Shown: one piece after another, positions 1-64,000 of the stretch
Numbering within the stretch: the first letter of the stretch is position 1
Layout of the letters: each line of letters begins with the position of its first letter
Source: Pseudobdellovibrionaceae bacterium
GTDB taxonomy: Bacteria; Bdellovibrionota; Bdellovibrionia; Bdellovibrionales; Bdellovibrionaceae
Assembly (NCBI GenBank): GCA_030158485.1
Contig: JAOASS010000009.1
Coordinates: forward strand, 124,001 to 188,000
DNA: 64,000 nt
Direction of reading: 5' to 3'
Made by a program: the position numbers and the translations under genes
The notes under the pieces: model-generated
Seen by the model: only the letters and a program-made list of their open reading frames with translations
Database searches by the model: none
Told to the model about the DNA's origin: nothing

Positions 1-137
1 GTCAGCTTGAAGCATCGAATGTTAATATTGTAGATGAAATGGTGGATCTTATTAAAGCTCAAAGAGCTTTTGAAACTAATAGTAAAGTCATTCAAACATC
101 AGATCAAATGCTTCAATCAATTAACAGCATGAGGTAA
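1..137 (+). CDS. flgG: Flagellar distal rod protein FlgG, 3' end only
   Basis: The open frame runs in from the left edge (first full codon at 3) and ends in TAA at 135-137. The visible 44 residues include [19 protein letters not shown] followed by a conserved [11 protein letters not shown] helix. This is the C-terminal D0 helix shared by rod and hook proteins and is closest to FlgG. FlgG forms the distal rod that crosses the periplasm through the P and L rings. FlgA, which acts next in ring assembly, starts 8 bases after the stop, so the two are probably in one operon. The rest of the gene is outside the window. FlgF is a less likely alternative. Confidence 0.85.
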
Positions 138-145
138 GAAATAAA

Positions 146-1054
146 ATGAATAAAGTTTTTATTTTTTTCTATTCTATTTTTATTTTCATCTCAGCTTCTG
201 CAAAAACAGAAATGAAGATTAAAGAATCTGTCGAAGTTGGAACGGCTTTGAGTTTTCATCTCGAAGATCTTGTAACAATTAAAAATCAAAACGCTGAAAT
301 AATACGATCTCTTATCGACATGGAAATTCCTTTCCAAGGAAATGTCATTTCAAACGAAGAGATGTTAAAATGGTTAAAAGTAGCTTCTCAAGAGCGTCCA
401 GACTTAAAACAGATATCTTTTAAAATACCTCAGCAAATTCAAATTAAGAAACTCAGTGGCTTAGTTAAGTCGCAAATCAGTCAAAGAATTCAGAATAGAC
501 TTTCTGTTAAGTGTTCAGATTGCGTATTTCAAGTACAAATTTCCAATATGCCATTAGTTAATTCGAAATTTATTTTATTGGATTGGAAAGATATTCCTTT
601 TTCTGGTGCATTCATGTTGCCGGTGACATCTGCAGATGGACATAATTTAAGTTGGATTAGTGGACAAATAAAAGCTCAACGAAAAGTTGTTAAAGCCCTT
701 CGGGTTGTTAAGTCTGGAGAAACGCTGCAAGAGCCTGACTTGATGATTGATTACTCAGATATTACTTTTGCCAAAGATTACTATCTTAATAAATCTGATT
801 TAATCGGGAAAAAAACATCTCGGCTTATTACGTTTGGAAGCCTGCTGACTTCAAACGAAATTCAAAGAGACTATGATGTTAGACAAGGACAAACTGTTAA
901 AACCGTAACCGGTAATGAAACATATGAAATCACTCTTCAGACAGTGGCGCAGGAATCGGGTGTATCCGGTGATACGATTCGAGTTCGAAATTTGGTAAAT
1001 CAAAAAATTATTTCTGCCCGAATCATGGATAAAGGAATGGTGAGAATCGAATGA
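146..1054 (+). CDS. flgA: Flagellar P-ring assembly chaperone FlgA
   Basis: The 302-residue protein has a signal peptide (hydrophobic residues about 4-18, cleavage near ASA-K), so it is periplasmic. The C-terminal half (about 185-300) is an SAF-type domain: a VVKSGETLQEPDL stretch, then GKKTSRLITFGSLLTSNEI, then a repeat rich in valine and glycine ending in DKGMVRIE. FlgA holds FlgI subunits until they polymerise into the P ring around the rod. The gene sits between flgG and flgH. Its stop overlaps the flgH start by four bases (ATGA), implying translational coupling. Length is slightly above the family average because of an extended N-terminal domain. Confidence 0.9.
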   Translation: MNKVFIFFYSIFIFISASAKTEMKIKESVEVGTALSFHLEDLVTIKNQNAEIIRSLIDMEIPFQGNVISNEEMLKWLKVASQERPDLKQISFKIPQQIQIKKLSGLVKSQISQRIQNRLSVKCSDCVFQVQISNMPLVNSKFILLDWKDIPFSGAFMLPVTSADGHNLSWISGQIKAQRKVVKALRVVKSGETLQEPDLMIDYSDITFAKDYYLNKSDLIGKKTSRLITFGSLLTSNEIQRDYDVRQGQTVKTVTGNETYEITLQTVAQESGVSGDTIRVRNLVNQKIISARIMDKGMVRIE

Positions 1055-1845
1055 AAAACTTAATGAAGTCTTTTTTGCCAGTACTTTATTTAAGCAGCCT
1101 TTCTTTTTTGTTAATTGGATGTGCATCTTTTCAAAATTGGTTTGGTCAAAATATCACTGAAAATCTTCCTTTTGTCAGCGCAGAGCCCGGGTTGAAGTAT
1201 TCTGAAACGCCGCAAGCTGGAAGTGTTCAAGATCGACAGTATAAGAAAATGACTAAATCAAGAATGGAAGAAGAGTCCGATCTTAATTCAAACGCAGGAA
1301 GTCTTTGGCAAATGGAAGGTCAAACTTCATATCTATTTGCACAAAATAAATCACGTCGCGAAGGTGATGCGATTGCTGTGAAAGTCGAAGGTCCTGCAAT
1401 GAAACAAGTTGAGACAAAAGTAAAAAATATCAGAACTCTTTTAAAAGAATTAGAAGAAGAAGAAAATAGAAGAAAAAATCAAAATCTTAATCCGGCACTT
1501 GCAGTTGCGCCTGCGACATCAGTCGATTCAAAAGAAGGGGCACCCGCAGCTGCTGCTGCAACAAGGGCGCCTGCTAATGCTGAAAAACCGAAAGAAGACA
1601 AAATCGATTTAAGTGAATTGGCCAGTGTCCAATCTAAAATAATTGAGAAAATGCCTGATGGAAATTATCGAATTAAAGGTTCTCAGCCGTTTATGATAGA
1701 TAAAAAAGAATACAAAGTGATTCTTTCCGGCGTGATTAAGCCCGAAGACTATAATGATGCTGGAATCAGTTCAAATATTCTTATCGATCCGCAATATGAT
1801 GTTGTCAGTATCAGAAGGGCTAAAATAGATGAAATTAGCAATTAA
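1051..1845 (+). CDS. flgH: Flagellar L-ring lipoprotein FlgH
   Basis: The 264-residue protein carries a lipoprotein signal with lipobox LIGC (Cys24). The family block GSLWQ occurs near residue 83, followed by RREGDAIAVKVEG. The C terminus (KVILSGVIKPEDYND to VVSIRRAKI) matches the conserved beta strands that close FlgH. FlgH forms the outer-membrane L ring, the bushing for the rod. Between these blocks is a charged and Ala/Pro-rich insert (about residues 130-190), so the protein is longer than the enteric form by a few tens of residues. It starts inside the flgA stop, and flgI starts 17 bases before its end. Confidence 0.9.
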   Translation: MKNLMKSFLPVLYLSSLSFLLIGCASFQNWFGQNITENLPFVSAEPGLKYSETPQAGSVQDRQYKKMTKSRMEEESDLNSNAGSLWQMEGQTSYLFAQNKSRREGDAIAVKVEGPAMKQVETKVKNIRTLLKELEEEENRRKNQNLNPALAVAPATSVDSKEGAPAAAAATRAPANAEKPKEDKIDLSELASVQSKIIEKMPDGNYRIKGSQPFMIDKKEYKVILSGVIKPEDYNDAGISSNILIDPQYDVVSIRRAKIDEISN

Positions 1846-2830
1846 AATCTTTATTATCATTTTTGCAGCGATTCATGCAGATGCGGCACGCTTAAAAGAT
1901 GTAGCAAGTATTCGTGGTGTCCGAGAAAATCAGTTAATTGGTTATGGAATTGTTGTCGGACTCAAAGGCACCGGAGATGGTAAAAGCGAGTTTACAACTA
2001 AATCACTTGTTCGGTTACTTGATAAATTAGGTGTGAAATTAGAAAATCAAGATATCAGTAGTAAAAATGTTGCGGCTGTTATTATTTCTGCACAGTTGCC
2101 TGCTTTTGCGAAAGCCGGTAATCCAATGGATATTACGGTCAGTACAGTAGGAGATGCTTCAAGTCTTCAAGGTGGAACATTACTTATGTCACCACTGCGT
2201 GCTGCGAACGATCAGGTCTATGCGGTAGCTCAAGGTACCGTTGTCATTAGTGGTGATGGAAAAGAAATGCATACAACGGCTGGGCGTATTCCGAATGGTG
2301 CGATAATTGAAAAAGATATTCAAGCCGACTTTTCTAATAGAAAAATGTTTCGTCTGACTTTACATAATCCAGATTTCACAACCGCAGCGCGTGCGGCACT
2401 TACGATTAATAAAGAATTAGGTGGTCAATACGCAACTTCAAAAGATGCTGGAACAATTGATATCGTGACTCCAAGTGCTTATGAAAATCGCGGTGTTGAA
2501 TTAATGGCAACAATTGAATCGATTGAAATTAACCCTGATGGTAAAGCTGTTGTCATAATTAATGAAAAATCAGGAACGGTTGTGATTGGCGATAAAGTGA
2601 AAGTATCGAAAGTAGCTGTCAGTCATGGAACATTATCAGTAAAAGTGGGAGCTGCAGAGCCAGGAAAAAAAGACCAAGAAGAACGTGTTGCAATTCTTGA
2701 TAGCGGAGTGAATGTAGGGGATCTAGTCCAGTCTCTCAATAAGTTGGGTGTCACGCCTAAAGACTTGATAACTATACTTCAGTCCATTAAGGCAGCTGGA
2801 GCTTTGCACGGGGAATTGGAGATTTTGTGA
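1829..2830 (+). CDS. flgI: Flagellar P-ring protein FlgI
   Basis: The 333-residue periplasmic protein has a cleavable signal (to about ADA-A). It then shows the FlgI signature ARLKDVASIRGVRENQLIG, with YGIVVGLKGTGDG and a KNVAAVIISAQLPAFAKAG block. The C terminus ends in LVQSLNKLGVTPKDLITILQSIKAAGALHGELEI, shortened here to the recognisable stretch GVTPKDLITILQSIKAAGAL. FlgI subunits form the P ring in the peptidoglycan layer. The start overlaps the end of flgH by 17 bases, and the stop shares bases with the GTG of the next open frame. Length and all family blocks look intact. Confidence 0.95.
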   Translation: MKLAIKIFIIIFAAIHADAARLKDVASIRGVRENQLIGYGIVVGLKGTGDGKSEFTTKSLVRLLDKLGVKLENQDISSKNVAAVIISAQLPAFAKAGNPMDITVSTVGDASSLQGGTLLMSPLRAANDQVYAVAQGTVVISGDGKEMHTTAGRIPNGAIIEKDIQADFSNRKMFRLTLHNPDFTTAARAALTINKELGGQYATSKDAGTIDIVTPSAYENRGVELMATIESIEINPDGKAVVIINEKSGTVVIGDKVKVSKVAVSHGTLSVKVGAAEPGKKDQEERVAILDSGVNVGDLVQSLNKLGVTPKDLITILQSIKAAGALHGELEIL

Positions 2831-3156
2831 TTATTGTGTTTCGAAATGAAACGCATGACGTTAAACTTATTAGAGTAGTTAATATTTTTGCTTCCGGCAC
2901 ATGGATGTGTCGTGAGCGCGGGGAGGGTGAGGAAGAAGTCGAAAACCATGGAAGGTCAAGAGTCAAAGTTTCTTCGCAGGGAACAGATTTAAAAGGTCAG
3001 TGGTCACTCAGGATGAGAGCCAACGAAGCCGATCAAAAAAAAGCTGTGAGACAAGAAATTGTTAAACAGTTTAGTACAGGATGTACGCTAGACTCTAACT
3101 CAACTCCCCATTTTTCTTCCTTTAATGTTATTTCATATAACGGCGGTATTTTGTGA
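2827..3156 (+). CDS. Unknown small protein between flgI and flgJ
   Basis: This open frame of 109 residues starts with GTG at 2827, overlapping the flgI stop by four bases. It ends at TGA 3156, again overlapping a possible GTG of the flgJ frame. It fills the whole gap between two flagellar genes, and the overlaps suggest translational coupling, which supports a real gene. I recognise no domain. There is one hydrophobic patch near the N terminus (LIRVVNIFASG) and a charged middle, and no cleavable signal is evident. A role in rod or ring assembly would be a guess from position. It could instead be a chance frame, since the amino-acid composition is not typical of a compact domain. Confidence 0.5.
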   Translation: MIIVFRNETHDVKLIRVVNIFASGTWMCRERGEGEEEVENHGRSRVKVSSQGTDLKGQWSLRMRANEADQKKAVRQEIVKQFSTGCTLDSNSTPHFSSFNVISYNGGIL

Positions 3157-3179
3157 TTAAGAAAATGGAGGGGCTCGTG

Positions 3180-3875
3180 ATGCCCACTCATAATTCTTTA
3201 TCAAAGCAAGGTCTTTCAATTGCCAACGAGTCAAGTGGGCCAAATGAAAAAGTTGGTAAGACTTCCGGCAATCCAGAGCTTGATGCGAAGTTTCGAGAAG
3301 TTTCTTCGATGTACGAAAAACAATTTTTACGTGAAATGATGAAATCGATGCGTTCCACAGTAAATGAATCGGGGCTTGTTAAAGTTAATCAAGGTGAACG
3401 TATTTTTAGAGAACAACTTGATAACGAGTATGTGGAAAAGTGGGGGGATAAAGGTGGTATCGGTTTATCTGATATGATCTATGAACAACTTCTTTTTCAC
3501 TATGGTCCTAAATTACCTATTCAAAAACCCAATGGACCCGTGCAGTTCAATGAAAAATCAAATTTTACATTAAATCGTGGGATTAACCCTCAAAGTAGTG
3601 AAGCGAATCAAACAATTGAGTTCGCTCGTAAAGCTAACAGTGGATTATCGCCAGAAAAAATTGTGGCACCCTGGAGTGGACTTTTGAAGCAGAAACTCGA
3701 CTTGGGACCTAATGAAACATTTCTTGAAATGTGGCACGACAACGGAATGAAAAGTCGCTTCGTTTTAAAAGGCACAGCGGAGCAACTCAAAATCGGGCAA
3801 AATTTACAAGAAGGCGAAAGTCTGGGCTACTTGAGTCCCGAGACAAAAAACTTCTTCTGGAATGTTTCGATGTGA
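3180..3875 (+). CDS. flgJ: FlgJ-like rod-binding protein with degenerate LytM-like C terminus
   Basis: I chose ATG 3180 because GGAGGGG at 3167-3173 lies six bases upstream; GTG 3153 in the same frame is possible. From 3180 the protein is 231 residues. Residues about 35-110 are the rod-binding domain, with EKQFLREMMKSMR, then a GLVKVNQGERIFREQLDNE stretch and GLSDMIYEQL. Unlike enteric FlgJ there is no muramidase domain. Instead the last 75 residues (IVAPWSGLLKQ, then HDNGMKSRFVLKG, KIGQNLQEGESLGYL, FFWNV) follow the layout of an M23/LytM domain. The usual HLHFEV zinc motif is replaced by FFWNV, so it is probably inactive. FlgJ caps the growing rod in the periplasm. Confidence 0.75.
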   Translation: MPTHNSLSKQGLSIANESSGPNEKVGKTSGNPELDAKFREVSSMYEKQFLREMMKSMRSTVNESGLVKVNQGERIFREQLDNEYVEKWGDKGGIGLSDMIYEQLLFHYGPKLPIQKPNGPVQFNEKSNFTLNRGINPQSSEANQTIEFARKANSGLSPEKIVAPWSGLLKQKLDLGPNETFLEMWHDNGMKSRFVLKGTAEQLKIGQNLQEGESLGYLSPETKNFFWNVSM

Positions 3876-3957
3876 TACACTTAAATCTGTTATCTGATTT
3901 GAATTTCGATTTGAATTTAGGTCTGAGTTTATTTAAAAGAAAAGCACGGAGGCTTTT

Positions 3958-4278
3958 ATGAAAATTACCCACAACAAAATAGGTCAAACTCTTGATCTGA
4001 CTGACGCGGGCAAAGCTGACAAAGTCTCTGATCAAAAAAACCTTAAAAATACAAAAAATGTCGATAATTTAGAAAACCTTGTCGGAGCCACTCGTGTGGC
4101 AGTTTCACCTCAAGCTCAAGAAGCGAAACGAATTAAAGAATTAGCTTTAGCGGCACCTGATGTCGACATGGAAAAAGTAGCAAAATTTAGAAGCTTGATT
4201 GATGCCGGACAATACAAAGTAGACGCCAAAGCTGTAGCTGATCGTATGGTTGACGATCATCTTGAAACCAAGAACTAA
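3958..4278 (+). CDS. flgM: Anti-sigma-28 factor FlgM
   Basis: The 106-residue, charged, soluble protein has a disordered N-terminal half and a C-terminal helical half (VAVSPQAQEAKRIKELALAAPDVDMEKVAKFRSLI, then GQYKVDAKAVADRMV). That is the FlgM pattern: a region binding FliA, then the YxVd-ADRMV tail. FlgM holds sigma-28 inactive until the hook is complete and is then exported. A clear ribosome site (GGAGG) precedes the ATG. The 82-base gap before it may carry its own promoter, but I could not identify one. The sigma-28 promoters upstream of csrA and the flagellins in this window would be its targets. Confidence 0.85.
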   Translation: MKITHNKIGQTLDLTDAGKADKVSDQKNLKNTKNVDNLENLVGATRVAVSPQAQEAKRIKELALAAPDVDMEKVAKFRSLIDAGQYKVDAKAVADRMVDDHLETKN

Positions 4279-4304
4279 TTGTTCTAACTGTAACTTATGA
4301 AACT

Positions 4305-4321
4305 GAAGGCAGGATGCCTTC
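4305..4321 (+). promoter_or_regulatory. Perfect hairpin with GGA loop upstream of flgN
   Basis: GAAGGCA and TGCCTTC form a perfect 7-bp stem closed by GGA (4312-4314). It is immediately followed by the flgN ribosome site AGGTG (4323-4327) and ATG 4332. The CAGGATG apex resembles the binding preference of CsrA/RsmE for GGA in a hairpin loop. CsrA is encoded 3 kb downstream in the same cluster. Regulation of flgN by CsrA is inferred. Confidence 0.45.
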
Positions 4322-4331
4322 TAGGTGAAGC

Positions 4332-4847
4332 ATGGATGCAAAAGTCGAAACAGTTTATAAAAAACTGACAGAAACTTTAGAAGAGATGACGAAGATCTAT
4401 CGTCAACTTCTTGATGTTGTCCGTAAAGAAAAAGATTTCCTCATCAAAGTTGAAATGATTGAAATTGATAAAGCTCGAATTTCAAAAGAAGAGCTTATTA
4501 ATAAAGCAAGAATTGCTGACATGCTTCGTGAAAAATATGCTCATGAATTAGGATCGCTTGTGGGTTTGTCTTTAGCTCGGCCTCGACTTAAAGAAATTGC
4601 AGCCCAACTTCCACTTAAAGAAGGCGATGCTTTAAGGCAAATGCATTCTGGTTTGGAAATGGTGATCAAAAGACTACAAGAACTAAATTATGAAAATGAT
4701 CAATATGCTCAATCAGCCTTGAGAACTTTAAATGGTGCTTTAGGAAATATCAAAGAAACTTTAGCTGGAAAAAATACTTATGAACGTAAAGGGCAATACA
4801 AAACAGGCCCTGAAGTATCTGGCAACTTTATGAGCAAGGAAGCTTAG
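4332..4847 (+). CDS. flgN: FlgN-type export chaperone for FlgK and FlgL
   Basis: The 171-residue, wholly helical protein has long amphipathic helices (KKLTETLEEMTKIYRQLLDVVRKEKDFLIK; then LREKYAHELGSLVGL and MHSGLEMVIKRLQELNYEND, followed by QYAQSALRTLNGAL). This arrangement fits the FlgN family (PF05130), which keeps the hook-filament junction proteins FlgK and FlgL export-competent in the cytoplasm. Position supports this: flgM is just upstream, and flgK starts three bases after its stop. Sequence similarity to enteric FlgN is low, as usual for this family, so the assignment leans on gene order and helical pattern. Confidence 0.8.
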   Translation: MDAKVETVYKKLTETLEEMTKIYRQLLDVVRKEKDFLIKVEMIEIDKARISKEELINKARIADMLREKYAHELGSLVGLSLARPRLKEIAAQLPLKEGDALRQMHSGLEMVIKRLQELNYENDQYAQSALRTLNGALGNIKETLAGKNTYERKGQYKTGPEVSGNFMSKEA

Positions 4848-4849
4848 CG

Positions 4850-6262
4850 ATGTCTAAAGTTGGCGCTATGATGGATGTGGGAAAAAGATCTTTGCAAAAT
4901 AGCCAGACGGCTTTGCAAACTGTTTCTCATAATATCGCCAATAAATCGACTGAAGGATATTCTCGTCAACGTGTCGAGCTTCAATCTATGGAACCCATCG
5001 GAGTGGGGAACATCAGAATCGGAATGGGCGCTAAAGCGGGTTCTGTCAGCAGAACAAATAACCCTTGGCTCGAAAAACAAATTCAAAAAGAAAAAACAAG
5101 TCTGGGATTTCAAAATGGAAGAGCAGATTCATTAGCACGAGTCGAACAAGTATTTAATGAACAACAGAACAAGGGATTGAATCAGTACATGACTCAATTC
5201 TTCAATGCTTTTCGTGAGCTTTCAAATAATCCTGAGTCTCTAGCTTCTCGAACAATGGTAAAAGAAGCAGCTCAACAGATGGCTGATGATTTTAAACGAG
5301 TGAATGCCCAACTAAGAGATGTTCAAGATGACATTGATGGACAAGTTAAAAATTTAACTGAACAAGTGAATCAAGCTTCAAAAGAAATTGCCAGTTTAAA
5401 TGAAAAAATTCTACAAGTTGAATCCCAGGGTTCTCATGCGAATGACGAGCGAGATCGTCGGGATCTTTTAATAAAAAAATTGGGTGAAAAAGTTGATATT
5501 ACTTGGGCTGAAGGAAAAGATGGGCAAGTTTCCATCACGGCGGGAAATACAGCGATTCTTGTATCAGGAAGTTCGGCGACAGAGCTCCTATCACAAAAAA
5601 CTGCGGTCAGGGATCGCGCTGAAATTCTTTATAGAGCAAGTGAGTACTCTTCAACTTTTGAAATTACTCAGCAGTTTAAGGGCGGCCAATTGGGTGGACT
5701 TTTAGAAGTCAGAGACCAAATTGTTGAGAATGCTTTAAAAAATGTAGATGAAATGGCTTTTACTTTGGCAAATGAAGTGAACTCTGCACACATTGAAGGT
5801 CATGATCGTTATGGTAAGCCTGGGGTTCTGTTCTTTGATATACTTGAAAATCCAAATGGAGCTTCAAGTAAAATAGGTGTGAATAAAACTATTTTTGATG
5901 ACGCTGGGCGGATTGCAGCAGGTAATAAACCAAATGCACCTGGTGACAATACAATCGCTAATATGATTTCTGGGATTCAATATCGTTCGACAATGGAAAA
6001 GGGAACTGCGACAATCGATGATTTCTATAATTCGAATGTGGGTGAGCTGGGCACAATAACTCAAAGAGCACGTTCGACTCAAGAGGCACAAAAAAATATT
6101 GTCGATCAAATGACAACTCTTAGAGAAAATGTCAGTGGAGTTTCTTTAGATGAAGAAACAACAAATATGATTGAAATGCAAAAAATGTATGATGCGTCCG
6201 CACGAATTATTAGAACGGCAGACGAAATGTTAGAGACTGTTTTAAATTTGAAACGCTTGTAG
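4850..6262 (+). CDS. flgK: Hook-associated protein 1, FlgK
   Basis: The 470-residue protein begins with the rod-hook N-terminal motif (SLQNSQTALQTVSHNIANKS then TEGYSRQRVE). It ends with the matching C-terminal helix ETTNMIEMQKMYDASARII then RTADEMLETVLNLKRL. The middle contains HANDERDRRDLLIKKLGE and ALANEVNSAH-like stretches typical of FlgK. FlgK forms the first hook-filament junction layer outside the cell. It is somewhat shorter than enteric FlgK (about 550), through reduced central domains. It is coupled tightly to flgN upstream and followed nine bases later by flgL. Confidence 0.95.
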   Translation: MSKVGAMMDVGKRSLQNSQTALQTVSHNIANKSTEGYSRQRVELQSMEPIGVGNIRIGMGAKAGSVSRTNNPWLEKQIQKEKTSLGFQNGRADSLARVEQVFNEQQNKGLNQYMTQFFNAFRELSNNPESLASRTMVKEAAQQMADDFKRVNAQLRDVQDDIDGQVKNLTEQVNQASKEIASLNEKILQVESQGSHANDERDRRDLLIKKLGEKVDITWAEGKDGQVSITAGNTAILVSGSSATELLSQKTAVRDRAEILYRASEYSSTFEITQQFKGGQLGGLLEVRDQIVENALKNVDEMAFTLANEVNSAHIEGHDRYGKPGVLFFDILENPNGASSKIGVNKTIFDDAGRIAAGNKPNAPGDNTIANMISGIQYRSTMEKGTATIDDFYNSNVGELGTITQRARSTQEAQKNIVDQMTTLRENVSGVSLDEETTNMIEMQKMYDASARIIRTADEMLETVLNLKRL

Positions 6263-6270
6263 GTAGGTAG

Positions 6271-7353
6271 ATGAGAGTCGCAGATAAAAATATCACAGGT
6301 CAAGCTACTCGAAATATTCAGAAAAATCGTTCTGATATGTCTGAATTATCGAATCAAGCAGCGACTCAAAAAAGGATCACTCGTCCAAGTGATGATCCTT
6401 TAGCTAGCACTCGCGTTTTAGCTGCCCGAACAGATGAACGTGGATATAAACAATTTATTCAAAATATTACTCAAGCTAAATCTTTTATCGAATTTTCGGA
6501 GCAAGCTTTAGGTGAGCTCAACGACGCTTTAGTCAGAGCTAAAGAACTTGCAATTGCGCAATCAACTGATGGTGGCGCAAGTGACGAAACTCGCAGAATT
6601 ACGGCCCAGGAAGTCGGGCAGCTTTTTTCTCAGTCTGTGCAAGTAGCCAATCGTAAGCTAGGTGATCGTTATATTTTTGGAGGCTTTCAAACGATGAAGC
6701 AGCCCTTCGATTCAGAAGGTCAGTACTCTGGTGACGACGGTGATATCAAGATTCAGATTCATAAAGACGCTTATGTTGGCGTGAATATGCCGGGAAGCAA
6801 AGTATTTTTGGGACGTGGAATTGAAGGGGATGGATTGATTCGCAGTACTTCAGATACGCCACGATCTGTGAAAGAGCTGAATGAATATCGCAAAGAAAAA
6901 AAAGAGTTGGAACTTCAGCAAGAAGAAATTGAATACAATAACATTCAAACACGAAGTCTTGCTTCAGAAGACAGTGTGGCTCGTTTAGGCGCAAAAGATC
7001 CTATTTCTGATACAAAGGGTCTTAATGTTTTCAAAGTTTTAAAAGGTCTTGAGGTCAGTCTAAAGACTGGTGATAAAGCTGGCGTACAAGAATCCTTGGA
7101 TTTAATTGATCAGTCGATCTCACAAGTTGTTATGGCTCGAGCTGAAATGGGATCCCGAGTGAGTTCATTGAATGCCACAACAGAGTCGCTACAAAAGGCT
7201 ATAGTTGATAACAAAGGTATGGCTTCGCAAATGGAAGACGCTGATGTATTTCAACTAGTGAGCGATATTAATAAAACAGAGAGCGCTTTGAAAGCCACAA
7301 TGGAAACTTCCAGTAAAATGGTCGAGCGAAGCCTACTTGACTTCCTGAGATAG
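6271..7353 (+). CDS. flgL: Hook-associated protein 3, FlgL
   Basis: The 360-residue flagellin-fold protein has an N-terminal D0/D1 block with the FlgL marker KRITRPSDDPLASTRVLAAR and a conserved KELAIAQSTDG helix. The C-terminal block is AEMGSRVSSLNATTESLQK followed by a helix with SALKATMETSSKMVERSLLDFL. FlgL is the second junction layer between hook and flagellin filament. A GDRYIFGGFQT motif near residue 130 is characteristic. It lies nine bases after flgK. No clear terminator separates it from the csrA promoter about 30 bases downstream. Confidence 0.93.
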   Translation: MRVADKNITGQATRNIQKNRSDMSELSNQAATQKRITRPSDDPLASTRVLAARTDERGYKQFIQNITQAKSFIEFSEQALGELNDALVRAKELAIAQSTDGGASDETRRITAQEVGQLFSQSVQVANRKLGDRYIFGGFQTMKQPFDSEGQYSGDDGDIKIQIHKDAYVGVNMPGSKVFLGRGIEGDGLIRSTSDTPRSVKELNEYRKEKKELELQQEEIEYNNIQTRSLASEDSVARLGAKDPISDTKGLNVFKVLKGLEVSLKTGDKAGVQESLDLIDQSISQVVMARAEMGSRVSSLNATTESLQKAIVDNKGMASQMEDADVFQLVSDINKTESALKATMETSSKMVERSLLDFLR

Positions 7354-7387
7354 TTCGAATACCTAAACTCCCGCCCTGAAAAAATAC

Positions 7388-7415
7388 TATAGTTTTAGAT
7401 TCAAAGGGCCGATAG
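7388..7415 (+). promoter_or_regulatory. Sigma-28 (FliA) promoter of csrA
   Basis: The -35 element is TATAGTTT (7388-7395) and the -10 element is GCCGATAG (7408-7415), with a 12-base spacer. This is close to the FliA consensus TAAAGTTT-N11-GCCGATAA. Start of transcription would be near 7422, giving a short leader before csrA at 7448. Confidence 0.7.
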
Positions 7416-7429
7416 ATGGCACAACACCC

Positions 7430-7446
7430 GTATGAAGGAGTCATAC
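7430..7446 (+). promoter_or_regulatory. Hairpin presenting the csrA ribosome site and GGA in its loop
   Basis: GTATGA (7430-7435) and TCATAC (7441-7446) are perfectly complementary and enclose AGGAG (7436-7440). The Shine-Dalgarno sequence is therefore also the hairpin loop. This is the arrangement CsrA binds to block translation, so autorepression of csrA is likely. The ATG is at 7448. The structure is read directly; CsrA binding is inferred. Confidence 0.6.
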
Positions 7447-7447
7447 T

Positions 7448-7675
7448 ATGCTGGTACTTACAAGGAAGTTAGGTGAAAGCATCGCTATCGATGATCACAT
7501 CAAAATCCGAGTAGTTCAGATTAAAGGAAAGCAAGTCCGCCTGGGAATTGAAGCGCCTAAGGATACAAAAATCCATAGGGAAGAAGTGTATCTAGCAATC
7601 CAGGATCAGAATCAACAGTCAGCAACTGTGACATCTGACAAGACCCGCTCCATATCTAAATTATTAAAGCCTTAA
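7448..7675 (+). CDS. csrA: Carbon storage regulator CsrA (translational repressor)
   Basis: The 75-residue protein begins MLVLTRKLGESIAIDDHIKI and continues VVQIKGKQVRLGIEAPKDTKIHREEVY, the near-invariant CsrA fold. The RNA-contacting residues L4, R6 and the R44 region (RLGIEAP.. and HREEVY) are present. CsrA dimers bind GGA motifs in hairpin loops and block translation. It has a C-terminal tail of about 20 residues beyond the usual core. It has its own sigma-28 promoter and a self-binding type leader, and fliW, encoding its protein antagonist, follows 221 bases later. In other flagellates this pair controls flagellin synthesis. Confidence 0.95.
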   Translation: MLVLTRKLGESIAIDDHIKIRVVQIKGKQVRLGIEAPKDTKIHREEVYLAIQDQNQQSATVTSDKTRSISKLLKP

Positions 7676-7818
7676 CTATTTTTTTAAAGTAGCAAGTCGC
7701 CATGGCGCGACATAAACCCTCTTTTTCTTTGATGCGAACTGGATTTAGGTCCAGATTTATAAAAGGACTAGCCGTACAATTTTCTTAAATTGTCTAACAT
7801 AGTAGGTGTGTCTATTGG

Positions 7819-7834
7819 CCGGAGGGGATGCCGG
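7819..7834 (+). promoter_or_regulatory. Hairpin with AGGGGATG loop in the csrA-fliW leader
   Basis: CCGG (7819-7822) and CCGG (7831-7834) pair around the loop AGGGGATG, and two flanking G-T pairs extend the stem. GGATG in an exposed loop fits the CsrA preference. It lies about 60 bases ahead of the fliW start, inside a 221-base gap. The gap also holds CTGGA-TTTAGG-TCCAG (about 7739-7754), another small stem-loop. No standard promoter was convincing there. Confidence 0.4.
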
Positions 7835-7896
7835 TTTAATTTGAATTAAAGCGAAAGCAGAGAATTCAAAAGTAAAAACTAACAAGGGGGCAGAGC

Positions 7897-8421
7897 TTGA
7901 TTATTCAGACTTCACGATTTGGACAGGTGCAGTTAAATAATGAAGAAATTATTATTTTTTCAGAAGGACTCTTGGGTTTTCAAGATTTACGTTCATTTGT
8001 TCTTTTAGATGATCCCAATGATGATATTTTTGCTTGGCTACAAAGTTGTGAATCACCTGCTATTGCTTTTCCTGTATTAGAACCTGAACTTTTTTCTGAA
8101 ACTTATAAAATCAATTTAAGTAAATCTGACCTTGAAGTTCTTCAGATGCCAAACTCTTCACGGGCCCGATCTTTTTGTATTGTGACAATACCTGATGATC
8201 CGACGTTAATGACAGCGAATGTAAAAGCTCCGATCGTTATTAACGTTGAAAAAAAACGAGCACGTCAGTGTGTTCTTCAAGATAATAATTTGGCTATTCG
8301 TGAACCTATTTTTACAAAACTGCAAGCACGAGTCGTTGCCAATCCGACTTTATCAATCAAACAACAAAGCCCTGGTTTGGATGTTGCGATTAAGTTAGGT
8401 GATCGGCAAGCCGAAGCCTAG
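7897..8421 (+). CDS. fliW: Flagellar assembly factor FliW, CsrA antagonist
   Basis: The 174-residue protein starts at TTG 7897, supported by AAGGGGG at 7884-7890 six bases upstream. The family pattern is clear: TSRFGQVQLNNEEIIIFSEG, then LLGFQDLRSFVLLDD, a WLQSCESPAIAFPVLEP block, and TVNVKAPIVIN-like residues (TANVKAPIVINVEKKRARQC). FliW binds CsrA non-competitively and also binds flagellin, so flagellin secretion frees FliW to switch off CsrA repression. The C-terminal 25 residues are a short extension. The position right after csrA is the usual one. The gene ends facing rmuC. Confidence 0.93.
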   Translation: MIIQTSRFGQVQLNNEEIIIFSEGLLGFQDLRSFVLLDDPNDDIFAWLQSCESPAIAFPVLEPELFSETYKINLSKSDLEVLQMPNSSRARSFCIVTIPDDPTLMTANVKAPIVINVEKKRARQCVLQDNNLAIREPIFTKLQARVVANPTLSIKQQSPGLDVAIKLGDRQAEA

Positions 8422-8452
8422 AGGCATTTTTGATTTTTATGCTTTTAGTTAA

Positions 8453-9565
8453 TTAGCTTTCCAATTTAGGAAGCTGTTTATCGGCTTTCGCGCCCAGTTC
8501 TTTTAAACCTTCTACTTGCGAAATGATATTTCCTTTTCCTTCAGAAAGTCGTTTTGTGATATCGGCATGAGTCCGTTGAGTTAAATCAAGGCGATCTCCG
8601 AGAAGTTTTAAATCATCAACTAAGCCAGCAAATTTATCATACAAGGCTCCGGCGCGGCGGGCGATTTCAATTGCATTTTTTTGCTGCTTTTCTTGCTTCC
8701 AAAGAGATGCCACTGTTCTTAATGTCGTCAGTAAAGTTGTTGGGCTGACAAGTGCGATATTTTTTTCCCAAGCTGTTTGAAAAAGTTCCGCTTTTTCTTT
8801 AAACGCCAATGCAAAGGCAGGCTCAAGGGGCATAAACAGCATCACGAAATCAGGAGAATCTAACTTTTCATTTAGATAATATTTTTTACTAGATAATCCC
8901 GATATGTGGGCTTCAAGAGATTGAATATGAAGTCGAGCCTGTTTGATTTTATCTTCTTCTGTATCGGCTGCCGAATAAGCTTCGTAAGCTTTGAGACTGA
9001 CTTTTGAATCGACGATTAAATGTTTATGACCAGGAATTTTGACGATAATATCAGGAAGTAAGCGTCCCCCTTCTTCGCTTTTAAGATCCATATCTGTACC
9101 TTGAGTTATATACTCTTCACCTTTTCTGAGTCCCGATCTTTGAAGGATATTTTCTAAAATCATTTCGCCCCAGTTACCTTGGGTTTTAGTATCACCTTTA
9201 AGAGCTCTTGAAAGATTTTGAGCTTCTTTTGACATGCTCACGTTCAGTTCTAATAACTTGTTTAATTCACCTTTTAGGACGCCTCTTTCACTTCTTTCGC
9301 TGGCATAAGTTTGTTCAACTTTATGCTCAAAATCTTTGATGCGTTCTTTTAATGGATCTAAAAGCATAGAGAGGTTTTTAGTGCTCACATCATCAAATTT
9401 TTTCGACTTTTCATCAAAAATTTGATGCGCTAGGAGTTCAAACTGTTGCTTTAGAGTTTCGTGGGTTTGGGTGTCGTCAGTCTTCTTGAGTCTTAAAATA
9501 AGCAAAACAAGACCTGACCCCATTATAAAACCAAAAATAAAGACAAAGATTCCGCTTCCTGACAT
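8453..9565 (-). CDS. rmuC: RmuC-family DNA recombination protein
   Basis: The 370-residue protein starts with a membrane segment (residues about 4-24), followed by a coiled coil (about 35-130). The RmuC nuclease-like core then runs from GNWGEMILENILQRSGL to LPDIIVKIPGHKHLIVDSKVS and FVMLFMPLEPAFALA, ending with KLLGDRLDLTQ. RmuC limits inverted-repeat rearrangements in Escherichia coli; its nuclease activity is predicted, not well proven. The PD-(D/E)XK-like Asp and DSK residues are present. It is convergent with fliW and divergent from menA, sharing a 45-base upstream gap with it. Length is normal. Confidence 0.88.
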   Translation of the reverse strand: MSGSGIFVFIFGFIMGSGLVLLILRLKKTDDTQTHETLKQQFELLAHQIFDEKSKKFDDVSTKNLSMLLDPLKERIKDFEHKVEQTYASERSERGVLKGELNKLLELNVSMSKEAQNLSRALKGDTKTQGNWGEMILENILQRSGLRKGEEYITQGTDMDLKSEEGGRLLPDIIVKIPGHKHLIVDSKVSLKAYEAYSAADTEEDKIKQARLHIQSLEAHISGLSSKKYYLNEKLDSPDFVMLFMPLEPAFALAFKEKAELFQTAWEKNIALVSPTTLLTTLRTVASLWKQEKQQKNAIEIARRAGALYDKFAGLVDDLKLLGDRLDLTQRTHADITKRLSEGKGNIISQVEGLKELGAKADKQLPKLES

Positions 9566-9610
9566 GCATTATCCCTTTAAGAAAGAGTCATTTAGGTTTT
9601 AAATCTTAAT

Positions 9611-10534
9611 ATGTCAAAATCTGCACAAAACACATCGCCAAAATCAATTTCAACAGGCCGATTATTTCTTGTTCTTCAAGCTTTCAGGCCTAAAACTCTT
9701 TCAGCAGCAATAGTACCTGTTTTATTGGGATCTGCAGCTTCTTACATGCTGTTTAATGAATTTAAAAATGTTGTTTTTTGGTGTGCTTTGTTTGGAGCTC
9801 TTTTTATTCAAATTGGTACTAATTTGGTTAATGATGCCGCTGATTTTTTGAAAGGTGCAGACCGGGATGATCGGAAAGGTCCGAGGCGCTTGACGCAATC
9901 AGGATCTTATTCGCCTAACTTTGTATTAGGCATGGGAACTGTCGCTTTTATCATAGCCATGCTTTTTGGAATTCCACTTGTTCAAGAAGGTGGTTGGCCC
10001 ATTGTCGTAGTGGGACTAGTTTCAGTATTAATGGGTTATTTGTATACGATGGGACCGTTTCCCTTGGCCTATATCGGCTTGGGGGATTTCTTTGTTGTTA
10101 TTTTTTTCGGTGTTGTAGCTGTTGCAACAACAATGTTTCTTCATTCTGGAATTTGGTCTCCGGAGGGAGTTTTTTTAGGGCTTCAAATGGGATTTTTATC
10201 TACAACTTTGATCGCAATCAATAACCTTCGTGATATCCACGAAGACTCAAGAGTTGGTAAAAAAACGATGGCCGTAAGGCTTGGAATTGCGGGTGCTAGG
10301 TGGGAAATTGCGCTTGTGACTTACCTTCCTTACGCACTGTGTGCCTATTGGCTGATTCCACATTACGGACATGTCGCTGTTTTGCCATTCTTCGCACTTT
10401 TTGTAGGAGTCCCACTTGTGAATAAAATCTTTATAACGGAACCCAGTCCAGAATATAATCGACTTTTAGCACAGGCTTCAATCCATACGTTAGTATTTTG
10501 TATGCTGTTAATTTTGGGATTCGTCTTCATATGA
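9611..10534 (+). CDS. menA: 1,4-dihydroxy-2-naphthoate polyprenyltransferase MenA
   Basis: The 307-residue integral membrane protein of the UbiA superfamily has about eight or nine hydrophobic helices. Both Mg-diphosphate motifs are intact: [12 protein letters not shown] (near residue 75) and [15 protein letters not shown] (near residue 205). The [10 protein letters not shown] start is typical of MenA. It attaches the polyprenyl tail to DHNA, the first membrane step of menaquinone synthesis. Its stop overlaps the menC start (ATGA at 10531), so the two are coupled. menE follows, which supports MenA over UbiA. Confidence 0.92.
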
Positions 10535-11523
10535 AGTTTTATTATTCGCTTTACGAACTCATGCCGAAAAAGCTTGGGCCAAAAGATCAAACGCCAGTCG
10601 CGCGGAAAGGTGCCTTGCTTAAAATCGAATGGTCTGATGGTAAAATTGGATATGCAGATCTTCATCCTTGGGTAGAATTTGGTGATCTTGATCTTGAGCA
10701 GCACTTATCGGAGCTTCGTCATATGCGATTAACGCCTTTGGTTGAACAGGCGATTTGGCTTGCTTCTATTGATGCCAAAGCTCGTAAAGAAAAAGTAAAT
10801 CTTTATGACAATCAGTTAGTTTTAAAAAATAATGGTCTTTTAATGAAGCTCAAGCAGGCTTCGGTTGAAGTTTTGGATCCGTATGTTGATGCGGGTTTTT
10901 CTAAACTCAAAATAAAAGTGGGTCTTGATTCAATTCATGAAATCGAAATTATCAATCGTGCAGCATTGACTCATAATTTGAAGCTTCGTTTGGATTTTAA
11001 TAATCGACTGACTTGGAGCTCTTTTGAAAAGTATATTAATGCTTTGACTCCACAAGCAAAAAGACAAATTGAATATTTTGAAGATCCATTTCCGTATGAT
11101 GCAAATATGTGGAAAGAAGCAAGGCAAATTATACCCTTAGCAATAGATTGGGAGCTTAAAAAAATTCCGATTGATCAAAAAGATTCGATTGAAGCCGATG
11201 TTTTGATCATTAAACCAACTCATGATGACGTTAACGCAAGAGTTGAGCAGTGTGTTCGCTGGGAAAAGAAAATGACAATAACAAGTCATATGGGTCATCC
11301 ATTAGGAGTCATGCAATGTGCCTATGTGGCCCAAGATTTAGCGAAGCGCTTTCCCAAAATGATGTTGGATCCAGGGTGTTTAACTTTTGATGTTTTTGAA
11401 CCTAATGAGTTTTCGAACTTACTTAATTTTCAGGGCCCCTTTATTAAAAAAGTAGGTGGCTGGGGTATTGGATTCGATTTTATATTAAAGAGTCAAAAAT
11501 GGAATCTGCTCAAAGCACAATAA
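10531..11523 (+). CDS. menC: o-Succinylbenzoate synthase MenC
   Basis: I chose ATG 10531 over the longer in-frame start because it overlaps the menA stop. The protein is then 330 residues. It is an enolase-superfamily enzyme: KLKIKVG gives the base lysine pair, and RLDFNNR, FEDPF and IDWELKK give the three metal ligands. IIKPTH gives the second lysine. It dehydrates SHCHC to o-succinylbenzoate in menaquinone synthesis. It resembles the short divergent MenC of proteobacteria more than the Gram-positive form. menE begins inside its 3' end. Confidence 0.88.
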   Translation: MKFYYSLYELMPKKLGPKDQTPVARKGALLKIEWSDGKIGYADLHPWVEFGDLDLEQHLSELRHMRLTPLVEQAIWLASIDAKARKEKVNLYDNQLVLKNNGLLMKLKQASVEVLDPYVDAGFSKLKIKVGLDSIHEIEIINRAALTHNLKLRLDFNNRLTWSSFEKYINALTPQAKRQIEYFEDPFPYDANMWKEARQIIPLAIDWELKKIPIDQKDSIEADVLIIKPTHDDVNARVEQCVRWEKKMTITSHMGHPLGVMQCAYVAQDLAKRFPKMMLDPGCLTFDVFEPNEFSNLLNFQGPFIKKVGGWGIGFDFILKSQKWNLLKAQ

Positions 11524-12719
11524 TCAATCCTATTGATTGGGAATCTGAAGAAAATAATCTATTTTTAAATCCTCGGTTAAGTGAGGATATTCAATTTTTT
11601 TATCAAAAAATTTTTAAAGAAACTCTTTATCGAAATGGGACTAAGTCGCATCTTGCTTTTCTGACTTCAGGCACGACCGTCACGGATCAAAAATCGTATA
11701 AAATGGTCTTCTTATCTAAAAATGCTTTTCTTGTATCGGCTCAGTCTGTAGTTAAAAATTTACTCGTAAATCCGCATGATATTTGGGCTCAATGTTTACC
11801 AAGATTTCATGTCGGAGGTCTTGCCATTGAAGCGCGAAGTCACTTAGTAGGATTTCAGATTAAAAAATTTGAAACTACTTGGGATCCAATTGCATTTTGT
11901 AAATTTATTACCGATACGAATTCAACTTGGACTTCGCTTGTGCCAACGCAAGTCTATGATTTAGTACAAAAATCAGTTGTAAATCCTTTCCCTAAAAAAA
12001 TGAGAGTTTTAGTGGGTGGAGGGCGATTATCACCTTTTCTGTTGAAGCAAGCGCAAGAGCTGAAATGGAATTTGCTTCCAAGCTATGGGATGACTGAAGT
12101 CGGCTCGACCGCCGCATTGATTGAAAATGAAACTTTGAAGCCTTTTTCTCATATTGCATTGGAAGTTATAGACGGAAAAGTAGCGATTAAAACTAAAAGT
12201 CTTTTTACTTTTTACGCGCAAGTCCTAAAAGGACAAATTGAAATAACAAAACCCCATCTTTCGGGGTCTTATTTTATCACAGAAGACTCGGCTACAAAAA
12301 TGAAACAAGGAATTATGCTTTTAGGAAGATCTCAAGATATGCTTAAAATTTCCGGCGAGCTTGTTTCTTTGCCCAAATTGCGTGACGTTTTTTTTCAGTT
12401 TGGAACGATTGAAAGAGCTCATTCCTATTATTTGCTAGGTGCACCAGATCCGCGTTTGGAAAATAAAGTCATTTTGATTGTTCAAAAAGATCTTTTAAAT
12501 AACGACAAAGTGAAACCTGAAAAATTTCAATTAAATGCGATGATGAAACATACTTTAAGCGAATATCAAAAAAAAGTTTTACCTTTTGAAGTTGTTCGAA
12601 ATGTTTATGTTGTCGATAAAATTCCACGAACAGAATTAGGTAAAGTCCAAGATAAAATATTACTCCAAATGATCGAGAAAGGCCAAACTTATGAAATCAG
12701 AGAGCATACGCTGGAATAA
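11499..12719 (+). CDS. menE: o-Succinylbenzoate-CoA ligase MenE
   Basis: The 406-residue ANL-superfamily adenylating enzyme has the P-loop TSGTTVTDQKS (about residue 57), LPRFHVGGLA, PSYGMTEVGSTAAL (about 190), GRSQDMLKISGELVS (about 275) and the late catalytic lysine in PRTELGKVQ. It activates o-succinylbenzoate with ATP and CoA. At 406 residues it is short for the family, as in other proteobacterial MenE proteins that lose N-terminal segments. It overlaps menC by 25 bases and the ferredoxin-like gene by 29 bases, so this is one transcription unit. Confidence 0.88.
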   Translation: MESAQSTIINPIDWESEENNLFLNPRLSEDIQFFYQKIFKETLYRNGTKSHLAFLTSGTTVTDQKSYKMVFLSKNAFLVSAQSVVKNLLVNPHDIWAQCLPRFHVGGLAIEARSHLVGFQIKKFETTWDPIAFCKFITDTNSTWTSLVPTQVYDLVQKSVVNPFPKKMRVLVGGGRLSPFLLKQAQELKWNLLPSYGMTEVGSTAALIENETLKPFSHIALEVIDGKVAIKTKSLFTFYAQVLKGQIEITKPHLSGSYFITEDSATKMKQGIMLLGRSQDMLKISGELVSLPKLRDVFFQFGTIERAHSYYLLGAPDPRLENKVILIVQKDLLNNDKVKPEKFQLNAMMKHTLSEYQKKVLPFEVVRNVYVVDKIPRTELGKVQDKILLQMIEKGQTYEIREHTLE

Positions 12720-12990
12720 AGCGGGTGTCTGGATTTGTACAAAGTGTATGAAAGGGACAGACCAGGCCGAGACTTTGAAGACTCGATGGAAAGTTGAATT
12801 AAAAGAATTAGGTTTGAGTTCTGAAGTCCGCGTTATGACATCAAGCTGTTTAAGCGTATGTCCTGAAGGCGAACAAGCTATATTAATTGCTGAAAAAAAG
12901 GGACATCAAGAAACGGTCATTTTCAATTGTAAAACTGAAGAACGCGAAGTTTTTCAGAAAATTACGAAAATTGCACAAGAGAAAAATTGA
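12691..12990 (+). CDS. Thioredoxin-like [2Fe-2S] ferredoxin
   Basis: The 99-residue soluble protein has the WICTKCMKG start and the later SSCLSVCPEGEQAILI block. This gives a C-x2-C then C-x3-C cysteine arrangement like the thioredoxin-fold [2Fe-2S] ferredoxins (NuoE/Shethna-type small proteins). It would carry one cluster and shuttle electrons. The physiological partner is unknown. The start lies 29 bases inside menE, so it is translated from the menaquinone operon, but a direct role in quinone synthesis is not implied. It ends three bases from the convergent cysteine-cluster gene. Confidence 0.75.
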   Translation: MKSESIRWNKAGVWICTKCMKGTDQAETLKTRWKVELKELGLSSEVRVMTSSCLSVCPEGEQAILIAEKKGHQETVIFNCKTEEREVFQKITKIAQEKN

Positions 12991-12992
12991 AT

Positions 12993-13505
12993 CTAAAAGT
13001 GCTCTTTAAGAAGTTGGGTTTCTGAATGAGCTTGTTCATTTAAAACTTTTTGAATTTCTTCTGCTGTGTGAACTTGACCTTTTCCGACTCCTGGGCAGAA
13101 AGTTTTCACTTCTTTATTCCAGGTTTTAGCACTCATGACTTCCGGCCAGAAAGGCCAAGTTCGACATTGAGTAGGTCGGGCTTGATAAACTCCACATTTT
13201 TTACCATCTAAGAACACACATTCTGTTCGCGTGGCTTCTTCTTTCAAATGATAGACGCCATTTTTTCGGTCACAATATTTTTGAATAAATTCTTTTGTTG
13301 TCAGTTTTAAGTGCTCGGCCATATTTTTGCGATCATCGCGAGTCAGAAAAACATAGCCATACTCGCCTCTTGATAGGCAGCAGTTGCCAGATCCTTGGCA
13401 TTCGAATTTGATGCCATCAGCCCACCACTTTTTGTTCACTGACTTTTGATTGGAAGTGATTTTTTTTGTAACCGATTGGGTTTTCTTTTTTGGCTTTGAA
13501 TTCAT
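12993..13505 (-). CDS. YkgJ-family zinc/iron cysteine-cluster protein
   Basis: I chose the ATG whose first base is 13505 because the sequence GGGGAAGG lies just upstream on the minus strand; a longer in-frame start at 13583 exists. The protein has 170 residues with a basic N-terminal tail, then FECQGSGNCCLSRGEYGYVF and later CVFLDGKKCGVYQARPTQC followed by RTWPFWPE. This is the CxxxxCC plus C-x5-C-x8-C pattern of the UPF0153/YkgJ family, thought to chelate Zn or an Fe-S centre. The function is not established. It is divergent from the polyprenyl synthase gene, with a 49-base gap. Confidence 0.8.
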   Translation of the reverse strand: MNSKPKKKTQSVTKKITSNQKSVNKKWWADGIKFECQGSGNCCLSRGEYGYVFLTRDDRKNMAEHLKLTTKEFIQKYCDRKNGVYHLKEEATRTECVFLDGKKCGVYQARPTQCRTWPFWPEVMSAKTWNKEVKTFCPGVGKGQVHTAEEIQKVLNEQAHSETQLLKEHF

Positions 13506-13554
13506 ATCGCCTTCCCCGGAATAATGCGACGTCACAACTGGCCGTCCGCGCACA

Positions 13555-14550
13555 ATGTACCCGTCACCTTGGCTTGACAGCAAGCGAAAATCAACTCAAA
13601 TTCGGTTTCTCGTGAAAAATTTAAAAATCTACTCAGAACAAGACTTCCCTAAATATTTGCCCAGACTCAATTTACTTTTTGACGACTTATTTTCAAGTGG
13701 GAAAGGGTTTCGAGCCAAACTTGTTCAAAAAGTTTCAGGGCACTTATTAGTTCCTGATCGGACCCAGCAATTACTGGCTCAGACAGTTGAGTTTATTCAC
13801 AATGCTTCTTTACTTCATGACGATTTAATTGATCGATCTATTTTACGTCGTGGCAAACCAGCGGCTTGGAATAAATATTCTCCTGAATATGCGGTTCTAG
13901 CTGGTGACTATCTTTTAGCTCGTGTCATGGTTAATCTTTCAACTTATGGAAGTATTCGTCTTGTCCAATACACGGCAGAAGTGATTTCTGAACTTTTGGA
14001 GGGAGAGTGGCTTCAAGATTCAGTGATCAGGGATTTCGATGTCAATTTAGAAAAATTAGATCGCATTCATAATTTAAAAACGGCTTCGCTTTTTAAATGG
14101 TGTCTCAGATCTCCATTTTATTCTCTTGAAAGGCAAGATTCTGCACTTCATGAAACATTAGAAAAGCTGGGGCAAATTTTAGGTCTACTTTTCCAAAGGA
14201 GTGATGACCTTCTTGATTATAATATTCGAAATGAAGAAGGAAAATCGATTTTAGGTGACCTCAAGTCCGGCTACTTAAACTCCTTCGGGGCCTTTGTCGC
14301 ACAGGAACTCACCGCTGAAAAACGGTCGATGCTCGTCAAATCACAAACATTGGATGAATTTAAAAGCCATTTAGGTGGAGATTTAATTTTTGATGAAAAA
14401 GTGAAACAATTTGATCAAGTAAATCAAAAACAAATCGAGCTCTATCACCATCTTTTAAGTGCATTAAAAGATATGTTGAAGCCACAAGAACACGGGATTC
14501 TAAAAGACTTTGAACCATTAACTGAAATTCTTTACTGGAGACGAATTTAA
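13555..14550 (+). CDS. ispB: Long-chain polyprenyl diphosphate synthase
   Basis: The 331-residue trans-prenyltransferase has the first aspartate motif LLHDDLIDRS with LRRGKPAAW just after it, and the second motif QRSDDLLDYN. GKGFRAKLV supplies the diphosphate-binding residues and LAGDYLLARV the central helix. It elongates farnesyl or geranylgeranyl diphosphate with IPP to make the quinone side chain; here that is probably the menaquinone tail. Product length cannot be told by eye. It precedes the UbiA-like paralogue by two bases, so the two are likely co-transcribed. The ispB symbol is by analogy; hepT-type names are equally possible. Confidence 0.85.
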   Translation: MYPSPWLDSKRKSTQIRFLVKNLKIYSEQDFPKYLPRLNLLFDDLFSSGKGFRAKLVQKVSGHLLVPDRTQQLLAQTVEFIHNASLLHDDLIDRSILRRGKPAAWNKYSPEYAVLAGDYLLARVMVNLSTYGSIRLVQYTAEVISELLEGEWLQDSVIRDFDVNLEKLDRIHNLKTASLFKWCLRSPFYSLERQDSALHETLEKLGQILGLLFQRSDDLLDYNIRNEEGKSILGDLKSGYLNSFGAFVAQELTAEKRSMLVKSQTLDEFKSHLGGDLIFDEKVKQFDQVNQKQIELYHHLLSALKDMLKPQEHGILKDFEPLTEILYWRRI

Positions 14551-14552
14551 AG

Positions 14553-15617
14553 ATGGCGTCTCAGTTTATAACAGCTAAAAAAGGCACTCCTGAATTTGAT
14601 CAATTGATCACAGGTCATTTTAGTGAAACGCAAAGAGCATTACCTGTTCAAAATTTAAGAGTCGGATCATCTGACGAAGAAGTCACTTTTGAAATTATTA
14701 AAATTCAAGATATAAAACAAAAATTTGCTTATGTTGGATTTTTAGGACCTAAAAAAATTCTTTTTGTTTTGTTCCCTGTTTTTTATTTTTCAATGAGGGA
14801 CTGGAACCAACCTTTTCTTTTATCACCAGAATTAGAGTGCCTTATTTTAGGTCTGATTTTGAGTTTACTTGCAGTCCAAATTAAAGTCGATATCCAAGAC
14901 TTTATTTCAGGTTATGACCGAATTCGAAGCAACAAAGGTCAAAAAGTCTTAAGTAGAGGCTGGAAGACAGTTTTTCAACTTGAACGTGATTTCAAAATTT
15001 TTGCTTTATTTTCAATTTTATTTTCAATTGTCCCCTTGGTATATCAGCCGGTTCGAGTATTCAGCTTATTGGTGACACTTCTATTGTTCTACGTAGGTTA
15101 TAAATGGGGGGTCAGCCGTCGAAATCGACTCAATCGAGATTTAGCTTTGGCTTTAATAGCGGGTCCTTGCCTGTCGTTTTGGATTTTGCCACAAGTGTAT
15201 TCACTGGCGTTTGGATTGGCTTGGGGCTTCTTAATTTTCTTTGCTTTGCAATTGGAGCATTTTCAGAATTATTTAGCTCAGACTCAAGCCGGAGAAAAAA
15301 ACTTAATCACTTTAAAAAGTTTTGATCAAGCTCCACAAATTCTTTGGGCTGTATGGGCCTTGATGTTGATTGTTTATGCATTCGTGCGGTTTTTAACTTC
15401 CCATATTGCATGGTGGGGCGGCTCAATGATGATTTTAATTATCATGAGCTTTATCTGGAGAAAATCACTTATTGGTTTAAAATCACCTGCGGGTTCGGAA
15501 ATTGATAAAGTTGTTTTATCAGGTAACCAACTTTACTACACTTTTATTGCGCTTTGGGTAGCAGAACTTATCTTTCAAGCTCTTGTGGCGCCCTTTATAT
15601 TCGCATGGTTCAGTTAA
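14553..15617 (+). CDS. Degenerate UbiA/MenA-like membrane protein
   Basis: The 354-residue protein has a soluble N-terminal extension of about 60 residues and about eight membrane helices. KVDIQDFISGYDR aligns with [12 protein letters not shown] of the MenA at 9611, keeping both aspartates and the DR but losing the asparagine. KGQKVLSRGW matches the following loop. At the second motif, where MenA has [13 protein letters not shown], this protein has EHFQNYLAQTQAG, so both second aspartates are gone. Prenyl transfer is therefore unlikely by the normal mechanism. It lies between the polyprenyl synthase and rsmJ and may be a non-catalytic partner or a relic. Confidence 0.6.
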   Translation: MASQFITAKKGTPEFDQLITGHFSETQRALPVQNLRVGSSDEEVTFEIIKIQDIKQKFAYVGFLGPKKILFVLFPVFYFSMRDWNQPFLLSPELECLILGLILSLLAVQIKVDIQDFISGYDRIRSNKGQKVLSRGWKTVFQLERDFKIFALFSILFSIVPLVYQPVRVFSLLVTLLLFYVGYKWGVSRRNRLNRDLALALIAGPCLSFWILPQVYSLAFGLAWGFLIFFALQLEHFQNYLAQTQAGEKNLITLKSFDQAPQILWAVWALMLIVYAFVRFLTSHIAWWGGSMMILIIMSFIWRKSLIGLKSPAGSEIDKVVLSGNQLYYTFIALWVAELIFQALVAPFIFAWFS

Positions 15618-16339
15618 AAGTTGACCCTTCTTTTCTTTCTCAAGAACTTATTTTGCAACTTGATGCTATTGAAATTCAAGTTTCTGAAAAATCAAATTGG
15701 TATTTAACGAAGTCAAAAGAATCTAATTGGCTTTTGAGTGATTTCCATAATCGAAAATTAGAAATTGATTTCGATAGGAATAAAAAAGACTATCAAAGAT
15801 TACATAAAGGTTCCGGTGAACTGATTGCAAGGGCTCTGGGAATTAAAGAAAAAATTCGATCTGTTGTTGATTTAACGGCTGGATTGGGAATCGATGCCGT
15901 TTTATTGGCTCAAATCGGCTTTCAAGTGACAAGCATTGAAAGAAATCCTATTCTCTATTTTCTTTTGCAAGAAGCTCAAAAAAAAACTCAAAATAGTGTC
16001 ATTAAAAAAATAAATTGGATTTTGTCAGATTCAAAATCATTTTTAGATAAATTTAAAATAACAGATTCTGTCAGTTGTTATTTTGATCCTATGTATCCAG
16101 ATAAGAAAAAAAGTGCTCTGCCCAGGCAGGAAATGATTATTTTTCGAGAACTTGTAGGAAATGATCTGGATGCAGCGGTGACTTTAGAATTGGCTTTGAA
16201 AAAAGGTTTTTATCGAACAGTTGTGAAGCGACCCGTAAAAGCTGAACTGCTAATGGAAGCTCCTGATTTTAAATTAGCTTCAAAATTAGTCAGGTTTGAT
16301 GTTTATTATCCTCAATCTAAAGTAAGAGGTATTTTGTGA
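15605..16339 (+). CDS. rsmJ: 16S rRNA m2G1516 methyltransferase RsmJ
   Basis: I chose ATG 15605, giving 244 residues; the longer frame from 15554 lies entirely inside the previous gene. The SAM-binding motif VVDLTAGLGIDAVLLAQIGF and the acidic strand end VTSIERNP are clear. The catalytic-loop FDPMYPDKKKSALPRQEM is the RsmJ signature. A family-typical KRP and YYPQSKVRGIL tail follows. It methylates a guanine in helix 45 region of 16S rRNA. It overlaps the upstream gene by 13 bases and the downstream GTG by four. Confidence 0.88.
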   Translation: MVQLKVDPSFLSQELILQLDAIEIQVSEKSNWYLTKSKESNWLLSDFHNRKLEIDFDRNKKDYQRLHKGSGELIARALGIKEKIRSVVDLTAGLGIDAVLLAQIGFQVTSIERNPILYFLLQEAQKKTQNSVIKKINWILSDSKSFLDKFKITDSVSCYFDPMYPDKKKSALPRQEMIIFRELVGNDLDAAVTLELALKKGFYRTVVKRPVKAELLMEAPDFKLASKLVRFDVYYPQSKVRGIL

Positions 16340-17502
16340 CACCCTTTATTGTTTCAATTTTAATTATGTATTTTTCGTGGTGGATGTTATCCACTGAATT
16401 TCAAAAATATTTATATTCAGAATGGACTCAGACTCCTTTTTCTACTTGGGATCATATTAAAGGAATTTTGCCGCACATATTTAAAAAGTTATCGCCACAG
16501 AATATTCACGCCCAAGGCTTTGTTGATGGTGAAGTAAAGCTATTAAACCAGCGCAGAAGTCTTATGCTGTTTAGTTTTCAAAGATTAGCTGTTATTTTTC
16601 CTGGTCTTATTTTATGTGCGACTCTTCAAGTCGAAATTTTTGTTTCCATTATTGTTGTTGCAACTATTTTACTAGCTTTATTTTTTAAGCGACCAGGTCG
16701 GTGGATTCAAATTGCTTTTTTAGCAGGTGTTTTTTTCATGAGCTATCAGTGGTGTTTTTATCAAGCCAGCCAGTGGATTTTTGCACCGGTCGCAAATGAG
16801 TTTATATACACAATGGCAGATGCAAAAATTTTGACTACTTTAAGTTTTATATTAGCAGGTCTTATTATTACTTTTTTAGTCAGATTTGAATTTTGGAGTT
16901 TATGGCTTGGATCAATTCTTTTCTTTGCCGGTGGACTTGCTTATTTAAACTTATTTGGTCTTTTATTAGGGGAATCTCTTGGCTGGGGCCTCTATTGGTT
17001 TTTCTTATCGAAGTCTTCTTCTCGTAAAAATCAGACAATTCAACGTGAATTATTTTTTCTAACATTTGCGGCAATCTTTTTATTTATGTTTGCTCTTGCC
17101 TGGTTTAAATCTTTAGGCTTTTTAGATATTCGTATTATGAGTCCAATTATTAGTAAAAAACTCATTCTATTAATTGGTTGGGCATTGTGGGAAATATTTT
17201 TAAGCCTGGTTTTGATGCTTTGGGGACATTTTAGATCTCGATCTGCAATTGTTGAAACCTCAGATTTAGAAATAATCAAATTACCTTTGAGTGTTTTGGG
17301 GCAGGGATTTTTTGGATATAGGGGTTGGTTGCCAGATCAGATTCAGTACCGTCGCGGTTACATTGAGCGCAGGTTGATTTCATTAGAGGCCTCCGAGATT
17401 GAAATAAGCGCAAATATTCCACCTGTTTTGCGCCAGAAAACGCTTGCAGAGGTCGAGTCTTTAAAACGCTTACTTGGAGCTCTTCCTAAAAATTCTGTAT
17501 GA
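16336..17502 (+). CDS. Multi-pass membrane protein of unknown function
   Basis: The 388-residue protein starts at GTG 16336, overlapping the rsmJ stop. About nine hydrophobic segments alternate with short charged loops: the first near residues 1-20, then about 75-120, 130-160, 170-195, 200-225, 240-260 and 280-300. The C-terminal 60 residues are soluble and helical, with RGYIERRLISLEASEIEIS and then a leucine-rich end. The topology brings to mind Na/phosphate cotransporter-like proteins with a PhoU-like tail, but I cannot see the family motifs. The function is open. A phosphatase-like gene follows nine bases later. Confidence 0.6.
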   Translation: MTPFIVSILIMYFSWWMLSTEFQKYLYSEWTQTPFSTWDHIKGILPHIFKKLSPQNIHAQGFVDGEVKLLNQRRSLMLFSFQRLAVIFPGLILCATLQVEIFVSIIVVATILLALFFKRPGRWIQIAFLAGVFFMSYQWCFYQASQWIFAPVANEFIYTMADAKILTTLSFILAGLIITFLVRFEFWSLWLGSILFFAGGLAYLNLFGLLLGESLGWGLYWFFLSKSSSRKNQTIQRELFFLTFAAIFLFMFALAWFKSLGFLDIRIMSPIISKKLILLIGWALWEIFLSLVLMLWGHFRSRSAIVETSDLEIIKLPLSVLGQGFFGYRGWLPDQIQYRRGYIERRLISLEASEIEISANIPPVLRQKTLAEVESLKRLLGALPKNSV

Positions 17503-17511
17503 TAAAAGTCT

Positions 17512-18369
17512 ATGAATGATGACCTGATAAATAAAATCGTACAACTTGAAAATCAAGTACAGAGCTATGAAAGGTTGCTGAAGCAAGCAAATGATAAACT
17601 TCTGCAGCTTGCGACTGAAATTGCTTCTGATTTAGACTGGGCTTTGAAGCTTCAAAAAAAATTAGTGCCAACAGAAATTCCAGCTATAAAAGGTTTTGAG
17701 TTTAGCTCTAAATTCATTCCAGGCAGTCGATTTGGTGGAGATTATTTCGATATCTTCGAGCACGAAGATCGTTGGAAATTTGGAGTTTTTATTTCAAGTT
17801 GTTCTGGTTATACAGTTTCTTCAGCTCTAATGGGTCTTCTCATTAAGTTTTCAACTCAGGTTGAGGCGAAGCGGGGAATGCAGCCCGATGAATTCGTAAC
17901 ACTACTTGCGACTGAACTTGTGTCCAGTTTCAAGGAAAAAGATCGTGCCAGTCTTTTTTATGGGATGGTCGATAGAAAAAATTTAAATCTTCATTATTGT
18001 TCGGCTGGAATGATTTCTGTGTACCGTCAAGCGAAGGGGCGTGATGCAATTGACTTTATAGATCCGGTTGCAGCTGAGTTTTCACTAGACTTTAAAACAG
18101 TATTGACGACACGAACAGTGAGTCTAGAGCCAGGCGACCGAATTGTTATTTGCACGCCAGGACTTTTTTCGTCTCGTGATTCAAATGAAAAAAGTTGGGG
18201 TGCGGAGAATCTTATCGACGCGTGGCGCTCGGCTTCTAAAAAAGGCGTTCATGAGCTTAGAAACGAGATTTTTTATCGCCAACAATCATTTTCAAATTCT
18301 TCCGAACCCTTAAGAGACCAAAGTTTGATTGTGATAGAAGTCCAAGACAGAATTATTAAGCTGGCCTAA
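17512..18369 (+). CDS. SpoIIE/RsbU-type PP2C domain protein, metal ligands partly lost
   Basis: The 285-residue protein has an N-terminal coiled coil (residues about 1-40) leading into ALKLQKKLVPTEIP, the linker typical of RsbU-like proteins. The SpoIIE domain then has SRFGGDYFDIF. Where active enzymes have a DVSGHG-like strand, this protein has ISSCSGYT; where they have YTDGL, it has CTPGLF. The final Asp in RDQSLIVIEV remains. Losing two metal aspartates suggests reduced or no phosphatase activity, perhaps a scaffold or sensor. Active homologues dephosphorylate anti-anti-sigma factors, but no such partner gene is in the window. Confidence 0.7.
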   Translation: MNDDLINKIVQLENQVQSYERLLKQANDKLLQLATEIASDLDWALKLQKKLVPTEIPAIKGFEFSSKFIPGSRFGGDYFDIFEHEDRWKFGVFISSCSGYTVSSALMGLLIKFSTQVEAKRGMQPDEFVTLLATELVSSFKEKDRASLFYGMVDRKNLNLHYCSAGMISVYRQAKGRDAIDFIDPVAAEFSLDFKTVLTTRTVSLEPGDRIVICTPGLFSSRDSNEKSWGAENLIDAWRSASKKGVHELRNEIFYRQQSFSNSSEPLRDQSLIVIEVQDRIIKLA

Positions 18370-18452
18370 GAATCTCATAAATGATAATTTTTAAATGTTA
18401 ATTTAGAATCGTAATGGCCTTTATAGTAAGGCCCGTAGGAAAGGAAAAAGCT

Positions 18453-19577
18453 GTGGCAACAGAAGTTCAAATATATGAAGGTGCACTTGATAAAGGTTTA
18501 GAAGGTGTCGTGGCTTGTTCGACAGCCGTTTCTTCAATTCAAGGAAATACTCTTAATTTTCGTGGTTATACGATCGAAGATTTAGCGCAGAATTCAACTT
18601 TTGAAGAAGTCACTTATTTACTTTGGAACGACCGGTTACCAAGCGCGGAAGAGCTTAAGACTTTTCGTTCACAGCTTGTAAGTGAAATGGAATTGTCCTC
18701 AGATTACATTGAAGTCTTAAAAAAAATTCCGACTCAAAACGTTCACCCAATGGCCTGGCTAAGAACAGCTGTTTCTTTGATTGCACACTGGGATACAGAA
18801 GCGAATGATATGGGAGCTGAAGCGTTTAAACATAAAGCTCTTAGGTTAACGGGTAAAATGGGTTCAATTGTGTGCGCATTTGAAGCGATTCGAAATGGGA
18901 AACCAATTTTAAATCCAAAAAAAGACAAAACAATCGCTTGGAATTTTATGTATATGCTAACCGGCACAGAGCCTAAAGCGGATCATGTTAAAGTTTTTGA
19001 TACATGCCTGATTCTTCATGCAGATCATGAATTGAATTGTTCTGCTTTCGCAACTCGAGTGACAGCCTCTTCTTTATCGGATCTTCACTCTGCGATCGTT
19101 TCTGCAATTGGTGCTTTAAAAGGTCCACTTCATGGTGGCGCCAATGAACAGGTCATGATCATGCTTAAAAAAATCGGCACAATCGAGAAAGCTCAAGCTT
19201 TCGTTAAAGATGCTCTTGCTGCAAAAGAAAAAGTGATGGGTATTGGCCATCGCGTTTATAAAAATGGTGACCCGCGCGCTGCAATCTTAAGAAAAATGTC
19301 TGAAAAAATGACGAAAGAAATGGGTGAACCGCACCTTTACACAATGTCGGCGTTGATTGACGATACGATGCAAAAGGAAAAAGGCTTAATGCCAAACGTG
19401 GATTTCTATTCTGCAACAGTCTATTACTCGATGGGAATTCCAATTGATATCTATACTCCAATTTTCGCAGTATCAAGAATTTCAGGTTGGATCGCGCATG
19501 CGCAAGAGCAATATGCAAACAATCGTATCTACCGACCACGTGGTAAATGGGTTGGAAAAGACGGGCTCAAAAAATAA
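18453..19577 (+). CDS. gltA: Citrate synthase
   Basis: I chose GTG 18453, preceded by AGGAAAGG, giving 374 residues; ATG 18414 is an in-frame alternative with no clear ribosome site. The conserved blocks are GLEGVVACSTAVSSIQG, HADHELNCSAFATR (catalytic His), GPLHGGANEQVM (second His), GIGHRVYKNGDPRA and RPRGKWVG. It condenses oxaloacetate and acetyl-CoA, the entry step of the TCA cycle. It has the shorter, non-allosteric type of sequence seen in Gram-positives and many deltaproteobacteria. It stands alone, with a hairpin downstream at 19608-19631. Confidence 0.95.
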   Translation: MATEVQIYEGALDKGLEGVVACSTAVSSIQGNTLNFRGYTIEDLAQNSTFEEVTYLLWNDRLPSAEELKTFRSQLVSEMELSSDYIEVLKKIPTQNVHPMAWLRTAVSLIAHWDTEANDMGAEAFKHKALRLTGKMGSIVCAFEAIRNGKPILNPKKDKTIAWNFMYMLTGTEPKADHVKVFDTCLILHADHELNCSAFATRVTASSLSDLHSAIVSAIGALKGPLHGGANEQVMIMLKKIGTIEKAQAFVKDALAAKEKVMGIGHRVYKNGDPRAAILRKMSEKMTKEMGEPHLYTMSALIDDTMQKEKGLMPNVDFYSATVYYSMGIPIDIYTPIFAVSRISGWIAHAQEQYANNRIYRPRGKWVGKDGLKK

Positions 19578-19607
19578 TTTTTATTTAATTCAGTGTTAGC
19601 GCTAGAT

Positions 19608-19631
19608 AAGAAGCCTCATTTCAGGTTTCTT
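19608..19631 (+). terminator. Stem-loop after the citrate synthase gene
   Basis: AAGAAGCCT and AGGTTTCTT form a 9-bp stem (one G-T pair) with loop CATTTC. No T tract follows, so it may be a 3' processing barrier or a weak terminator. It is followed by the ACTAGACTAGTC motif discussed in the findings. Confidence 0.4.
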
Positions 19632-19741
19632 GGAACTAGACTAGTCATTAGGATTGCCTTTTTAAACAGCTTTTGGCCGATCGTCGAGTCAACTTAACCC
19701 TTTAATCTCACGATAAGAAGAGTGAGAAAAAGGGGAAAGCT

Positions 19742-21445
19742 ATGGCTTTTGACTATCATAAGAACAAAGAAGGCGGAGCAGGCGACAGTTTTTGGACGTC
19801 GTATTCTGACCTTTTTTTAGGGATGAGTGTCGTCTTCTTGTTACTTTATGTAACTGCGAGCCTGCGGACGGGAACAAGCGGTTTACACGCTCAAGTAGAA
19901 AATAAAAAACTTACGATGCAAGTCGATGATTTAAAAAATCAATTGAAAATGTATGACTCCGTTAAGAAAGACTATCTTAATCAAGAGGCTTCGCCGGATG
20001 AAGCTCAGCAATACAACGAATTGATGGACAAGCTCTCTTTATTGCAAGAAGAAGCACGAGACGAAAGAGTCAAATTAGCAAGAGAATCACACGAGCAACA
20101 AACAAAAGAAAAAGCTCTGAACGAATACCAGCAAATGGTTCGGAATATGATTAATGCAAACACGATTGCCAAAACAAAAATCAAGCGACGTGAAGGCGTA
20201 ATTGAAAAACAAGACGATACAATCGAAGACCAAGGCGTTGAAATTTCGGGACTTGAAACAGATGTTGAAAATAAGCAGCAACAAATTGCTGAAAATGAAA
20301 GAAAAATTGCAGAAGCGAACGATAAGTTAGATCTGCGTTTGAAGCAATTGAAACAAGCTTACAAGCAAAAGCAAATGACGGAAAAGTCTTACAAGGCTCA
20401 AATCGCGAAAGCAAAAGCTGATGCGGATGCAAAGCTGAATCAGTTAAATTCAGCAGCCGAAGCTTATCAAAAACAACTGGCAGAATCAGAAGGTCAGCTG
20501 GGTCAGGCGAAGATAGAATTACAAAAGACACAAACAGAACTTGATAAAACATCTGGTCAGTTAGCTCAAGCGGGCGAAGAACTGGGTAAGACTCGAAATA
20601 AGTTAGGTCAAGTGGCTAGCGAATTAGGATCTGCAAAAGGTCAGTTGGTTCAAACACAAAGCGAGCTTGGTAAAACAAAGGGGCAGTTGGGTCAGCTCAG
20701 TGGCGAGCTCGGGAAAACCAAAGGGGAATTGGGTCAGTTAAGTGGAGAACTTGGTAAGACCAAAGGCCAACTTGGACAGCTTGCTGGTGAGTTAGGTAAA
20801 GCTAAAGGTCAATTAGGTCAAGCGCAAGGACAAATTGGACAACTTTCGGGGGAACTGGCTGTTGCAAAAGCTAATGCGGATGCTAGGAAAAAAATTGCAG
20901 CGCGAATGCGCGAAGGATTTTCTAAAGCCGGTGTTAAAGCTGATATCGATGATCGGACGGGTGAAGTGGTTATTAATTTCGGAGATGTTTATTTTGCGAA
21001 TGATTCGTCTCAGTTAAAAGATAAAATGAAAGATGTTTTGCAAAAAGCGATGCCAGAGTATTCAAAAGCATTATTTGGTGATGAAAAGTTAAGAGATAAG
21101 ATTACTTCGGTAGAAATTATTGGATTTTCGTCTCCGACTTATCAGGGAAAGTATGTTGATCCCAAATCATTAGATCCAAACGTGCGTAAAGCAGTCGATT
21201 ACAATTTGGATTTAAGTTACAAGCGCGCACGAGCGATCTTTCAGCATATTTTTGATGATAAAAAAATGAATTTTTCCTATCAAAAGGATCTGTTGCCGTT
21301 GATTAAAGTGACTGGACGAAGTTTTTTAGCTGAAAAAATAGATGATAAAAATAGAAATCCAACGAGCAAAAACTTTTGTGACACGCATGATTGTCGAAAA
21401 GCCCAGCGAGTTATAATTAAATTTAGTTTTGATGATAAGAAATAG
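19742..21445 (+). CDS. MotB/ZorB-like stator protein with long stalk and OmpA domain
   Basis: The 567-residue protein has an N-terminal helix SYSDLFLGMSVVFLLLYV with Asp23 at its base. This is where MotB and ZorB have their ion-binding Asp. Residues about 45-385 are one continuous coiled coil, including 14-residue repeats based on GQLGQLSGELGKTK (nucleotides 20681-20806). The C terminus (about 400-565) is an OmpA-like peptidoglycan-binding domain (INFGDVYFANDSSQLK, VEIIGFSSPTY, SYKRARAIFQHIF). It should be the peptidoglycan-anchored stator of an ion-driven complex with the next gene product. The stalk is far longer than in flagellar MotB. A good ribosome site precedes the ATG. Confidence 0.8.
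   Translation: MAFDYHKNKEGGAGDSFWTSYSDLFLGMSVVFLLLYVTASLRTGTSGLHAQVENKKLTMQVDDLKNQLKMYDSVKKDYLNQEASPDEAQQYNELMDKLSLLQEEARDERVKLARESHEQQTKEKALNEYQQMVRNMINANTIAKTKIKRREGVIEKQDDTIEDQGVEISGLETDVENKQQQIAENERKIAEANDKLDLRLKQLKQAYKQKQMTEKSYKAQIAKAKADADAKLNQLNSAAEAYQKQLAESEGQLGQAKIELQKTQTELDKTSGQLAQAGEELGKTRNKLGQVASELGSAKGQLVQTQSELGKTKGQLGQLSGELGKTKGELGQLSGELGKTKGQLGQLAGELGKAKGQLGQAQGQIGQLSGELAVAKANADARKKIAARMREGFSKAGVKADIDDRTGEVVINFGDVYFANDSSQLKDKMKDVLQKAMPEYSKALFGDEKLRDKITSVEIIGFSSPTYQGKYVDPKSLDPNVRKAVDYNLDLSYKRARAIFQHIFDDKKMNFSYQKDLLPLIKVTGRSFLAEKIDDKNRNPTSKNFCDTHDCRKAQRVIIKFSFDDKK
20681..20806 (+). repeat. Three 42-bp in-frame tandem repeats within the stator gene
   Basis: Three 14-residue units (GQLGQLSGELGKTK, GELGQLSGELGKTK, GQLGQLAGELGKAK) follow one another, and looser copies flank them on both sides (about 20480-20880). 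Each is two heptads, so copy-number change would lengthen or shorten the coiled coil without breaking it. Confidence 0.85.
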
Positions 21446-21460
21446 AATTAAGGAGAATAT

Positions 21461-22402
21461 ATGGAATCATTTTCTCAATTTGGACAGTATTTTGTAGCAC
21501 TGCTACCGTGGGTGATGGGCGTCATCTTTGTTGTCGGATGTGCGCTAAGGTATTTTATTAACTATACAGTAAAGCGCCATGAGTGGTTTGCGCGTGAATT
21601 TGAAAAGCGAGTTCATTTTTTTATGGATTCAGAAGTTCCAGGAAAAGAAAAAAATGTGTCGTTCTATTCTTTAACTAAAAGAATTCTAGAAAAAACCTAC
21701 TACGAAGTTTTTGAAGTACGAGATAAATATCGTCGACGTCGTTTTGACCGTGTCATGCATTGGAACGATAGAGTCTTTTTAGTTAAGCAAGGTTGTGCTT
21801 GGTTAGTGAGAGATATCATGAAGCAGCTTCGATTTTTGAAGTGGACAAATGATACGCCAAAGCTTTTACAAATTACCAAAGCCACGTTTCATCATAATCC
21901 ATGTTTTAATCGTATTTTCGGGGTCCTGCCAATTTCTGTTGTAAATGACTTGATGTCAATTTTGCCCGGACTTTTCGTCGTGGCTGGTATTTTGGGTACA
22001 TTTATTGGTATAGCGAAAGGTCTTCCAGAATTAGGCGGAATGAATCTGACAGACATGGAAAATTCAAAGCTGATTATGGATAAGTTCTTGAACGAAATCG
22101 CTTTTGCTATGCATTCATCTATTTTTGGTATTACATTTTCACTGGTCATGCACTTATGGAATACATACTATTCTCCAGAGCGAACGTATGTTTCAATGAT
22201 TGATCGTTTTGAAAGTTCATTGGATCTTTTGTGGTATCGATCTGATAATAACAATGTGACTGCAGAAGAAATTAAGTTTGATGAGCACCGCGATCCAACG
22301 GAAGCTTTAGCTCATGAAGCAGTTCGAATTGAAACTGAAAAGAATCCTCGTGGTCGAGAATTTGATGATGTAAAAAAAGATAAAACTGAAAAGGCATCTT
22401 AA
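21461..22402 (+). CDS. MotA/TolQ/ZorA-like ion channel protein
   Basis: The 313-residue protein has three membrane segments: about 9-30, then after a 120-residue basic cytoplasmic loop about 158-185 (LPGLFVVAGILGTFIGIAKG), and about 210-235 (EIAFAMHSSIFGITFSLVMH). The LPG...GTFIGI block with its proline and the polar small-residue third helix are the channel signature of the MotA-TolQ-ExbB superfamily. The three-helix plan is closest to TolQ and ZorA. A charged C-terminal tail of about 70 residues is cytoplasmic. It lies 15 bases after the MotB-like gene, so the two should form one ion-driven stator. It is not flagellar motA itself. Confidence 0.78.
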   Translation: MESFSQFGQYFVALLPWVMGVIFVVGCALRYFINYTVKRHEWFAREFEKRVHFFMDSEVPGKEKNVSFYSLTKRILEKTYYEVFEVRDKYRRRRFDRVMHWNDRVFLVKQGCAWLVRDIMKQLRFLKWTNDTPKLLQITKATFHHNPCFNRIFGVLPISVVNDLMSILPGLFVVAGILGTFIGIAKGLPELGGMNLTDMENSKLIMDKFLNEIAFAMHSSIFGITFSLVMHLWNTYYSPERTYVSMIDRFESSLDLLWYRSDNNNVTAEEIKFDEHRDPTEALAHEAVRIETEKNPRGREFDDVKKDKTEKAS

Positions 22403-22422
22403 ACGTTTAAGTTGGTGAGTCA

Positions 22423-25095
22423 TTGGGAGTATTAAAGTTATTTGAAGGCACAAATGAACTTGTATGTGTCGTTGTTACGATTAGAACTCCTGACGGGAGT
22501 TTGCAGAAAGTAGTTGACGGCACATCATTCAGTATTGGGCGAGCGCCTGACTGTGTGCTTTCTATTCCTCATGCAGGCATTAGTCGTCTACATGTATTAG
22601 TGACTATCAAGCGTGGTGAAGTCTATTTGATGGATCAAGAGTCTTCAAATGGAACTTTTATTAATGGGACTAAAGTTGAACCCAAGCGTTTAATTCATAT
22701 CAAGCCATCAGATGAAATTAAATTAGGTCTTTCTGAAGTTTTCATGCAGTTCGCGGCACTTGAAAAACATTTTAAAGTAGATTATATTGCTGAAAGTCTT
22801 TTGCCGAGTCATGAAAAAGATAATCTTCAAGCTCTCATCAGAGCAAGTAATCACAAAGCTCAAGAAATTATATCAGGCGCGCAGATACAGGCAGATCATA
22901 TTTCACAAGTGTCTGCGGAAAAAGCCCGAAATTTAGAAAACCAGACACTGCTTAAACAAGAAGAAATTATTTCCAGCGCACAAGTCGAAGGCCAACATTT
23001 AGTTTCTGAATCAAAACGTAAAGCTGCGCAAATATTACTAGAGAACGAAGATCGTACAAAAGAATCTTGCCAAAATATTTATGATCAAGCCGAACGAATT
23101 CGTAAAGAAGCCGAAACATATTTTCAGAATAGAGTGAAAGAAGCAGAAACTGCCGGGGCCGAAATTATTGATCATCATGCTAAGCTTGGGCAAGAGCTAG
23201 TTGAAGATTTAAAAGAAAAAACGACAAAAAAAGTAGAAGCTGAGATTCGGTTACAATTAGCTACGATTATCAGTGAAATCGAAGAAAAGACAAATTATTT
23301 CAAAGAACTCCAAGAAACTTGTTCTGATTTTGAATTAAACAGAAAAAATGAAATCGAAGCAGAACTCAATAAATTAAAAGATGACTTAAAAGCTCAATTT
23401 GACCTTGAAAAAGTTGAAAAGTTTGACTCGCTACAACTGAAAATTAAAAATCTTGAAAATGAATATGAGCAAAAAAATATTCAGTTTGAAAAAGATTATT
23501 TAACTAAAGCAGCTCATCTGGACAGGGATTTGAATGAAAAGAAATCAATTTTCGAAAAAGATTATTTAAATCGTACTTTAGAAATGGAAAATAGCTTTGC
23601 CGAAAAGTCAACTTTACTTGAAGACAAGTATTTACAAAAAACTTTTGATCTTGAAAATAAATATGAAAATAGAAAAGCCGAAATAGATGAAGAGCTTAAG
23701 CTAAAAATCGAGGAAGCTTCAGTTTCTCTTGTTAAGCAAAAACAAAGATTAGATTCTGAGATTCAAATTCAAAGACAAGAATTGTCTCAAGTCGCATCTG
23801 AACTTAATTTGGCTAATGAAAAATGTATAGAAGCAAAAAATCAATTTGATAATATTAAAGAACTTTTGACCGGTTTGCAAAAAAATGAAGCTGACCTCAT
23901 TAAATCTCTTGGTGAAAAAAGAGATCTTATTAAAAGAGCTGATTTTGATTTGTTGGAAATTAAAAAAGAAATTGATACTCAGAATGAAAAATTTATTTCA
24001 CAAAAAAACGGATTAGAATCCCAAATTGATGAATGCCAGCATCGTTTATCAAAACTTAAGGCAGCATTTGAAGCTGAATCGGAAAGACTTAAAAAAGAAT
24101 CTGAAATTGAACTTTTAGCTTACAAAGAAGAATTCAAGAGAGAAAAAAATTTACTCGATCAACAGTTGAAAAATGAAAAATCTGACATTCATAAAAAAAC
24201 AGCAGATTATATGGATTCTGAAAGACTGCGTCTGGAAGATTATCGAACACAATTATTGCAAGAAAAAAAGAACTTAGATCTGGCCTTTGATAAAACAAAA
24301 AAAGACTTCGAATTAAAAACTAAAGAAGTGATAGAGCTTGAAAAACAGAAAATTGAAGAAGCACGGCAAAGCTTTGTTTTGAATTTAAATCGTGAACGTC
24401 AGCTTATTACTGATGAGGTGACAATTGCAATTATGAAAATTAAAAATCGTGATTCATTAACTGCAAGTCATATTTCAGACGAAGTGGCTAGGGTTTTTAA
24501 CTCACATGTGACGTCTCATTCTGTTGATAGTACAATTAAGAATTCGACCAATAATCAGAATCGGCTCAAAGTTCAATTCATGGGCTACGGATTGGGCTTA
24601 GCGCTTGTCGGATTATTTGCATTTAAGGTTTTAATTCAACCTCAAATCAATCGACACATTGCGGGAACTGAAGAGCATGCAATGGCAGCGATTCCCGTCG
24701 AACGTCCCAAATATGTAGCTCCGCAGTCTTTGGATTATAAAGATACTTATACAGATGCAGTGCTCTATACTCAAAAGTTTGCTGAGATTTATTTAGATGA
24801 ACAGCTTCACGATAAGTGGTTTAAGCATATTTCTGGGTATATGTATGAAAATTGGCGTGTTGACGAAACCAAATCAATTGAGGCAATTTCTATCAGTAAA
24901 ACATTAGTTCAGAATTTAAAAGACACTTCACTCAATTTAGATTCCGAATTTTATCAAAAAGGTATCGAGAAAATGCGTGAACTTGAAATGAGTCATGAAA
25001 AACGCATCATGGATATTTTAGGCACAAAAGTAAAATATGAAGCTTTCAAGCGTAAAGAGCGTGAATTTTTCGAGCCCTACATTCAGAATCAATAG
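22423..25095 (+). CDS. FHA-domain coiled-coil membrane protein
   Basis: The 890-residue protein starts at TTG 22423 after GGTGAG. Residues about 25-105 are a forkhead-associated domain: FSIGRAPDCVLSIPHAGISR, then LH, and SSNGTFINGTKV. It therefore probably binds phosphothreonine. Residues about 120-710 are almost entirely coiled coil rich in Glu and Lys. One membrane helix lies at about 718-740, leaving a 145-residue C-terminal domain, predicted periplasmic, with no family I know. It follows the MotA-like gene by 20 bases. A long cytoplasmic rod tethered next to an ion-driven stator suggests force transmission or signalling under Ser/Thr kinase control. That role is inference. Confidence 0.7.
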   Translation: MGVLKLFEGTNELVCVVVTIRTPDGSLQKVVDGTSFSIGRAPDCVLSIPHAGISRLHVLVTIKRGEVYLMDQESSNGTFINGTKVEPKRLIHIKPSDEIKLGLSEVFMQFAALEKHFKVDYIAESLLPSHEKDNLQALIRASNHKAQEIISGAQIQADHISQVSAEKARNLENQTLLKQEEIISSAQVEGQHLVSESKRKAAQILLENEDRTKESCQNIYDQAERIRKEAETYFQNRVKEAETAGAEIIDHHAKLGQELVEDLKEKTTKKVEAEIRLQLATIISEIEEKTNYFKELQETCSDFELNRKNEIEAELNKLKDDLKAQFDLEKVEKFDSLQLKIKNLENEYEQKNIQFEKDYLTKAAHLDRDLNEKKSIFEKDYLNRTLEMENSFAEKSTLLEDKYLQKTFDLENKYENRKAEIDEELKLKIEEASVSLVKQKQRLDSEIQIQRQELSQVASELNLANEKCIEAKNQFDNIKELLTGLQKNEADLIKSLGEKRDLIKRADFDLLEIKKEIDTQNEKFISQKNGLESQIDECQHRLSKLKAAFEAESERLKKESEIELLAYKEEFKREKNLLDQQLKNEKSDIHKKTADYMDSERLRLEDYRTQLLQEKKNLDLAFDKTKKDFELKTKEVIELEKQKIEEARQSFVLNLNRERQLITDEVTIAIMKIKNRDSLTASHISDEVARVFNSHVTSHSVDSTIKNSTNNQNRLKVQFMGYGLGLALVGLFAFKVLIQPQINRHIAGTEEHAMAAIPVERPKYVAPQSLDYKDTYTDAVLYTQKFAEIYLDEQLHDKWFKHISGYMYENWRVDETKSIEAISISKTLVQNLKDTSLNLDSEFYQKGIEKMRELEMSHEKRIMDILGTKVKYEAFKRKEREFFEPYIQNQ

Positions 25096-25104
25096 GAGCA
25101 ACCA

Positions 25105-25500
25105 ATGTCTTCTTTATTTATTAAAATAATCCAAGGTGAATTGCCGAGCTATAAAATTCACGAAGATGAGCTGACTTTTTCTTTTCTGGCTCTGGATCAA
25201 GTTAATTTAGGTCATACTTTAATTATTCCTAAAAAAGAATTTAATAGTTGGCTAGACGTGTCTGAAAAAATCTATACACAAATTCATCTGAATTCTCAAA
25301 AAATAGGTCAGGCTATCAAAAATGCGACGGGATGTCCTAGAGTAGGGCAAATGGTCGCAGGATTTGAAGTTCCTCATTATCATCTTCATTTGATTCCAGC
25401 TTGGAGTATTCCTGATTTAAGTTTTTCAAAAGCAAAACGATATTCAGATAGTGAAATGAAAAAAATCCAGAAATCAATTTTGGATAATTTAAATTTTTAG
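25105..25500 (+). CDS. HIT-family nucleotide-binding hydrolase
   Basis: The 131-residue soluble protein has the histidine triad HYHLHLIP near residue 93 and the family start SLFIKIIQGELPSYKI, with LGHTLIIPKKE in the middle. Enzymes of this group (Hint type) hydrolyse AMP-lysine, phosphoramidates or dinucleotides. The exact substrate cannot be told. It lies nine bases after the FHA gene and eight bases before the next gene, so it may ride on the motor operon without a shared function. Confidence 0.88.
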   Translation: MSSLFIKIIQGELPSYKIHEDELTFSFLALDQVNLGHTLIIPKKEFNSWLDVSEKIYTQIHLNSQKIGQAIKNATGCPRVGQMVAGFEVPHYHLHLIPAWSIPDLSFSKAKRYSDSEMKKIQKSILDNLNF

Positions 25501-25508
25501 AGGGTTAA

Positions 25509-25844
25509 ATGAAAAAATGTCATCGGGGCTTGTTACTTATGTTATTCTTTTTTATACCGTTGGCGGAAGCTCAACGTGATAGCAAGCGTGAAAGTCGTCA
25601 AGAAAGCAGGATTAAGAGTGGGGCCAATTCTAACACGCTCACTTCGCGCGAAGTCAAAAGACTTGAAAGCGGCCAGGATCGTGTTGATTCGGCTCAGGGC
25701 AAAGCAATAGCTGATGGCGTAGTCAGTAAAAAAGAAAAAATTAAAATTGAAAAAATGCAAGATCGTCAGAGTCGGCAGATTTATATACAAAAACACGATG
25801 GTCAATTTCAAGGACGCAAGTCACCAGCCAATCGATCGAAGTAA
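25509..25844 (+). CDS. Small secreted basic protein, conserved uncharacterised family
   Basis: The 111-residue protein has a signal peptide (hydrophobic residues about 7-20, cleavage near AEA-Q), then a highly charged mature part. Its core TSREVKRLESGQDRVDSAQG, the following AIADGVVSKKEKIKIEKMQD and then RQSRQIYIQKHD match a pattern I recall from many proteobacterial hypotheticals: two short helical repeats ending in a Q-D-R-x-S-R-x-I-Y motif. No function is known to me. It is likely periplasmic. The strong GGG-TTAA ribosome site is close to the HIT gene stop, suggesting co-transcription. Confidence 0.7.
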   Translation: MKKCHRGLLLMLFFFIPLAEAQRDSKRESRQESRIKSGANSNTLTSREVKRLESGQDRVDSAQGKAIADGVVSKKEKIKIEKMQDRQSRQIYIQKHDGQFQGRKSPANRSK

Positions 25845-25888
25845 TGATCGATACTTTAAGTTTCATAAATTATTCTTATACTAACGAT

Positions 25889-26206
25889 TTAAATTTCTCG
25901 TACCAGCAGGACTGGTAAATGCAATGAATTAGGTTAGTATGAATTCAGAGCCATTCTAATGGCATGGAAGGAGGTGGTGCTATGGTTAACAGTTGTGACA
26001 GTACCGTGGCGGAGGTGAGTGCTCCCTAGGGCCTTTCCAAGCCAAATTGGTTTGGAGCCTTATTGAGTCATTCCTTTCGCCGCATACTAATCAAATTAAA
26101 TCATAACCTTCTGTGAAAGCAGAAAAGTTAAAAGATAGAATTTGTTCACCGAAAGCGCCCCTCTTCTAGACCAACTGTCAAAAAGAGTAGGCGCTTTCCT
26201 TTTTTT
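25889..26206 (+). ncRNA. Structured RNA of unknown class, possible leader of the next gene
   Basis: This 385-base gap has no credible open frame. A TATACT -10 element (25877-25882) with a loose -35 upstream would start an RNA near 25889. GGTTAGTATG (25932-25941) pairs with CATACTAATC (26083-26092) and is extended by AATT pairs after one mismatch, closing about 140 bases. Inside are GCCAT-TCTA-ATGGC (25951-25964), GCTATGGT/ACCGTGGC (25979-26010) and TGGAAGG/CCTTTCCA (25965-26039). ACCAG-CAGGA-CTGGT lies upstream of the closing stem. It ends in a strong terminator 24 bases before the next ATG. It matches no riboswitch, 6S, SRP, tmRNA or RNase P consensus I know. Confidence 0.6.
26151..26206 (+). 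terminator. Strong intrinsic terminator ending the structured RNA
   Basis: GAAAGCGCC (26151-26159) and GGCGCTTTC (26190-26198) form a perfect 9-bp stem, and CTCTT/AAGAG continues it inward. It is followed by C and seven T residues (26200-26206). It lies directly before the aldehyde-dehydrogenase-like gene, so it could be the expression platform of an attenuator. Confidence 0.85.
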
Positions 26207-26229
26207 AATATTTGGGGCATAAATCATTT

Positions 26230-27492
26230 ATGTCTCAAACTCATAACTTTATTAATAATGAATTAATTCTTGGTCCAGCTACGACGATGGATTTTGTAAA
26301 ATCACTTCAATCGGCTAAAGAAGCTCAAGAAAACTATAAAAAAACTGACTTTGTGCATAGAGCTGATGTCTTACAAAAGTATGCAGAACTTATAAGTGAA
26401 TCAAAAGCGGAACTTGTAGCAGCTGAATCTCGAGATTCATTTCTACCTCCTGAATTTTGCTTTCAGGAGATCATCGATCCAGCTCAAAAATATATTGAAA
26501 ACCTAAGTATTGAGTTAAGGCTTTTTACTCAACCACAAAATCTTTTGCCCATGGGTGTAATCGGGATATCGGGTCCCAGGACTCTGGGCTTTCTAGATCA
26601 AGCAAAGTGGATCGCTAATTGTCTTGCAACTGCAAATGCTGTTATTTTGAAACCTTCTCTTGAATCAAGTGGATCGGCATTAAGATTAGCATCCATTTTA
26701 CAAAAGCTGGGTTTGCCTAAAAGTTTAGTACAAGTACTCAATGGCGATGACTTCGAACTGAATACACTGCTTGCGGGTCATCCTGGTATTAATGCTTTTC
26801 TCTACTCAGGATCATTTTTGGCCGCAGAAAAGCTTATCCAAGAAGTTGGAAAAAGAAAAAAGAAAGCCCAGTTCTTTTTAGGAGCAAAAAACAGCGCATT
26901 AATTCTTCCGGATTTTGACTATAAAAAAAATATCGCTGAAATTTTGAAGCCTGCTCTTTTTGGCATGGGACAGCTTCAGGTCAATACGCATAGATTTTTT
27001 ATTTCTCAAAGTATTGAAAAAGATTTTTATGAAACTTTAAAAGACTATATTCAAACTCTAGATTTATCGAAGCTAACACCTTTATTCTCAAAACCAAGGC
27101 AAGATCTTTACTTAAAAGCTGTTGAACAGGTGGTGTCTGATGAAGGAAAGTTGTTGCGAAAAGAATCACCCACATTTACTCGTGACCTTTCAAATTGCTC
27201 TGAACTTCAACAAGATGAAATACCAGGGCCTTTATTTATTGTAACGGCTGTTAAGTATGTTCATGAAATGGTTAAGTGGACTAATACGGGTTACTACGGT
27301 CACTCTGCTATAATTTGGGGACCTGAAGAAAAAGCTCGTCATTTAGCTTCTCAGCTTCAAGTCGGCCAAGTTTTAATTAATAAGTGGTGTGATTTTAGTA
27401 ACTGGGCTGTCCCCACAAAACAGTCTTTTTGGGGACATTCTGATTTAAAATGGTCTGGAACTTTTTATTCAGATGTCAAAAAAGTGTTATAG
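26230..27492 (+). CDS. Aldehyde-dehydrogenase-fold protein lacking the catalytic Cys and Glu
   Basis: The 420-residue protein (ATG 26230; no start codon closer to the GGGGC at 26214) has the ALDH fold: an N-terminal helical region, GVIGISGPRTLGFLDQAKW, ANAVILKPSLESSGSALRLA, and LGAKNSALILPDFDY. Where enzymes have E-L-G-G-K, it has F-L-G-A-K. Where they have G-Q-x-C, it has GMGQLQVNTHRFF. Both the general base Glu and the nucleophile Cys are therefore missing, and a normal dehydrogenase reaction is not expected. It is also shorter than typical ALDHs (about 480). It follows the structured RNA and terminator. A proline/PutA-type or succinate-semialdehyde identity cannot be assigned. Confidence 0.75.
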   Translation: MSQTHNFINNELILGPATTMDFVKSLQSAKEAQENYKKTDFVHRADVLQKYAELISESKAELVAAESRDSFLPPEFCFQEIIDPAQKYIENLSIELRLFTQPQNLLPMGVIGISGPRTLGFLDQAKWIANCLATANAVILKPSLESSGSALRLASILQKLGLPKSLVQVLNGDDFELNTLLAGHPGINAFLYSGSFLAAEKLIQEVGKRKKKAQFFLGAKNSALILPDFDYKKNIAEILKPALFGMGQLQVNTHRFFISQSIEKDFYETLKDYIQTLDLSKLTPLFSKPRQDLYLKAVEQVVSDEGKLLRKESPTFTRDLSNCSELQQDEIPGPLFIVTAVKYVHEMVKWTNTGYYGHSAIIWGPEEKARHLASQLQVGQVLINKWCDFSNWAVPTKQSFWGHSDLKWSGTFYSDVKKVL

Positions 27493-27514
27493 ATTTTTGA
27501 GTGTCAAAATGACG

Positions 27515-27721
27515 TTAGTTTAGTGTGTAAATTTTGGCGCGGGTTTTGACATCGCATTCAAGGCAAAAAGCTTCTTCTTTAATTTGATTCACATCTTTTT
27601 GAGAAAAATGCTTCAGTTCTAATACATTTCGACAGAGCACACAATTTCCATGGTTTTGAACAAAGTCTTGATGTTGTGTTGTTTCAATTTTTTCAAAATA
27701 CTGAACTTTAGTGGCAATCAT
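27515..27721 (-). CDS. Small CxxC zinc-finger-like protein
   Basis: The 68-residue protein has NCVLCRNVLEL and, 28 residues later, FCLECDVKTRAK. This is a pair of CxxC motifs that would bind one zinc. The ATG is preceded on the minus strand by GGAGGA at five-base spacing, which supports a real gene despite its size. The fold resembles a treble-clef or rubredoxin-like knuckle. The function is unknown to me. It is convergent with the ALDH-like gene and divergent from the lipoprotein gene. Confidence 0.65.
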   Translation of the reverse strand: MIATKVQYFEKIETTQHQDFVQNHGNCVLCRNVLELKHFSQKDVNQIKEEAFCLECDVKTRAKIYTLN

Positions 27722-27879
27722 AAATTCCTCCGGGTTACAGATAATATCCGAAGCAAAGTCCGTTCCACGGATCTTGGTCTAGCCCGGATCTTATTCACGA
27801 GCCTCTCTACTTTTTGCAAAAAGATTTTTTGAATTTTTTTACTACTTCAACAATCAAATCACTTATGTCAGGAGACTTT

Positions 27880-28788
27880 ATGAAACTGAAGATTTTAGTT
27901 CTTCCCCTGTTACTTTCCATTATTTCTTGTATTGAAGTCAGAGATCCCGATCAGAATAAAAAACTAGAAGTGGTCGAGACTCGGGTTTTTGCAGAAGTGA
28001 GGCCTCTAGCTCAGCCTCAAAAGTATGCGGTTTTGATCAAAGGTCTTTCAGGTCTTTCGCAAGTTACGCGCAAATCATTGAGCTCTGCTAAGATTGGAAA
28101 GCTTGAACAAGTTGTAGTTTCTAATCTGGAAGCCGAAGACATTGTTGAAGCGGCAGGCGTTTATGAATACTCAATTCTTCAAAATGGTCAGAATATTCAA
28201 TTGCAAGTCGAAATTCCTCACGACTACATAATAGAAGATGAAATGAATATCAGTCAGTTAGTCGATTTAAAGCAAAAAAATGATCAAGATCATTTCCACG
28301 TATTAGAAACAAATGGAAGAGTCTATTTTAAAGCAAGGTCATCTTTATTAACAAACGGAGAAAACATCTTAATTAAAGCGCAGATGATCGAAAGCGAAGG
28401 GGCTATTATACAAACTTTTTTGCCACTTCAAAAAGCGAAAAACTTAGTGCACGGTCGACATGGTGGTCATATTAAATTAGAGTCAAAAAGTATCCGTGGG
28501 ACATTAGAAGTATTTATGAGGGGCGAATCTGGTGGCGACATGTTGGTATCTCCGACAGCTGCTCAAATGCGAATCGAAGACATGCAGAATGATGGAAGAA
28601 AAGGCGGCAATTCTGGATTTTTGGAACTGCAAATTGATGATCAATCAAAAGGTCGTGTGACGTACGCACTTGAGCCCGGCCAAGGGAGTTTGGGTGTTGA
28701 AATTCGATATAACCAGAAACGAACTTATAAACCAAGGGGCGTAGATGGAATTGCTGGAGTCTCTCAGATGCCAATTGGTTTTAAATAA
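27880..28788 (+). CDS. Predicted lipoprotein, unknown function
   Basis: I chose ATG 27880, with GGAGA nine bases upstream, over the longer frame from 27814. The 302-residue protein has a lipoprotein signal ending LLLSIISC, then a mature part of mixed beta and coil. It contains RKSLSSAKIGKLEQVVVSN and a possible beta-sandwich C terminus (RGTLEVFMRGESGGDMLVSP, GRVTYALEPGQGSLGVEIRY). I do not recognise a family. It is probably anchored to the outer membrane on the periplasmic side. It faces the ddl operon with a ten-base gap, so no shared regulation is expected. Confidence 0.7.
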   Translation: MKLKILVLPLLLSIISCIEVRDPDQNKKLEVVETRVFAEVRPLAQPQKYAVLIKGLSGLSQVTRKSLSSAKIGKLEQVVVSNLEAEDIVEAAGVYEYSILQNGQNIQLQVEIPHDYIIEDEMNISQLVDLKQKNDQDHFHVLETNGRVYFKARSSLLTNGENILIKAQMIESEGAIIQTFLPLQKAKNLVHGRHGGHIKLESKSIRGTLEVFMRGESGGDMLVSPTAAQMRIEDMQNDGRKGGNSGFLELQIDDQSKGRVTYALEPGQGSLGVEIRYNQKRTYKPRGVDGIAGVSQMPIGFK

Positions 28789-28797
28789 AGTTACGTT

Positions 28798-29898
28798 CTA
28801 TTTTTCTAAGTTAAGATAGTTGAAAAATATTTGGTTGTCTCGTTTGTGTTTTTCTAATCCTAATTCAATCAATTGGGTTATTAAATCAGAATATGATAGC
28901 CCAGAAGCTTCCCACATTTTGGGATACATTGAAATTGAAGTGAAACCGGGAAGTGTATTGATCTCGTTAACATACACTTCGCCAGATTTTTTCATAAAAA
29001 AGTCAACTCGAGTAAAGCCATCGCAGCAAAGTAATTCATAGGTTTTGATGGCTACATTTTGTACATTTTTAATTTGATCTTCAGTTAAATTTGCAGGCAC
29101 TTGAGGCGTCGCACCCTTTTCATCTAAGTACTTAGCTTCATAAGAATAAAATTCGTGATGCAGAATAATTTCACCTGGTAAAGAAGCTTTGGGAGAATCA
29201 TTGTGGCCTAAAACAGAAATTTCAATTTCTCGACCTTGGATAAACTCTTCAGCTAGTACTTTCTCGTCGTATTGGAATGCATCTTTTAGCTTGAGCTCAA
29301 ATTCTTCTTCATTTTTAATTTTGTGAACGCCAACTGAAGAACCGCTACTAGCAGGCTTGATAAAGAAAGGTAGGCCAAGCTTGTTTTTAATTTCATTGAA
29401 ATTTACAACTTTATTTTTATGTAGAACTGAATAGCGAGCATTCGGTATTCCTGCATAAGTTAAAAGTCGCTTCATGATTTCCTTGTCCATGCCCATAGCA
29501 GAACCCATTACACCGGTGCCGACAAAGGGAAGGTTCATCATTTTAAAAAGACCTTGAATTGTTCCATCTTCTCCAAAAGTTCCATGTAAAACAGGGAACG
29601 CGATATCAATTTCAAAACTCAAATTTTTTTCCAGAAGATAAAGACTTGGTTTACCTTTTTGACAAACTAAAGATGTTGCTTGGGCATCGCGAGGCAAAGT
29701 TGCATCTGTTAACGAAGTCATTTTTTTTAAAGAATCAGCTGATCCAATATGGTACCAGCTTCCTTCTTTTGAAATGCCGATTAGATGAGCTTCAAAGAGC
29801 TTTTTATCCAAAGCTTCATAAATATTTTTTATTGAACGAAGGGAAATTTCATGTTCAGCCGAGCGGCCACCAAAGATCAGAGCAACTTTTTTTTTCAT
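28798..29898 (-). CDS. ddl: D-alanine--D-alanine ligase
   Basis: The 366-residue ATP-grasp enzyme begins [20 protein letters not shown]. It has [56 protein letters not shown] and the metal-binding end [19 protein letters not shown]. It joins two D-alanines for the peptidoglycan stem peptide in the cytoplasm. The family form with AEHEIS and a length near 365 is the DdlA/VanA-like type rather than the short DdlB. elbB lies upstream with a nine-base gap, so the two are likely co-transcribed. Confidence 0.95.
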
Positions 29899-29907
29899 AT
29901 GATATTA

Positions 29908-30567
29908 TTAGGCCATTTCAATAAGTTCTTTGGCAAGACCGAAAATTCCCTTAAAGACAGAAGCTGGATTGGTATCATGCATATAAGCGGGAGAAGTGAT
30001 AATTTTATGATCACGGTCAGTTATAAAATCGCTTACGGGACATTCAATATGGAGAGCTCCTGTTTTATTAACTTCAGTGATTACTTTTGAGTTTTCACCA
30101 AGAGTGAGTGTTATTTTTTTTTCACCCAAGACACAGGCAACAAGAACAGGTGAGATACAAACGGCCCCGATAGGTTTACCTTGAGAATAAAAATCAACAA
30201 TTGCTTGCCTAACTTCTGGAAGAACGGTGCAGGCAGCGCCTTTTTCTGCCCAATTTGACAGAACCGTTGCGGTACCTGAGCCGCCAGCAAAACAAAGGGC
30301 ATCAAAATTATCAGCTTTTAATTTTTTTAAATCAGTCACTTCGCCACGTAAAATTCTGGCCGCTTCATGGAGGGCATTTCGAGTTTTCCCTGTTTTTTTA
30401 CCGGAGACATGATCTGTTTCAGGAGCTTCTATATCTGGTGCAAATCCTGTTACTTCTGCGCCTGTTTGCGAAAAAGCGATTAGCAATGAAACGGCTTCTA
30501 TTATTTCAGCGCCGTCTTTGTTTCCGCAACCAGATAAGACCAAAGCAACTTTTTTTATATTTTTCAT
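29908..30567 (-). CDS. elbB: ElbB-type DJ-1/PfpI glyoxalase-like protein
   Basis: The 219-residue protein has VALVLSGCGNKDGAEIIEAV at the start, and the nucleophile elbow with the cysteine in GKPIGAVCISPVL. EARNIARG-like residues appear as TRNALHEAARILRGEVTDL, and the end is SPAYMHDTNPASVFKGI. That is the ElbB (EnhancingLycopeneBiosynthesis) family, with glyoxalase activity shown for the Escherichia coli protein. Its physiological substrate is uncertain. It is upstream of ddl on the minus strand; the lipoprotein gene at 30589 is 22 bases further upstream. Confidence 0.9.
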   Translation of the reverse strand: MKNIKKVALVLSGCGNKDGAEIIEAVSLLIAFSQTGAEVTGFAPDIEAPETDHVSGKKTGKTRNALHEAARILRGEVTDLKKLKADNFDALCFAGGSGTATVLSNWAEKGAACTVLPEVRQAIVDFYSQGKPIGAVCISPVLVACVLGEKKITLTLGENSKVITEVNKTGALHIECPVSDFITDRDHKIITSPAYMHDTNPASVFKGIFGLAKELIEMA

Positions 30568-30588
30568 GACACGGGTTTATCAAATATC

Positions 30589-31350
30589 TTAGAAGGACTC
30601 AATATTATTGCAATTCACAAGTTGGTAAACAGAGTTGTCGAATTTCTGTAGACCTTCGACACAAAAACTTAAAACTTTTGAGATTTCTTGTACTTGGGGT
30701 GAAATTTGAATCACGTAGCGAAGTTTTCCTGTATCGACAGCTCCTGTCGCTTTATCTGTAATTTGATAAGCTCTATTAAGTGAGAGCTTTCGAACAGGAA
30801 TATTTTGTGGTCCATAAGTAGCCGCTTCATTTTGAATACTCGAGCAGTTCATTTGAACAATCGAGTTTTCAGTTTCGAAATTAGAACAAAAACCCCTTAG
30901 GCCGATCAGGAAGTCCCACGAAAAAACAGTGTATTCAGTTCCGTCACCAAAAAATTGATAATAGCCTTCATCCGTTAAAACCAAAATAAGGCTTCTGACG
31001 CTTGTGACAGGTTGTTGTGGATTACCTTGATCATCTCTTTGGATCACTTTGACCTGAAATTTGTACTGAGTCTGATTTCCCTGAGACGTGGCTTCGAGCA
31101 CTGTTAATTCTCGGCGAAATCGTTCTCTGGTGACGCTGTTCGCGATTTTAAGGCTTTCAACCATTGTATCTTTGTCGCCCACTTTAATACTTCCAGGTGA
31201 TATCGTGCCGGGACCTACGATATCATCAATAATTTTTTCGTATTCAGCTTCACCTTGAATCACTTCATACTTTTCTTTTGGTTCTTTTAAGCAAGAAGTT
31301 AAAGTTAAAAATGCAATTATGCCGACTACGGTCTTAAACAGATTAATCAT
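30589..31350 (-). CDS. Predicted lipoprotein, unknown function
   Basis: The 253-residue protein has a lipoprotein signal with LTLTSC (Cys20). The mature part is mostly polar beta-type sequence with a conserved-looking C-terminal pair of cysteines (SFCVEGLQ and LVNCNNIES). Two further cysteines, in RGFCSNFE and VQMNCSS, suggest disulfides in the periplasm. No family recognised. It sits 13 bases after the acetyltransferase gene, so both are likely in one minus-strand unit with elbB and ddl downstream. Confidence 0.65.
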   Translation of the reverse strand: MINLFKTVVGIIAFLTLTSCLKEPKEKYEVIQGEAEYEKIIDDIVGPGTISPGSIKVGDKDTMVESLKIANSVTRERFRRELTVLEATSQGNQTQYKFQVKVIQRDDQGNPQQPVTSVRSLILVLTDEGYYQFFGDGTEYTVFSWDFLIGLRGFCSNFETENSIVQMNCSSIQNEAATYGPQNIPVRKLSLNRAYQITDKATGAVDTGKLRYVIQISPQVQEISKVLSFCVEGLQKFDNSVYQLVNCNNIESF

Positions 31351-31362
31351 TTAAATCGTCCT

Positions 31363-32451
31363 TTAGACTGAATCCCAGCCCCAAACCCAAAAAGGTAAAG
31401 GAAGAATTTTATTAATTTTTTGAATGCTATTTTCATTTTGAAATCCTAAGACAGAGTAATCAACAGGGCCAAATAACAAGCGTACAATATCATGCTCACG
31501 ATCAACAATCAGAAGGTCTGTGCCAACTCCGAATAAGTATCCATTGCCACGTTTTTCAAGTACAAAATCAGAAATTCCCTCTGCTCTAAAAGCTCTTTTA
31601 ACTTTCCCAAAGAAGCTAAGCTCATCGACAATTTTAATCATGCCTAAGTAGCCTTCAAATCGTATGCTTTTATCTTCAAGTTGCTTATTCAGATTGTGAG
31701 CATGGGCAGGTGTGATGAGCGTGACAGCTTGTTTTTTTTCTTTTCTGATATAGCTCATCAATGAAATTAGATCAGGAATTTGACCGCCCCATTCATGAAT
31801 ATAGTTTTGAAGGTCAGCTCCTTTTCCTTCGATCGCAAAAGCGGCCAAAGTATGATCGCCGTTCCATGCCGTGTAAGTTCTGGTATGAGGAATTTTTAAG
31901 TACTGTTTAATTTCTTCGGCCGTACGAACGGACCCCACAGTGTGCTGTGAGTAGAGTCTTTGAAGAGCTTCGGGTGAAATATTTTTATCATTTGAATATC
32001 GAAGGCCTACTTGCGGAGCTGTGAATTCTTCTTGAAAAGTATAGCTCATTTCGGTACCAGCCAATTCGAACCCTACTTTGCGATAGAAATCATGTAAATG
32101 ACTCCATAAAATAGCGAGATCGCATTTTTGATCACTTGCGATTTGCAGGCAGTCGGTGAGTACTTTGTTGCTGAAGCCTTGATTTCGATAATTTTCATGA
32201 GTCACGACAGAGCCTATTCCTGCCACTTTGAAAATAATATGCGGGGATTTGATAATCATCGGTTTAACAACAGCATGAGAAACAATCTGCTTTTGATCAG
32301 TTATGACTCGAATATTATGTCGGTTTTGAAGGTTTAAAGCCGTAGGATATTCGTTTTCAATAGACCAGTTGTGTTCAGGTCTTAATGAATGGGTTAGAAA
32401 CTCTACTAAATTTGGCCATTCTGATTCATTCAACGGGCGGGGACCTTCCAT
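31363..32451 (-). CDS. GNAT-family N-acetyltransferase, multi-domain
   Basis: I chose the ATG with first base 32451 because GGAGG lies about seven bases upstream on the minus strand; an in-frame start at 32535 is possible. The 362-residue protein has an N-terminal GNAT domain: IGSVVTHENYRNQGFSNKVL is motif A with R-x-x-G, and FYRKVGFELAG is motif B. A second half (about 150-360) continues with no known motif, resembling the Eis-like layout of a second GNAT-like domain. The substrate is unknown. The upstream gap of 170 bases separates it from the divergent ferredoxin gene. Confidence 0.72.
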   Translation of the reverse strand: MEGPRPLNESEWPNLVEFLTHSLRPEHNWSIENEYPTALNLQNRHNIRVITDQKQIVSHAVVKPMIIKSPHIIFKVAGIGSVVTHENYRNQGFSNKVLTDCLQIASDQKCDLAILWSHLHDFYRKVGFELAGTEMSYTFQEEFTAPQVGLRYSNDKNISPEALQRLYSQHTVGSVRTAEEIKQYLKIPHTRTYTAWNGDHTLAAFAIEGKGADLQNYIHEWGGQIPDLISLMSYIRKEKKQAVTLITPAHAHNLNKQLEDKSIRFEGYLGMIKIVDELSFFGKVKRAFRAEGISDFVLEKRGNGYLFGVGTDLLIVDREHDIVRLLFGPVDYSVLGFQNENSIQKINKILPLPFWVWGWDSV

Positions 32452-32624
32452 GGCAACCTCCAAGTCTTTAAGTTTCCCATACAGAAGCGGGTAGATCGAG
32501 ATCCTGCCAGCCCCATTCATGCCAAATTGCGACAAAGGACTTGGAAAAAAGGGTTCATTTCGCTTATAGTGTGCACTTCGCAGTATCCATAATTAACAAG
32601 TGGACCTGGTGATGGAGCTTTTTG

Positions 32625-32867
32625 ATGGCTGATTTAAAAATGAAGTGGAAAGAAAACACAAACGGAAAAATTTTTGTAGATCAGTCTTGCATTGCTTGCG
32701 ACGCATGCGTGTTATCGGCTCCAAAGAATTTTAAAATGCACGAAGAGGACGGTCATGCCTACGTCTCGAAACAACCAGAAACTCTTGATGAAGAAGCCGC
32801 CGTTAAAGAAGCGATTGAAGGATGCCCCGTTGAAGCCATCGGGGATTTTGGCAACCAAGAAGAATAA
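32625..32867 (+). CDS. Ferredoxin with one Fe-S cluster
   Basis: The 80-residue protein contains CIACDACVLSAPKNF and, near the end, EGCPVEAIGDFG. This is a C-x2-C-x2-C plus CP arrangement for one [4Fe-4S] cluster of the D-type (Pyrococcus/Desulfovibrio) ferredoxins; the third cysteine spacing is compressed. ATG 32625 is favoured over 32622 by the preceding GGAG spacing. It is an electron carrier with unknown partners. The nth start lies inside its 3' end. Confidence 0.85.
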   Translation: MADLKMKWKENTNGKIFVDQSCIACDACVLSAPKNFKMHEEDGHAYVSKQPETLDEEAAVKEAIEGCPVEAIGDFGNQEE

Positions 32868-33513
32868 AAAGCCGGCACTTTCTCAGGCGCCAGTTCTTGA
32901 AACACTTTTTGAACTAAAGAAAAAATATCCAGATGCTCATTGTGCGCTCGATCACAGCAATCCATTTGAGCTTTTGGTGGCGACAATTTTGTCAGCTCAA
33001 TGTACTGACGATAGAGTCAACAAAGTGACCCCGGCGTTGTTTGCGAATTATCCAGGACCAGTCGATTTATCAAAAGCTCAGCTTCAAGATGTGGAAAGAC
33101 TCATCATGAGCACTAATTTTTATAAAAATAAATCGAAGAATTTGATCGCCATGGCTCAAATGCTTGTGGACCGGTATCAATGCGAAGTTCCAATGGAAAT
33201 GGATCAATTGGTTCAGCTTCCAGGAGTAGGTCGAAAAACGGCTAATGTGGTCTTAGGGAATGCTTTTAATATTTCATCTGGAATTGTTGTTGATACGCAT
33301 GTGGGGAGACTCTCCCAACGTCTAGGTTGGACTAAGCATAAAGACCCTGTTAAAACTGAGCAGGACCTAATCAAACTGATTCCGAAGGCGGATTGGGTTT
33401 TAGTTGCTCACTTATTAATCTATCATGGTCGGAAGACTTGTAAAGCGCGTAATCCTGATTGCCAAAACTGTTTTCTTTTTGACCGATGCCCGAAGCGATA
33501 CGTTAAACTCTAA
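32848..33513 (+). CDS. nth: Endonuclease III
   Basis: The 221-residue length from TTG 32848 matches the family (about 211); GGGG two to five bases upstream is a weak ribosome site. ATG 32788 and ATG 32692 are longer in-frame options. The helix-hairpin-helix LPGVGRKTANVVL carries the catalytic lysine, and VDTHVGRLSQRLG carries the catalytic aspartate. CKARNPDCQNCFLFDRC gives C-x6-C-x2-C-x5-C for the [4Fe-4S] cluster. It removes oxidised pyrimidines in base excision repair. The start overlaps the ferredoxin gene in another frame. Confidence 0.92.
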   Translation: MATKKNKKPALSQAPVLETLFELKKKYPDAHCALDHSNPFELLVATILSAQCTDDRVNKVTPALFANYPGPVDLSKAQLQDVERLIMSTNFYKNKSKNLIAMAQMLVDRYQCEVPMEMDQLVQLPGVGRKTANVVLGNAFNISSGIVVDTHVGRLSQRLGWTKHKDPVKTEQDLIKLIPKADWVLVAHLLIYHGRKTCKARNPDCQNCFLFDRCPKRYVKL

Positions 33514-33516
33514 TCT

Positions 33517-33999
33517 ATGATCGTCGCATTTTTTGAAAGTGTTAAATATTCGGGGCATCTACTACCAATTTCTTTTTTAAGAATTTTTTTAGGATATTAT
33601 TATTTGCAAGATGCTATTTTGAAATTCAAAGGTGATTTTTTAATTCGACCTCGGATTGCAGAATTGATTTCTGAAAACTTACCAGTCAGCCAAGCTCCGG
33701 AGTGGTACAAATGGATTTTTAGTACTTTCATGGTGACTCATTGGCAGGGATTGGCCTTTATTTTTTTAGGTATTCAATTAGCCATCGCGATCTCATACAT
33801 TGTGGGTTACGTGGTTAGACCAGTGGCTTTATTAGCAGCACTTTTTACATTTCAAATGCTTTATTTAAGTGGAACTCAGTCTCAGGATCTTTTAAAAGTT
33901 CTTTTAGCGACGCATATTGCTTTTGCCTGGCTAGGTGCGGGTCGATGTTTAGGTTTTGATTATTATTTCTTTAAGCGAGTTCGCGGATTTTGGTGGTGA
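33517..33999 (+). CDS. DoxX-family membrane protein
   Basis: The 160-residue protein has four membrane segments (about 15-35, 65-90, 95-120 and 122-145) and a DoxX-like pattern. The first helix is FLRIFLGYYYLQDAILKFKG, then there is an extracytoplasmic loop with Trp and Tyr, then LVLLATHIAFAWLGAGR-like residues (KVLLATHIAFAWLGAGRCLG). DoxX proteins are small quinone- or redox-linked membrane proteins of unclear function. It lies three bases after nth and ends five bases before the thiB start, so it may be part of the thiamine transporter transcript. Confidence 0.72.
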   Translation: MIVAFFESVKYSGHLLPISFLRIFLGYYYLQDAILKFKGDFLIRPRIAELISENLPVSQAPEWYKWIFSTFMVTHWQGLAFIFLGIQLAIAISYIVGYVVRPVALLAALFTFQMLYLSGTQSQDLLKVLLATHIAFAWLGAGRCLGFDYYFFKRVRGFWW

Positions 34000-34003
34000 A
34001 AAA

Positions 34004-35050
34004 ATGAAACATTTTATTTTATTTTTAGCTGCTGTTTTTACAATTTTATTTATTGTTCATATCAACAAAAACCAATCTTTTTTAATCAGAGAGCAAAAGC
34101 CAATCGTTAAAATTTTTACTTATGCCTCCTTTTCTTCGAAGTGGGGACCAGGCCCTGTGCTTCAAGAAATGTTTGAAAAAGTATGCAACTGTCAAATTGA
34201 ATTCTTAGAAGGATCAGATTCAGGAATTTTATTACAAAGGCTTAAAATTGAAGGTGAAAAACTAGGTGCAGATCTTGTCATCGGTCTTGATCAGTATGAT
34301 CTGCAAAAAGCAGTAGTTGAATCCAATTGGAGGTCCTTGGACTTTTCGACTTTAGAAATTGATCCACAAGTTAAATCAGCACTTAAAAATGAATTTTTTG
34401 TTCCTTATGACTGGGGAGTTCTCACTTTTATAGAAAAAATAATTAATGCGAATCAACCTTTATCGGCGATGACTTTAGATCAGCTTTTGCAAACTGAATA
34501 TTTTCATAAGATTGCAATGCAAGATCCGCGCACAAGCAGTGTGGGTTTACAGTTTGTTATGTGGATTCTTAAGACAAAAGGCGAAGAAGAGGGTTTTAAA
34601 TATATTTCACAAATAATGAAACAAGCTCATAGCTTTTCACCCAGTTGGTCAACTTCTTATGGGCTTTTCAAATCAGGACAGGCGGATCTTGTTTTTTCTT
34701 ATACGACATCGCCTCTTTATAATCTTTTAGAAGAAAAAAATTCCAATTTGAGAGCAATCGAAATGGTTGAACCTAACCCCGTTCAAGTTGAATTTGTTGG
34801 CATTCCGACTAGTTGTCGACAATGTGATTTAGCTGAAAATTTTTTGAATCTTATGCTGTCAATCGAAGGCCAAAAAATTATTATGCAAAAAAACTATATG
34901 CTACCTGTTCTTAAAAAAGCAGCAGAAGGAACTCCATTTGAAAAAGTACCAGTTCCTTTTCGGTTAATGGAAATTCAGTTTCCTTCTGTCAGTGAAGTTG
35001 ATCGGATCTTAAAGCAGTGGTCAGATTTGCGACGGGAAAGCAGTCTTTAG
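34004..35050 (+). CDS. thiB: Thiamine ABC transporter substrate-binding protein
   Basis: I chose ATG 34004 after GGTGG; the protein is then 348 residues with a signal anchor at about 1-18. The TbpA/ThiB pattern is strong: IFTYASFSSKWGPGPVLQEM, then CNCQIEF, GADLVIGLDQYDL, and later SYTTSPLYNLLEEKN. It captures thiamine or its phosphates in the periplasm and delivers it to ThiP. It is followed one base later by the permease and then the ATPase, the canonical thiBPQ order. Confidence 0.88.
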   Translation: MKHFILFLAAVFTILFIVHINKNQSFLIREQKPIVKIFTYASFSSKWGPGPVLQEMFEKVCNCQIEFLEGSDSGILLQRLKIEGEKLGADLVIGLDQYDLQKAVVESNWRSLDFSTLEIDPQVKSALKNEFFVPYDWGVLTFIEKIINANQPLSAMTLDQLLQTEYFHKIAMQDPRTSSVGLQFVMWILKTKGEEEGFKYISQIMKQAHSFSPSWSTSYGLFKSGQADLVFSYTTSPLYNLLEEKNSNLRAIEMVEPNPVQVEFVGIPTSCRQCDLAENFLNLMLSIEGQKIIMQKNYMLPVLKKAAEGTPFEKVPVPFRLMEIQFPSVSEVDRILKQWSDLRRESSL

Positions 35051-35051
35051 A

Positions 35052-36506
35052 ATGGTAAAAAAAATAATACCTTTCGGTATTTGTTTTTTACTCTTGAGTC
35101 CTTGTTTTGTGTTGCTAGGTCTAACTCAAAAATTGATTTTTCCAAAGCAAGAAGAGCTCATTTGGGCATTGAGCAATAGTTTTATTCAGGCCTTTGCGTC
35201 GGCCACTTTAACAATTTTTTTAGGTTTTATTGTCGCATTGGGACATCTCAAAATACCATCTCATCGTTTTATTGTGCGTTCATTTTTTGAAACTCTTTGC
35301 CTTGTAACTCAATTTATTCCGGTTGTGGTCAGTCTTGTTGCGATCCTTAATTTGATTCAACCATTTCCAATGGGAGTTGTTGGAATTGTAACGGTCCACG
35401 CTTTTTTAAACTTTGGCTTAGCTGCAATTTTAATTTCTCAACATATGAGAAGCATTTGTATTGAAACTTCTGACGTGGCAAGGACTTTAGGTGTTTCACG
35501 TTTTCTTTTTTGGAGAAAAGTGGGAATTCCCCAGATGAAGCGTGAATTAGCTTTGATTTTTATTTATCTTTTTTCAATGTTTTTTACTTCATTTTCGATT
35601 CCCTTAGTCGTGGGAGGCGGTCGAGGTACTACTTTAGAAATTTTGATTTATGAAAAAATGAGGCTCTCATCTGACTGGTCATCTGCAATTATTTTAGCTT
35701 GGGTTCAGATCATTTTTATCTTTGCTCTATCTTTGTTTGCTTTCAAAAATCGTAAAAAAGCGGTTAAAAAAGAAGCTGATTTGACTTGGTTAGGATCATA
35801 CTTTGGAGCAGGCTTTCTTGTTCTGGTCATGACGGGTCTTTTTGTTGGTTATAGTTCCGGTTTGGCCGAAGGTTGGATACAAAGACATGAACTTTCAATT
35901 TTCTCATCTGATTTTATTTATGGTTTTTTTAATTCTTTATTAATTGGGTTGATGACTTATTTTTTAGTTATCGGAATTTTTAAAAGTTTTGTTTTTGTCG
36001 GAATCTTGCCTAGTTGGTTTGACCGTTTTATGAATGGATATTTGGCACCCAGCACATCACTGACATGCTTTGTTTTTTTGGTTTTAACCCCAGCAGATCA
36101 AGCTTGGAGTTACATTAAAATACCAATCGCTTTTACGATACTCAGTATACCAGGACTTTACAGAATGGGTTTTGGAGAACGACTAGGCGACCTGAAGATG
36201 CAAATTGAACAAGCAGCTTTATTGGGTGCGCCACCTTATTTGACTTTTAAATATGTGACATGGCCGCAAATAAAAAGTCATGCAAGATTTTTAGGTGCTC
36301 TGGTGTCGACTTGGGCCTGTGGGGATTTTGCTGTATCAAGAATTTTATCAACGCAAGATTTTACATTAGGTTTGATTGTTCAAACTCTTTTGTCGACCTA
36401 TCGAATGAGTTTAGCAAGTCTTGTGAGCGTTTTTCTTTTGTTAGCCTGTTTCATTTGTTTTTTTCTAATTATAGGGTGGGATTATGTCGATCGTCGAAAA
36501 TCTTGA
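35052..36506 (+). CDS. thiP: Thiamine ABC transporter permease
   Basis: The 484-residue double-length permease has about twelve membrane helices. Two EAA-type loops are visible: ARTLGVSRFLFWRKVGIPQMK (about residue 140; 20-residue core) and QAALLGAPPYLTFKYVTWPQ (about residue 385). These contact ThiQ. Fused duplicate permease halves are typical of ThiP and the related iron FbpB. The substrate-binding neighbour points to thiamine. It overlaps thiQ by 23 bases. Confidence 0.87.
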   Translation: MVKKIIPFGICFLLLSPCFVLLGLTQKLIFPKQEELIWALSNSFIQAFASATLTIFLGFIVALGHLKIPSHRFIVRSFFETLCLVTQFIPVVVSLVAILNLIQPFPMGVVGIVTVHAFLNFGLAAILISQHMRSICIETSDVARTLGVSRFLFWRKVGIPQMKRELALIFIYLFSMFFTSFSIPLVVGGGRGTTLEILIYEKMRLSSDWSSAIILAWVQIIFIFALSLFAFKNRKKAVKKEADLTWLGSYFGAGFLVLVMTGLFVGYSSGLAEGWIQRHELSIFSSDFIYGFFNSLLIGLMTYFLVIGIFKSFVFVGILPSWFDRFMNGYLAPSTSLTCFVFLVLTPADQAWSYIKIPIAFTILSIPGLYRMGFGERLGDLKMQIEQAALLGAPPYLTFKYVTWPQIKSHARFLGALVSTWACGDFAVSRILSTQDFTLGLIVQTLLSTYRMSLASLVSVFLLLACFICFFLIIGWDYVDRRKS

Positions 36507-37113
36507 AGTAGTTCGAAAAGATTTTTCCTTAAAAGTTTCTAAATGGGTCATTCGTGATGAAGGAATTCACGTTTTGTCAGGCCCGTCTGGCTCTGGAAAA
36601 ACAACTATTTTGCGAGTGCTTATGGGGCTTGAAAATGGAAGTCGTTTTTCTTGGAAATTTTTAGGTGAAAACTTAGCTATTTTGCCGATTGAAAAAAGAA
36701 GATTGGGTGTGGTGTTTCAAACTTGGGATTTATTTCCTCACATGACGGCTATTGAAAATATTGAATTTGCAGCTCGAGCCAGGGGGCTTGAGGAATCAAC
36801 CCTAAATAATCGTTGGGAATGGATTCAGGAGACTTTAAAAATGACTCCTTTTTTAAACACGAAAGCAGCAGATTTATCAGGAGGCGAAAAGCAAAGAACA
36901 GCATTGGCGCGGGCCCTGATCGCAAAGCCGCGTATTCTGTTGCTAGATGAGCCTTTCACAGCATTGGATGAGTCACTACGAGACGCAGCCCGAGAGCTTT
37001 TAAAAAAACTTGTCGAAATTGATAAGGTACCTGCACTTTTAGTGACCCATGATTCGCGTGATATTCAAAAACTTGCAAATGAAGTGACGCAGATTTCTGA
37101 TATTATAAAATAA
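36484..37113 (+). CDS. thiQ: Thiamine ABC transporter ATP-binding protein
   Basis: The 209-residue ATPase has Walker A GPSGSGKTTI, the Q-loop VVFQTWDLFPHMTA, signature LSGGEKQRTALARAL, Walker B ILLLDEPFTALDE and switch histidine LVTHDS. It is short, without the regulatory domain of PotA/MalK types, as expected for ThiQ. The ATG lies inside thiP. The sigma-28 promoter of the first flagellin follows about 30 bases after its stop. Confidence 0.9.
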   Translation: MSIVENLEVVRKDFSLKVSKWVIRDEGIHVLSGPSGSGKTTILRVLMGLENGSRFSWKFLGENLAILPIEKRRLGVVFQTWDLFPHMTAIENIEFAARARGLEESTLNNRWEWIQETLKMTPFLNTKAADLSGGEKQRTALARALIAKPRILLLDEPFTALDESLRDAARELLKKLVEIDKVPALLVTHDSRDIQKLANEVTQISDIIK

Positions 37114-37144
37114 TCAATAAATTCAATAACTTGTAAAATAGCGC

Positions 37145-37171
37145 TTAAGTTATTACGCAATGCGTCGATAA
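37145..37171 (+). promoter_or_regulatory. Sigma-28 promoter of flagellin 1
   Basis: TTAAGTTA (37145-37152), an 11-base spacer, then GTCGATAA (37164-37171). This is close to TAAAGTTT-N11-GCCGATAA. It predicts a leader of about 135 bases before ATG 37312. Confidence 0.75.
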
Positions 37172-37211
37172 GTTATATGACGGCTGTACTAAAGTCCTGC
37201 TCAAGCTGGCA

Positions 37212-37276
37212 GGGGTCGGTTTTGACGAACCGACCCCAGATTTTTAAAGTTTGAGCACACTCTGGCTTAAGAGTGT
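37212..37276 (+). promoter_or_regulatory. Structured leader of flagellin 1: two perfect hairpins
   Basis: GGGGTCGGTT (37212-37221) and AACCGACCCC (37228-37237) form a perfect 10-bp stem with loop TTGACG, followed by AGATTTTTAAAG. A second perfect stem, ACACTCT/AGAGTGT, lies at 37257-37276. The first looks like a terminator with a short T run, so transcription attenuation is possible. The role is inferred. Confidence 0.6.
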
Positions 37277-37311
37277 TAATTGTGTGTGGGCGAAGTTGAG
37301 AGGGGTACTCT

Positions 37312-38136
37312 ATGCTTCGCATTTCTTCGAATTTGGCATCATTGTCTGCGAGACGAGCTCTAGGGCTCACGCAAAAAAACACAGAACGCTCACTTCAAGA
37401 GCTTGCAACAGGGTCTCGGTTTACATCTGCGGGTGCGGATGCTGCTGGGTATGCAATTGCAGAAAATATGCGTTCGCAAATCCAAGGCTATAAATCAGCT
37501 CGCTACAATGCTGATAACGCAGCATCCTTTGTCGCGCTGGCCGAGGGCGCGCTTCAAGAACAAAATAATATTATTATTCGGTTACGAGAACTCGCAATTC
37601 AGGCTGCGAGTGATACTTTTTCTGATCGAGAACGGAAAATGTTGGACACCGAATACCAAAGTTTAACGCAAGAATTAGATCGAATCGCGAAAAGTACAAA
37701 GTTCGGTTCACAACCGCTATTAGATGGGTCGGTAAAAGAGTACGAGTTTCAAGTGGGCATTAATAAGGGCGACGACAATATCATTAAATACAGAAGTGAT
37801 TCCGACACGACTTTATCGAATTTGAATTTAGATGGCGGGTCGGTTAGAGACAAGTCCGATGCAAGAGATTCATTGGAGTCAATCGATGAAGCTTTCTATA
37901 AATTAAACGAAGCCAGGGCAGGCTTGGGAGCTATTCATTCTAGAATGGAAATAGCAGTGAATCATATTGATTCGCAAGTTGAAAACTTAACGGCGGCTCA
38001 CTCGAAAATGGCTGACGCAGACGTGGCGGAAGCGGTCTCGGGGGCTCGTCGTGGACAAATTTTACAGCAGTATCAAGCAGCAGCTTTGTCTTATGCAAAT
38101 GATTCACAGTCATTTTTGTTAAGGCTGATTGCTTAA
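37312..38136 (+). CDS. fliC: Flagellin (copy 1)
   Basis: The 274-residue protein begins MLRISSNLASLSARRALG and contains ELATGSRFTSAGADAAGYA, RLRELAIQAASDTFSDRER and a C-terminal VAEAVSGARRGQILQQYQAA helix. It has only the D0 and D1 domains, with a short 50-residue connector instead of outer domains. It polymerises into the filament outside the cell. The C terminus (ANDSQSFLLRLIA) is more divergent than in copies 2 and 3, which end in QANQ and LKLIG. It has its own sigma-28 promoter and structured leader, and is tail-to-tail with the transglutaminase gene eight bases on. Confidence 0.95.
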   Translation: MLRISSNLASLSARRALGLTQKNTERSLQELATGSRFTSAGADAAGYAIAENMRSQIQGYKSARYNADNAASFVALAEGALQEQNNIIIRLRELAIQAASDTFSDRERKMLDTEYQSLTQELDRIAKSTKFGSQPLLDGSVKEYEFQVGINKGDDNIIKYRSDSDTTLSNLNLDGGSVRDKSDARDSLESIDEAFYKLNEARAGLGAIHSRMEIAVNHIDSQVENLTAAHSKMADADVAEAVSGARRGQILQQYQAAALSYANDSQSFLLRLIA

Positions 38137-38144
38137 TTGCTAAT

Positions 38145-40073
38145 TTAACTTTTATTTTCATAAAGTCTTTTTTTCCATGCATATTTCAAGCGGCTCCAGT
38201 CATCGGGTCCGCTTGTTCTTTGTCGATACCTTTCGTATCGATAAAGTTCGATAGTTTTATTAATCAACTTTTCATCATCTCTTCTTTTTTCTTTTACTTT
38301 TTCAAGAAAAACAATGGGTGCTTCATAGGGATTTCTTATAAAGCCTCGTTTTTCATATTCAGTCTGAAGCCATAAAAATGTTTCAATAGCTTGGTTGGGT
38401 GTCGTTTTTTTAAAAAAAAGAACTTTTTTTGATGCAATGAAAAGTAAGAATATAAAAACAAATGAAGTAATCCACCAACCAATTTTTGGAGCGAGGACTT
38501 TTAATAATTTTTGTTGTTCTGTCATGTCAAATTCCAATAAAGCACGAGTCCAAATAAAATTTAAATTATCCAATTGAAATTGAACTGTGTTAATAAGTTG
38601 TGCAAAATTTCCCCCACGCATTCTTAACTTTTCAATTGCAGAACCTGTATCAAATTTTAAATCGCTAGGGGAAAGCTGAAAATAATTAAGTCCACCTAGT
38701 TCAATACGCAGAGGTGCAATCCAAAAAGTAGGGTCAATTCGAATCCATGAACCGCTGGGGTTTCGAATTTCAGTCCATGCGTGAGCATCGGCCTGTGTCA
38801 CTCTTAAAAAATCACCAGCTTCGTTCCATTCACCACCTTGGTAACCTGTAATAACTCTTGCCGGAATTTCCAGAGCTCGCGCGAGTGTGGCATAAGCACC
38901 AGCAAAGTGTTCACAAAAGCCAAGTCTACGATCAAACAAGAACTCGTCTAAATTGGCATAGGTTCCAGGTTCTCGAGTATAAGAAAAATTATTTTCTAAG
39001 AAAAATTTTTTTAAAATTTGAACTTTCTCAATATGGTTTAATTTTTTAAGCTTAACTTCGGTTACCCAAGCTTGAGTTTGTGGGGGCAATTCACTTAGTT
39101 GAAATGGGTTCTCAATCGTTTTTCCATTCCAACTGAAAGTGGAAAGACCTTTATATTGAATTCTAGAGCCAATTATTTGATTTGTTTTAAAAATAGATCG
39201 ATCGGTTTTAACAGCTGTGATCATAGGAGATGAAATAAAGCGAGTATGTTCTAAAGTTGGTAAGATCCTCAGGTTTGAAGGTTCTAAAGTAACGGTGTAA
39301 TCAAACTGGATATCTTCTTTCGTTGTTGGAATTTCTAATGTCGTTTCATTTGTTTTATTCCATCTAAAGCCATTCATTTCTTCTAAAACGGCACCTCTCC
39401 AGTAGAGGTCCCTCATGCCGGGCCGAAAATTGACGAAATGAGCACGAAAAGCTGTTTCTTGACTCAGGGTTAAATTTGAAATGTCACCAGGGCCAATGCT
39501 TTCACTCATACCACTCAGTGGAATTAGAGGGCCGAGCTCTCGAGCCCAAGGAATTTGGACCCTTGGAAATACAAAAAATAAAATGGCCACGACCGGAAGA
39601 GATCTTAAAGCAGCATACCCTGTCAGTTTCCATGGCGATTTAATATCTTTTGCTAAAAGTGAGCGCCACAGGCCCAAGAAAATAGCTCCGCCAATTGGGA
39701 ACCAAAAAAAATCAAGACTAAAAAGAAATTTAAGTGCGACGAGTATGAAACTTAATAATATTAAAAACTTTTCGTCTCTATCACTTTTAAAATCTGCAAT
39801 TCGAAGTGATGCTAACATGACAAGTAGCGTGCTTGAAGCTTCTTGTCCTAAGAAAGTTTTAAATTGAGCCAGAACAAGACACAAACTTGTTATTGAAAAA
39901 ATATTGACCCATAGAGTAGAAAAATTTTTCCACCATTTTTGTTCAGATCCAAATCTAAAAATTAAAAGAAGAGTACTCAAAGCAAGTGCCCAAGATTCCA
40001 CTTCGATTGACACCATCAAGATTGCGGCTAACACAGAGAAGCAAAGCGTATTTTTTTTAAAGAAAAGTTTCAT
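38145..40073 (-). CDS. TgpA-like transglutaminase membrane protein
   Basis: The 642-residue protein has six or seven N-terminal membrane helices (about 1-195), then an extracytoplasmic domain with the transglutaminase core. The Cys is in DRRLGFCEHFAGAYATLAR, His in TQADAHAWTEI and Asp in WIRIDPTFW. One more helix lies at about 530-550, followed by a cytoplasmic C-terminal domain (DUF4129-like, LWLQTEYEKRGF). This is the TgpA/DUF3488 architecture and is the third gene of a moxR-DUF58-tgpA operon. The substrate is unknown; a role in cell-envelope protein processing is inferred. Confidence 0.88.
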   Translation of the reverse strand: MKLFFKKNTLCFSVLAAILMVSIEVESWALALSTLLLIFRFGSEQKWWKNFSTLWVNIFSITSLCLVLAQFKTFLGQEASSTLLVMLASLRIADFKSDRDEKFLILLSFILVALKFLFSLDFFWFPIGGAIFLGLWRSLLAKDIKSPWKLTGYAALRSLPVVAILFFVFPRVQIPWARELGPLIPLSGMSESIGPGDISNLTLSQETAFRAHFVNFRPGMRDLYWRGAVLEEMNGFRWNKTNETTLEIPTTKEDIQFDYTVTLEPSNLRILPTLEHTRFISSPMITAVKTDRSIFKTNQIIGSRIQYKGLSTFSWNGKTIENPFQLSELPPQTQAWVTEVKLKKLNHIEKVQILKKFFLENNFSYTREPGTYANLDEFLFDRRLGFCEHFAGAYATLARALEIPARVITGYQGGEWNEAGDFLRVTQADAHAWTEIRNPSGSWIRIDPTFWIAPLRIELGGLNYFQLSPSDLKFDTGSAIEKLRMRGGNFAQLINTVQFQLDNLNFIWTRALLEFDMTEQQKLLKVLAPKIGWWITSFVFIFLLFIASKKVLFFKKTTPNQAIETFLWLQTEYEKRGFIRNPYEAPIVFLEKVKEKRRDDEKLINKTIELYRYERYRQRTSGPDDWSRLKYAWKKRLYENKS

Positions 40074-40076
40074 CTA

Positions 40077-41003
40077 TTATTTCCACTTCGCGAGTTCTGT
40101 TAGTGCAAGTTTCACACCGTTTACATCTTCTGATTTGTATTCGGAATGGGTTAATTTAAGATGCCAAGGAAAACCAATTGATTCAGCCATGGAAATCCAA
40201 AGACTGAGTTGTTCAAGCTTCTTTTCGGTATCTAAGTGTTGAAGCTGTTGCCAATCAAAATAACAGAGCTGAGCTTCATTGCCCTCATAGACAAGTGTTC
40301 TAACTTGTCCTGATTTTGCAAGGGATCTCCAGTGTATTCTTTTGGGCGAATCGCCGGGCTGGTAGTCTTTAATTTCTTTTAATATTCCTATTGAGTCCTG
40401 TGAATTCGATCCTGATTGGGGAAATTCTCGACTTCCATTTCTTGCGGGATAAACTATAATTTCTTGTTTTTTTTTAAATACCTTCCATGCCCTGAATAAA
40501 TCAGCAGGATAAGATGATTGAAGTACAATATTTGGAATTATTCCATGACCTCTTTTGCCGGGAGTCCATAAAATTTCCACTGTTTGTAACTCTTCGGGTT
40601 TGAGGTCAATGAAAACACTTTGTTTTTCTTTCGCAATTTTTATTTCAATTCTTTTTAAATAATTTTTTGTAGTATTTTGTATTGAAACAAAAAGTAACTG
40701 TTGAGTTTCTGCGAAGACTTCTTTTGTAAAAATATTTTCAATTCTTACTTTGTCGACATGGTCATTCGTGATTTTAGCAAGTGCTAGTCCCATAGTTGTT
40801 AAGTAAAAGCAAACTACATAAACTAAGTTGTTGCCGTAAGCCATTCCCATTAGAAGCAAAATGAAGCAAAGGGCTCCGTAAGCCAATCCAAATTTAGTTG
40901 GTAAAATATAAGTTTTTTGTTTTCTAGTTAAAACTCGATTAAATAGGTACAGGAGTTTCTTGTACCAGTCGCTGTGCCCACTTTGTACCTTGGTGTACTC
41001 CAA
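40077..41003 (-). CDS. DUF58-domain membrane protein
   Basis: The 308-residue protein starts at TTG 41003, supported by GGAGG five bases before it on the minus strand. It has two membrane helices at about 40-75 and then an Ig-like and VWA-like region. The DUF58 signature is GILKEIKDYQPGDSPKRIHW followed by RSLAKSGQVRTLVYE. DUF58 proteins regularly sit between MoxR and transglutaminase genes. The start overlaps the moxR 3' end by 65 bases in another frame. It probably acts with MoxR in assembling or maturing envelope components. Confidence 0.85.
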   Translation of the reverse strand: MEYTKVQSGHSDWYKKLLYLFNRVLTRKQKTYILPTKFGLAYGALCFILLLMGMAYGNNLVYVVCFYLTTMGLALAKITNDHVDKVRIENIFTKEVFAETQQLLFVSIQNTTKNYLKRIEIKIAKEKQSVFIDLKPEELQTVEILWTPGKRGHGIIPNIVLQSSYPADLFRAWKVFKKKQEIIVYPARNGSREFPQSGSNSQDSIGILKEIKDYQPGDSPKRIHWRSLAKSGQVRTLVYEGNEAQLCYFDWQQLQHLDTEKKLEQLSLWISMAESIGFPWHLKLTHSEYKSEDVNGVKLALTELAKWK

Positions 41004-41868
41004 GCCGTCCTCCTAAACGATGAGCCATCACGGGAATGGCTACTTTCTGTACGTCTTGCGGTTCGACGTGATTTCGTCCTTCAAGAAAAGCCCATGCTCT
41101 TGAAGCTTTAGCTAAAGCAAGACCTGCGCGTGTTGAAAGAGGAAGTCCTTCTTTTGTGTCTTGTCGTGATTTTTCTAATAACGAAGTAATATAGTCAGCT
41201 ACCACTTCAGAAATCATAATTTGCGATGCTTTTTTTTGAGCTTCCAAAATTTCATCAAGTTGAAAAACGGGTTTTAACTTTTGGATTTTTTCGCGAGGAT
41301 CAGATCCCTGAATAATTTTCTTTTCAGTGCTTTTAGAAGCGTAATGAAGCTCAAGACTCATCATAAAACGATCAAGCTGACTTTCAGGTAACGGAAAAGT
41401 TGAAGATTGTTGATGTGGATTTTGTGTTGCAATAACTAAAAAAGGTTGTGGTAAAGCGAGTTCTTTTCCTTCGACTGTGATTGCAGCTTCTTCCATCGCT
41501 TGAAGTAGAGCACTTTGTGTTCGAGGACTCGCACGATTAAGTTCGTCAGCCATGATGACTGATGCAAACAAGGGTCCTTTTTTAAATTCAAAACTACTTT
41601 TTTGAGAATTAAAAATTTCCACGCCAATTAAATCCGAGGGCAGCATATCGACAGTGAATTGAATTCGATGTGTTTCAAGTCCTAGCAGTACTCCAAGTGT
41701 TTGCACAAGAGTGGTCTTGCCGACGCCTGGAACATCTTCTATTAGGATATGTCCTTTTGCTAGCAAACAGGTGGCTGCCATTCTAATGGTATCTTCTTTG
41801 TCTAAGACGACAGATTTTGCAGCTTCAATTAATTCTAAAAATTGATTTCTCATGTGGTCAGTTATCAT
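40939..41868 (-). CDS. MoxR-family AAA+ ATPase
   Basis: The 309-residue cytoplasmic ATPase has Walker A EDVPGVGKTTLVQTL, Walker B and arginine-finger region SVIMADELNRASPRTQSALL, then QAMEE. Sensor residues are ATQNPHQQSSTFPLPESQLD. MoxR ATPases act as chaperones that assemble or activate VWA-domain partners, here probably the DUF58 protein encoded next. The start could be ATG 41868 or the ATG fifteen bases later. The 456-base gap upstream carries this promoter and that of flagellin 2. Confidence 0.9.
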   Translation of the reverse strand: MITDHMRNQFLELIEAAKSVVLDKEDTIRMAATCLLAKGHILIEDVPGVGKTTLVQTLGVLLGLETHRIQFTVDMLPSDLIGVEIFNSQKSSFEFKKGPLFASVIMADELNRASPRTQSALLQAMEEAAITVEGKELALPQPFLVIATQNPHQQSSTFPLPESQLDRFMMSLELHYASKSTEKKIIQGSDPREKIQKLKPVFQLDEILEAQKKASQIMISEVVADYITSLLEKSRQDTKEGLPLSTRAGLALAKASRAWAFLEGRNHVEPQDVQKVAIPVMAHRLGGRLGVHQGTKWAQRLVQETPVPI

Positions 41869-42040
41869 CGGGAATTCTGGGTTCGATCTTGATCAAAAGT
41901 TTTTCGAAAAATGAAATTTGACTTAAGTCTAGCCCGAGCAAGATCTAAGTCCAGGGTTTTTCAAAAATATTTTTTAGTAAATAATCTTGTTGTTTCAGTA
42001 AGAAGACGCGATGCGCAATAAAAATACTGGACGAAGGGCC

Positions 42041-42067
42041 TAAAGTATTCTGGACCAAAGCCGAGAA
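42041..42067 (+). promoter_or_regulatory. Sigma-28 promoter of flagellin 2
   Basis: TAAAGTAT (42041-42048), an 11-base spacer, then GCCGAGAA (42060-42067), each one mismatch from the FliA consensus. The leader to ATG 42325 would be about 250 bases. Confidence 0.75.
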
Positions 42068-42302
42068 GTATTGTGATACGTTGGAGACACCACAAAAGGA
42101 TTTTACAGCCGTCAAATCTGTAAACCCCCTCTAAATGGCCTCCGCCCTTCTGGGGTGTAGCTCGAAACTGCGTCAACAGTTTTAAGTTACATACCCGGAA
42201 CAGTTTTGCTCAGTTACATGAGCGCCTGCAAAAGGTGGAGCTCCTCCAACAAAATGTTTTTAAAACGTTTAACAATTCCGTGGTGTGGGCAACAGCACGG
42301 CA

Positions 42303-42323
42303 GTCTTCATATTAGGAGGAGAC
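42303..42323 (+). promoter_or_regulatory. Hairpin over the flagellin-2 ribosome site, GGA in the loop
   Basis: GTCTTC (42303-42308) pairs with GGAGAC (42318-42323), with one G-T pair, enclosing ATATTAGGA. The Shine-Dalgarno GGAGGAG (42315-42321) is partly in the loop and partly in the stem. The same GGAGGAG can instead pair with CTCCTCC at 42241-42247. This fits CsrA-type or structure-based translational control, as reported for hag in Bacillus subtilis. Confidence 0.45.
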
Positions 42324-42324
42324 A

Positions 42325-43152
42325 ATGGGCTTAAGAATCAATACAAATATGTCTGCGTTTTCTGCGCAGCGAGTGATGGGTCAACAAGGAAAGAGAGCTG
42401 AGCACGCCGCTCAAGCGCTTGCCAGTGGAACCCGAATCGTAAAAGCTGGTGACGATGCTGCTGGTCTTGCGATTTCAGAAAACATCAAATCTCAAGTCAG
42501 AGGCTTGGGTATGGCTCGAACAAATTCATTCAATGCAGTCAGCGCGATTCAGGTTTCTGAAGGCGGACTGAATGAAGTTTCTAATATTTTAACTCGTTTA
42601 AGAGAATTAGGAATCCAAGCGGCTTCCGATAATATTGGTGACCGTGAAAGAGGATTCTTGGATCTAGAAGCAAAAAACTTAATACAAGAAGCTGATCGAA
42701 TAGCAAAAACCACAATGTTCGGTGATAAAAAATTGCTAGACGGGTCCGGCGGGGAACAAGAATATCATGTTGGTCCATTTGGTAACGAAGACAACATCAT
42801 CCGATTCTCACTTGATACGAACGCAACAGCAAGTGAATTAGGGATCGATGGGCTTAACTTAGAATCAAAAGGTGACGCTCGGTCGATGTTAGAAGTGGTT
42901 GATGAAGCAGTCGGAAAAGTTGGAGCCATGCGTGCTAACTTTGGTGCAATTCAAAATCGTTTGGAATCAACAACAAATAACTTAGATGTGCAGATTGAAA
43001 ATTTATCAGCAGCTAAGTCAAGGATTTCAGATGCGGATATAGCACATGAATCTTCAGAATTAGCTTCTGCGCAAGTTCTTCAACAAGCAGCTGTATCTGT
43101 TCTGGCTCAAGCCAATCAGTTTCCAGCAGTTGCGTTGAAATTAATTGGATAA
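42325..43152 (+). CDS. fliC: Flagellin (copy 2)
   Basis: The 275-residue protein begins MGLRINTNMSAFSAQRVMG and contains ALASGTRIVKAGDDAAGLAI, ILTRLRELGIQAASDNIGDR and the C-terminal ending QAVSVLAQANQFPAVALKLIG in near-consensus form. Only D0 and D1 are present. The strong ribosome site GGAGGAG and a sigma-28 promoter suggest high expression. Copies 2 and 3 are the closest pair in the window. A perfect hairpin follows the stop (43170-43191). Confidence 0.95.
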   Translation: MGLRINTNMSAFSAQRVMGQQGKRAEHAAQALASGTRIVKAGDDAAGLAISENIKSQVRGLGMARTNSFNAVSAIQVSEGGLNEVSNILTRLRELGIQAASDNIGDRERGFLDLEAKNLIQEADRIAKTTMFGDKKLLDGSGGEQEYHVGPFGNEDNIIRFSLDTNATASELGIDGLNLESKGDARSMLEVVDEAVGKVGAMRANFGAIQNRLESTTNNLDVQIENLSAAKSRISDADIAHESSELASAQVLQQAAVSVLAQANQFPAVALKLIG

Positions 43153-43169
43153 TTAAAATTATAAAATTA

Positions 43170-43191
43170 GGGAGCTTTTAACAAAGCTCCC
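43170..43191 (+). terminator. Perfect stem-loop after flagellin 2
   Basis: GGGAGCTTT and AAAGCTCCC form a perfect 9-bp stem with loop TAAC, 17 bases after the stop. No T tract follows, so it may stabilise the mRNA 3' end as well as, or instead of, terminating. Confidence 0.55.
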
Positions 43192-43247
43192 AAGATTAAT
43201 GACTTACAAGTTTATGGGTCGTCGCCCACACTACGACTCTTAAGCCC

Positions 43248-43279
43248 GACCCCGAAGGCCGTCATAGCTTATCGGGGTC
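43248..43279 (+). terminator. Second stem-loop after flagellin 2
   Basis: GACCCCGA (43248-43255) and TCGGGGTC (43272-43279) form a perfect 8-bp stem with a 16-base loop, followed by AATTTATGG. It resembles the GGGGTC stem in the flagellin-1 leader. Termination strength is unclear. The remainder of this 292-base gap shows no gene. Confidence 0.4.
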
Positions 43280-43444
43280 AATTTATGGCTTAAACCAGAC
43301 TGAATACATTTTCCCCTTTATCTTAAATTGAAACATCTAAACTAAAGTCTCGTTTTGAGATTTACCATCGAGTTTTGGACTTATATTTCAATACGAGTCA
43401 TAATGTTACAGACAGTGCGCTAGTTTTATTAGGGGAATCACAAA

Positions 43445-44437
43445 ATGAATCTTTTATCTAAAAAAGGTTTTTCATTAGTCGAAGCTTTAGTAGCCGTATC
43501 GATCGTTGGAATCGGTTCGATAGCAGTAGGGCAACTTGTTTCCCACCTTCTTTCTGCTCAAGCGATGCAAAAAAACTTTGAACAAGCACAGGAAACGGCC
43601 GGTATTGTATCGGCCCTTTTGACTGATTCGGATTATTGCACACTTAACTTCGGGGGCTTAGTTATTCCGGGGGGGCAGCTTCCAAAAAAATTCGCTAATC
43701 CCGTTAACTTCAAGACAATAACAGAGACGGGAAAATTGGGAAAAGATTCAATTGTCGGTCCGGGTTATAAGCGAGGAAATTTAGAAGTTTCTGCAATTGA
43801 ACTTTGGACAACACAAATAATCAAAGCTCCGACTAAATACACAGGTGAAGTGCGTATGAAGTTTAAATCAGAGAATGGAGGAATTCCATTACAACGAGAA
43901 ATTCCACTGTTTATGGAAGTTTTTGGTGGAAAGATAACTTCTTGTAGTCGAGTTCTTGTAAACGGAGATAATTTAGCGAATGGATCCTATTCGGAAAACT
44001 GCGATGACTTTGCAAGTAAAGGTTGGGGATCAAAGCAAGCTTGTTTGCAAGATGGACGTGTTCATCATGTTTTCAGCAATAATGCTGCTGGAGTTGCAAC
44101 TTATGGAACACTCGCGGCTTTGAAGCAACATGCTGATAAAGGGGCAGAAGTAAAAGTTAGATTTACACCGTTAGGCACGATTAATATGTCTTATGCAAAC
44201 TGCATCGATTTTGGATTGTTTGACGGCTTCGGTCTTTGTCGTACGGGAACGGTTGATGGAATACCTGATTGGAATGGAGGAGGTGATCCTAAAACAATAA
44301 GTGCTTACTCATCCAGTCAGTTCTATTTCACAAATGGCCTTTTTGTTTTTTCTAAATCACCACCAAAAAATGATTTATCTATTAAATCTAGCCCAGCTTC
44401 AGCTAAAGTAGCGATGCTTTGGTTTATTAAATATTAA
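43445..44437 (+). CDS. Prepilin-like (pseudopilin) protein
   Basis: The 330-residue protein has the prepilin signal KKGFSLVEALVAVSIVGIGS: short basic leader, G-F cleavage site, Glu at mature position 5 and a hydrophobic helix to about residue 35. The remaining 290 residues are far longer than a major pilin and hold several Cys (DYCTLNFGG, TSCSRV, ENCDDF, QACLQD, ANCIDFG, GLCRTG). It looks like a minor pseudopilin of a type IV pilus or type II secretion system. No other pilus genes are near. A ribosome site AGGGGA precedes the ATG. Confidence 0.75.
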   Translation: MNLLSKKGFSLVEALVAVSIVGIGSIAVGQLVSHLLSAQAMQKNFEQAQETAGIVSALLTDSDYCTLNFGGLVIPGGQLPKKFANPVNFKTITETGKLGKDSIVGPGYKRGNLEVSAIELWTTQIIKAPTKYTGEVRMKFKSENGGIPLQREIPLFMEVFGGKITSCSRVLVNGDNLANGSYSENCDDFASKGWGSKQACLQDGRVHHVFSNNAAGVATYGTLAALKQHADKGAEVKVRFTPLGTINMSYANCIDFGLFDGFGLCRTGTVDGIPDWNGGGDPKTISAYSSSQFYFTNGLFVFSKSPPKNDLSIKSSPASAKVAMLWFIKY

Positions 44438-44644
44438 ATAAAGATTAACTTTTTAGGATCATAAGCACTGTCCATACTTTATAAATGTCAGATTTCTTAT
44501 CATACTTAATAAACCCTCGAGATATCAGAGCTTTAAAAGATTAAATCAATGAGCTCAAATTAAACATCGACAGTCATATTAGAACATCATTTCATTAAAA
44601 CGTTTTAGTTAAGTTTGATCATTTCATTTTGAGAATTCAAATAT

Positions 44645-44659
44645 TGGCAAGGCTTGTGC
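44645..44659 (+). promoter_or_regulatory. Possible sigma-54 promoter upstream of the 44684 gene
   Basis: TGGCAA-N5-GTGC keeps the essential GG and GC dinucleotides ten bases apart, but only part of the TTGC element. The predicted start near 44671 is just before the ribosome site AGGGGG (44672-44677). The rest of the 246-base gap (44438-44683) shows nothing clear. Confidence 0.3.
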
Positions 44660-44683
44660 TTATTAGAATAGTAGGGGGAAATT

Positions 44684-45154
44684 TTGTTATTACGTATTCA
44701 GCACATTCTATCTTTTGCGCTATTGGTATCAATATCGATGGTCAGTCAAAGTGCTGAGCCTTTGAAAGAAGTGTCGGTCCAGGAAGTGACTCGGCACTAT
44801 TTGGATTCTCAAAAAAAACTTCAAGACGCCTCTAAAATTAAAAGTATTGATCGAGCTTTGAAAGCACTGAGCCAAGCAGAAGCAAAATTAAAAGAAGCGA
44901 AAGCAATTCTTAAATTACGTGAAGTTAAAGTTGTGTCTGAGCAAAGAATGAATTCCCGTCTGCTTTATAAAATCGATCAAGACATCATGTTTTTAAATAA
45001 TTTAAAAGCTGATTTGGGTATGGCCGAATCAGATAGCTTCGAAAGCTATTTGGTTTTGCGTAGATCGCTTTTAAAAAATAGTGAACTGAGAATTGATGTT
45101 GTCAGAATGGATTACCAAATTCTTCTGACTCTTGAAGCTAGATCATTTAATTAG
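44684..45154 (+). CDS. Secreted helical protein, unknown function
   Basis: The 156-residue protein starts at TTG 44684 after AGGGGG. It has a signal peptide (cleavage near SQSA-E). The mature part is almost all helix and charged: VTRHYLDSQKKLQD, KALSQAEAKLKEAKAILKLR, and LAVRMDYQILLTLEARSF-like end. Predicted periplasmic coiled coil of about 130 residues. I recognise no family. It is flanked by a pseudopilin gene and flagellin 3, and ends in a strong terminator at 45211. Confidence 0.65.
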   Translation: MLLRIQHILSFALLVSISMVSQSAEPLKEVSVQEVTRHYLDSQKKLQDASKIKSIDRALKALSQAEAKLKEAKAILKLREVKVVSEQRMNSRLLYKIDQDIMFLNNLKADLGMAESDSFESYLVLRRSLLKNSELRIDVVRMDYQILLTLEARSFN

Positions 45155-45210
45155 TTAATTGTTATTTACGAGCAACAACAAAAGATGACCCAACGACATC
45201 TTGGTTGTGC

Positions 45211-45247
45211 AATCCTGGGTAAGAGGATCTTGCCCAGGATTTTTTTT
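45211..45247 (+). terminator. Strong intrinsic terminator after the 44684 gene
   Basis: AATCCTGGGTAAGA (45211-45224) and TCTTGCCCAGGATT (45228-45241) pair over 14 bases (one G-T), with loop GGA and eight T residues at the end. Confidence 0.9.
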
Positions 45248-45403
45248 GCAATTTGAGTATCAATATTGAAGCTAGACCCATCAACAGTCTAGCTTCAGCA
45301 AGACTAGTCTCTTGTACCCAAGACTAAAATCACATTATTAAAAATCATTTATACAAGATTTGGACTAAAAATCCACGACTATGGTCTGGAATTTTCATAG
45401 ACA

Positions 45404-45469
45404 TTAGTCCAGTTAGTATCTGACAAAAGTCTAGATGATGTCTGACTTAAGTCCAGATTCACTAGACTG
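45404..45469 (+). repeat. Three 22-bp tandem repeats upstream of the flagellin-3 promoter
   Basis: Units at 45404, 45426 and 45448 each carry AGTCYAG, a six-base gap and TCTGAC or TAGACT. The heptamers start at 45406, 45428 and 45450, exactly 22 bases (two helical turns) apart. The array ends four bases before the -35 element. It looks like an operator cluster for an unknown regulator. Confidence 0.6.
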
Positions 45470-45472
45470 GGC

Positions 45473-45499
45473 TCAAGTCTGCCCGGACCTAGCCGAAAG
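45473..45499 (+). promoter_or_regulatory. Sigma-28 promoter of flagellin 3
   Basis: TCAAGTCT (45473-45480), an 11-base spacer, then GCCGAAAG (45492-45499). The leader to GTG 45713 would be about 207 bases. Confidence 0.7.
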
Positions 45500-45629
45500 G
45501 TTAATCAACAAGAATGATGAATCTCTGAAACTTAACTGAGTTTGAGAAATTTGAAAGATTTGACGGTCGATCAGGTTTCGTTTGTAGAACAAGTAAAGCG
45601 CAGGGAATAAGTCACCAACGTATCAACTG

Positions 45630-45694
45630 CGAGTGAGCTTTGAGTAGGTTCGAAGCTCACTTGTTTAACAAACGCAAATCCAATTGAGATTTGC
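45630..45694 (+). promoter_or_regulatory. Structured leader of flagellin 3: two hairpins
   Basis: CGAGTGAGCTT (45630-45640) and AAGCTCACTTG (45653-45663) form an 11-bp stem (one G-T). GCAAATC/GATTTGC (45674-45694) form a second perfect stem just before the ribosome site GGAGG (45703-45707). The structures are clear; the function is inferred. Confidence 0.6.
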
Positions 45695-45712
45695 AAACTA
45701 TCGGAGGTTCCC

Positions 45713-46546
45713 GTGGGAATGAGAATTACAACTAACTTGGCAGCTATTTCAGCGAGCAAAAACATGATGGGTAGCCAAATGGCTATTCAGAAGTCGATGC
45801 AACAACTAGCTTCTGGATCACGCATTACAAAGTCAGCGGATGATGCTGCTGGTTTAGCAATAAGTGAAAATTTAAAATCTCAAGTCAGAAGTTACAGCCA
45901 AGCAAATCGAAATGCGAATGACGGGATCTCTCTTATTCAGACTGCAGAAGGTGGAATGTCAGAAATTTCAAATATTTTAACTCGTATGAGAGAGCTTGGA
46001 ATCCAAGCTGCTTCTGACACAATTTCTGATAAAGAACGAGTTATGGTTGATAAAGAAGTTCAACAACTAAAAGCTGAATCTCAAAGAATTGCAATAACAA
46101 CTAAGTTTGGTACACAGCCTTTAATTGACGGTTCAGGAGCTTCATTTGATTTTCAAGTCGGTATTTACAATGATGATTTTGCGGACCGAATTTCTTTTGA
46201 TTCAAGTGAGCTAAATGTGCAGTCCAGTGCTTTGAGCATAGATGACTTTGATTTTACTTCAAAGTCTGGAGCACAAAGTGCACTCACAACTTTGGACGAA
46301 GCCCAATCTGCGGTTAATGGTCATAGAGCTACATTGGGTGCCTTACAAAATCGACTTCAATCAACGATTGATAATACAAATACAATGCATGAAAACTTGT
46401 CTGCAGCAAATTCACGAATTCGCGATACAGATGTGGCCCAAGCATCATCAGAAATGACAAGAAATAATATTTTACTTCAAGCATCTGCGGCTACTTTAGC
46501 GCAAGCAAATCAAGTTCCAGCACTTGCTTTAAAGTTAATCGGCTAA
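45713..46546 (+). CDS. fliC: Flagellin (copy 3)
   Basis: GTG 45713 is chosen: it gives MGMRITTN, matching flagellin 2 (MGLRINTN), and lies five bases after GGAGG. The 277-residue protein has QLASGSRITKSADDAAGLAI, SNILTRMRELGIQAASDTIS and the ending ATLAQANQVPALALKLIG. Only D0 and D1 domains are present. It is followed by flaG and fliD, so this is probably the start of the filament-export gene group. Stop 46546 is followed by a terminator. Confidence 0.95.
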   Translation: MGMRITTNLAAISASKNMMGSQMAIQKSMQQLASGSRITKSADDAAGLAISENLKSQVRSYSQANRNANDGISLIQTAEGGMSEISNILTRMRELGIQAASDTISDKERVMVDKEVQQLKAESQRIAITTKFGTQPLIDGSGASFDFQVGIYNDDFADRISFDSSELNVQSSALSIDDFDFTSKSGAQSALTTLDEAQSAVNGHRATLGALQNRLQSTIDNTNTMHENLSAANSRIRDTDVAQASSEMTRNNILLQASAATLAQANQVPALALKLIG

Positions 46547-46618
46547 TTTTAATATATTTATATAAGGTTTTACAAGAAACTACGGCTGTTCTCCGACGGC
46601 CATCGGTACCAAACCTAC

Positions 46619-46668
46619 CCGGGAGTGATTATTTCCAACACGATAATTGCTTCCGGGGTACTTTTTTT
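46619..46668 (+). terminator. Intrinsic terminator after flagellin 3
   Basis: CCGGGAGTGATTAT (46619-46632) and ATAATTGCTTCCGG (46643-46656) pair over 14 bases with three G-T pairs; TTTTTTT follows at 46662-46668. An outer AAACCTA/TAGGTTT pairing adds to it. Confidence 0.8.
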
Positions 46669-46758
46669 AGGTTTGTAATCGTACAAAATGAACTCCTCTG
46701 ATAAACTTGACAAAGATCCTGTTCAGTTTTTAGACAAAAAGTTCCGATTAGATTAGGT

Positions 46759-47148
46759 ATGAATATAAAAGGTCTTCTTGGTAATATGATCACGGCTCCC
46801 ATCCGCAATAAAGACGGCGCCACAAAAGCGGAACGCACGATTAAATCTGATTCCACTCATGATCGAGACGCAAATGCTCAACAATTTTATGATCAAAATA
46901 AAAAGCAACAACAGCAGGGCTCCTTATCAGAAGAGCAGTTCAAAAAAGCTATTGAATACTTAGAAACTTTGTCTTCTGTTAAAGAGCATCACTGGAAAGT
47001 CGACACAGTTGTTGAAGAATCAAAACGTTTTGTTGTTATAAAAGATAATCTGGGAACAGTTGTCAGACGAATTCCAGAGACTGATTTGTGGTCATTGCCT
47101 TTCGATAAAGATGTCAGAACGGGTCAGCTTCTAAAAAAATCTGCATAA
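46759..47148 (+). CDS. flaG: FlaG-family protein
   Basis: The 129-residue protein has a disordered charged N terminus and a C-terminal FlaG-like fold, KRFVVIKDNLGTVVRRIPE then TDLWSLPF. FlaG influences filament length in several bacteria and typically precedes fliD, as here. A possible weak sigma-28 -10 element (TTCCGATTAG) lies 20 bases upstream. The ATG is preceded by a weak ribosome site (TTAGG). Confidence 0.7.
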   Translation: MNIKGLLGNMITAPIRNKDGATKAERTIKSDSTHDRDANAQQFYDQNKKQQQQGSLSEEQFKKAIEYLETLSSVKEHHWKVDTVVEESKRFVVIKDNLGTVVRRIPETDLWSLPFDKDVRTGQLLKKSA

Positions 47149-47324
47149 AAAAGACCAGTGTCATAATTTTGTTCTCTAACTCTTCTTAAGTCGGGTTACT
47201 TTTGTCTGAATCAAGCTCATTTAAGTCTAGAAATACGGAAAAATATTCCACTTCAGTAACTCAGCTGAAGTCTCAGTCATTTGATTGACTCACGTATTTT
47301 TAATTTATCATTGAAAATAATTAT

Positions 47325-48704
47325 ATGGGTAGTGTACGTCTTACAGGCTTTTCTGGAGCAATTCCGCCGAATCTGGTCGACCAACTGGTCGAAGCAGAGC
47401 GTATTCCCGTCAAGCAGCTTGAGGCCAAGAAGCTTAAACAAGAAGACACAATAAAACTAGTCGGTGAGCTTGAAACCAAGATCACTGATATCACAAAAAA
47501 TATTGGTGAACTAGTTGGAGTGAGAGGGTTTTCTGATCTGAAGCTTATTTCGGGTGATACTAATATTATTGACGGAACTGTTGACCCTGCTGCAGCACCT
47601 ACAGGTGAATATACAATTGAAGTGCTTCAGTTAGCACAAAAACCAGGAGCTTTGACAAATGGATTTCCGGATAAAGATAAAACTCAAGTAGGCGTTGGGT
47701 ACATTAAATTTAAAACTCCGGATGGTGAAAAAGAAGTTTATATCAATGGTCAAAATTCAACTCTAGAAGGATTATCTAAAACTATAAATGCTTCAGGCAC
47801 TGGACTTCGTTCAAGTATCGTAGAAGATCGCAAAGACAAAGATAATCCCTATAAGCTTTTAGTCACTGGAATGGCGACTGGAGATAATAAAAACGTCACG
47901 TTTCCACAAATCTACATGTTGGATGGTGATCAAGACATCTATTTTGATAATGAAAAAGCTTCTCAGAATGCAAAAATTAAAGTCGATGGTTTTGAACTCG
48001 ATGTCGCTGAGAATAAAGTTGATAATATCATTCCAGGTGTAAGTCTTAATTTAAAAGCAGCGGCTGTTGGAAAAGAAATTAAAGTCCATGTTAAAGAAGA
48101 TATGGAAATGATATCCGGAAAAATTAAAGGATTTGTCGATGCGTACAATGCAGCGCTTGGATTTATTCAAGGTCAAGCTAAGTTACAAAAAGGCCAAGAT
48201 GGAAGAGAAAAGCTCGGACCGCTTGGTGGCGATAGCATGCTTCGCACAATTGAAGGCTCATTAAGACGAATTATTCAAAATCCTATATTGGGCAACAAAG
48301 GTAAAATCGAAAGACTTAATCAGTTAGGTATCGAATTTAATCGAAATGGGACTCTTAATTTTGCACCTGAAAAATTCAACAAAGCTCTTAATTCGGAACC
48401 CGCAGCTGTCGTTTCATTTTTGCGAGGCGATGGATTCGGTACCGGTTTCGTACCGGTTTTGAAAAGAGAAATTGGAAATCTTCTAAATGGTCAATTTGGT
48501 GCAATTGCCAATCGAAAAAAAGGACTTCAAGACAAAGTAAATCGAATGAACGATCAGATTTCTCAAAAAGAAAGACAAATTGAAAAAAAAGAAGAAATGC
48601 TAAGAAAAAAATTCGCGGACATGGAAGCAAAAGTGAGTTCAATGCAAGGTCAAGGAAATGCTTTTAAGGCCATGTCATCTGCGGGCGGACAAGGTGGAGG
48701 ATAG
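47325..48704 (+). CDS. fliD: Flagellar filament cap FliD
   Basis: The 459-residue protein starts with a FliD-type N-terminal D0 region (LTGFSGAIPPNLVDQLVEAE then RIPVKQLEAKKLKQE). It has the linker IEVLQLAQKPGALTNGF, and a C-terminal coiled coil (KKGLQDKVNRMNDQISQKER) ending ADMEAKVSSMQGQ. FliD caps the filament and folds flagellin as it emerges. Length is typical. It is followed by fliS, the flagellin chaperone gene, after 22 bases. Confidence 0.92.
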   Translation: MGSVRLTGFSGAIPPNLVDQLVEAERIPVKQLEAKKLKQEDTIKLVGELETKITDITKNIGELVGVRGFSDLKLISGDTNIIDGTVDPAAAPTGEYTIEVLQLAQKPGALTNGFPDKDKTQVGVGYIKFKTPDGEKEVYINGQNSTLEGLSKTINASGTGLRSSIVEDRKDKDNPYKLLVTGMATGDNKNVTFPQIYMLDGDQDIYFDNEKASQNAKIKVDGFELDVAENKVDNIIPGVSLNLKAAAVGKEIKVHVKEDMEMISGKIKGFVDAYNAALGFIQGQAKLQKGQDGREKLGPLGGDSMLRTIEGSLRRIIQNPILGNKGKIERLNQLGIEFNRNGTLNFAPEKFNKALNSEPAAVVSFLRGDGFGTGFVPVLKREIGNLLNGQFGAIANRKKGLQDKVNRMNDQISQKERQIEKKEEMLRKKFADMEAKVSSMQGQGNAFKAMSSAGGQGGG

Positions 48705-48726
48705 TTGTATATGGAGGTAGTTCAAA

Positions 48727-49122
48727 ATGAGTAATCCGTACCAAAAGTACAAAACAACGGCCGTGCAAAGTGCAAGTCGGGAAAAAATTCTTTTGATGCT
48801 TTATGAAGGCGCAATTAAGTTCACGAAGCTTGCGATTAAAGCTTGTGAAGAAAAAAAAATTGCTGAACGTGGTTATAACATAGGCCGAGCTTACGACATC
48901 GTGATGGAATTAAATAATACCCTGGACCACAAAATCGGAGGGGAAATTTCAAAAAATTTAGAAAGTCTTTATATTTTTATGATGGGCCAATACACGAAGT
49001 CCAACATTTCAGGCGATCCTATTCCGCTTAAATCAAATCAAAAAATGCTTGAAACTCTGCACGAAGGTTGGGTCCAAGCCGTTGAAAAATTAAAAAAAGA
49101 ACAAGAAGGGGGCAAACCATGA
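48727..49122 (+). CDS. fliS: Flagellin export chaperone FliS
   Basis: The 131-residue helical protein starts NPYQKYKTTAVQSASREKIL and has LMLYEGAIKFTKLAIKACEEK, GRAYDIVMELNNTLDHKIGGE and LESLYIFMMGQYTKSN, the FliS consensus. It binds the C-terminal helix of flagellin in the cytoplasm. It overlaps the next gene by four bases (ATGA). Confidence 0.95.
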   Translation: MSNPYQKYKTTAVQSASREKILLMLYEGAIKFTKLAIKACEEKKIAERGYNIGRAYDIVMELNNTLDHKIGGEISKNLESLYIFMMGQYTKSNISGDPIPLKSNQKMLETLHEGWVQAVEKLKKEQEGGKP

Positions 49123-49550
49123 AACACAGACTGATTACGCTCGTATACGAGAAAAATCATTATCTTGAAAAATTTTATTCTTTGAATGAAAAAGAATTAG
49201 TCAATTTTTTAGCGGGTAACTTTGAGAATTTGGAAGGCTTCTATCAAAATCGAGAACAAATTCTTGAAATGATTCGTTACGTGGATCTTCAAATAGAAAA
49301 ATCACATCATGATGTAATACGTTCAGGTAATGACTTGCAGGATGTGATTAAGAGAGACCTTAAAAATGCAATGAAAATTAAAGATGAGTATGTTGAAAGA
49401 ATTATACATCAGGATTTAGATGTACTTTCGTGTATTGATAAAGCAAAAACGGAAATCATTCGTGAACTTCAATCTTTAAAAAAAGGAAAGAAAGCTGTAT
49501 CAGGATATAAAATGCCTGATTTTGAAAAGAATCTGGATGAAGAAGCTTAA
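49119..49550 (+). CDS. FliT-like flagellar chaperone
   Basis: The 143-residue helical protein directly follows fliS with an ATGA overlap, the usual position of fliT. It has long charged helices (EKNHYLEKFYSLNEKELVNF, DLQIEKSHHDVIRSGNDLQD, KIKDEYVERIIHQDL). FliT is the chaperone of FliD; sequence similarity is weak across phyla, so the name rests on context and helical pattern. An alternative is a second FlgN-like protein. Confidence 0.6.
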   Translation: MKHRLITLVYEKNHYLEKFYSLNEKELVNFLAGNFENLEGFYQNREQILEMIRYVDLQIEKSHHDVIRSGNDLQDVIKRDLKNAMKIKDEYVERIIHQDLDVLSCIDKAKTEIIRELQSLKKGKKAVSGYKMPDFEKNLDEEA

Positions 49551-49589
49551 GTTGGGACTAGTCTAGAGTCGTTTTTTCCTAGTCTCAAC
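49551..49589 (+). terminator. Stem-loop after the fliD-fliS operon
   Basis: GTTGGGACTAG (49551-49561) and CTAGTCTCAAC (49579-49589) form an 11-bp stem (one G-T) with a loop containing TTTTTT. An alternative weak hairpin within the loop would place the T run after it. It includes the AGTCTAG motif seen elsewhere. Confidence 0.45.
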
Positions 49590-49676
49590 TGTGAGTATCA
49601 AATAGATGACACTTTTTTCTGGACCCGTCATAAACATAACTGAACCTCTTGTGTAAAATTGAAGTTTCTATTGATC

Positions 49677-49702
49677 CATGCGCGCTTAAAAGAGCCCGCA
49701 TG
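49677..49702 (+). other. Hairpin CATGCG/CGCATG upstream of the sigma-54 promoter
   Basis: CATGCG-C-GCT pairs with AGC-C-CGCATG across a TAAAAG loop, with one C-C mismatch. It lies about 35 bases before the sigma-54 promoter. It may be the binding site of an enhancer-binding protein dimer, given its inverted symmetry. The function is inferred. Confidence 0.35.
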
Positions 49703-49736
49703 ATCTGAAGGAAAATAATTCCTAGTCATAAGGCTG

Positions 49737-49751
49737 TGGCACTGCGGTTGC
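49737..49751 (+). promoter_or_regulatory. Sigma-54 promoter of the glycosylation-like operon
   Basis: TGGCAC-N5-TTGC matches the RpoN consensus exactly, with GG and GC ten bases apart and T residues after. Transcription would start near 49763, just before the GGAGG ribosome site of the TPR gene. Confidence 0.8.
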
Positions 49752-49781
49752 TTTGTATCTAATCGTACGGAGGCATACCAT

Positions 49782-50750
49782 ATGTTAGAAACGATAAATC
49801 AGGCCACGCAATACAGTTTGCAGACTCATCAAGTTGATTCACAGCCTGAAGTTAAAAAAAATTCGTCATTAAGTTCAAAAGCGTATTCATTTGTTACAAA
49901 CGCGCGCGTCTTAAGGCAAAACGGAGAATACAATCTAGCTCTTAATTTACTAAGACAAGCTTGTAATATGCAGGCGCACGAAATTATTTTTAAAGAAATT
50001 GCGAAAACGTTAATTCTCAAAAAATCTTGGATCGAAGCGCGAAAAATTACAACCGAATGGCATAAGAGTTTTCCGACGTTTGAATCAAGCTTCGTCAAAG
50101 CACAAGTTGAGTATGAAATAGGTTTAGATGATCAAAGTTTACAAACATATTTCGAATGTCTTTCTTACGTTGTCGATGAAAAAATAGAACTTTTCGATAT
50201 CTTTAAGAATATCGGAAATATCTATGTGCGCAAAAGCGACTTTGAATCCGCAGAAGAATTCTACAATAAAGCTTACTCATTTAATGGTGACTCAGATATT
50301 TTATATGTAAACTACGGCATATTGGAAATGCAGCGTGGTGATCTAAATAAAGCAAAAGATCGATTTAGAACTGCTCTACACATCAATCCAGAAAATGATA
50401 AGGCTTGGACAAGTCTAGCAATGGTTCATTTTGAATTTGGCGATGAAGACTTGGGTTCGGCCAATATAAAAAAAGCACTTGATATCAATCCTGTAAATAA
50501 AACGGCCATTTCATTTTGTTATCAGAAAATGAATCAGAAAAAATACGCGCATTATATGATTGAGGCTTTGCAAAACTTTTTGGACTCCGGAGAATTTGAT
50601 GAAGATGTTTCTTGTATGTTAGTTCAGAAGCTTCACGAGACAGGTCAGATTCAATTAGCTATGATTGAGTGTACAAGGCTTGTGTTATGGAATCCGCTTA
50701 AAGATGAATATTTTGAACTCATGAATCAATTGCAAAGAGTAGCCTTATGA
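49782..50750 (+). CDS. TPR-repeat protein
   Basis: The 322-residue soluble protein contains about six TPR-like helix pairs, clearest at YVRKSDFESAEEFYNKAYSF, ILEMQRGDLNKAKDRFRTAL and AMVHFEFGDEDLGSANIKKA. TPR proteins of this type often accompany glycosyltransferases that modify flagellin or other surface proteins. It is the first gene behind a sigma-54 promoter, and it overlaps the next gene by four bases. A specific target is not determined. Confidence 0.75.
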   Translation: MLETINQATQYSLQTHQVDSQPEVKKNSSLSSKAYSFVTNARVLRQNGEYNLALNLLRQACNMQAHEIIFKEIAKTLILKKSWIEARKITTEWHKSFPTFESSFVKAQVEYEIGLDDQSLQTYFECLSYVVDEKIELFDIFKNIGNIYVRKSDFESAEEFYNKAYSFNGDSDILYVNYGILEMQRGDLNKAKDRFRTALHINPENDKAWTSLAMVHFEFGDEDLGSANIKKALDINPVNKTAISFCYQKMNQKKYAHYMIEALQNFLDSGEFDEDVSCMLVQKLHETGQIQLAMIECTRLVLWNPLKDEYFELMNQLQRVAL

Positions 50751-51328
50751 ATCAGATTGAATGGCGCGCTAATAAAAGTAAACAGTTAGTGGCATTTGAA
50801 AATTCAAAACCGTTATCAGATTTCGAAAATCCCCTACTGCAAGCAGAAGAATGGGTCAAAAGTTTGATTTTGGATCCACAGGCGGAAGCAATCTGTGTGA
50901 TAGGTTGTGGATCAGGGTTTCAAATTCAAACTTTGCTGAAAATGTATCCTGCGATGAAAATTTATCTGATCGAATCAAGGCCAGCATTGTTAGGATTTTT
51001 TACTAAAAAATACAAAAATGTTGAATTTCTATATGCTGAAAAAATTGAAAATTTAAAGACATTTGAAAATCTTGATTTTTTATTATCACCAAAAGTTGAA
51101 AAAGTACTATTTAAGCCTGCAATTGGGTATCAAGAAGAAATATTAGAAGAAATCTACTGGTTTTTAAATCTTCGTACATTTGATGCACTCTCTTTTCATC
51201 TCAATAAAAAAATTGAAGGAAATCAAAAAACATTAATTAGCGCAAAGCAGTTTATTCAAAATGTTGATAAAAACTATATTCACTACACTGAATCTGAAAT
51301 TTTAACGATGAAAGAATTAATAAAATGA
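50747..51328 (+). CDS. Rossmann-fold protein, Maf N-terminal-like
   Basis: The 193-residue protein has AICVIGCGSGFQIQTLLKMY then PAMKIYLIESRPALLGFF, a nucleotide- or SAM-binding Rossmann start, and no methyltransferase motif IV. This pattern resembles the N-terminal part of motility accessory factor (Maf) proteins, which transfer nonulosonic acids to flagellin. It is half their size, so a separate N-terminal module is possible. Four-base overlaps join it to both neighbours in the operon. The function is inferred from context. Confidence 0.5.
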   Translation: MNQIEWRANKSKQLVAFENSKPLSDFENPLLQAEEWVKSLILDPQAEAICVIGCGSGFQIQTLLKMYPAMKIYLIESRPALLGFFTKKYKNVEFLYAEKIENLKTFENLDFLLSPKVEKVLFKPAIGYQEEILEEIYWFLNLRTFDALSFHLNKKIEGNQKTLISAKQFIQNVDKNYIHYTESEILTMKELIK

Positions 51329-52461
51329 AAATGAAGAAGCTATTCATTTCATTGTTGCGGGCGGGCGACTTTATTATGCAGCGCCCACTTTTGTTGTCAC
51401 AAGCATCTGATTATGAAGTACATGTACTTGTTAATGACGAGTTTAAACAACTAAAACATTTGTATCCTGAATTTACATTCCACTTTTTTCCTAGACAATA
51501 CTTGCAAAGCTTAATCAATCAACCACATTCATCACTTCTTAAGCCATTTGAAAAGCTAAGATATTTGATGCGGCAATTAAGTTGTAATAATTTTGATGAA
51601 GTTATTAACCTGACACATAACCGATTATCAGCTTACTTAATGGATCAAATAGACAGTCCTGTGAAAAAAGGTCTTCAGTTTAAAGAGGGCCATTTTTTAC
51701 CTTTACAAAATGAATTTCAAAAATATTTCAACGAAGTTTTTTCTCAAAGTCAGAGATCGACCATTCATTATGTCGCAATTTTAGCGAAATCTCTTAACTT
51801 GCCGATTCCCAGGTTACACGCTGCAGAAAATCGATCGCAAAAAAAAATTGTATATATACAGACTTTAACAAGCGATGAAAAAAAGAATTGGTCTCTTCAT
51901 AAGTGGAGAGTTCTTTTGGATCAGCTGCGTCTTCAGTATCCCGAGTATCAGTTTAAAGTTTTAGCAGCTCCCTTCGAAATTGATAAGTTTAAATCCTACT
52001 TCAAAACCCAAGATCTTGAAGTGACGTCTCTTCTTGAATTAAGAGATCAGTTAAGAAATGCACGAATGTTGATCACAAGTGATACGAGCGCAGCTCATTT
52101 AGCGGCTGAAACAAAAACGCCTTGCTTGGTATTAAGCTTAGGAAGCAGTGATCCAACGAAAACATCTCCTTGGATGTTTGGAGCTTGGATTATGACAACA
52201 GCGACTGGATGTGCACCTTGTTCACATTCTGTGGCCTGTTCTCAGAAGTCCCATCTTTGCGGAGATGATTTAAAAATAAGCGCTGTGATGAGTGTTTTTC
52301 GGGGTATTGAAAGCGATAGGCAAAGCTTTGGTTTTATCAAACCCGCTATTTTATTTAGAACTGAATACGACATCCATTATATTTTAAAACTCAAGCCCTA
52401 TACACCTACTGGAGGTTTTTATGACGAAAGAAAGTCGAGCACAATTTCAGCAGGTGCTTAA
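51325..52461 (+). CDS. GT9-family glycosyltransferase (heptosyltransferase-like) 1
   Basis: The 378-residue protein has the GT9 layout: LFISLLRAGDFIMQRPLLLS at the start (the LGDxxxxxP motif is changed to AGDFIMQRP), then a C-terminal sugar-nucleotide domain with IQTLTSDEKKNWSLHKWRVL and LITSDTSAAHLAAETKTPCL. Cysteines GCAPCSHSVACSQKSHLCGD near the end resemble the heptosyltransferase disulfide or zinc region. It would transfer a heptose or similar sugar. In this operon the acceptor may be a surface polysaccharide or flagellin. It overlaps the next small gene by 41 bases. Confidence 0.7.
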   Translation: MKMKKLFISLLRAGDFIMQRPLLLSQASDYEVHVLVNDEFKQLKHLYPEFTFHFFPRQYLQSLINQPHSSLLKPFEKLRYLMRQLSCNNFDEVINLTHNRLSAYLMDQIDSPVKKGLQFKEGHFLPLQNEFQKYFNEVFSQSQRSTIHYVAILAKSLNLPIPRLHAAENRSQKKIVYIQTLTSDEKKNWSLHKWRVLLDQLRLQYPEYQFKVLAAPFEIDKFKSYFKTQDLEVTSLLELRDQLRNARMLITSDTSAAHLAAETKTPCLVLSLGSSDPTKTSPWMFGAWIMTTATGCAPCSHSVACSQKSHLCGDDLKISAVMSVFRGIESDRQSFGFIKPAILFRTEYDIHYILKLKPYTPTGGFYDERKSSTISAGA

Positions 52462-52612
52462 TCGTTTAGTGAAAGCTCAGGAAGATTTGAAGCGAAATCA
52501 TATTGCATTTCAAGAACTTGAGAAAATTAATTTTTTAACTGAAATCATAAAAGAACAGTTGAGACAAGAAAGTTTAGGCTCAAATGAAAATACTCATAGT
52601 CCAGTTCGCTAG
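52421..52612 (+). CDS. Small coiled-coil protein
   Basis: The 63-residue protein has an ATG preceded by GGAGG at five-base spacing, inside the end of the GT9 gene. It ends after the next ATG, overlapping it by 29 bases. The sequence is one amphipathic helix (FQQVLNRLVKAQEDLKRNHI). The overlaps on both sides and good ribosome site support a real gene. The function is unknown; it could be a partner of the neighbouring glycosyltransferases. Confidence 0.55.
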   Translation: MTKESRAQFQQVLNRLVKAQEDLKRNHIAFQELEKINFLTEIIKEQLRQESLGSNENTHSPVR

Positions 52613-54044
52613 GCTCGGTGACATTTATCTTTCGTGGCCTGTTGCCAGAGCTTTGAAAAGGTTGAATCCCAGCGTTGAAATTCATTATTTAGTTAGACCC
52701 AGATTCAAAAATGCTTTGAACGGAATTGGTTGCGTTGACAAGGTTTGGACACTTCCGGCAGAAGAATTGGTTGCGCCTCTTTTGCATCAGGAATTTAAAC
52801 TTCAAGATTCATTAAATGCACTGGATAGTTTTTATGAACAGCTGATAGCAGAAAAATACGATCAAATTATTAATCTCAGCTTTTCACCAGCTTCAAGTTT
52901 ATTAGTAAAATCAATTTCGTCTGAAGCAACGCAAGTTATGGGCTATAGTCGTCACGCAGACGGTTACATACACTTAGTCGATGATGTCAGTCGGTATTTT
53001 TGGGCTCAAGTTGGGCCTGGTTTTCCCAACAGGCTGCACTTAGTGGATCTTTTTGCTGGCTTAGCTGGAGTTGATTACGTAGCAGAAGATTTTAAAGAGC
53101 CTCAATTGCCTCATTTAGAGCGCACGATAGCTAACTCCTATTTTGTATTACACATAGGTGCCAGTGAAAGTCATAAAAGTATTGAGCCCCAGATCTGGGC
53201 TCAACTAATTCAAAACTACAAAGAATACGACGCCAATATTAATTGGGTTCTAGTGGGTTCAAAAGAAGAAGCAGAAAGAGCTATTCGAATTGAATCTCTA
53301 GTTGGCGAAGGAAGTGTGATCATAAATCGCGTGGGGCAAACAAAAATTGAAGATTTATTTAGTTTGCTCAAGCACTCTGAAGGATTAATTGGTTGTGATA
53401 GCGTTGCGATGCATATGGTGCCATTTGTAAATAAAAAAGCTTTTTGCTTGAGTTTTGGGCAAGTTAAGTTTTGGGAAACGGGGCCGATTACTGATGGTAG
53501 CGGAATTGTCGAAGTTAATTCTTTAGAGCCGTTTGAAATAATACGAATCGCACAGAAAATACACCAGTGGAGTCTTGGAGATTATTCTCTGATTCATAAA
53601 GCTGTTGAAAATGTACCTCGTTACGAAACAGTTGGAGCTTTTTCAGATTCTGAGGAGTTTTCTTGGAATTTAATAAGAGCAATCTATATGTCAGCTCCAT
53701 TTCCAATGACTTCTGATTTCAATTTCTATAAAGGCTGCTTGAGGCTTTATGAAGCAAATTCAGTGGCTTTGCAGAATTTGAATAAGCGAAATCAGCTTCA
53801 TCGTCCGTTTTTAACTTCTGTACTAGACCGTGTTGATGAAATTTTTCTAGCAGTTATAAACCAGGTGCCTTCGTTATCACCTCTATTCAGGTGGTATCAG
53901 GCTGAAAAAACTCGTATTCAGCCTGGGACATTTGATCAAATTGCTCAGGATACAGCCGTTATCCATCAAGTTTTTTCAGGACTACTCAAAAAATACCTCA
54001 TGGAAGAAGATATTAGAAAGGCGGAACGCGATGGAAATCTATAA
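52584..54044 (+). CDS. GT9-family glycosyltransferase (heptosyltransferase-like) 2
   Basis: The 486-residue protein starts ILIVQFARLGDIYLSWPVAR, the full GT9 LGDxxxxxP-type motif. It has VLHIGASESHKSIEPQIWAQ and SLLKHSEGLIGCDSVAMHMV in the C-terminal donor-binding domain. The last 150 residues (helical, NPLDRVDEIFLAVI-like) extend beyond typical GT9 enzymes (about 340). It would add a sugar from a nucleotide donor in the cytoplasm. Overlap with its neighbours places it in the sigma-54 operon. Confidence 0.72.
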   Translation: MKILIVQFARLGDIYLSWPVARALKRLNPSVEIHYLVRPRFKNALNGIGCVDKVWTLPAEELVAPLLHQEFKLQDSLNALDSFYEQLIAEKYDQIINLSFSPASSLLVKSISSEATQVMGYSRHADGYIHLVDDVSRYFWAQVGPGFPNRLHLVDLFAGLAGVDYVAEDFKEPQLPHLERTIANSYFVLHIGASESHKSIEPQIWAQLIQNYKEYDANINWVLVGSKEEAERAIRIESLVGEGSVIINRVGQTKIEDLFSLLKHSEGLIGCDSVAMHMVPFVNKKAFCLSFGQVKFWETGPITDGSGIVEVNSLEPFEIIRIAQKIHQWSLGDYSLIHKAVENVPRYETVGAFSDSEEFSWNLIRAIYMSAPFPMTSDFNFYKGCLRLYEANSVALQNLNKRNQLHRPFLTSVLDRVDEIFLAVINQVPSLSPLFRWYQAEKTRIQPGTFDQIAQDTAVIHQVFSGLLKKYLMEEDIRKAERDGNL

Positions 54045-54699
54045 AATTACGAAGTCAGACTTGGCCGATTTTTTTGAGCCGCAAGCAACGATCTCCGAAG
54101 TTTTCACATGGCTTGAAACTGATTTCATGATGCAGAGTAAGCTTGTTTGCCAGTTTATAATAAACGGTCGTGAATTAACTGAAAGTGATGAAATTGACTG
54201 GGCTGCTAAACCTTTGAATATTATCAACGATATCCAAGTTAAAGTTCAAGATGAGCGAGATCTCATCGGAGACGTTGTCGGAGCTTGGCTTGATGCAATT
54301 CCGGAAATAATAGGTTTTATTGAAGCCATTGCGAAGCAAAACTCTGAAGGAACTCAGCGCTTTAATGTAAAAGAAATTTTAAAGCTTGTTCATCAGCAAG
54401 AGACCTTTGTTTCGTCTTTGATGAGCCTTAAAGCGCCTTTGAAGCGGTATGGACTCGAGATTCAAAACTGGGAAACAGCTGAAAAATCCCTTTATGACTA
54501 CGTCATGCAGTGTGTGAAGCATTTAGAAAATAAGAATTTTGTTCAGCTGATTGAAACTCTCGAGTATGATGGTGCCAATGCACTTGAACAGTGGAGAAAC
54601 ATTCTCTTCACTATGAAGGAGAAAATTGGCAACGACAAACCAGGAGAACACACACTTTCGTTGCCAAGTTCTACAAGAAACGGAAAGTCCGCTTCTTAA
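54031..54699 (+). CDS. Unknown helical protein between glycosyltransferase and kinase
   Basis: I chose ATG 54031, which overlaps the glycosyltransferase stop by 14 bases and has GGCGG before it; a longer frame from 53932 is inside that gene. The 222-residue protein is soluble and mostly helical (RFNVKEILKLVHQQETFVSS, LYDYVMQCVKHLENKNF). No family recognised. Its end overlaps the kinase start by 74 bases. It may belong with either the glycosylation or the signalling genes. Confidence 0.55.
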   Translation: MEIYKITKSDLADFFEPQATISEVFTWLETDFMMQSKLVCQFIINGRELTESDEIDWAAKPLNIINDIQVKVQDERDLIGDVVGAWLDAIPEIIGFIEAIAKQNSEGTQRFNVKEILKLVHQQETFVSSLMSLKAPLKRYGLEIQNWETAEKSLYDYVMQCVKHLENKNFVQLIETLEYDGANALEQWRNILFTMKEKIGNDKPGEHTLSLPSSTRNGKSAS

Positions 54700-56557
54700 A
54701 AAGAATCTTCATTTACCAACAGAATTTATTCGATCTGTATCGGATTTGCGATTTGAATCAAGTCTTGTCTGGGTCATTGAATTATCCGACAAAATCCCGC
54801 TCATTCCCTGGGACTCTTCAAGCCGTCCACCGCTTGTTTTAGTCATTCGTGGAAACTCAACTTCAGTTTATATAAAAGCAGTCTCTTCACTTAAACCTGA
54901 TGTTATAATGACCGAATCTGACGTAGTTGATATAACAACTGTGATAGAAAATATTCAGTCGCAATCTCTGATCAGAAGTAAAAAACGCTCTCGAGAGCGA
55001 TCTATTACCCAAAGAAATAAAGAGCTACAAACTTTAGCCCGTGATTTAGAAAAAATGGTCGAAGAAAGAACGCTTTGGATCGAATCTTCAAATCGAGAAC
55101 AAAAAGAACTGATCAAAATGGAAAGACTTTTTGTGCAATTTTTGATCGAAATGAGTATTAAGGCTTCCCAAGAAGAAGTGCTACTTAGTATTCGAGATCA
55201 GTTTCGAAAGCTGCAAATCGCGCAGGAAGTATTCCTTTTGCAAGGTAAAAAACTTATTTTATTTTCAAAAAGTGATAAACAGGAATTTAATTTATCAGAT
55301 TCAATTTGGAATACACAAGATGTCGAATCTTTAAGTGAAAATGTATCAAGAAAGTTAGCCAAAATTCTAGCGCGACCAGTAGGCCGTTTATTTGTATTTC
55401 CTTTACCTCAGTTTGAAAGTGAAACTCTTTCAGGAGTCATCGTTGAAAAAGTTTCGACTAAACCAATTGTCGAAGCCGACTATTCATTAATTAAAAAATA
55501 TGTACAAGCACTGGGACTTTCAATTCAAAGAATTAAGCTTGAAGAATCAAATCGAATTTCAGCTTTACGTTGGGAAAAAGTTTTTGATGGAGCCCTTGAT
55601 CCCGTCGCTATTATCACAGAAAACTATGATGTCATTCGCAGCAATAAAAGTTTTGATCAAGTCTCTGGAAAATCAAAATGTTATGAAATTTGGGGTCAAT
55701 TGACTCAACCCTGCCAAGACTGTCCAATGATAAACTCTGCGGCCAAATCAGAAGTTGCTAAGTCAGATAAAATATTTCAAGTGATGCGAAACTCTGTAAC
55801 AAATGACCAGTCTACTGAACAAAAAATATATTTACATCGCTATGTCGACGTAACCGAAACTCGACAAGCTCATATTCGCTTTATTCAAAATGAAAAATTA
55901 TCTTCAATAGGTCAGATCGCTGAACAAATGGCTCATGAAATTTACAATCCACTAGCTGGGATTATTGCACTTGTTCAGATTCTTTTGATGGATTCTGATC
56001 TGGTTGATTCAACTCGGCAAGATCTAGAAGAAATTGGGAAAGCGGCAGTACGGGCTCAAAAAGTAATTGAAAATCTTCAAGACTTTGTCAGAGAAGAGTC
56101 AGATCTTACAATTTCAAACTTGGATGAAATTGTCGATAAGACACTTCCATTGCTTAAGATGAAGTGGCGTTCTTATCGTCTTGATTTGAAATTAGATTCA
56201 GCAAGAGGTCTGATCAAAGTGCAACCTCAATTAATTAGTCAGGTGGTCTACAATTTAATTCAGAATGCTTGTCAAGCGATGGCATCGGGACAAACTCTTT
56301 CTATTAGAACAAATATTGTAGGTCAATTCGCTCAACTTATTGTTGAAGATCAAGGTGTGGGTATTCCAGAAAATATAAAGAGTTCAATTTTCAAACCTTT
56401 TTTTACAACAAAGTCCTTAGGTGAAGGGACTGGTTTGGGTTTGAGTCTATCTAAACAAATTGCCGAACGTTTTGGTGGAAAACTTTTTTTCAAGTCGAAT
56501 GAAGCAAGTGGCACTCAATTTTTTTTGGAGATACCAGTCATTGAAAAAGCAAATTAA
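54626..56557 (+). CDS. Sensor histidine kinase with PAS domain
   Basis: The 643-residue protein starts at TTG 54626, four bases after AAGGAG. There are no membrane helices, so it is cytoplasmic. An N-terminal domain (about 1-110) of unknown type is followed by a coiled coil (115-160), a GAF-like region (about 165-310) and a PAS domain (about 325-420) with CYEIWGQLTQPCQDCPM. HisKA (about 430-490) has MAHEIYNPLAGI. HATPase has NLIQNACQAMASG, DQGVGIPE and GTGLGLSLSKQIAERFGG. The phospho-histidine box reads HEIYNP, not the usual HEINNP. The receiver gene overlaps its end. Confidence 0.85.
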   Translation: MATTNQENTHFRCQVLQETESPLLKKNLHLPTEFIRSVSDLRFESSLVWVIELSDKIPLIPWDSSSRPPLVLVIRGNSTSVYIKAVSSLKPDVIMTESDVVDITTVIENIQSQSLIRSKKRSRERSITQRNKELQTLARDLEKMVEERTLWIESSNREQKELIKMERLFVQFLIEMSIKASQEEVLLSIRDQFRKLQIAQEVFLLQGKKLILFSKSDKQEFNLSDSIWNTQDVESLSENVSRKLAKILARPVGRLFVFPLPQFESETLSGVIVEKVSTKPIVEADYSLIKKYVQALGLSIQRIKLEESNRISALRWEKVFDGALDPVAIITENYDVIRSNKSFDQVSGKSKCYEIWGQLTQPCQDCPMINSAAKSEVAKSDKIFQVMRNSVTNDQSTEQKIYLHRYVDVTETRQAHIRFIQNEKLSSIGQIAEQMAHEIYNPLAGIIALVQILLMDSDLVDSTRQDLEEIGKAAVRAQKVIENLQDFVREESDLTISNLDEIVDKTLPLLKMKWRSYRLDLKLDSARGLIKVQPQLISQVVYNLIQNACQAMASGQTLSIRTNIVGQFAQLIVEDQGVGIPENIKSSIFKPFFTTKSLGEGTGLGLSLSKQIAERFGGKLFFKSNEASGTQFFLEIPVIEKAN

Positions 56558-56903
56558 AATTTTAGTCATCGATGACGAGCCTTTGATTCGAAGAGCTTTT
56601 CAAAAGCTATTTCAAGGTGAAAAGTATCAAGTTTTTTTGGCAGAAGATGGCCTTAAGGGCTATCAGCTGTGGGATGTCGAAAAGCCTGATTGTGTTTTTT
56701 TAGATGTGATAATGCCAGGGCTTAATGGCTGGGAAGTGCTTGAAAAAAAAGGTGACTTTTGTGGGGCTAAAGTGCAGATGATGTCAGCTTACACGGGCGA
56801 CTTACAAGATAAAAAAATTTGGATTGAAAAAATTGATGGTTTTTTACAAAAGCCTTTTGAAGATATTATGAAAATTAAAAGTTGGGTGGATGGACTTAAA
56901 TGA
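56541..56903 (+). CDS. Single-domain response regulator
   Basis: I chose TTG 56541, giving 120 residues with the receiver fold only. KILVIDDEPLIRRAFQKLF has the acidic pair, VFLDVIMPGLNGWEVL has the phospho-acceptor Asp, MMSAYTGD the Thr/Ser switch and LQKPFEDI the conserved Lys. With no output domain it probably passes phosphate to another protein or binds a target directly. It is encoded within the end of the kinase gene, so the two form a cognate pair. Confidence 0.85.
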   Translation: MKKQIKILVIDDEPLIRRAFQKLFQGEKYQVFLAEDGLKGYQLWDVEKPDCVFLDVIMPGLNGWEVLEKKGDFCGAKVQMMSAYTGDLQDKKIWIEKIDGFLQKPFEDIMKIKSWVDGLK

Positions 56904-57469
56904 GAATTATATCTGGAAAATATAAAGGTCAGCTGCTGGTCGAATTTAGGGCGGGCCACATAAGGCCTACGACAGATCGAGTTAAAGAGTCTCTGTTTAA
57001 TAAGATTATGTTTGATATTGATCAAACTCGAGTTTTAGATCTATTTTGTGGAACAGGCAACTTGGGTCTTGAAGCGATATCAAGAGGGTCAGTTCATGTC
57101 ACATTTGTTGATGCCCATAAACAATCTATTCTCATTACTCGAGACAATATTCGTAAGCTAAAAGTAGAGTCTTCGCTTTATCAAGTTTTTCAAAAAGATG
57201 TTCTCAACTATTTAAGAACGTTTGAAGGTCAAGCTTATGATATTATTTTTGCGGATCCTCCATTCACTGAAAAAATGGCTCACGATGTAATGCTAGGTGT
57301 AAGTCAAAGTAAAGCATGTGGAGTTCAAACAATTGTAGCAATTGAATCGGAAAAGCGTGAACGTGTAGATGAAAAGTACGGAAATTTATCTCGATTTGAT
57401 GTCAAAGATTTTGGTGATAAATTTCTTTCTTTCTTTCGTCATTTAGAAGAAAATAATCCTAATGAATAA
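56900..57469 (+). CDS. rsmD: 16S rRNA m2G966 methyltransferase RsmD
   Basis: The 189-residue protein starts MRIISGKYKGQLLVEF and has the RsmD markers HIRPTTDRVKESLFNKIMF, LDLFCGTGNLGLEAISRGS and YDIIFADPPFTEKM. It methylates G966 of 16S rRNA. It commonly neighbours coaD, as here, with an eight-base overlap. It overlaps the receiver gene by four bases. Confidence 0.93.
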   Translation: MRIISGKYKGQLLVEFRAGHIRPTTDRVKESLFNKIMFDIDQTRVLDLFCGTGNLGLEAISRGSVHVTFVDAHKQSILITRDNIRKLKVESSLYQVFQKDVLNYLRTFEGQAYDIIFADPPFTEKMAHDVMLGVSQSKACGVQTIVAIESEKRERVDEKYGNLSRFDVKDFGDKFLSFFRHLEENNPNE

Positions 57470-57965
57470 GACTTCAATTAAAGCCGTTTATCCTGGAAGC
57501 TTTGACCCGATTACTCGTGGCCATGTTGATTTAATAGAACGGGCAGCTCGTATTTTTGATGAGCTCGTTGTACTCGTGGCAGCGTCGTCACAAAAACAAG
57601 CTCTGTTCTCAACAGAAGAACGTTTAAGGCTTATAAAAGAATCTTTACTTCACATTAAAAATGTGAAGATTGAATCTTACGCAGGTTTGACGACTGACTT
57701 TATGAAGCGCGACAAAATTCAAGTTTTAGTTAGGGGACTACGCCAAGTTGAAGACTTCGAGTATGAAAGGTCCATGGCTCAGTATAATTCAACTCTTTTT
57801 CCGGCTGCAGAAACTATCATGCTTTACTCAAATCCAGGCCTCGCTTTTATTTCTTCACGCGGCGTAAAGGAAGTTGCAAAGCACTCTCCAACGGCTGACG
57901 AGCTCGCAAAATTTGTTCCGTTGCCAGTTGTTAATGCGTTGCTAGAAAAAATGAAAGGGACTTAA
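57462..57965 (+). CDS. coaD: Phosphopantetheine adenylyltransferase
   Basis: The 167-residue protein has AVYPGSFDPITRGHVDLIER (TxGH motif), VRGLRQVEDFEYERSMAQYN and AFISSRGVKEVAKHSPTADE, the complete CoaD consensus. It makes dephospho-CoA from 4'-phosphopantetheine and ATP in the cytoplasm. It starts within the end of rsmD and is followed five bases later by the aminotransferase gene. Confidence 0.95.
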   Translation: MNKTSIKAVYPGSFDPITRGHVDLIERAARIFDELVVLVAASSQKQALFSTEERLRLIKESLLHIKNVKIESYAGLTTDFMKRDKIQVLVRGLRQVEDFEYERSMAQYNSTLFPAAETIMLYSNPGLAFISSRGVKEVAKHSPTADELAKFVPLPVVNALLEKMKGT

Positions 57966-57969
57966 GTTT

Positions 57970-59169
57970 ATGCGTCTTTCCTCACGAACTTCAAAATTAA
58001 AAGCTTCTCCAACGCTTCAATTGGCAGCCCGGGCCAAGGAGCTATCAGCTCAAGGGCACAACGTTATTTCTCTTACAGTGGGAGAGCCTGACTGGCCAAC
58101 ATACGATTGCGCAAGTCGAGCGGGTATTGAGGCAATTCAAAATAATATAACAAAATACACTCCAGCTTCTGGGACTGTCGAGCTTCGCAAAACCATTGCT
58201 GAAAAAACGAAGGAAGATCTGGGGCAGGACTATGCTCTAAATGAAATTACGGTCGGGCCCGGCAATAAATTTGTCATTTTTCAAGCGCTTCAAGTTTTGT
58301 GTGAAGCTGGCGATGAAGTTATTATTCAAGCACCTTATTGGGTGAGTTATCCAACTATGATTGAACTTTCTGGGGCGACGCCTATTATTGCAGAAGCTTC
58401 GGCCGCTTCCAATTTTATGTTGAAGGCAAAAGATTTTGAAAAGTACGTGACCCATAAGACTAAAGCCTTTCTTTTCTGTTCACCTTCAAATCCAACTGGT
58501 CTTCATTACACCGAACAAGACATAAAAGAATTTGCAGAAGTTTTCAGAAAATACCCGCAGATCATGATACTATCAGATGATATATATAATCGCCTTCTTC
58601 TTGATGGCTCTCGGGTTGCTCCACATATTCTTCATGTCGCTCCGGATTTAAAAAATCGGGTTGTTTCTTTTAATGGTGGTTCAAAAGCTTATTCAATGAC
58701 GGGCTGGAGAATCGGTTGGGCTACGGGACCTCAAGATATTATTCAAGCCATGGGAGACTACCAGAGTCAGGCGACAGGAGCTCCAAGTAGTATTGCTCAA
58801 CACGCTTTAGTCTCAGCCCTAAAAAAGGGTGAAAGCGATATTCAAAAAACAATTCAATTACTAGTTCATAGAAAAAACATTTTTATGTCTGAGCTTTATA
58901 AAATTCCTAAAGTTCATGTTTATGAGCCTACCGGTGCTTTTTATATTTGGATGGATGTTAGTTCTTACTTAGGAAAAAAGTACGAATCTGCTGTAATTGA
59001 AAATGATCGTCAAATTTCACAAATTCTTCTTGAGAAATTTTTTGTAGGAACTGTCCCAGGAACAGAATCTGGTATGAATGGATATCTTCGTTTAAGCTTT
59101 GCAACGGATGAAAAACTTTTGACGGTAGCCAGTCAGCGAATGAAAGATTTCTTTTCGCAATTGAGTTGA
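57970..59169 (+). CDS. aspC: Aspartate (class I) aminotransferase
   Basis: The 399-residue PLP enzyme has ISLTVGEPDWPTY at the start, APYWVSYP, FCSPSNPTGLHY, LSDDIYNRLL and the PLP lysine in NGGSKAYSMTGWRIGW. An arginine-rich end, NGYLRLSFATDE, binds substrate carboxylate. The pattern is the class I subgroup I-gamma aspartate aminotransferase. It converts oxaloacetate and glutamate to aspartate and 2-oxoglutarate. It is convergent with the VWA lipoprotein gene. Confidence 0.92.
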   Translation: MRLSSRTSKLKASPTLQLAARAKELSAQGHNVISLTVGEPDWPTYDCASRAGIEAIQNNITKYTPASGTVELRKTIAEKTKEDLGQDYALNEITVGPGNKFVIFQALQVLCEAGDEVIIQAPYWVSYPTMIELSGATPIIAEASAASNFMLKAKDFEKYVTHKTKAFLFCSPSNPTGLHYTEQDIKEFAEVFRKYPQIMILSDDIYNRLLLDGSRVAPHILHVAPDLKNRVVSFNGGSKAYSMTGWRIGWATGPQDIIQAMGDYQSQATGAPSSIAQHALVSALKKGESDIQKTIQLLVHRKNIFMSELYKIPKVHVYEPTGAFYIWMDVSSYLGKKYESAVIENDRQISQILLEKFFVGTVPGTESGMNGYLRLSFATDEKLLTVASQRMKDFFSQLS

Positions 59170-59173
59170 TAAT

Positions 59174-60277
59174 TTAAAGCGGACATTTATATTTTAAAGT
59201 AACAGATCGTCCAGCTGGCACATTCGGAGTAAAAACAACACTCGCGCCTTTGATTTCGCTTTGGAGACCGGTTACAGCTGGATTGACGGTCACACTCATG
59301 ATTCCTTTTACGGGGATACATTCTAGAGGAATTGAAGAAATAGAATCTTGAATGCTGTCTTTAAAAAGATTCAAACTAGTCGAATAATGGCTATCACAAA
59401 TGCTTCCGATTCCACCTCCTGTTAGATCACTGACTTCTTTGTATTTGACGCCGTAATGGCTTTTGGCCCCGCCAGCATCTTGTGCAGCCATACAATTTGA
59501 GTCACCAGGTTTTACGATGATTGAATTATAAGTAAATCTTTTTTTGAGGCCGAAAATGTCTTGGACTTGAGTGGTGAGAGTTGCCGGTAAATCGTCATTT
59601 TCTAATGTTTTTAATTCATTTGGATAGAACTGAGCCGCAGCGTCGCCACCGACACTTCTGACATCTTCATCTGAAATTAAAATAACCGCTAAGGCAGCTT
59701 CGGTCCGGTAGCATTTTGAGTTATTCGCATAACGTGTATCGCCATTATAAAGATGCCACCAAGCAGCTTTAATTCCTCGTTCATCATCCGTTCCTGACCA
59801 ACCAGCTCCGATATTATTGATTGTGTTCGTGAAGATTGTGGACAAGTTTGCAGTCGGCTTTAAAACCCAAGCGGGGACGCCTGAAGCAGGAGAATACTGC
59901 GCCCATTGAATCGAAGCCCCCCAAGCAGGACTGTTGTTGACATTGAGTGCGCGAGTCACGGTTGCACACATTTGCCAGTCAATTGAAGAGCTTTGAAGAT
60001 TTGTAACGAAATCACTCATTTTGCTGGCTAATTTTTGATTCTCAAGCAACATCGAATTGGAATCATCAATGATTAACAGAATATCAAGTTTGTTATTCGG
60101 AGTTTGAGCAATCACATTATTTGTCACATCCCGAGTCCCTTGGGCAACTACTGGGGGCGGTGTCGGAGAGTTCGTTGTCGGTGCTGGATCTGTTTTTGAT
60201 TCCGCGAACTTTACTTTCGTGCAACTCGTAATTGTTAAACACAAGCTGACTAAAATTAGAAATAGAGACCAAGCCAT
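59174..60277 (-). CDS. VWA-domain lipoprotein
   Basis: The 367-residue protein has a lipoprotein signal (SLFLILVSLCLTITSC), a Pro/Thr-rich linker, and a von Willebrand A-type domain. The domain has ILLIIDDSNSM, the DxSxS metal site, and LISDEDVRSVGGDAAA, where a second metal Asp lies. Several cysteines in the mature part (CATVTRAL, SNCMAAQD, SICDSHYS, LECIPVKG, YKCPL) suggest disulfides. It is probably outer-membrane anchored. It could bind partner proteins or calcium. The ribosome site GAGGAG precedes the ATG. Confidence 0.8.
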   Translation of the reverse strand: MAWSLFLILVSLCLTITSCTKVKFAESKTDPAPTTNSPTPPPVVAQGTRDVTNNVIAQTPNNKLDILLIIDDSNSMLLENQKLASKMSDFVTNLQSSSIDWQMCATVTRALNVNNSPAWGASIQWAQYSPASGVPAWVLKPTANLSTIFTNTINNIGAGWSGTDDERGIKAAWWHLYNGDTRYANNSKCYRTEAALAVILISDEDVRSVGGDAAAQFYPNELKTLENDDLPATLTTQVQDIFGLKKRFTYNSIIVKPGDSNCMAAQDAGGAKSHYGVKYKEVSDLTGGGIGSICDSHYSTSLNLFKDSIQDSISSIPLECIPVKGIMSVTVNPAVTGLQSEIKGASVVFTPNVPAGRSVTLKYKCPL

Positions 60278-60447
60278 GAATCAACTCCTCATCCAGATTA
60301 AACAATAGCATAATGAAAGTGGCCCTAAAATTTCTTAGGGTTTTAAAGTCTTACTCTTGGTCTTAAGGCCAGGTGGTTTTTTCAAAATGATGACCAGCCT
60401 TGTGAAACGGGAAAGAAACTCAATAAACTGTTGAAAGAGGTCAATCT

Positions 60448-61161
60448 ATGAATATTTGGATCGTCATTCAGCTGATGGTAAATTTGCTATTTTTGGCAGG
60501 TATTTTATTTCTTTTAATCAATCGAAAGCAAACTCAAAAAGATGATATTAAGTTCAGTAAAGGTCTTCAAATTCTTCAAAATAAAATTTCAGTGTTGGAA
60601 GATTTATCAGACCAGACTGATGAGCAAGTTAGATCTCTGACTCAGCTTTTAGAAGCCAAGTATCGTGAAATTCAAGGACTGCTTGTTGAATCTGATCAGC
60701 AGATACAAAAAATGGAAGAAGTCGCTAAAAATATTGGAGCTCAGGTAGAATCTTCTTCTTCCGTGATGAACAATCAATCTTCGACTGAAATTCAATCAAT
60801 GAATAAGTACGTAAAAGCTGCGCAAATGGCTCATTCGGGAAAAACAATTGAAGAAGTCATTCGCGAAATTGATATCACGCGTGGAGAAGCAGAGCTTATT
60901 GTGGCTATGAACAAAGACCAACTCACATTTAATCAGAATACGCTGCCTCTTTGGGTGCAGCCAGAAAAAGCAGCGGCTCCCCAAGCCAGCACTGTTGGGG
61001 CAGAGTTTTTGAAAGCTCTTAAATTCGGATCTCAAGGTGAAAATAATTCTACCAGTCCGCAGAATCCCCAAGCAGCAGCAGCGCAAAATATGCCAAAACC
61101 AATAGATAAAACAAGTTCGTCGATTAGACCCTTTGAATTTAGAAGAATTGATTTAGGTTAG
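60448..61161 (+). CDS. DUF2802-like membrane coiled-coil protein
   Basis: The 237-residue protein has an N-terminal membrane helix (about 4-24), a coiled coil (about 35-100), and a conserved motif YVKAAQMAHSGKTIEEVIREI then DITRGEAELIVAMN. This resembles the DUF2802 helix-turn-helix-like end seen in proteins encoded near flagellar genes. A disordered Ala/Gln-rich tail ends the protein. Its function is unknown. The ATG is preceded by AGAGG, and the upstream gap of 170 bases shows a possible TAAGG motif but no clear promoter. Confidence 0.6.
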   Translation: MNIWIVIQLMVNLLFLAGILFLLINRKQTQKDDIKFSKGLQILQNKISVLEDLSDQTDEQVRSLTQLLEAKYREIQGLLVESDQQIQKMEEVAKNIGAQVESSSSVMNNQSSTEIQSMNKYVKAAQMAHSGKTIEEVIREIDITRGEAELIVAMNKDQLTFNQNTLPLWVQPEKAAAPQASTVGAEFLKALKFGSQGENNSTSPQNPQAAAAQNMPKPIDKTSSSIRPFEFRRIDLG

Positions 61162-61215
61162 ATTTAACTTCATCCGAAGAGCCCCCTTTGGGCCATTCAT
61201 GTGGTGGGGTAGATT

Positions 61216-61731
61216 CTAACGAGTACTTTCTTTTGTAAAAAGAGTAAAAAAGTATTTTACGATGTAGTCAATTTTGACAGGGATATTTTCATGCACCCAG
61301 TGAAGCTCTCCAAAAGCTCCGAAACGAGCTTCGATTAAACATTCTTCGCCTATTAGTTTTTCTTTGAAATTTTGGGGGCTTAGAGCTGTCGATGAGGGAA
61401 CGTAGGAAGAAGGTATAAAATTGACTCGGATCGAAATCATACCGGGTGCTTTAAAGCTGACTACCAACTTATAGCCGTGTCGAAAAAGCATAAAGTCTGA
61501 ATGGGTTTTTGCTATTCCATAAAGTTTCACCAAGCCTGGAACATCGCCTTTAAGTTCGTTAAAAGCTGTCATGGCATCTTGGAATTCATTTTTTAGCTGT
61601 ATTAAATATTGAATGCTTTCCTGAATTATCAGCTGTTCTGGAGAAACGTCTTCAGGCGCTTCAATCATGCCTTCATTTTCAATTAAAGATTCTGCGTGGA
61701 CAAGTTCTTGAATCCAAAGGATTTTTTCCAT
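61216..61731 (-). CDS. Unknown 171-residue cytoplasmic protein
   Basis: It has no signal or membrane segment. A helical N-terminal half (ESLIENEGMIEAPEDVSPEQ, IQYLIQLKNEFQDAM) is followed by a beta-rich half (GYKLVVSFKAPGMISIRVNF, EECLIEARFGAFGELHWVH). I recognise no family. Its start lies 49 bases downstream of the propeller-barrel gene stop, so it may be the second gene of that minus-strand unit. Confidence 0.6.
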   Translation of the reverse strand: MEKILWIQELVHAESLIENEGMIEAPEDVSPEQLIIQESIQYLIQLKNEFQDAMTAFNELKGDVPGLVKLYGIAKTHSDFMLFRHGYKLVVSFKAPGMISIRVNFIPSSYVPSSTALSPQNFKEKLIGEECLIEARFGAFGELHWVHENIPVKIDYIVKYFFTLFTKESTR

Positions 61732-61779
61732 ACTTTAAGTTTTGAAAGTGCAGGGCCTGAAGTCAAGCGAAAAGCCCTA

Positions 61780-64000
61780 TTAAAATGCAAGGCCTGATTT
61801 GATTTGGAAGTACGATGAGGGATTTTCAGCATACTGATTTTCAAAAGGGGCATGGAGACCTCGAACAAGTTCTATTGGAATAATATAACCCAAAGTTGTA
61901 TCCATTTTAAGTTCAAGCCCTGCGCTTGCAAAAATTTGATCAGTTTTAAGGCGAACATTCGTTTTTTGAGATTGTTTGTAGCCATAGCCATCAAGTGCAA
62001 TGGCATCAACGACTACAGCCCCGTGAATTCTTTTAATATAAAAAGGCAGAAGGCCATTTCCTTTTGTATAAGACATCAGGGGAAAGCGGTATTCAAGGTT
62101 ACTATTATAAATATTTCGACCGACGAATTGGCCCTCTAAATATCCACGAATTAAAAAGCTAGAAGTTAGTGGGGTTGAATAGATTGTAGACGAGTCTCCC
62201 AAAATGCTAGGAACTTTTCTATTGGTTACAAGGGCTTTTAAGTCAAAAGCAATGGCGTGTCTCTCTGGTAGCCAGTGACTCCAATAGCCAGCACCTTTTA
62301 AAAGGTACTGGTTATATTCTTGAAGAAAAGTAGATTTGTTAAAATAGGAATAGGTAACAGAAGCATTTCCGCCTTCTTCAGGTGATATCATCCAGGGGGT
62401 TTGTTTTGCGTTTGAAAATGAAAATGTGACTTGTGGTCCGTTTCTTTCGTAAAGATCGAAATCACTTTCATATTTTGCATCAATATAAGAAAAAGAAGTT
62501 CCCCAATCATCTGAAATTTTAATTGTATCAGGAATGATCGTAATCGCATGAGCTTGATTATAATAAACAGAACTTGTTCCTACAAAATTTCTTGCATATC
62601 GGGATGATTGCAAGGCCCAAGGCCACTTATAAACGCGATTTGTGTAAGATACATCATAAGAGATTTCTTCAATACCAGTATCATATAAGGTGCTGAGCCC
62701 GTAAGCGTGTTGAAAAGTAGGATCATTTCCCGACGTTGTGACGGAGAGTAAAACCCCCTTACTTGCTGATGATCCAGAAATAAAAGGAATCCAATAATGA
62801 GGCCAAAGTTTATAAGGTCGATCGATGGGTTTTGAATCAAAACTAATATCAATCGCTTTAGGGAGTGTCGTAACAGATTGTACAAGGGAATCGATGGCAG
62901 GAAGTTTCTGGATAGATTTTTTTAAACTATCTACTGAAAAATAAAAAAGCTGTGGCCCTTCCGAAGTCATGACGACGGCATAAACTGAGCCAAATCTGGG
63001 GTCCACAGCAAAATCAAGAACTGTTGTTTTAAGATGAGTTTTAGGATTTGAAAGTTGGTTTTTATGAACCGTATAAAGATTAAAGACACGATTCAAGTCA
63101 GACATGACCCATATTTCAGAACCTACTTTTAAAGGGCGTCTTAACCTTGTGCCTAGATCATTATAAAGAGTGGACTTGTTTGTTGATAAATCCCAAAGGT
63201 AAAGGGATTCTTTGCCATTTTTTAAAAAAGAGTAAAGGATTTGTGATTCCGTCAAATAAAGGGGTGACGCAATTCTTTCGTCTAATTCGCTTGTGAAAAG
63301 AGTTTTTACATTTTTTGTACTGAGATCAAGAGTTCGGAGCGCAGTTCTTCCACCCTCAATTCCAACAAAAACAACTTCAGTTTCAAGAGGATTAACTTGC
63401 GCTTCGCGTCCTCTTAATTTTTTTGTCAAACGAGTCTTTTTTTTGTTTAAAATATCGTAAACAAATAAATCCGAATAAGCTTCAACTTGGCTGGCGGGTT
63501 TAATTTCATTGAATATTATTTTATAGGATTGAGGAAAAAAACGAGCTTCTTTTATTTCGCCTTTTGCAATTTCTTGAATCGATCCTAGATTTTGCTTTTC
63601 ATCAACTTCTGCAATTTTGATTCTTTGTTCGGGTCGCTTATCTTGACCTACCCATAAAATGTATTTTCCATCTCCGCTGAAAGAAGGCGATCTGATCAGA
63701 ACATCTGAGGTTATAATTTGAGCGGGTTGATCAAAAGGAACTGTCGAAAGTTTTTTAACTTGGCTTGTGGCTTTTTCTTCCCAGTGTATTAAGCTTTCAT
63801 TGTAGATTTCTTCATAAGTTTTTTGAGCCACCGACTGCGTCACGCGGTCCAGAACATAGGGAACTGTTCCACCGTGAGCTTCTGTCATTGCTTTTAGGGC
63901 TTTTTCGCCTTGTTGTTGAATTAAAAAACACATTGTAAGAGAGCCAAAAAAATAGGGTCTTGATCCGTAGGGCCATTCTGGAAGATTTTCATTAGCTTGT
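61780..64000 (-). CDS. Beta-propeller plus outer-membrane barrel protein, 5' end missing
   Basis: The frame is open through the right edge; the first visible codons continue upstream of the ATG at 63933 (WPYGSRPYFFGSLTMCFLIQ), so the true start is outside. From N to C: a peptidase-like end, then a TolB/WD40-type propeller (about 60-380, with FSGDGKYILWVGQD and LYLWDLSTNKS), then a beta-barrel of about 300 residues ending in LVRGLHAPFENQYAEN and a terminal KSGLAF with a final Phe, as outer-membrane proteins have. The C-terminal part resembles surface-antigen (Omp85-like) barrels. Such fusions suggest a surface-processing protein, possibly a peptidase. The missing N terminus would decide. Confidence 0.75.
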   Translation of the reverse strand, partial: QANENLPEWPYGSRPYFFGSLTMCFLIQQQGEKALKAMTEAHGGTVPYVLDRVTQSVAQKTYEEIYNESLIHWEEKATSQVKKLSTVPFDQPAQIITSDVLIRSPSFSGDGKYILWVGQDKRPEQRIKIAEVDEKQNLGSIQEIAKGEIKEARFFPQSYKIIFNEIKPASQVEAYSDLFVYDILNKKKTRLTKKLRGREAQVNPLETEVVFVGIEGGRTALRTLDLSTKNVKTLFTSELDERIASPLYLTESQILYSFLKNGKESLYLWDLSTNKSTLYNDLGTRLRRPLKVGSEIWVMSDLNRVFNLYTVHKNQLSNPKTHLKTTVLDFAVDPRFGSVYAVVMTSEGPQLFYFSVDSLKKSIQKLPAIDSLVQSVTTLPKAIDISFDSKPIDRPYKLWPHYWIPFISGSSASKGVLLSVTTSGNDPTFQHAYGLSTLYDTGIEEISYDVSYTNRVYKWPWALQSSRYARNFVGTSSVYYNQAHAITIIPDTIKISDDWGTSFSYIDAKYESDFDLYERNGPQVTFSFSNAKQTPWMISPEEGGNASVTYSYFNKSTFLQEYNQYLLKGAGYWSHWLPERHAIAFDLKALVTNRKVPSILGDSSTIYSTPLTSSFLIRGYLEGQFVGRNIYNSNLEYRFPLMSYTKGNGLLPFYIKRIHGAVVVDAIALDGYGYKQSQKTNVRLKTDQIFASAGLELKMDTTLGYIIPIELVRGLHAPFENQYAENPSSYFQIKSGLAF

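Follow-up and report, generated by a model that had tools for sequence, protein, structure and literature searches.

To our knowledge, ZorAB motors have been described only as anti-phage devices. In a 64,000-nucleotide stretch of DNA from a Pseudobdellovibrionaceae bacterium (hereafter the window), a ZorAB-like stator pair is instead encoded together with an FHA protein and no effector genes, raising the question of what such a motor does and how its action is passed on. We find that this gene trio is a real, conserved, and uncharacterised variant of the ion-driven envelope motors. It is probably a ZorAB-type, ion-driven motor of the cell envelope, anchored to peptidoglycan, whose lever is a separate coiled-coil protein with an FHA tip, acting in trans.

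Architecture of the three encoded proteins

The trio consists of three co-directional open reading frames on the + strand, encoding in order a B subunit (19742–21445), a channel protein (21461–22402), and an FHA protein (22423–25095), separated by 15 and 20 bases. Scans for promoters and terminators at the trio performed no better than on shuffled sequence. Two genes upstream, the window encodes a SpoIIE-type phosphatase (17512–18369), a neighbour that is seen in the same genus only.

The first gene encodes a ZorB/MotB-like stator protein of 567 residues (PADLOC ZorB, 6.8e-32). Hydropathy places its membrane helix at 19790–19864; within this helix, FWTSYSDLFLGM contains Asp23 (codon 19808–19810), a residue shared without exception by 45 orthologues. 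There follow a predicted coiled coil (approximately residues 44–390; 19871–20911) and an OmpA-like peptidoglycan-binding domain (residues 397–567; 20930–21442) recognised by profiles and by orthologue alignment, in which Cys546 and Cys551 are invariant, as are the OmpA-core residues. The coil is predicted to be periplasmic because it is preceded by a stator membrane helix and followed by an OmpA domain.

The length of this coil is strongly constrained in its first part. The first arm (residues 44–206) has a heptad periodicity of 3.50 residues and runs to a conserved helix break or turn, AYKQKQMTEKSYKAQIAKA (residues 206–224; 20357–20413), which was located by AlphaFold and distance analysis. 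In local profiles, 99 or 100 residues separated the membrane helix from a conserved coil site in 56 of 57 cases, and the distance from this site to the break took a single value in 41 of 54; 12 of the 13 deviating lengths differed by an exact multiple of seven. In these sequences, the length of the first arm is thus fixed, with changes confined almost entirely to seven-residue steps, which is a new point, and the coil is variable among orthologues beyond the break. AlphaFold modelled a confident non-helical break at residues 209–213 (pLDDT ~90) in a model of the B subunit that was weak in the coil (pTM 0.46), and a fold search with the full protein returned generic coiled coils only. At about 340 residues, a straight coil would measure about 50 nm, exceeding the width of the periplasm, and the coil is therefore likely to fold back, with an arm of about 24 nm. 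In the second arm, positions 20504–20860 encode a run of Gly-containing seven-residue repeats (GELGKTK/GQLGQLS).

The second gene encodes a ZorA-like channel protein of 313 residues with three membrane helices, as judged by profiles and hydropathy. Its conserved core, delimited by orthologue alignment and hydropathy, spans the second and third membrane helices (21959–22153) and includes GTFIGI (residues 179–184; 21995–22012), the GT of which is invariant among orthologues. Most orthologues are about 300–375 residues long, and the window protein continues for about 80 residues beyond its last membrane helix.

The third gene, with a TTG start, encodes an 890-residue protein made up of an FHA domain, a long coiled coil, a membrane helix, and a periplasmic helical domain. 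The FHA domain (residues 32–106; 22516–22740; Pfam match 3.3e-16) has the GR/SxxH/NG core, here GR, SRxH, and NG, and the corresponding phosphothreonine-binding residues G39, R40, S54, R55, H57, N76, and G77 are conserved among orthologues. Among solved structures, those nearest to this FHA domain include that of TB39.8 from Mycobacterium and that of a GGDEF protein, the latter probably being DgcB of Bdellovibrio, as identified from the subject of PMC6733907. A cytoplasmic coiled coil of about 590 residues (approximately residues 120–705; 22780–24537), with mostly 3.67-residue (hendecad) periodicity in orthologues and a length among them of 418–1063 residues, leads to a single membrane helix (residues 720–738; 24580–24636) supported by hydropathy and structure prediction. 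The protein ends in a periplasmic helical bundle (residues 755–890; 24685–25092) that AlphaFold modelled confidently (mean pLDDT 89.6); it had no match in the PDB by sequence or fold, and the fold search gave nothing at E below 0.3.

The main features had been described in the original prediction, namely the coordinates and spacings, the Asp in the B-subunit helix with its ~340-residue coil and OmpA-like end, the three channel helices with GTFIGI, and the 890-residue FHA protein with its ~590-residue coil and one membrane helix. We reproduced each of them, and the description was accurate as a whole.

Family placement and conservation of the trio

The marks of the 5:2 ion-driven motor superfamily (MotAB/ExbBD/TolQR/ZorAB) are present in the trio, namely the channel core motif and the Asp of the B helix. 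For the stator pair, Pfam MotB_plug and MotA_ExbB both scored below cut-off (MotA_ExbB at 13.0 bits vs 22.9 required), and NCBIfam ZorA matched the channel protein at 6.9e-11. In the PDB, a profile of 46 channel orthologues found only ZorA-type chains (8vvn, 8qyh, 8qyd, and 8vvi; best 3.7e-8), and a profile of 45 B-subunit C-termini found the B protein of entry 8vvi as its sole match (1.2e-5). On these profiles the stator pair is ZorAB-like, being nearest to ZorA/ZorB and not to MotAB or ExbB/TolQ. Flagellar MotA-MotB shares with the trio the stator architecture, the MotB-like helix with its Asp, and the OmpA-like anchor; unlike it, the trio has a channel predicted to contain three helices, not four, and has no conserved flagellar neighbours. 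A phylogeny study treated ZorAB as a remote homologue, leaving it out of MotAB trees, and described a Zorya-type beta-sheet for the cytoplasmic part of the channel protein (PMC12505986).

The likeness to ZorA-ZorB of Zorya types I and II extends to the three-helix channel, the Asp in the B helix, and the OmpA-like peptidoglycan domain, and the trio's channel core and B-subunit C-terminus match these proteins above all other solved structures. By the features tested, however, the trio is not a Zorya system, because its channel protein lacks a long C-terminal tail and no effector genes lie alongside. In Zorya ZorA, this cytoplasmic tail is long and essential (PMC11890865). Further differences from Zorya are the coil of about 340 residues in the B subunit, the FHA-rod partner, and the absence of a neighbour of the ZorC, ZorD, or ZorE type. 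The curated Zorya cut-offs were missed by both proteins (NCBIfam ZorA, 41.8 bits vs 100; ZorB2, 38.2 vs 400), and an EH_Signature search of the source genome, run without a positive control, gave no match.

The channel protein was detected in 85 of the 144 genomes of the class. The order B subunit, channel protein, FHA protein was kept in 40 loci spanning many genera, the few exceptions being contig ends or FHA-less loci; in one apparent exception, the FHA gene sits on another contig. No conserved neighbour besides the trio was found in these 40 class loci. Additional families of the phylum show the same order. Across 369 phylum genomes, strong matches to the channel protein and to the FHA-protein tail occurred together in 128, the channel alone in 16, the tail alone in five, and neither in 220, a co-occurrence with a Fisher p of ~1e-73 that is uncorrected for relatedness. 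The trio is thus conserved as a unit across Bdellovibrionota.

These results uphold much of the original interpretation, which had proposed a ZorAB-like pair within a three-gene unit, an absence of Zorya effector genes, an FHA component, and a rod located in the partner and not in the channel protein. Neither of the outcomes named in advance as refuting it was seen, since stator profiles did match and the three genes do occur together. Control by threonine phosphorylation and a role in gliding, predation force, or envelope sensing, which that interpretation also suggested, stay putative.

In a weaker second group of channel matches (E ~1e-36 to 1e-43), the five loci retrieved encode ZorAB-like pairs. 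No FHA-coil or ankyrin partner was detected in these five loci, and the B subunit is elongated in four of them, the fifth being cut by a contig end. Elsewhere, one locus (L148, 7450–9902) encodes a short B subunit (283 residues) and a longer channel protein (~520 residues), nearer to classical Zorya geometry; no effector was recognised in the few neighbours scanned.

Partner exchange and the channel C-terminus

Beyond its membrane helices, the channel protein carries the motif FDEHRDPTEALAH (residues 273–285; 22277–22315), which we propose as the docking site for the FHA protein on the basis of its conservation and its distribution. All readable channel C-termini from genomes with an FHA-coil partner (~60 genomes) contained FDEHRDPxEALAE or a close form, which is degenerate in L055, and no locus from a genome without this partner had it. 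In all ten FHA-less loci retrieved from two families, a divergent gene lies just upstream of the B subunit; its product has an FHA-like domain at the N-terminus (P 4e-5 and a probability of 70% for the profile match, against P 0.17 for the control), followed by a proline-rich stretch, one or more membrane segments, and ankyrin repeats. The motif tracks the FHA-coil partner, and in these ten loci the ankyrin protein takes the place of this partner, a new point whose underlying correlation is partly confounded by descent, since the FHA-less loci form a few clades. On the simplest reading, FDEHRDPxEALAE would be where the FHA-coil protein docks, and the third component may be replaceable. The partner swap and the loss of the motif amount to a natural experiment on the route by which motors of this kind transmit motion or signal to a partner.

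A further new point, independent of the FDEHRDPxEALAE motif, is that the channel protein is conserved at its extreme C-terminus. The window protein ends in the tripeptide KAS (22391–22399), and an [AVGTI][SAG] ending was counted in 68 of 72 channel proteins compared to 14 of 286 background proteins. The last three residues (K/R, A/V, S/A) are kept behind a variable linker, the distant second group included.

Candidate mechanism and biological role

In the mechanism that we favour, five channel proteins probably surround two B subunits, with Asp23 of the B subunits carrying the ion and the OmpA domain fixing them to peptidoglycan through the long periplasmic coil, which would fold back at the conserved turn. 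Ion flow at the interface between channel and Asp23 would turn or shift the channel ring around the anchored B subunits. In Zorya, the lever is part of ZorA, namely its C-terminal tail; in the trio, the channel protein ends early, and the rod of the FHA protein would act in trans. Such a partner has a precedent in AglR, a stator protein that binds the FHA-TM protein GltG (PMC3169522). Held in the membrane by its own helix, the FHA protein may dock its coil on the FDEHRDPxEALAE motif, and its distal FHA domain may connect the motor with threonine-phosphorylated clients. The same membrane helix and periplasmic domain would be awkward for a rod that turns with the channel ring. A Ser/Thr kinase near the trio, an idea raised by the original prediction, was not found in the source genome or in other genomes with the source genome's own kinase as query; the one clear Hanks-type kinase of the source genome lies away from the trio. 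Plausibly, the motor would monitor the condition of the cell wall or outer membrane, or act on it, and relay this to the cytoplasm, and we rank this role ahead of gliding or predation and of phage defence.

In B. bacteriovorus HD100, we take the trio to be Bd1167, Bd1168, and Bd1169 from a gene count that runs back from a YkuD-type protein assumed to be Bd1176, which makes Bd1167 the B-subunit orthologue. The trio is present in two genomes that we take to be the periplasmic predators HD100 and Tiberius, and absent from two that we take to be the epibiotic predators B. exovorus and B. qaytius, a comparison of four genomes only and hence a lead. This distribution is consistent with a motor that drives gliding or prey entry in the manner of AglRQS and GltG, where the FHA-TM protein would couple the motor to the envelope. 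The AglRQS-GltG gliding core of Myxococcus and Bdellovibrio likewise joins an ion-driven stator to an FHA-TM partner, the interaction of AglR with GltG is established, and a GltG profile matches the FHA protein, weakly and through the FHA domain only. We nevertheless consider a gliding motor unlikely. Its stator is of the TolQR type, unlike the ZorAB-like pair of the trio; GltG, whose periplasmic end is TonB-like, works in a core complex that includes GltC, GltD, and GltE; and neither these genes nor those for AglS or AglQ are conserved in the trio cluster among the 40 loci. Furthermore, Bd1167–1169 are not named in the main text of one mutant screen, and HD100 has separate agl/glt clusters (PMC3169522).

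Less likely still is a new type of Zorya-like anti-phage system, with the FHA protein serving as the effector or recruiting it. The nearest known relatives of the stator pair are ZorA and ZorB, and the trio is patchily distributed, occurring in some members of a genus and not in others. However, no nuclease, helicase, or other effector gene is a conserved neighbour in the 40 loci, the trio is nearly always single copy per genome, and the scores fall short of the curated Zorya cut-offs. Identity to the window sequence declines broadly with taxonomic distance, as expected of inheritance with losses and not of mobile defence genes. A conserved chromosomal ZorAB relative without effectors, found also in the model predator B. 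bacteriovorus, instead suggests a second, envelope-related use of the ZorAB-type motor.

A cytoskeletal, crescentin-like coiled-coil protein without motor function, as Bd1167 has been described (PMC2797640), is very improbable, given that the weak crescentin match (0.0032) is confined to the coil and that the membrane helix with its invariant Asp and the OmpA domain would put this coil in the periplasm. From its sequence, Bd1167 is better read as a membrane-anchored stator subunit, making the question directly testable in HD100.

The trio may belong to a distinct, phylum-wide class of non-defence ZorAB-type envelope motors, a possibility that we hold tentatively. In such a class, the third part could be swapped between an FHA-coil-TM-helical rod and an FHA-like-TM-ankyrin protein, the length-locked periplasmic hairpin could reach the outer membrane, and the motor would read or work the whole envelope and report to phosphorylated cytoplasmic partners. 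The FHA partner may also act elsewhere, as suggested by the five genomes that have an FHA-tail gene and no strong channel match. FHA-tail genes were seen apart from the stator pair in three genomes (L153, 3915–7403; L154, 4403–6037; L155, 4900–6528), where they adjoin genes that we named by eye from the sequence as heptosyltransferase-like and PAP2-like; these neighbours hint at a link of the FHA-tail protein to lipopolysaccharide or envelope lipid.
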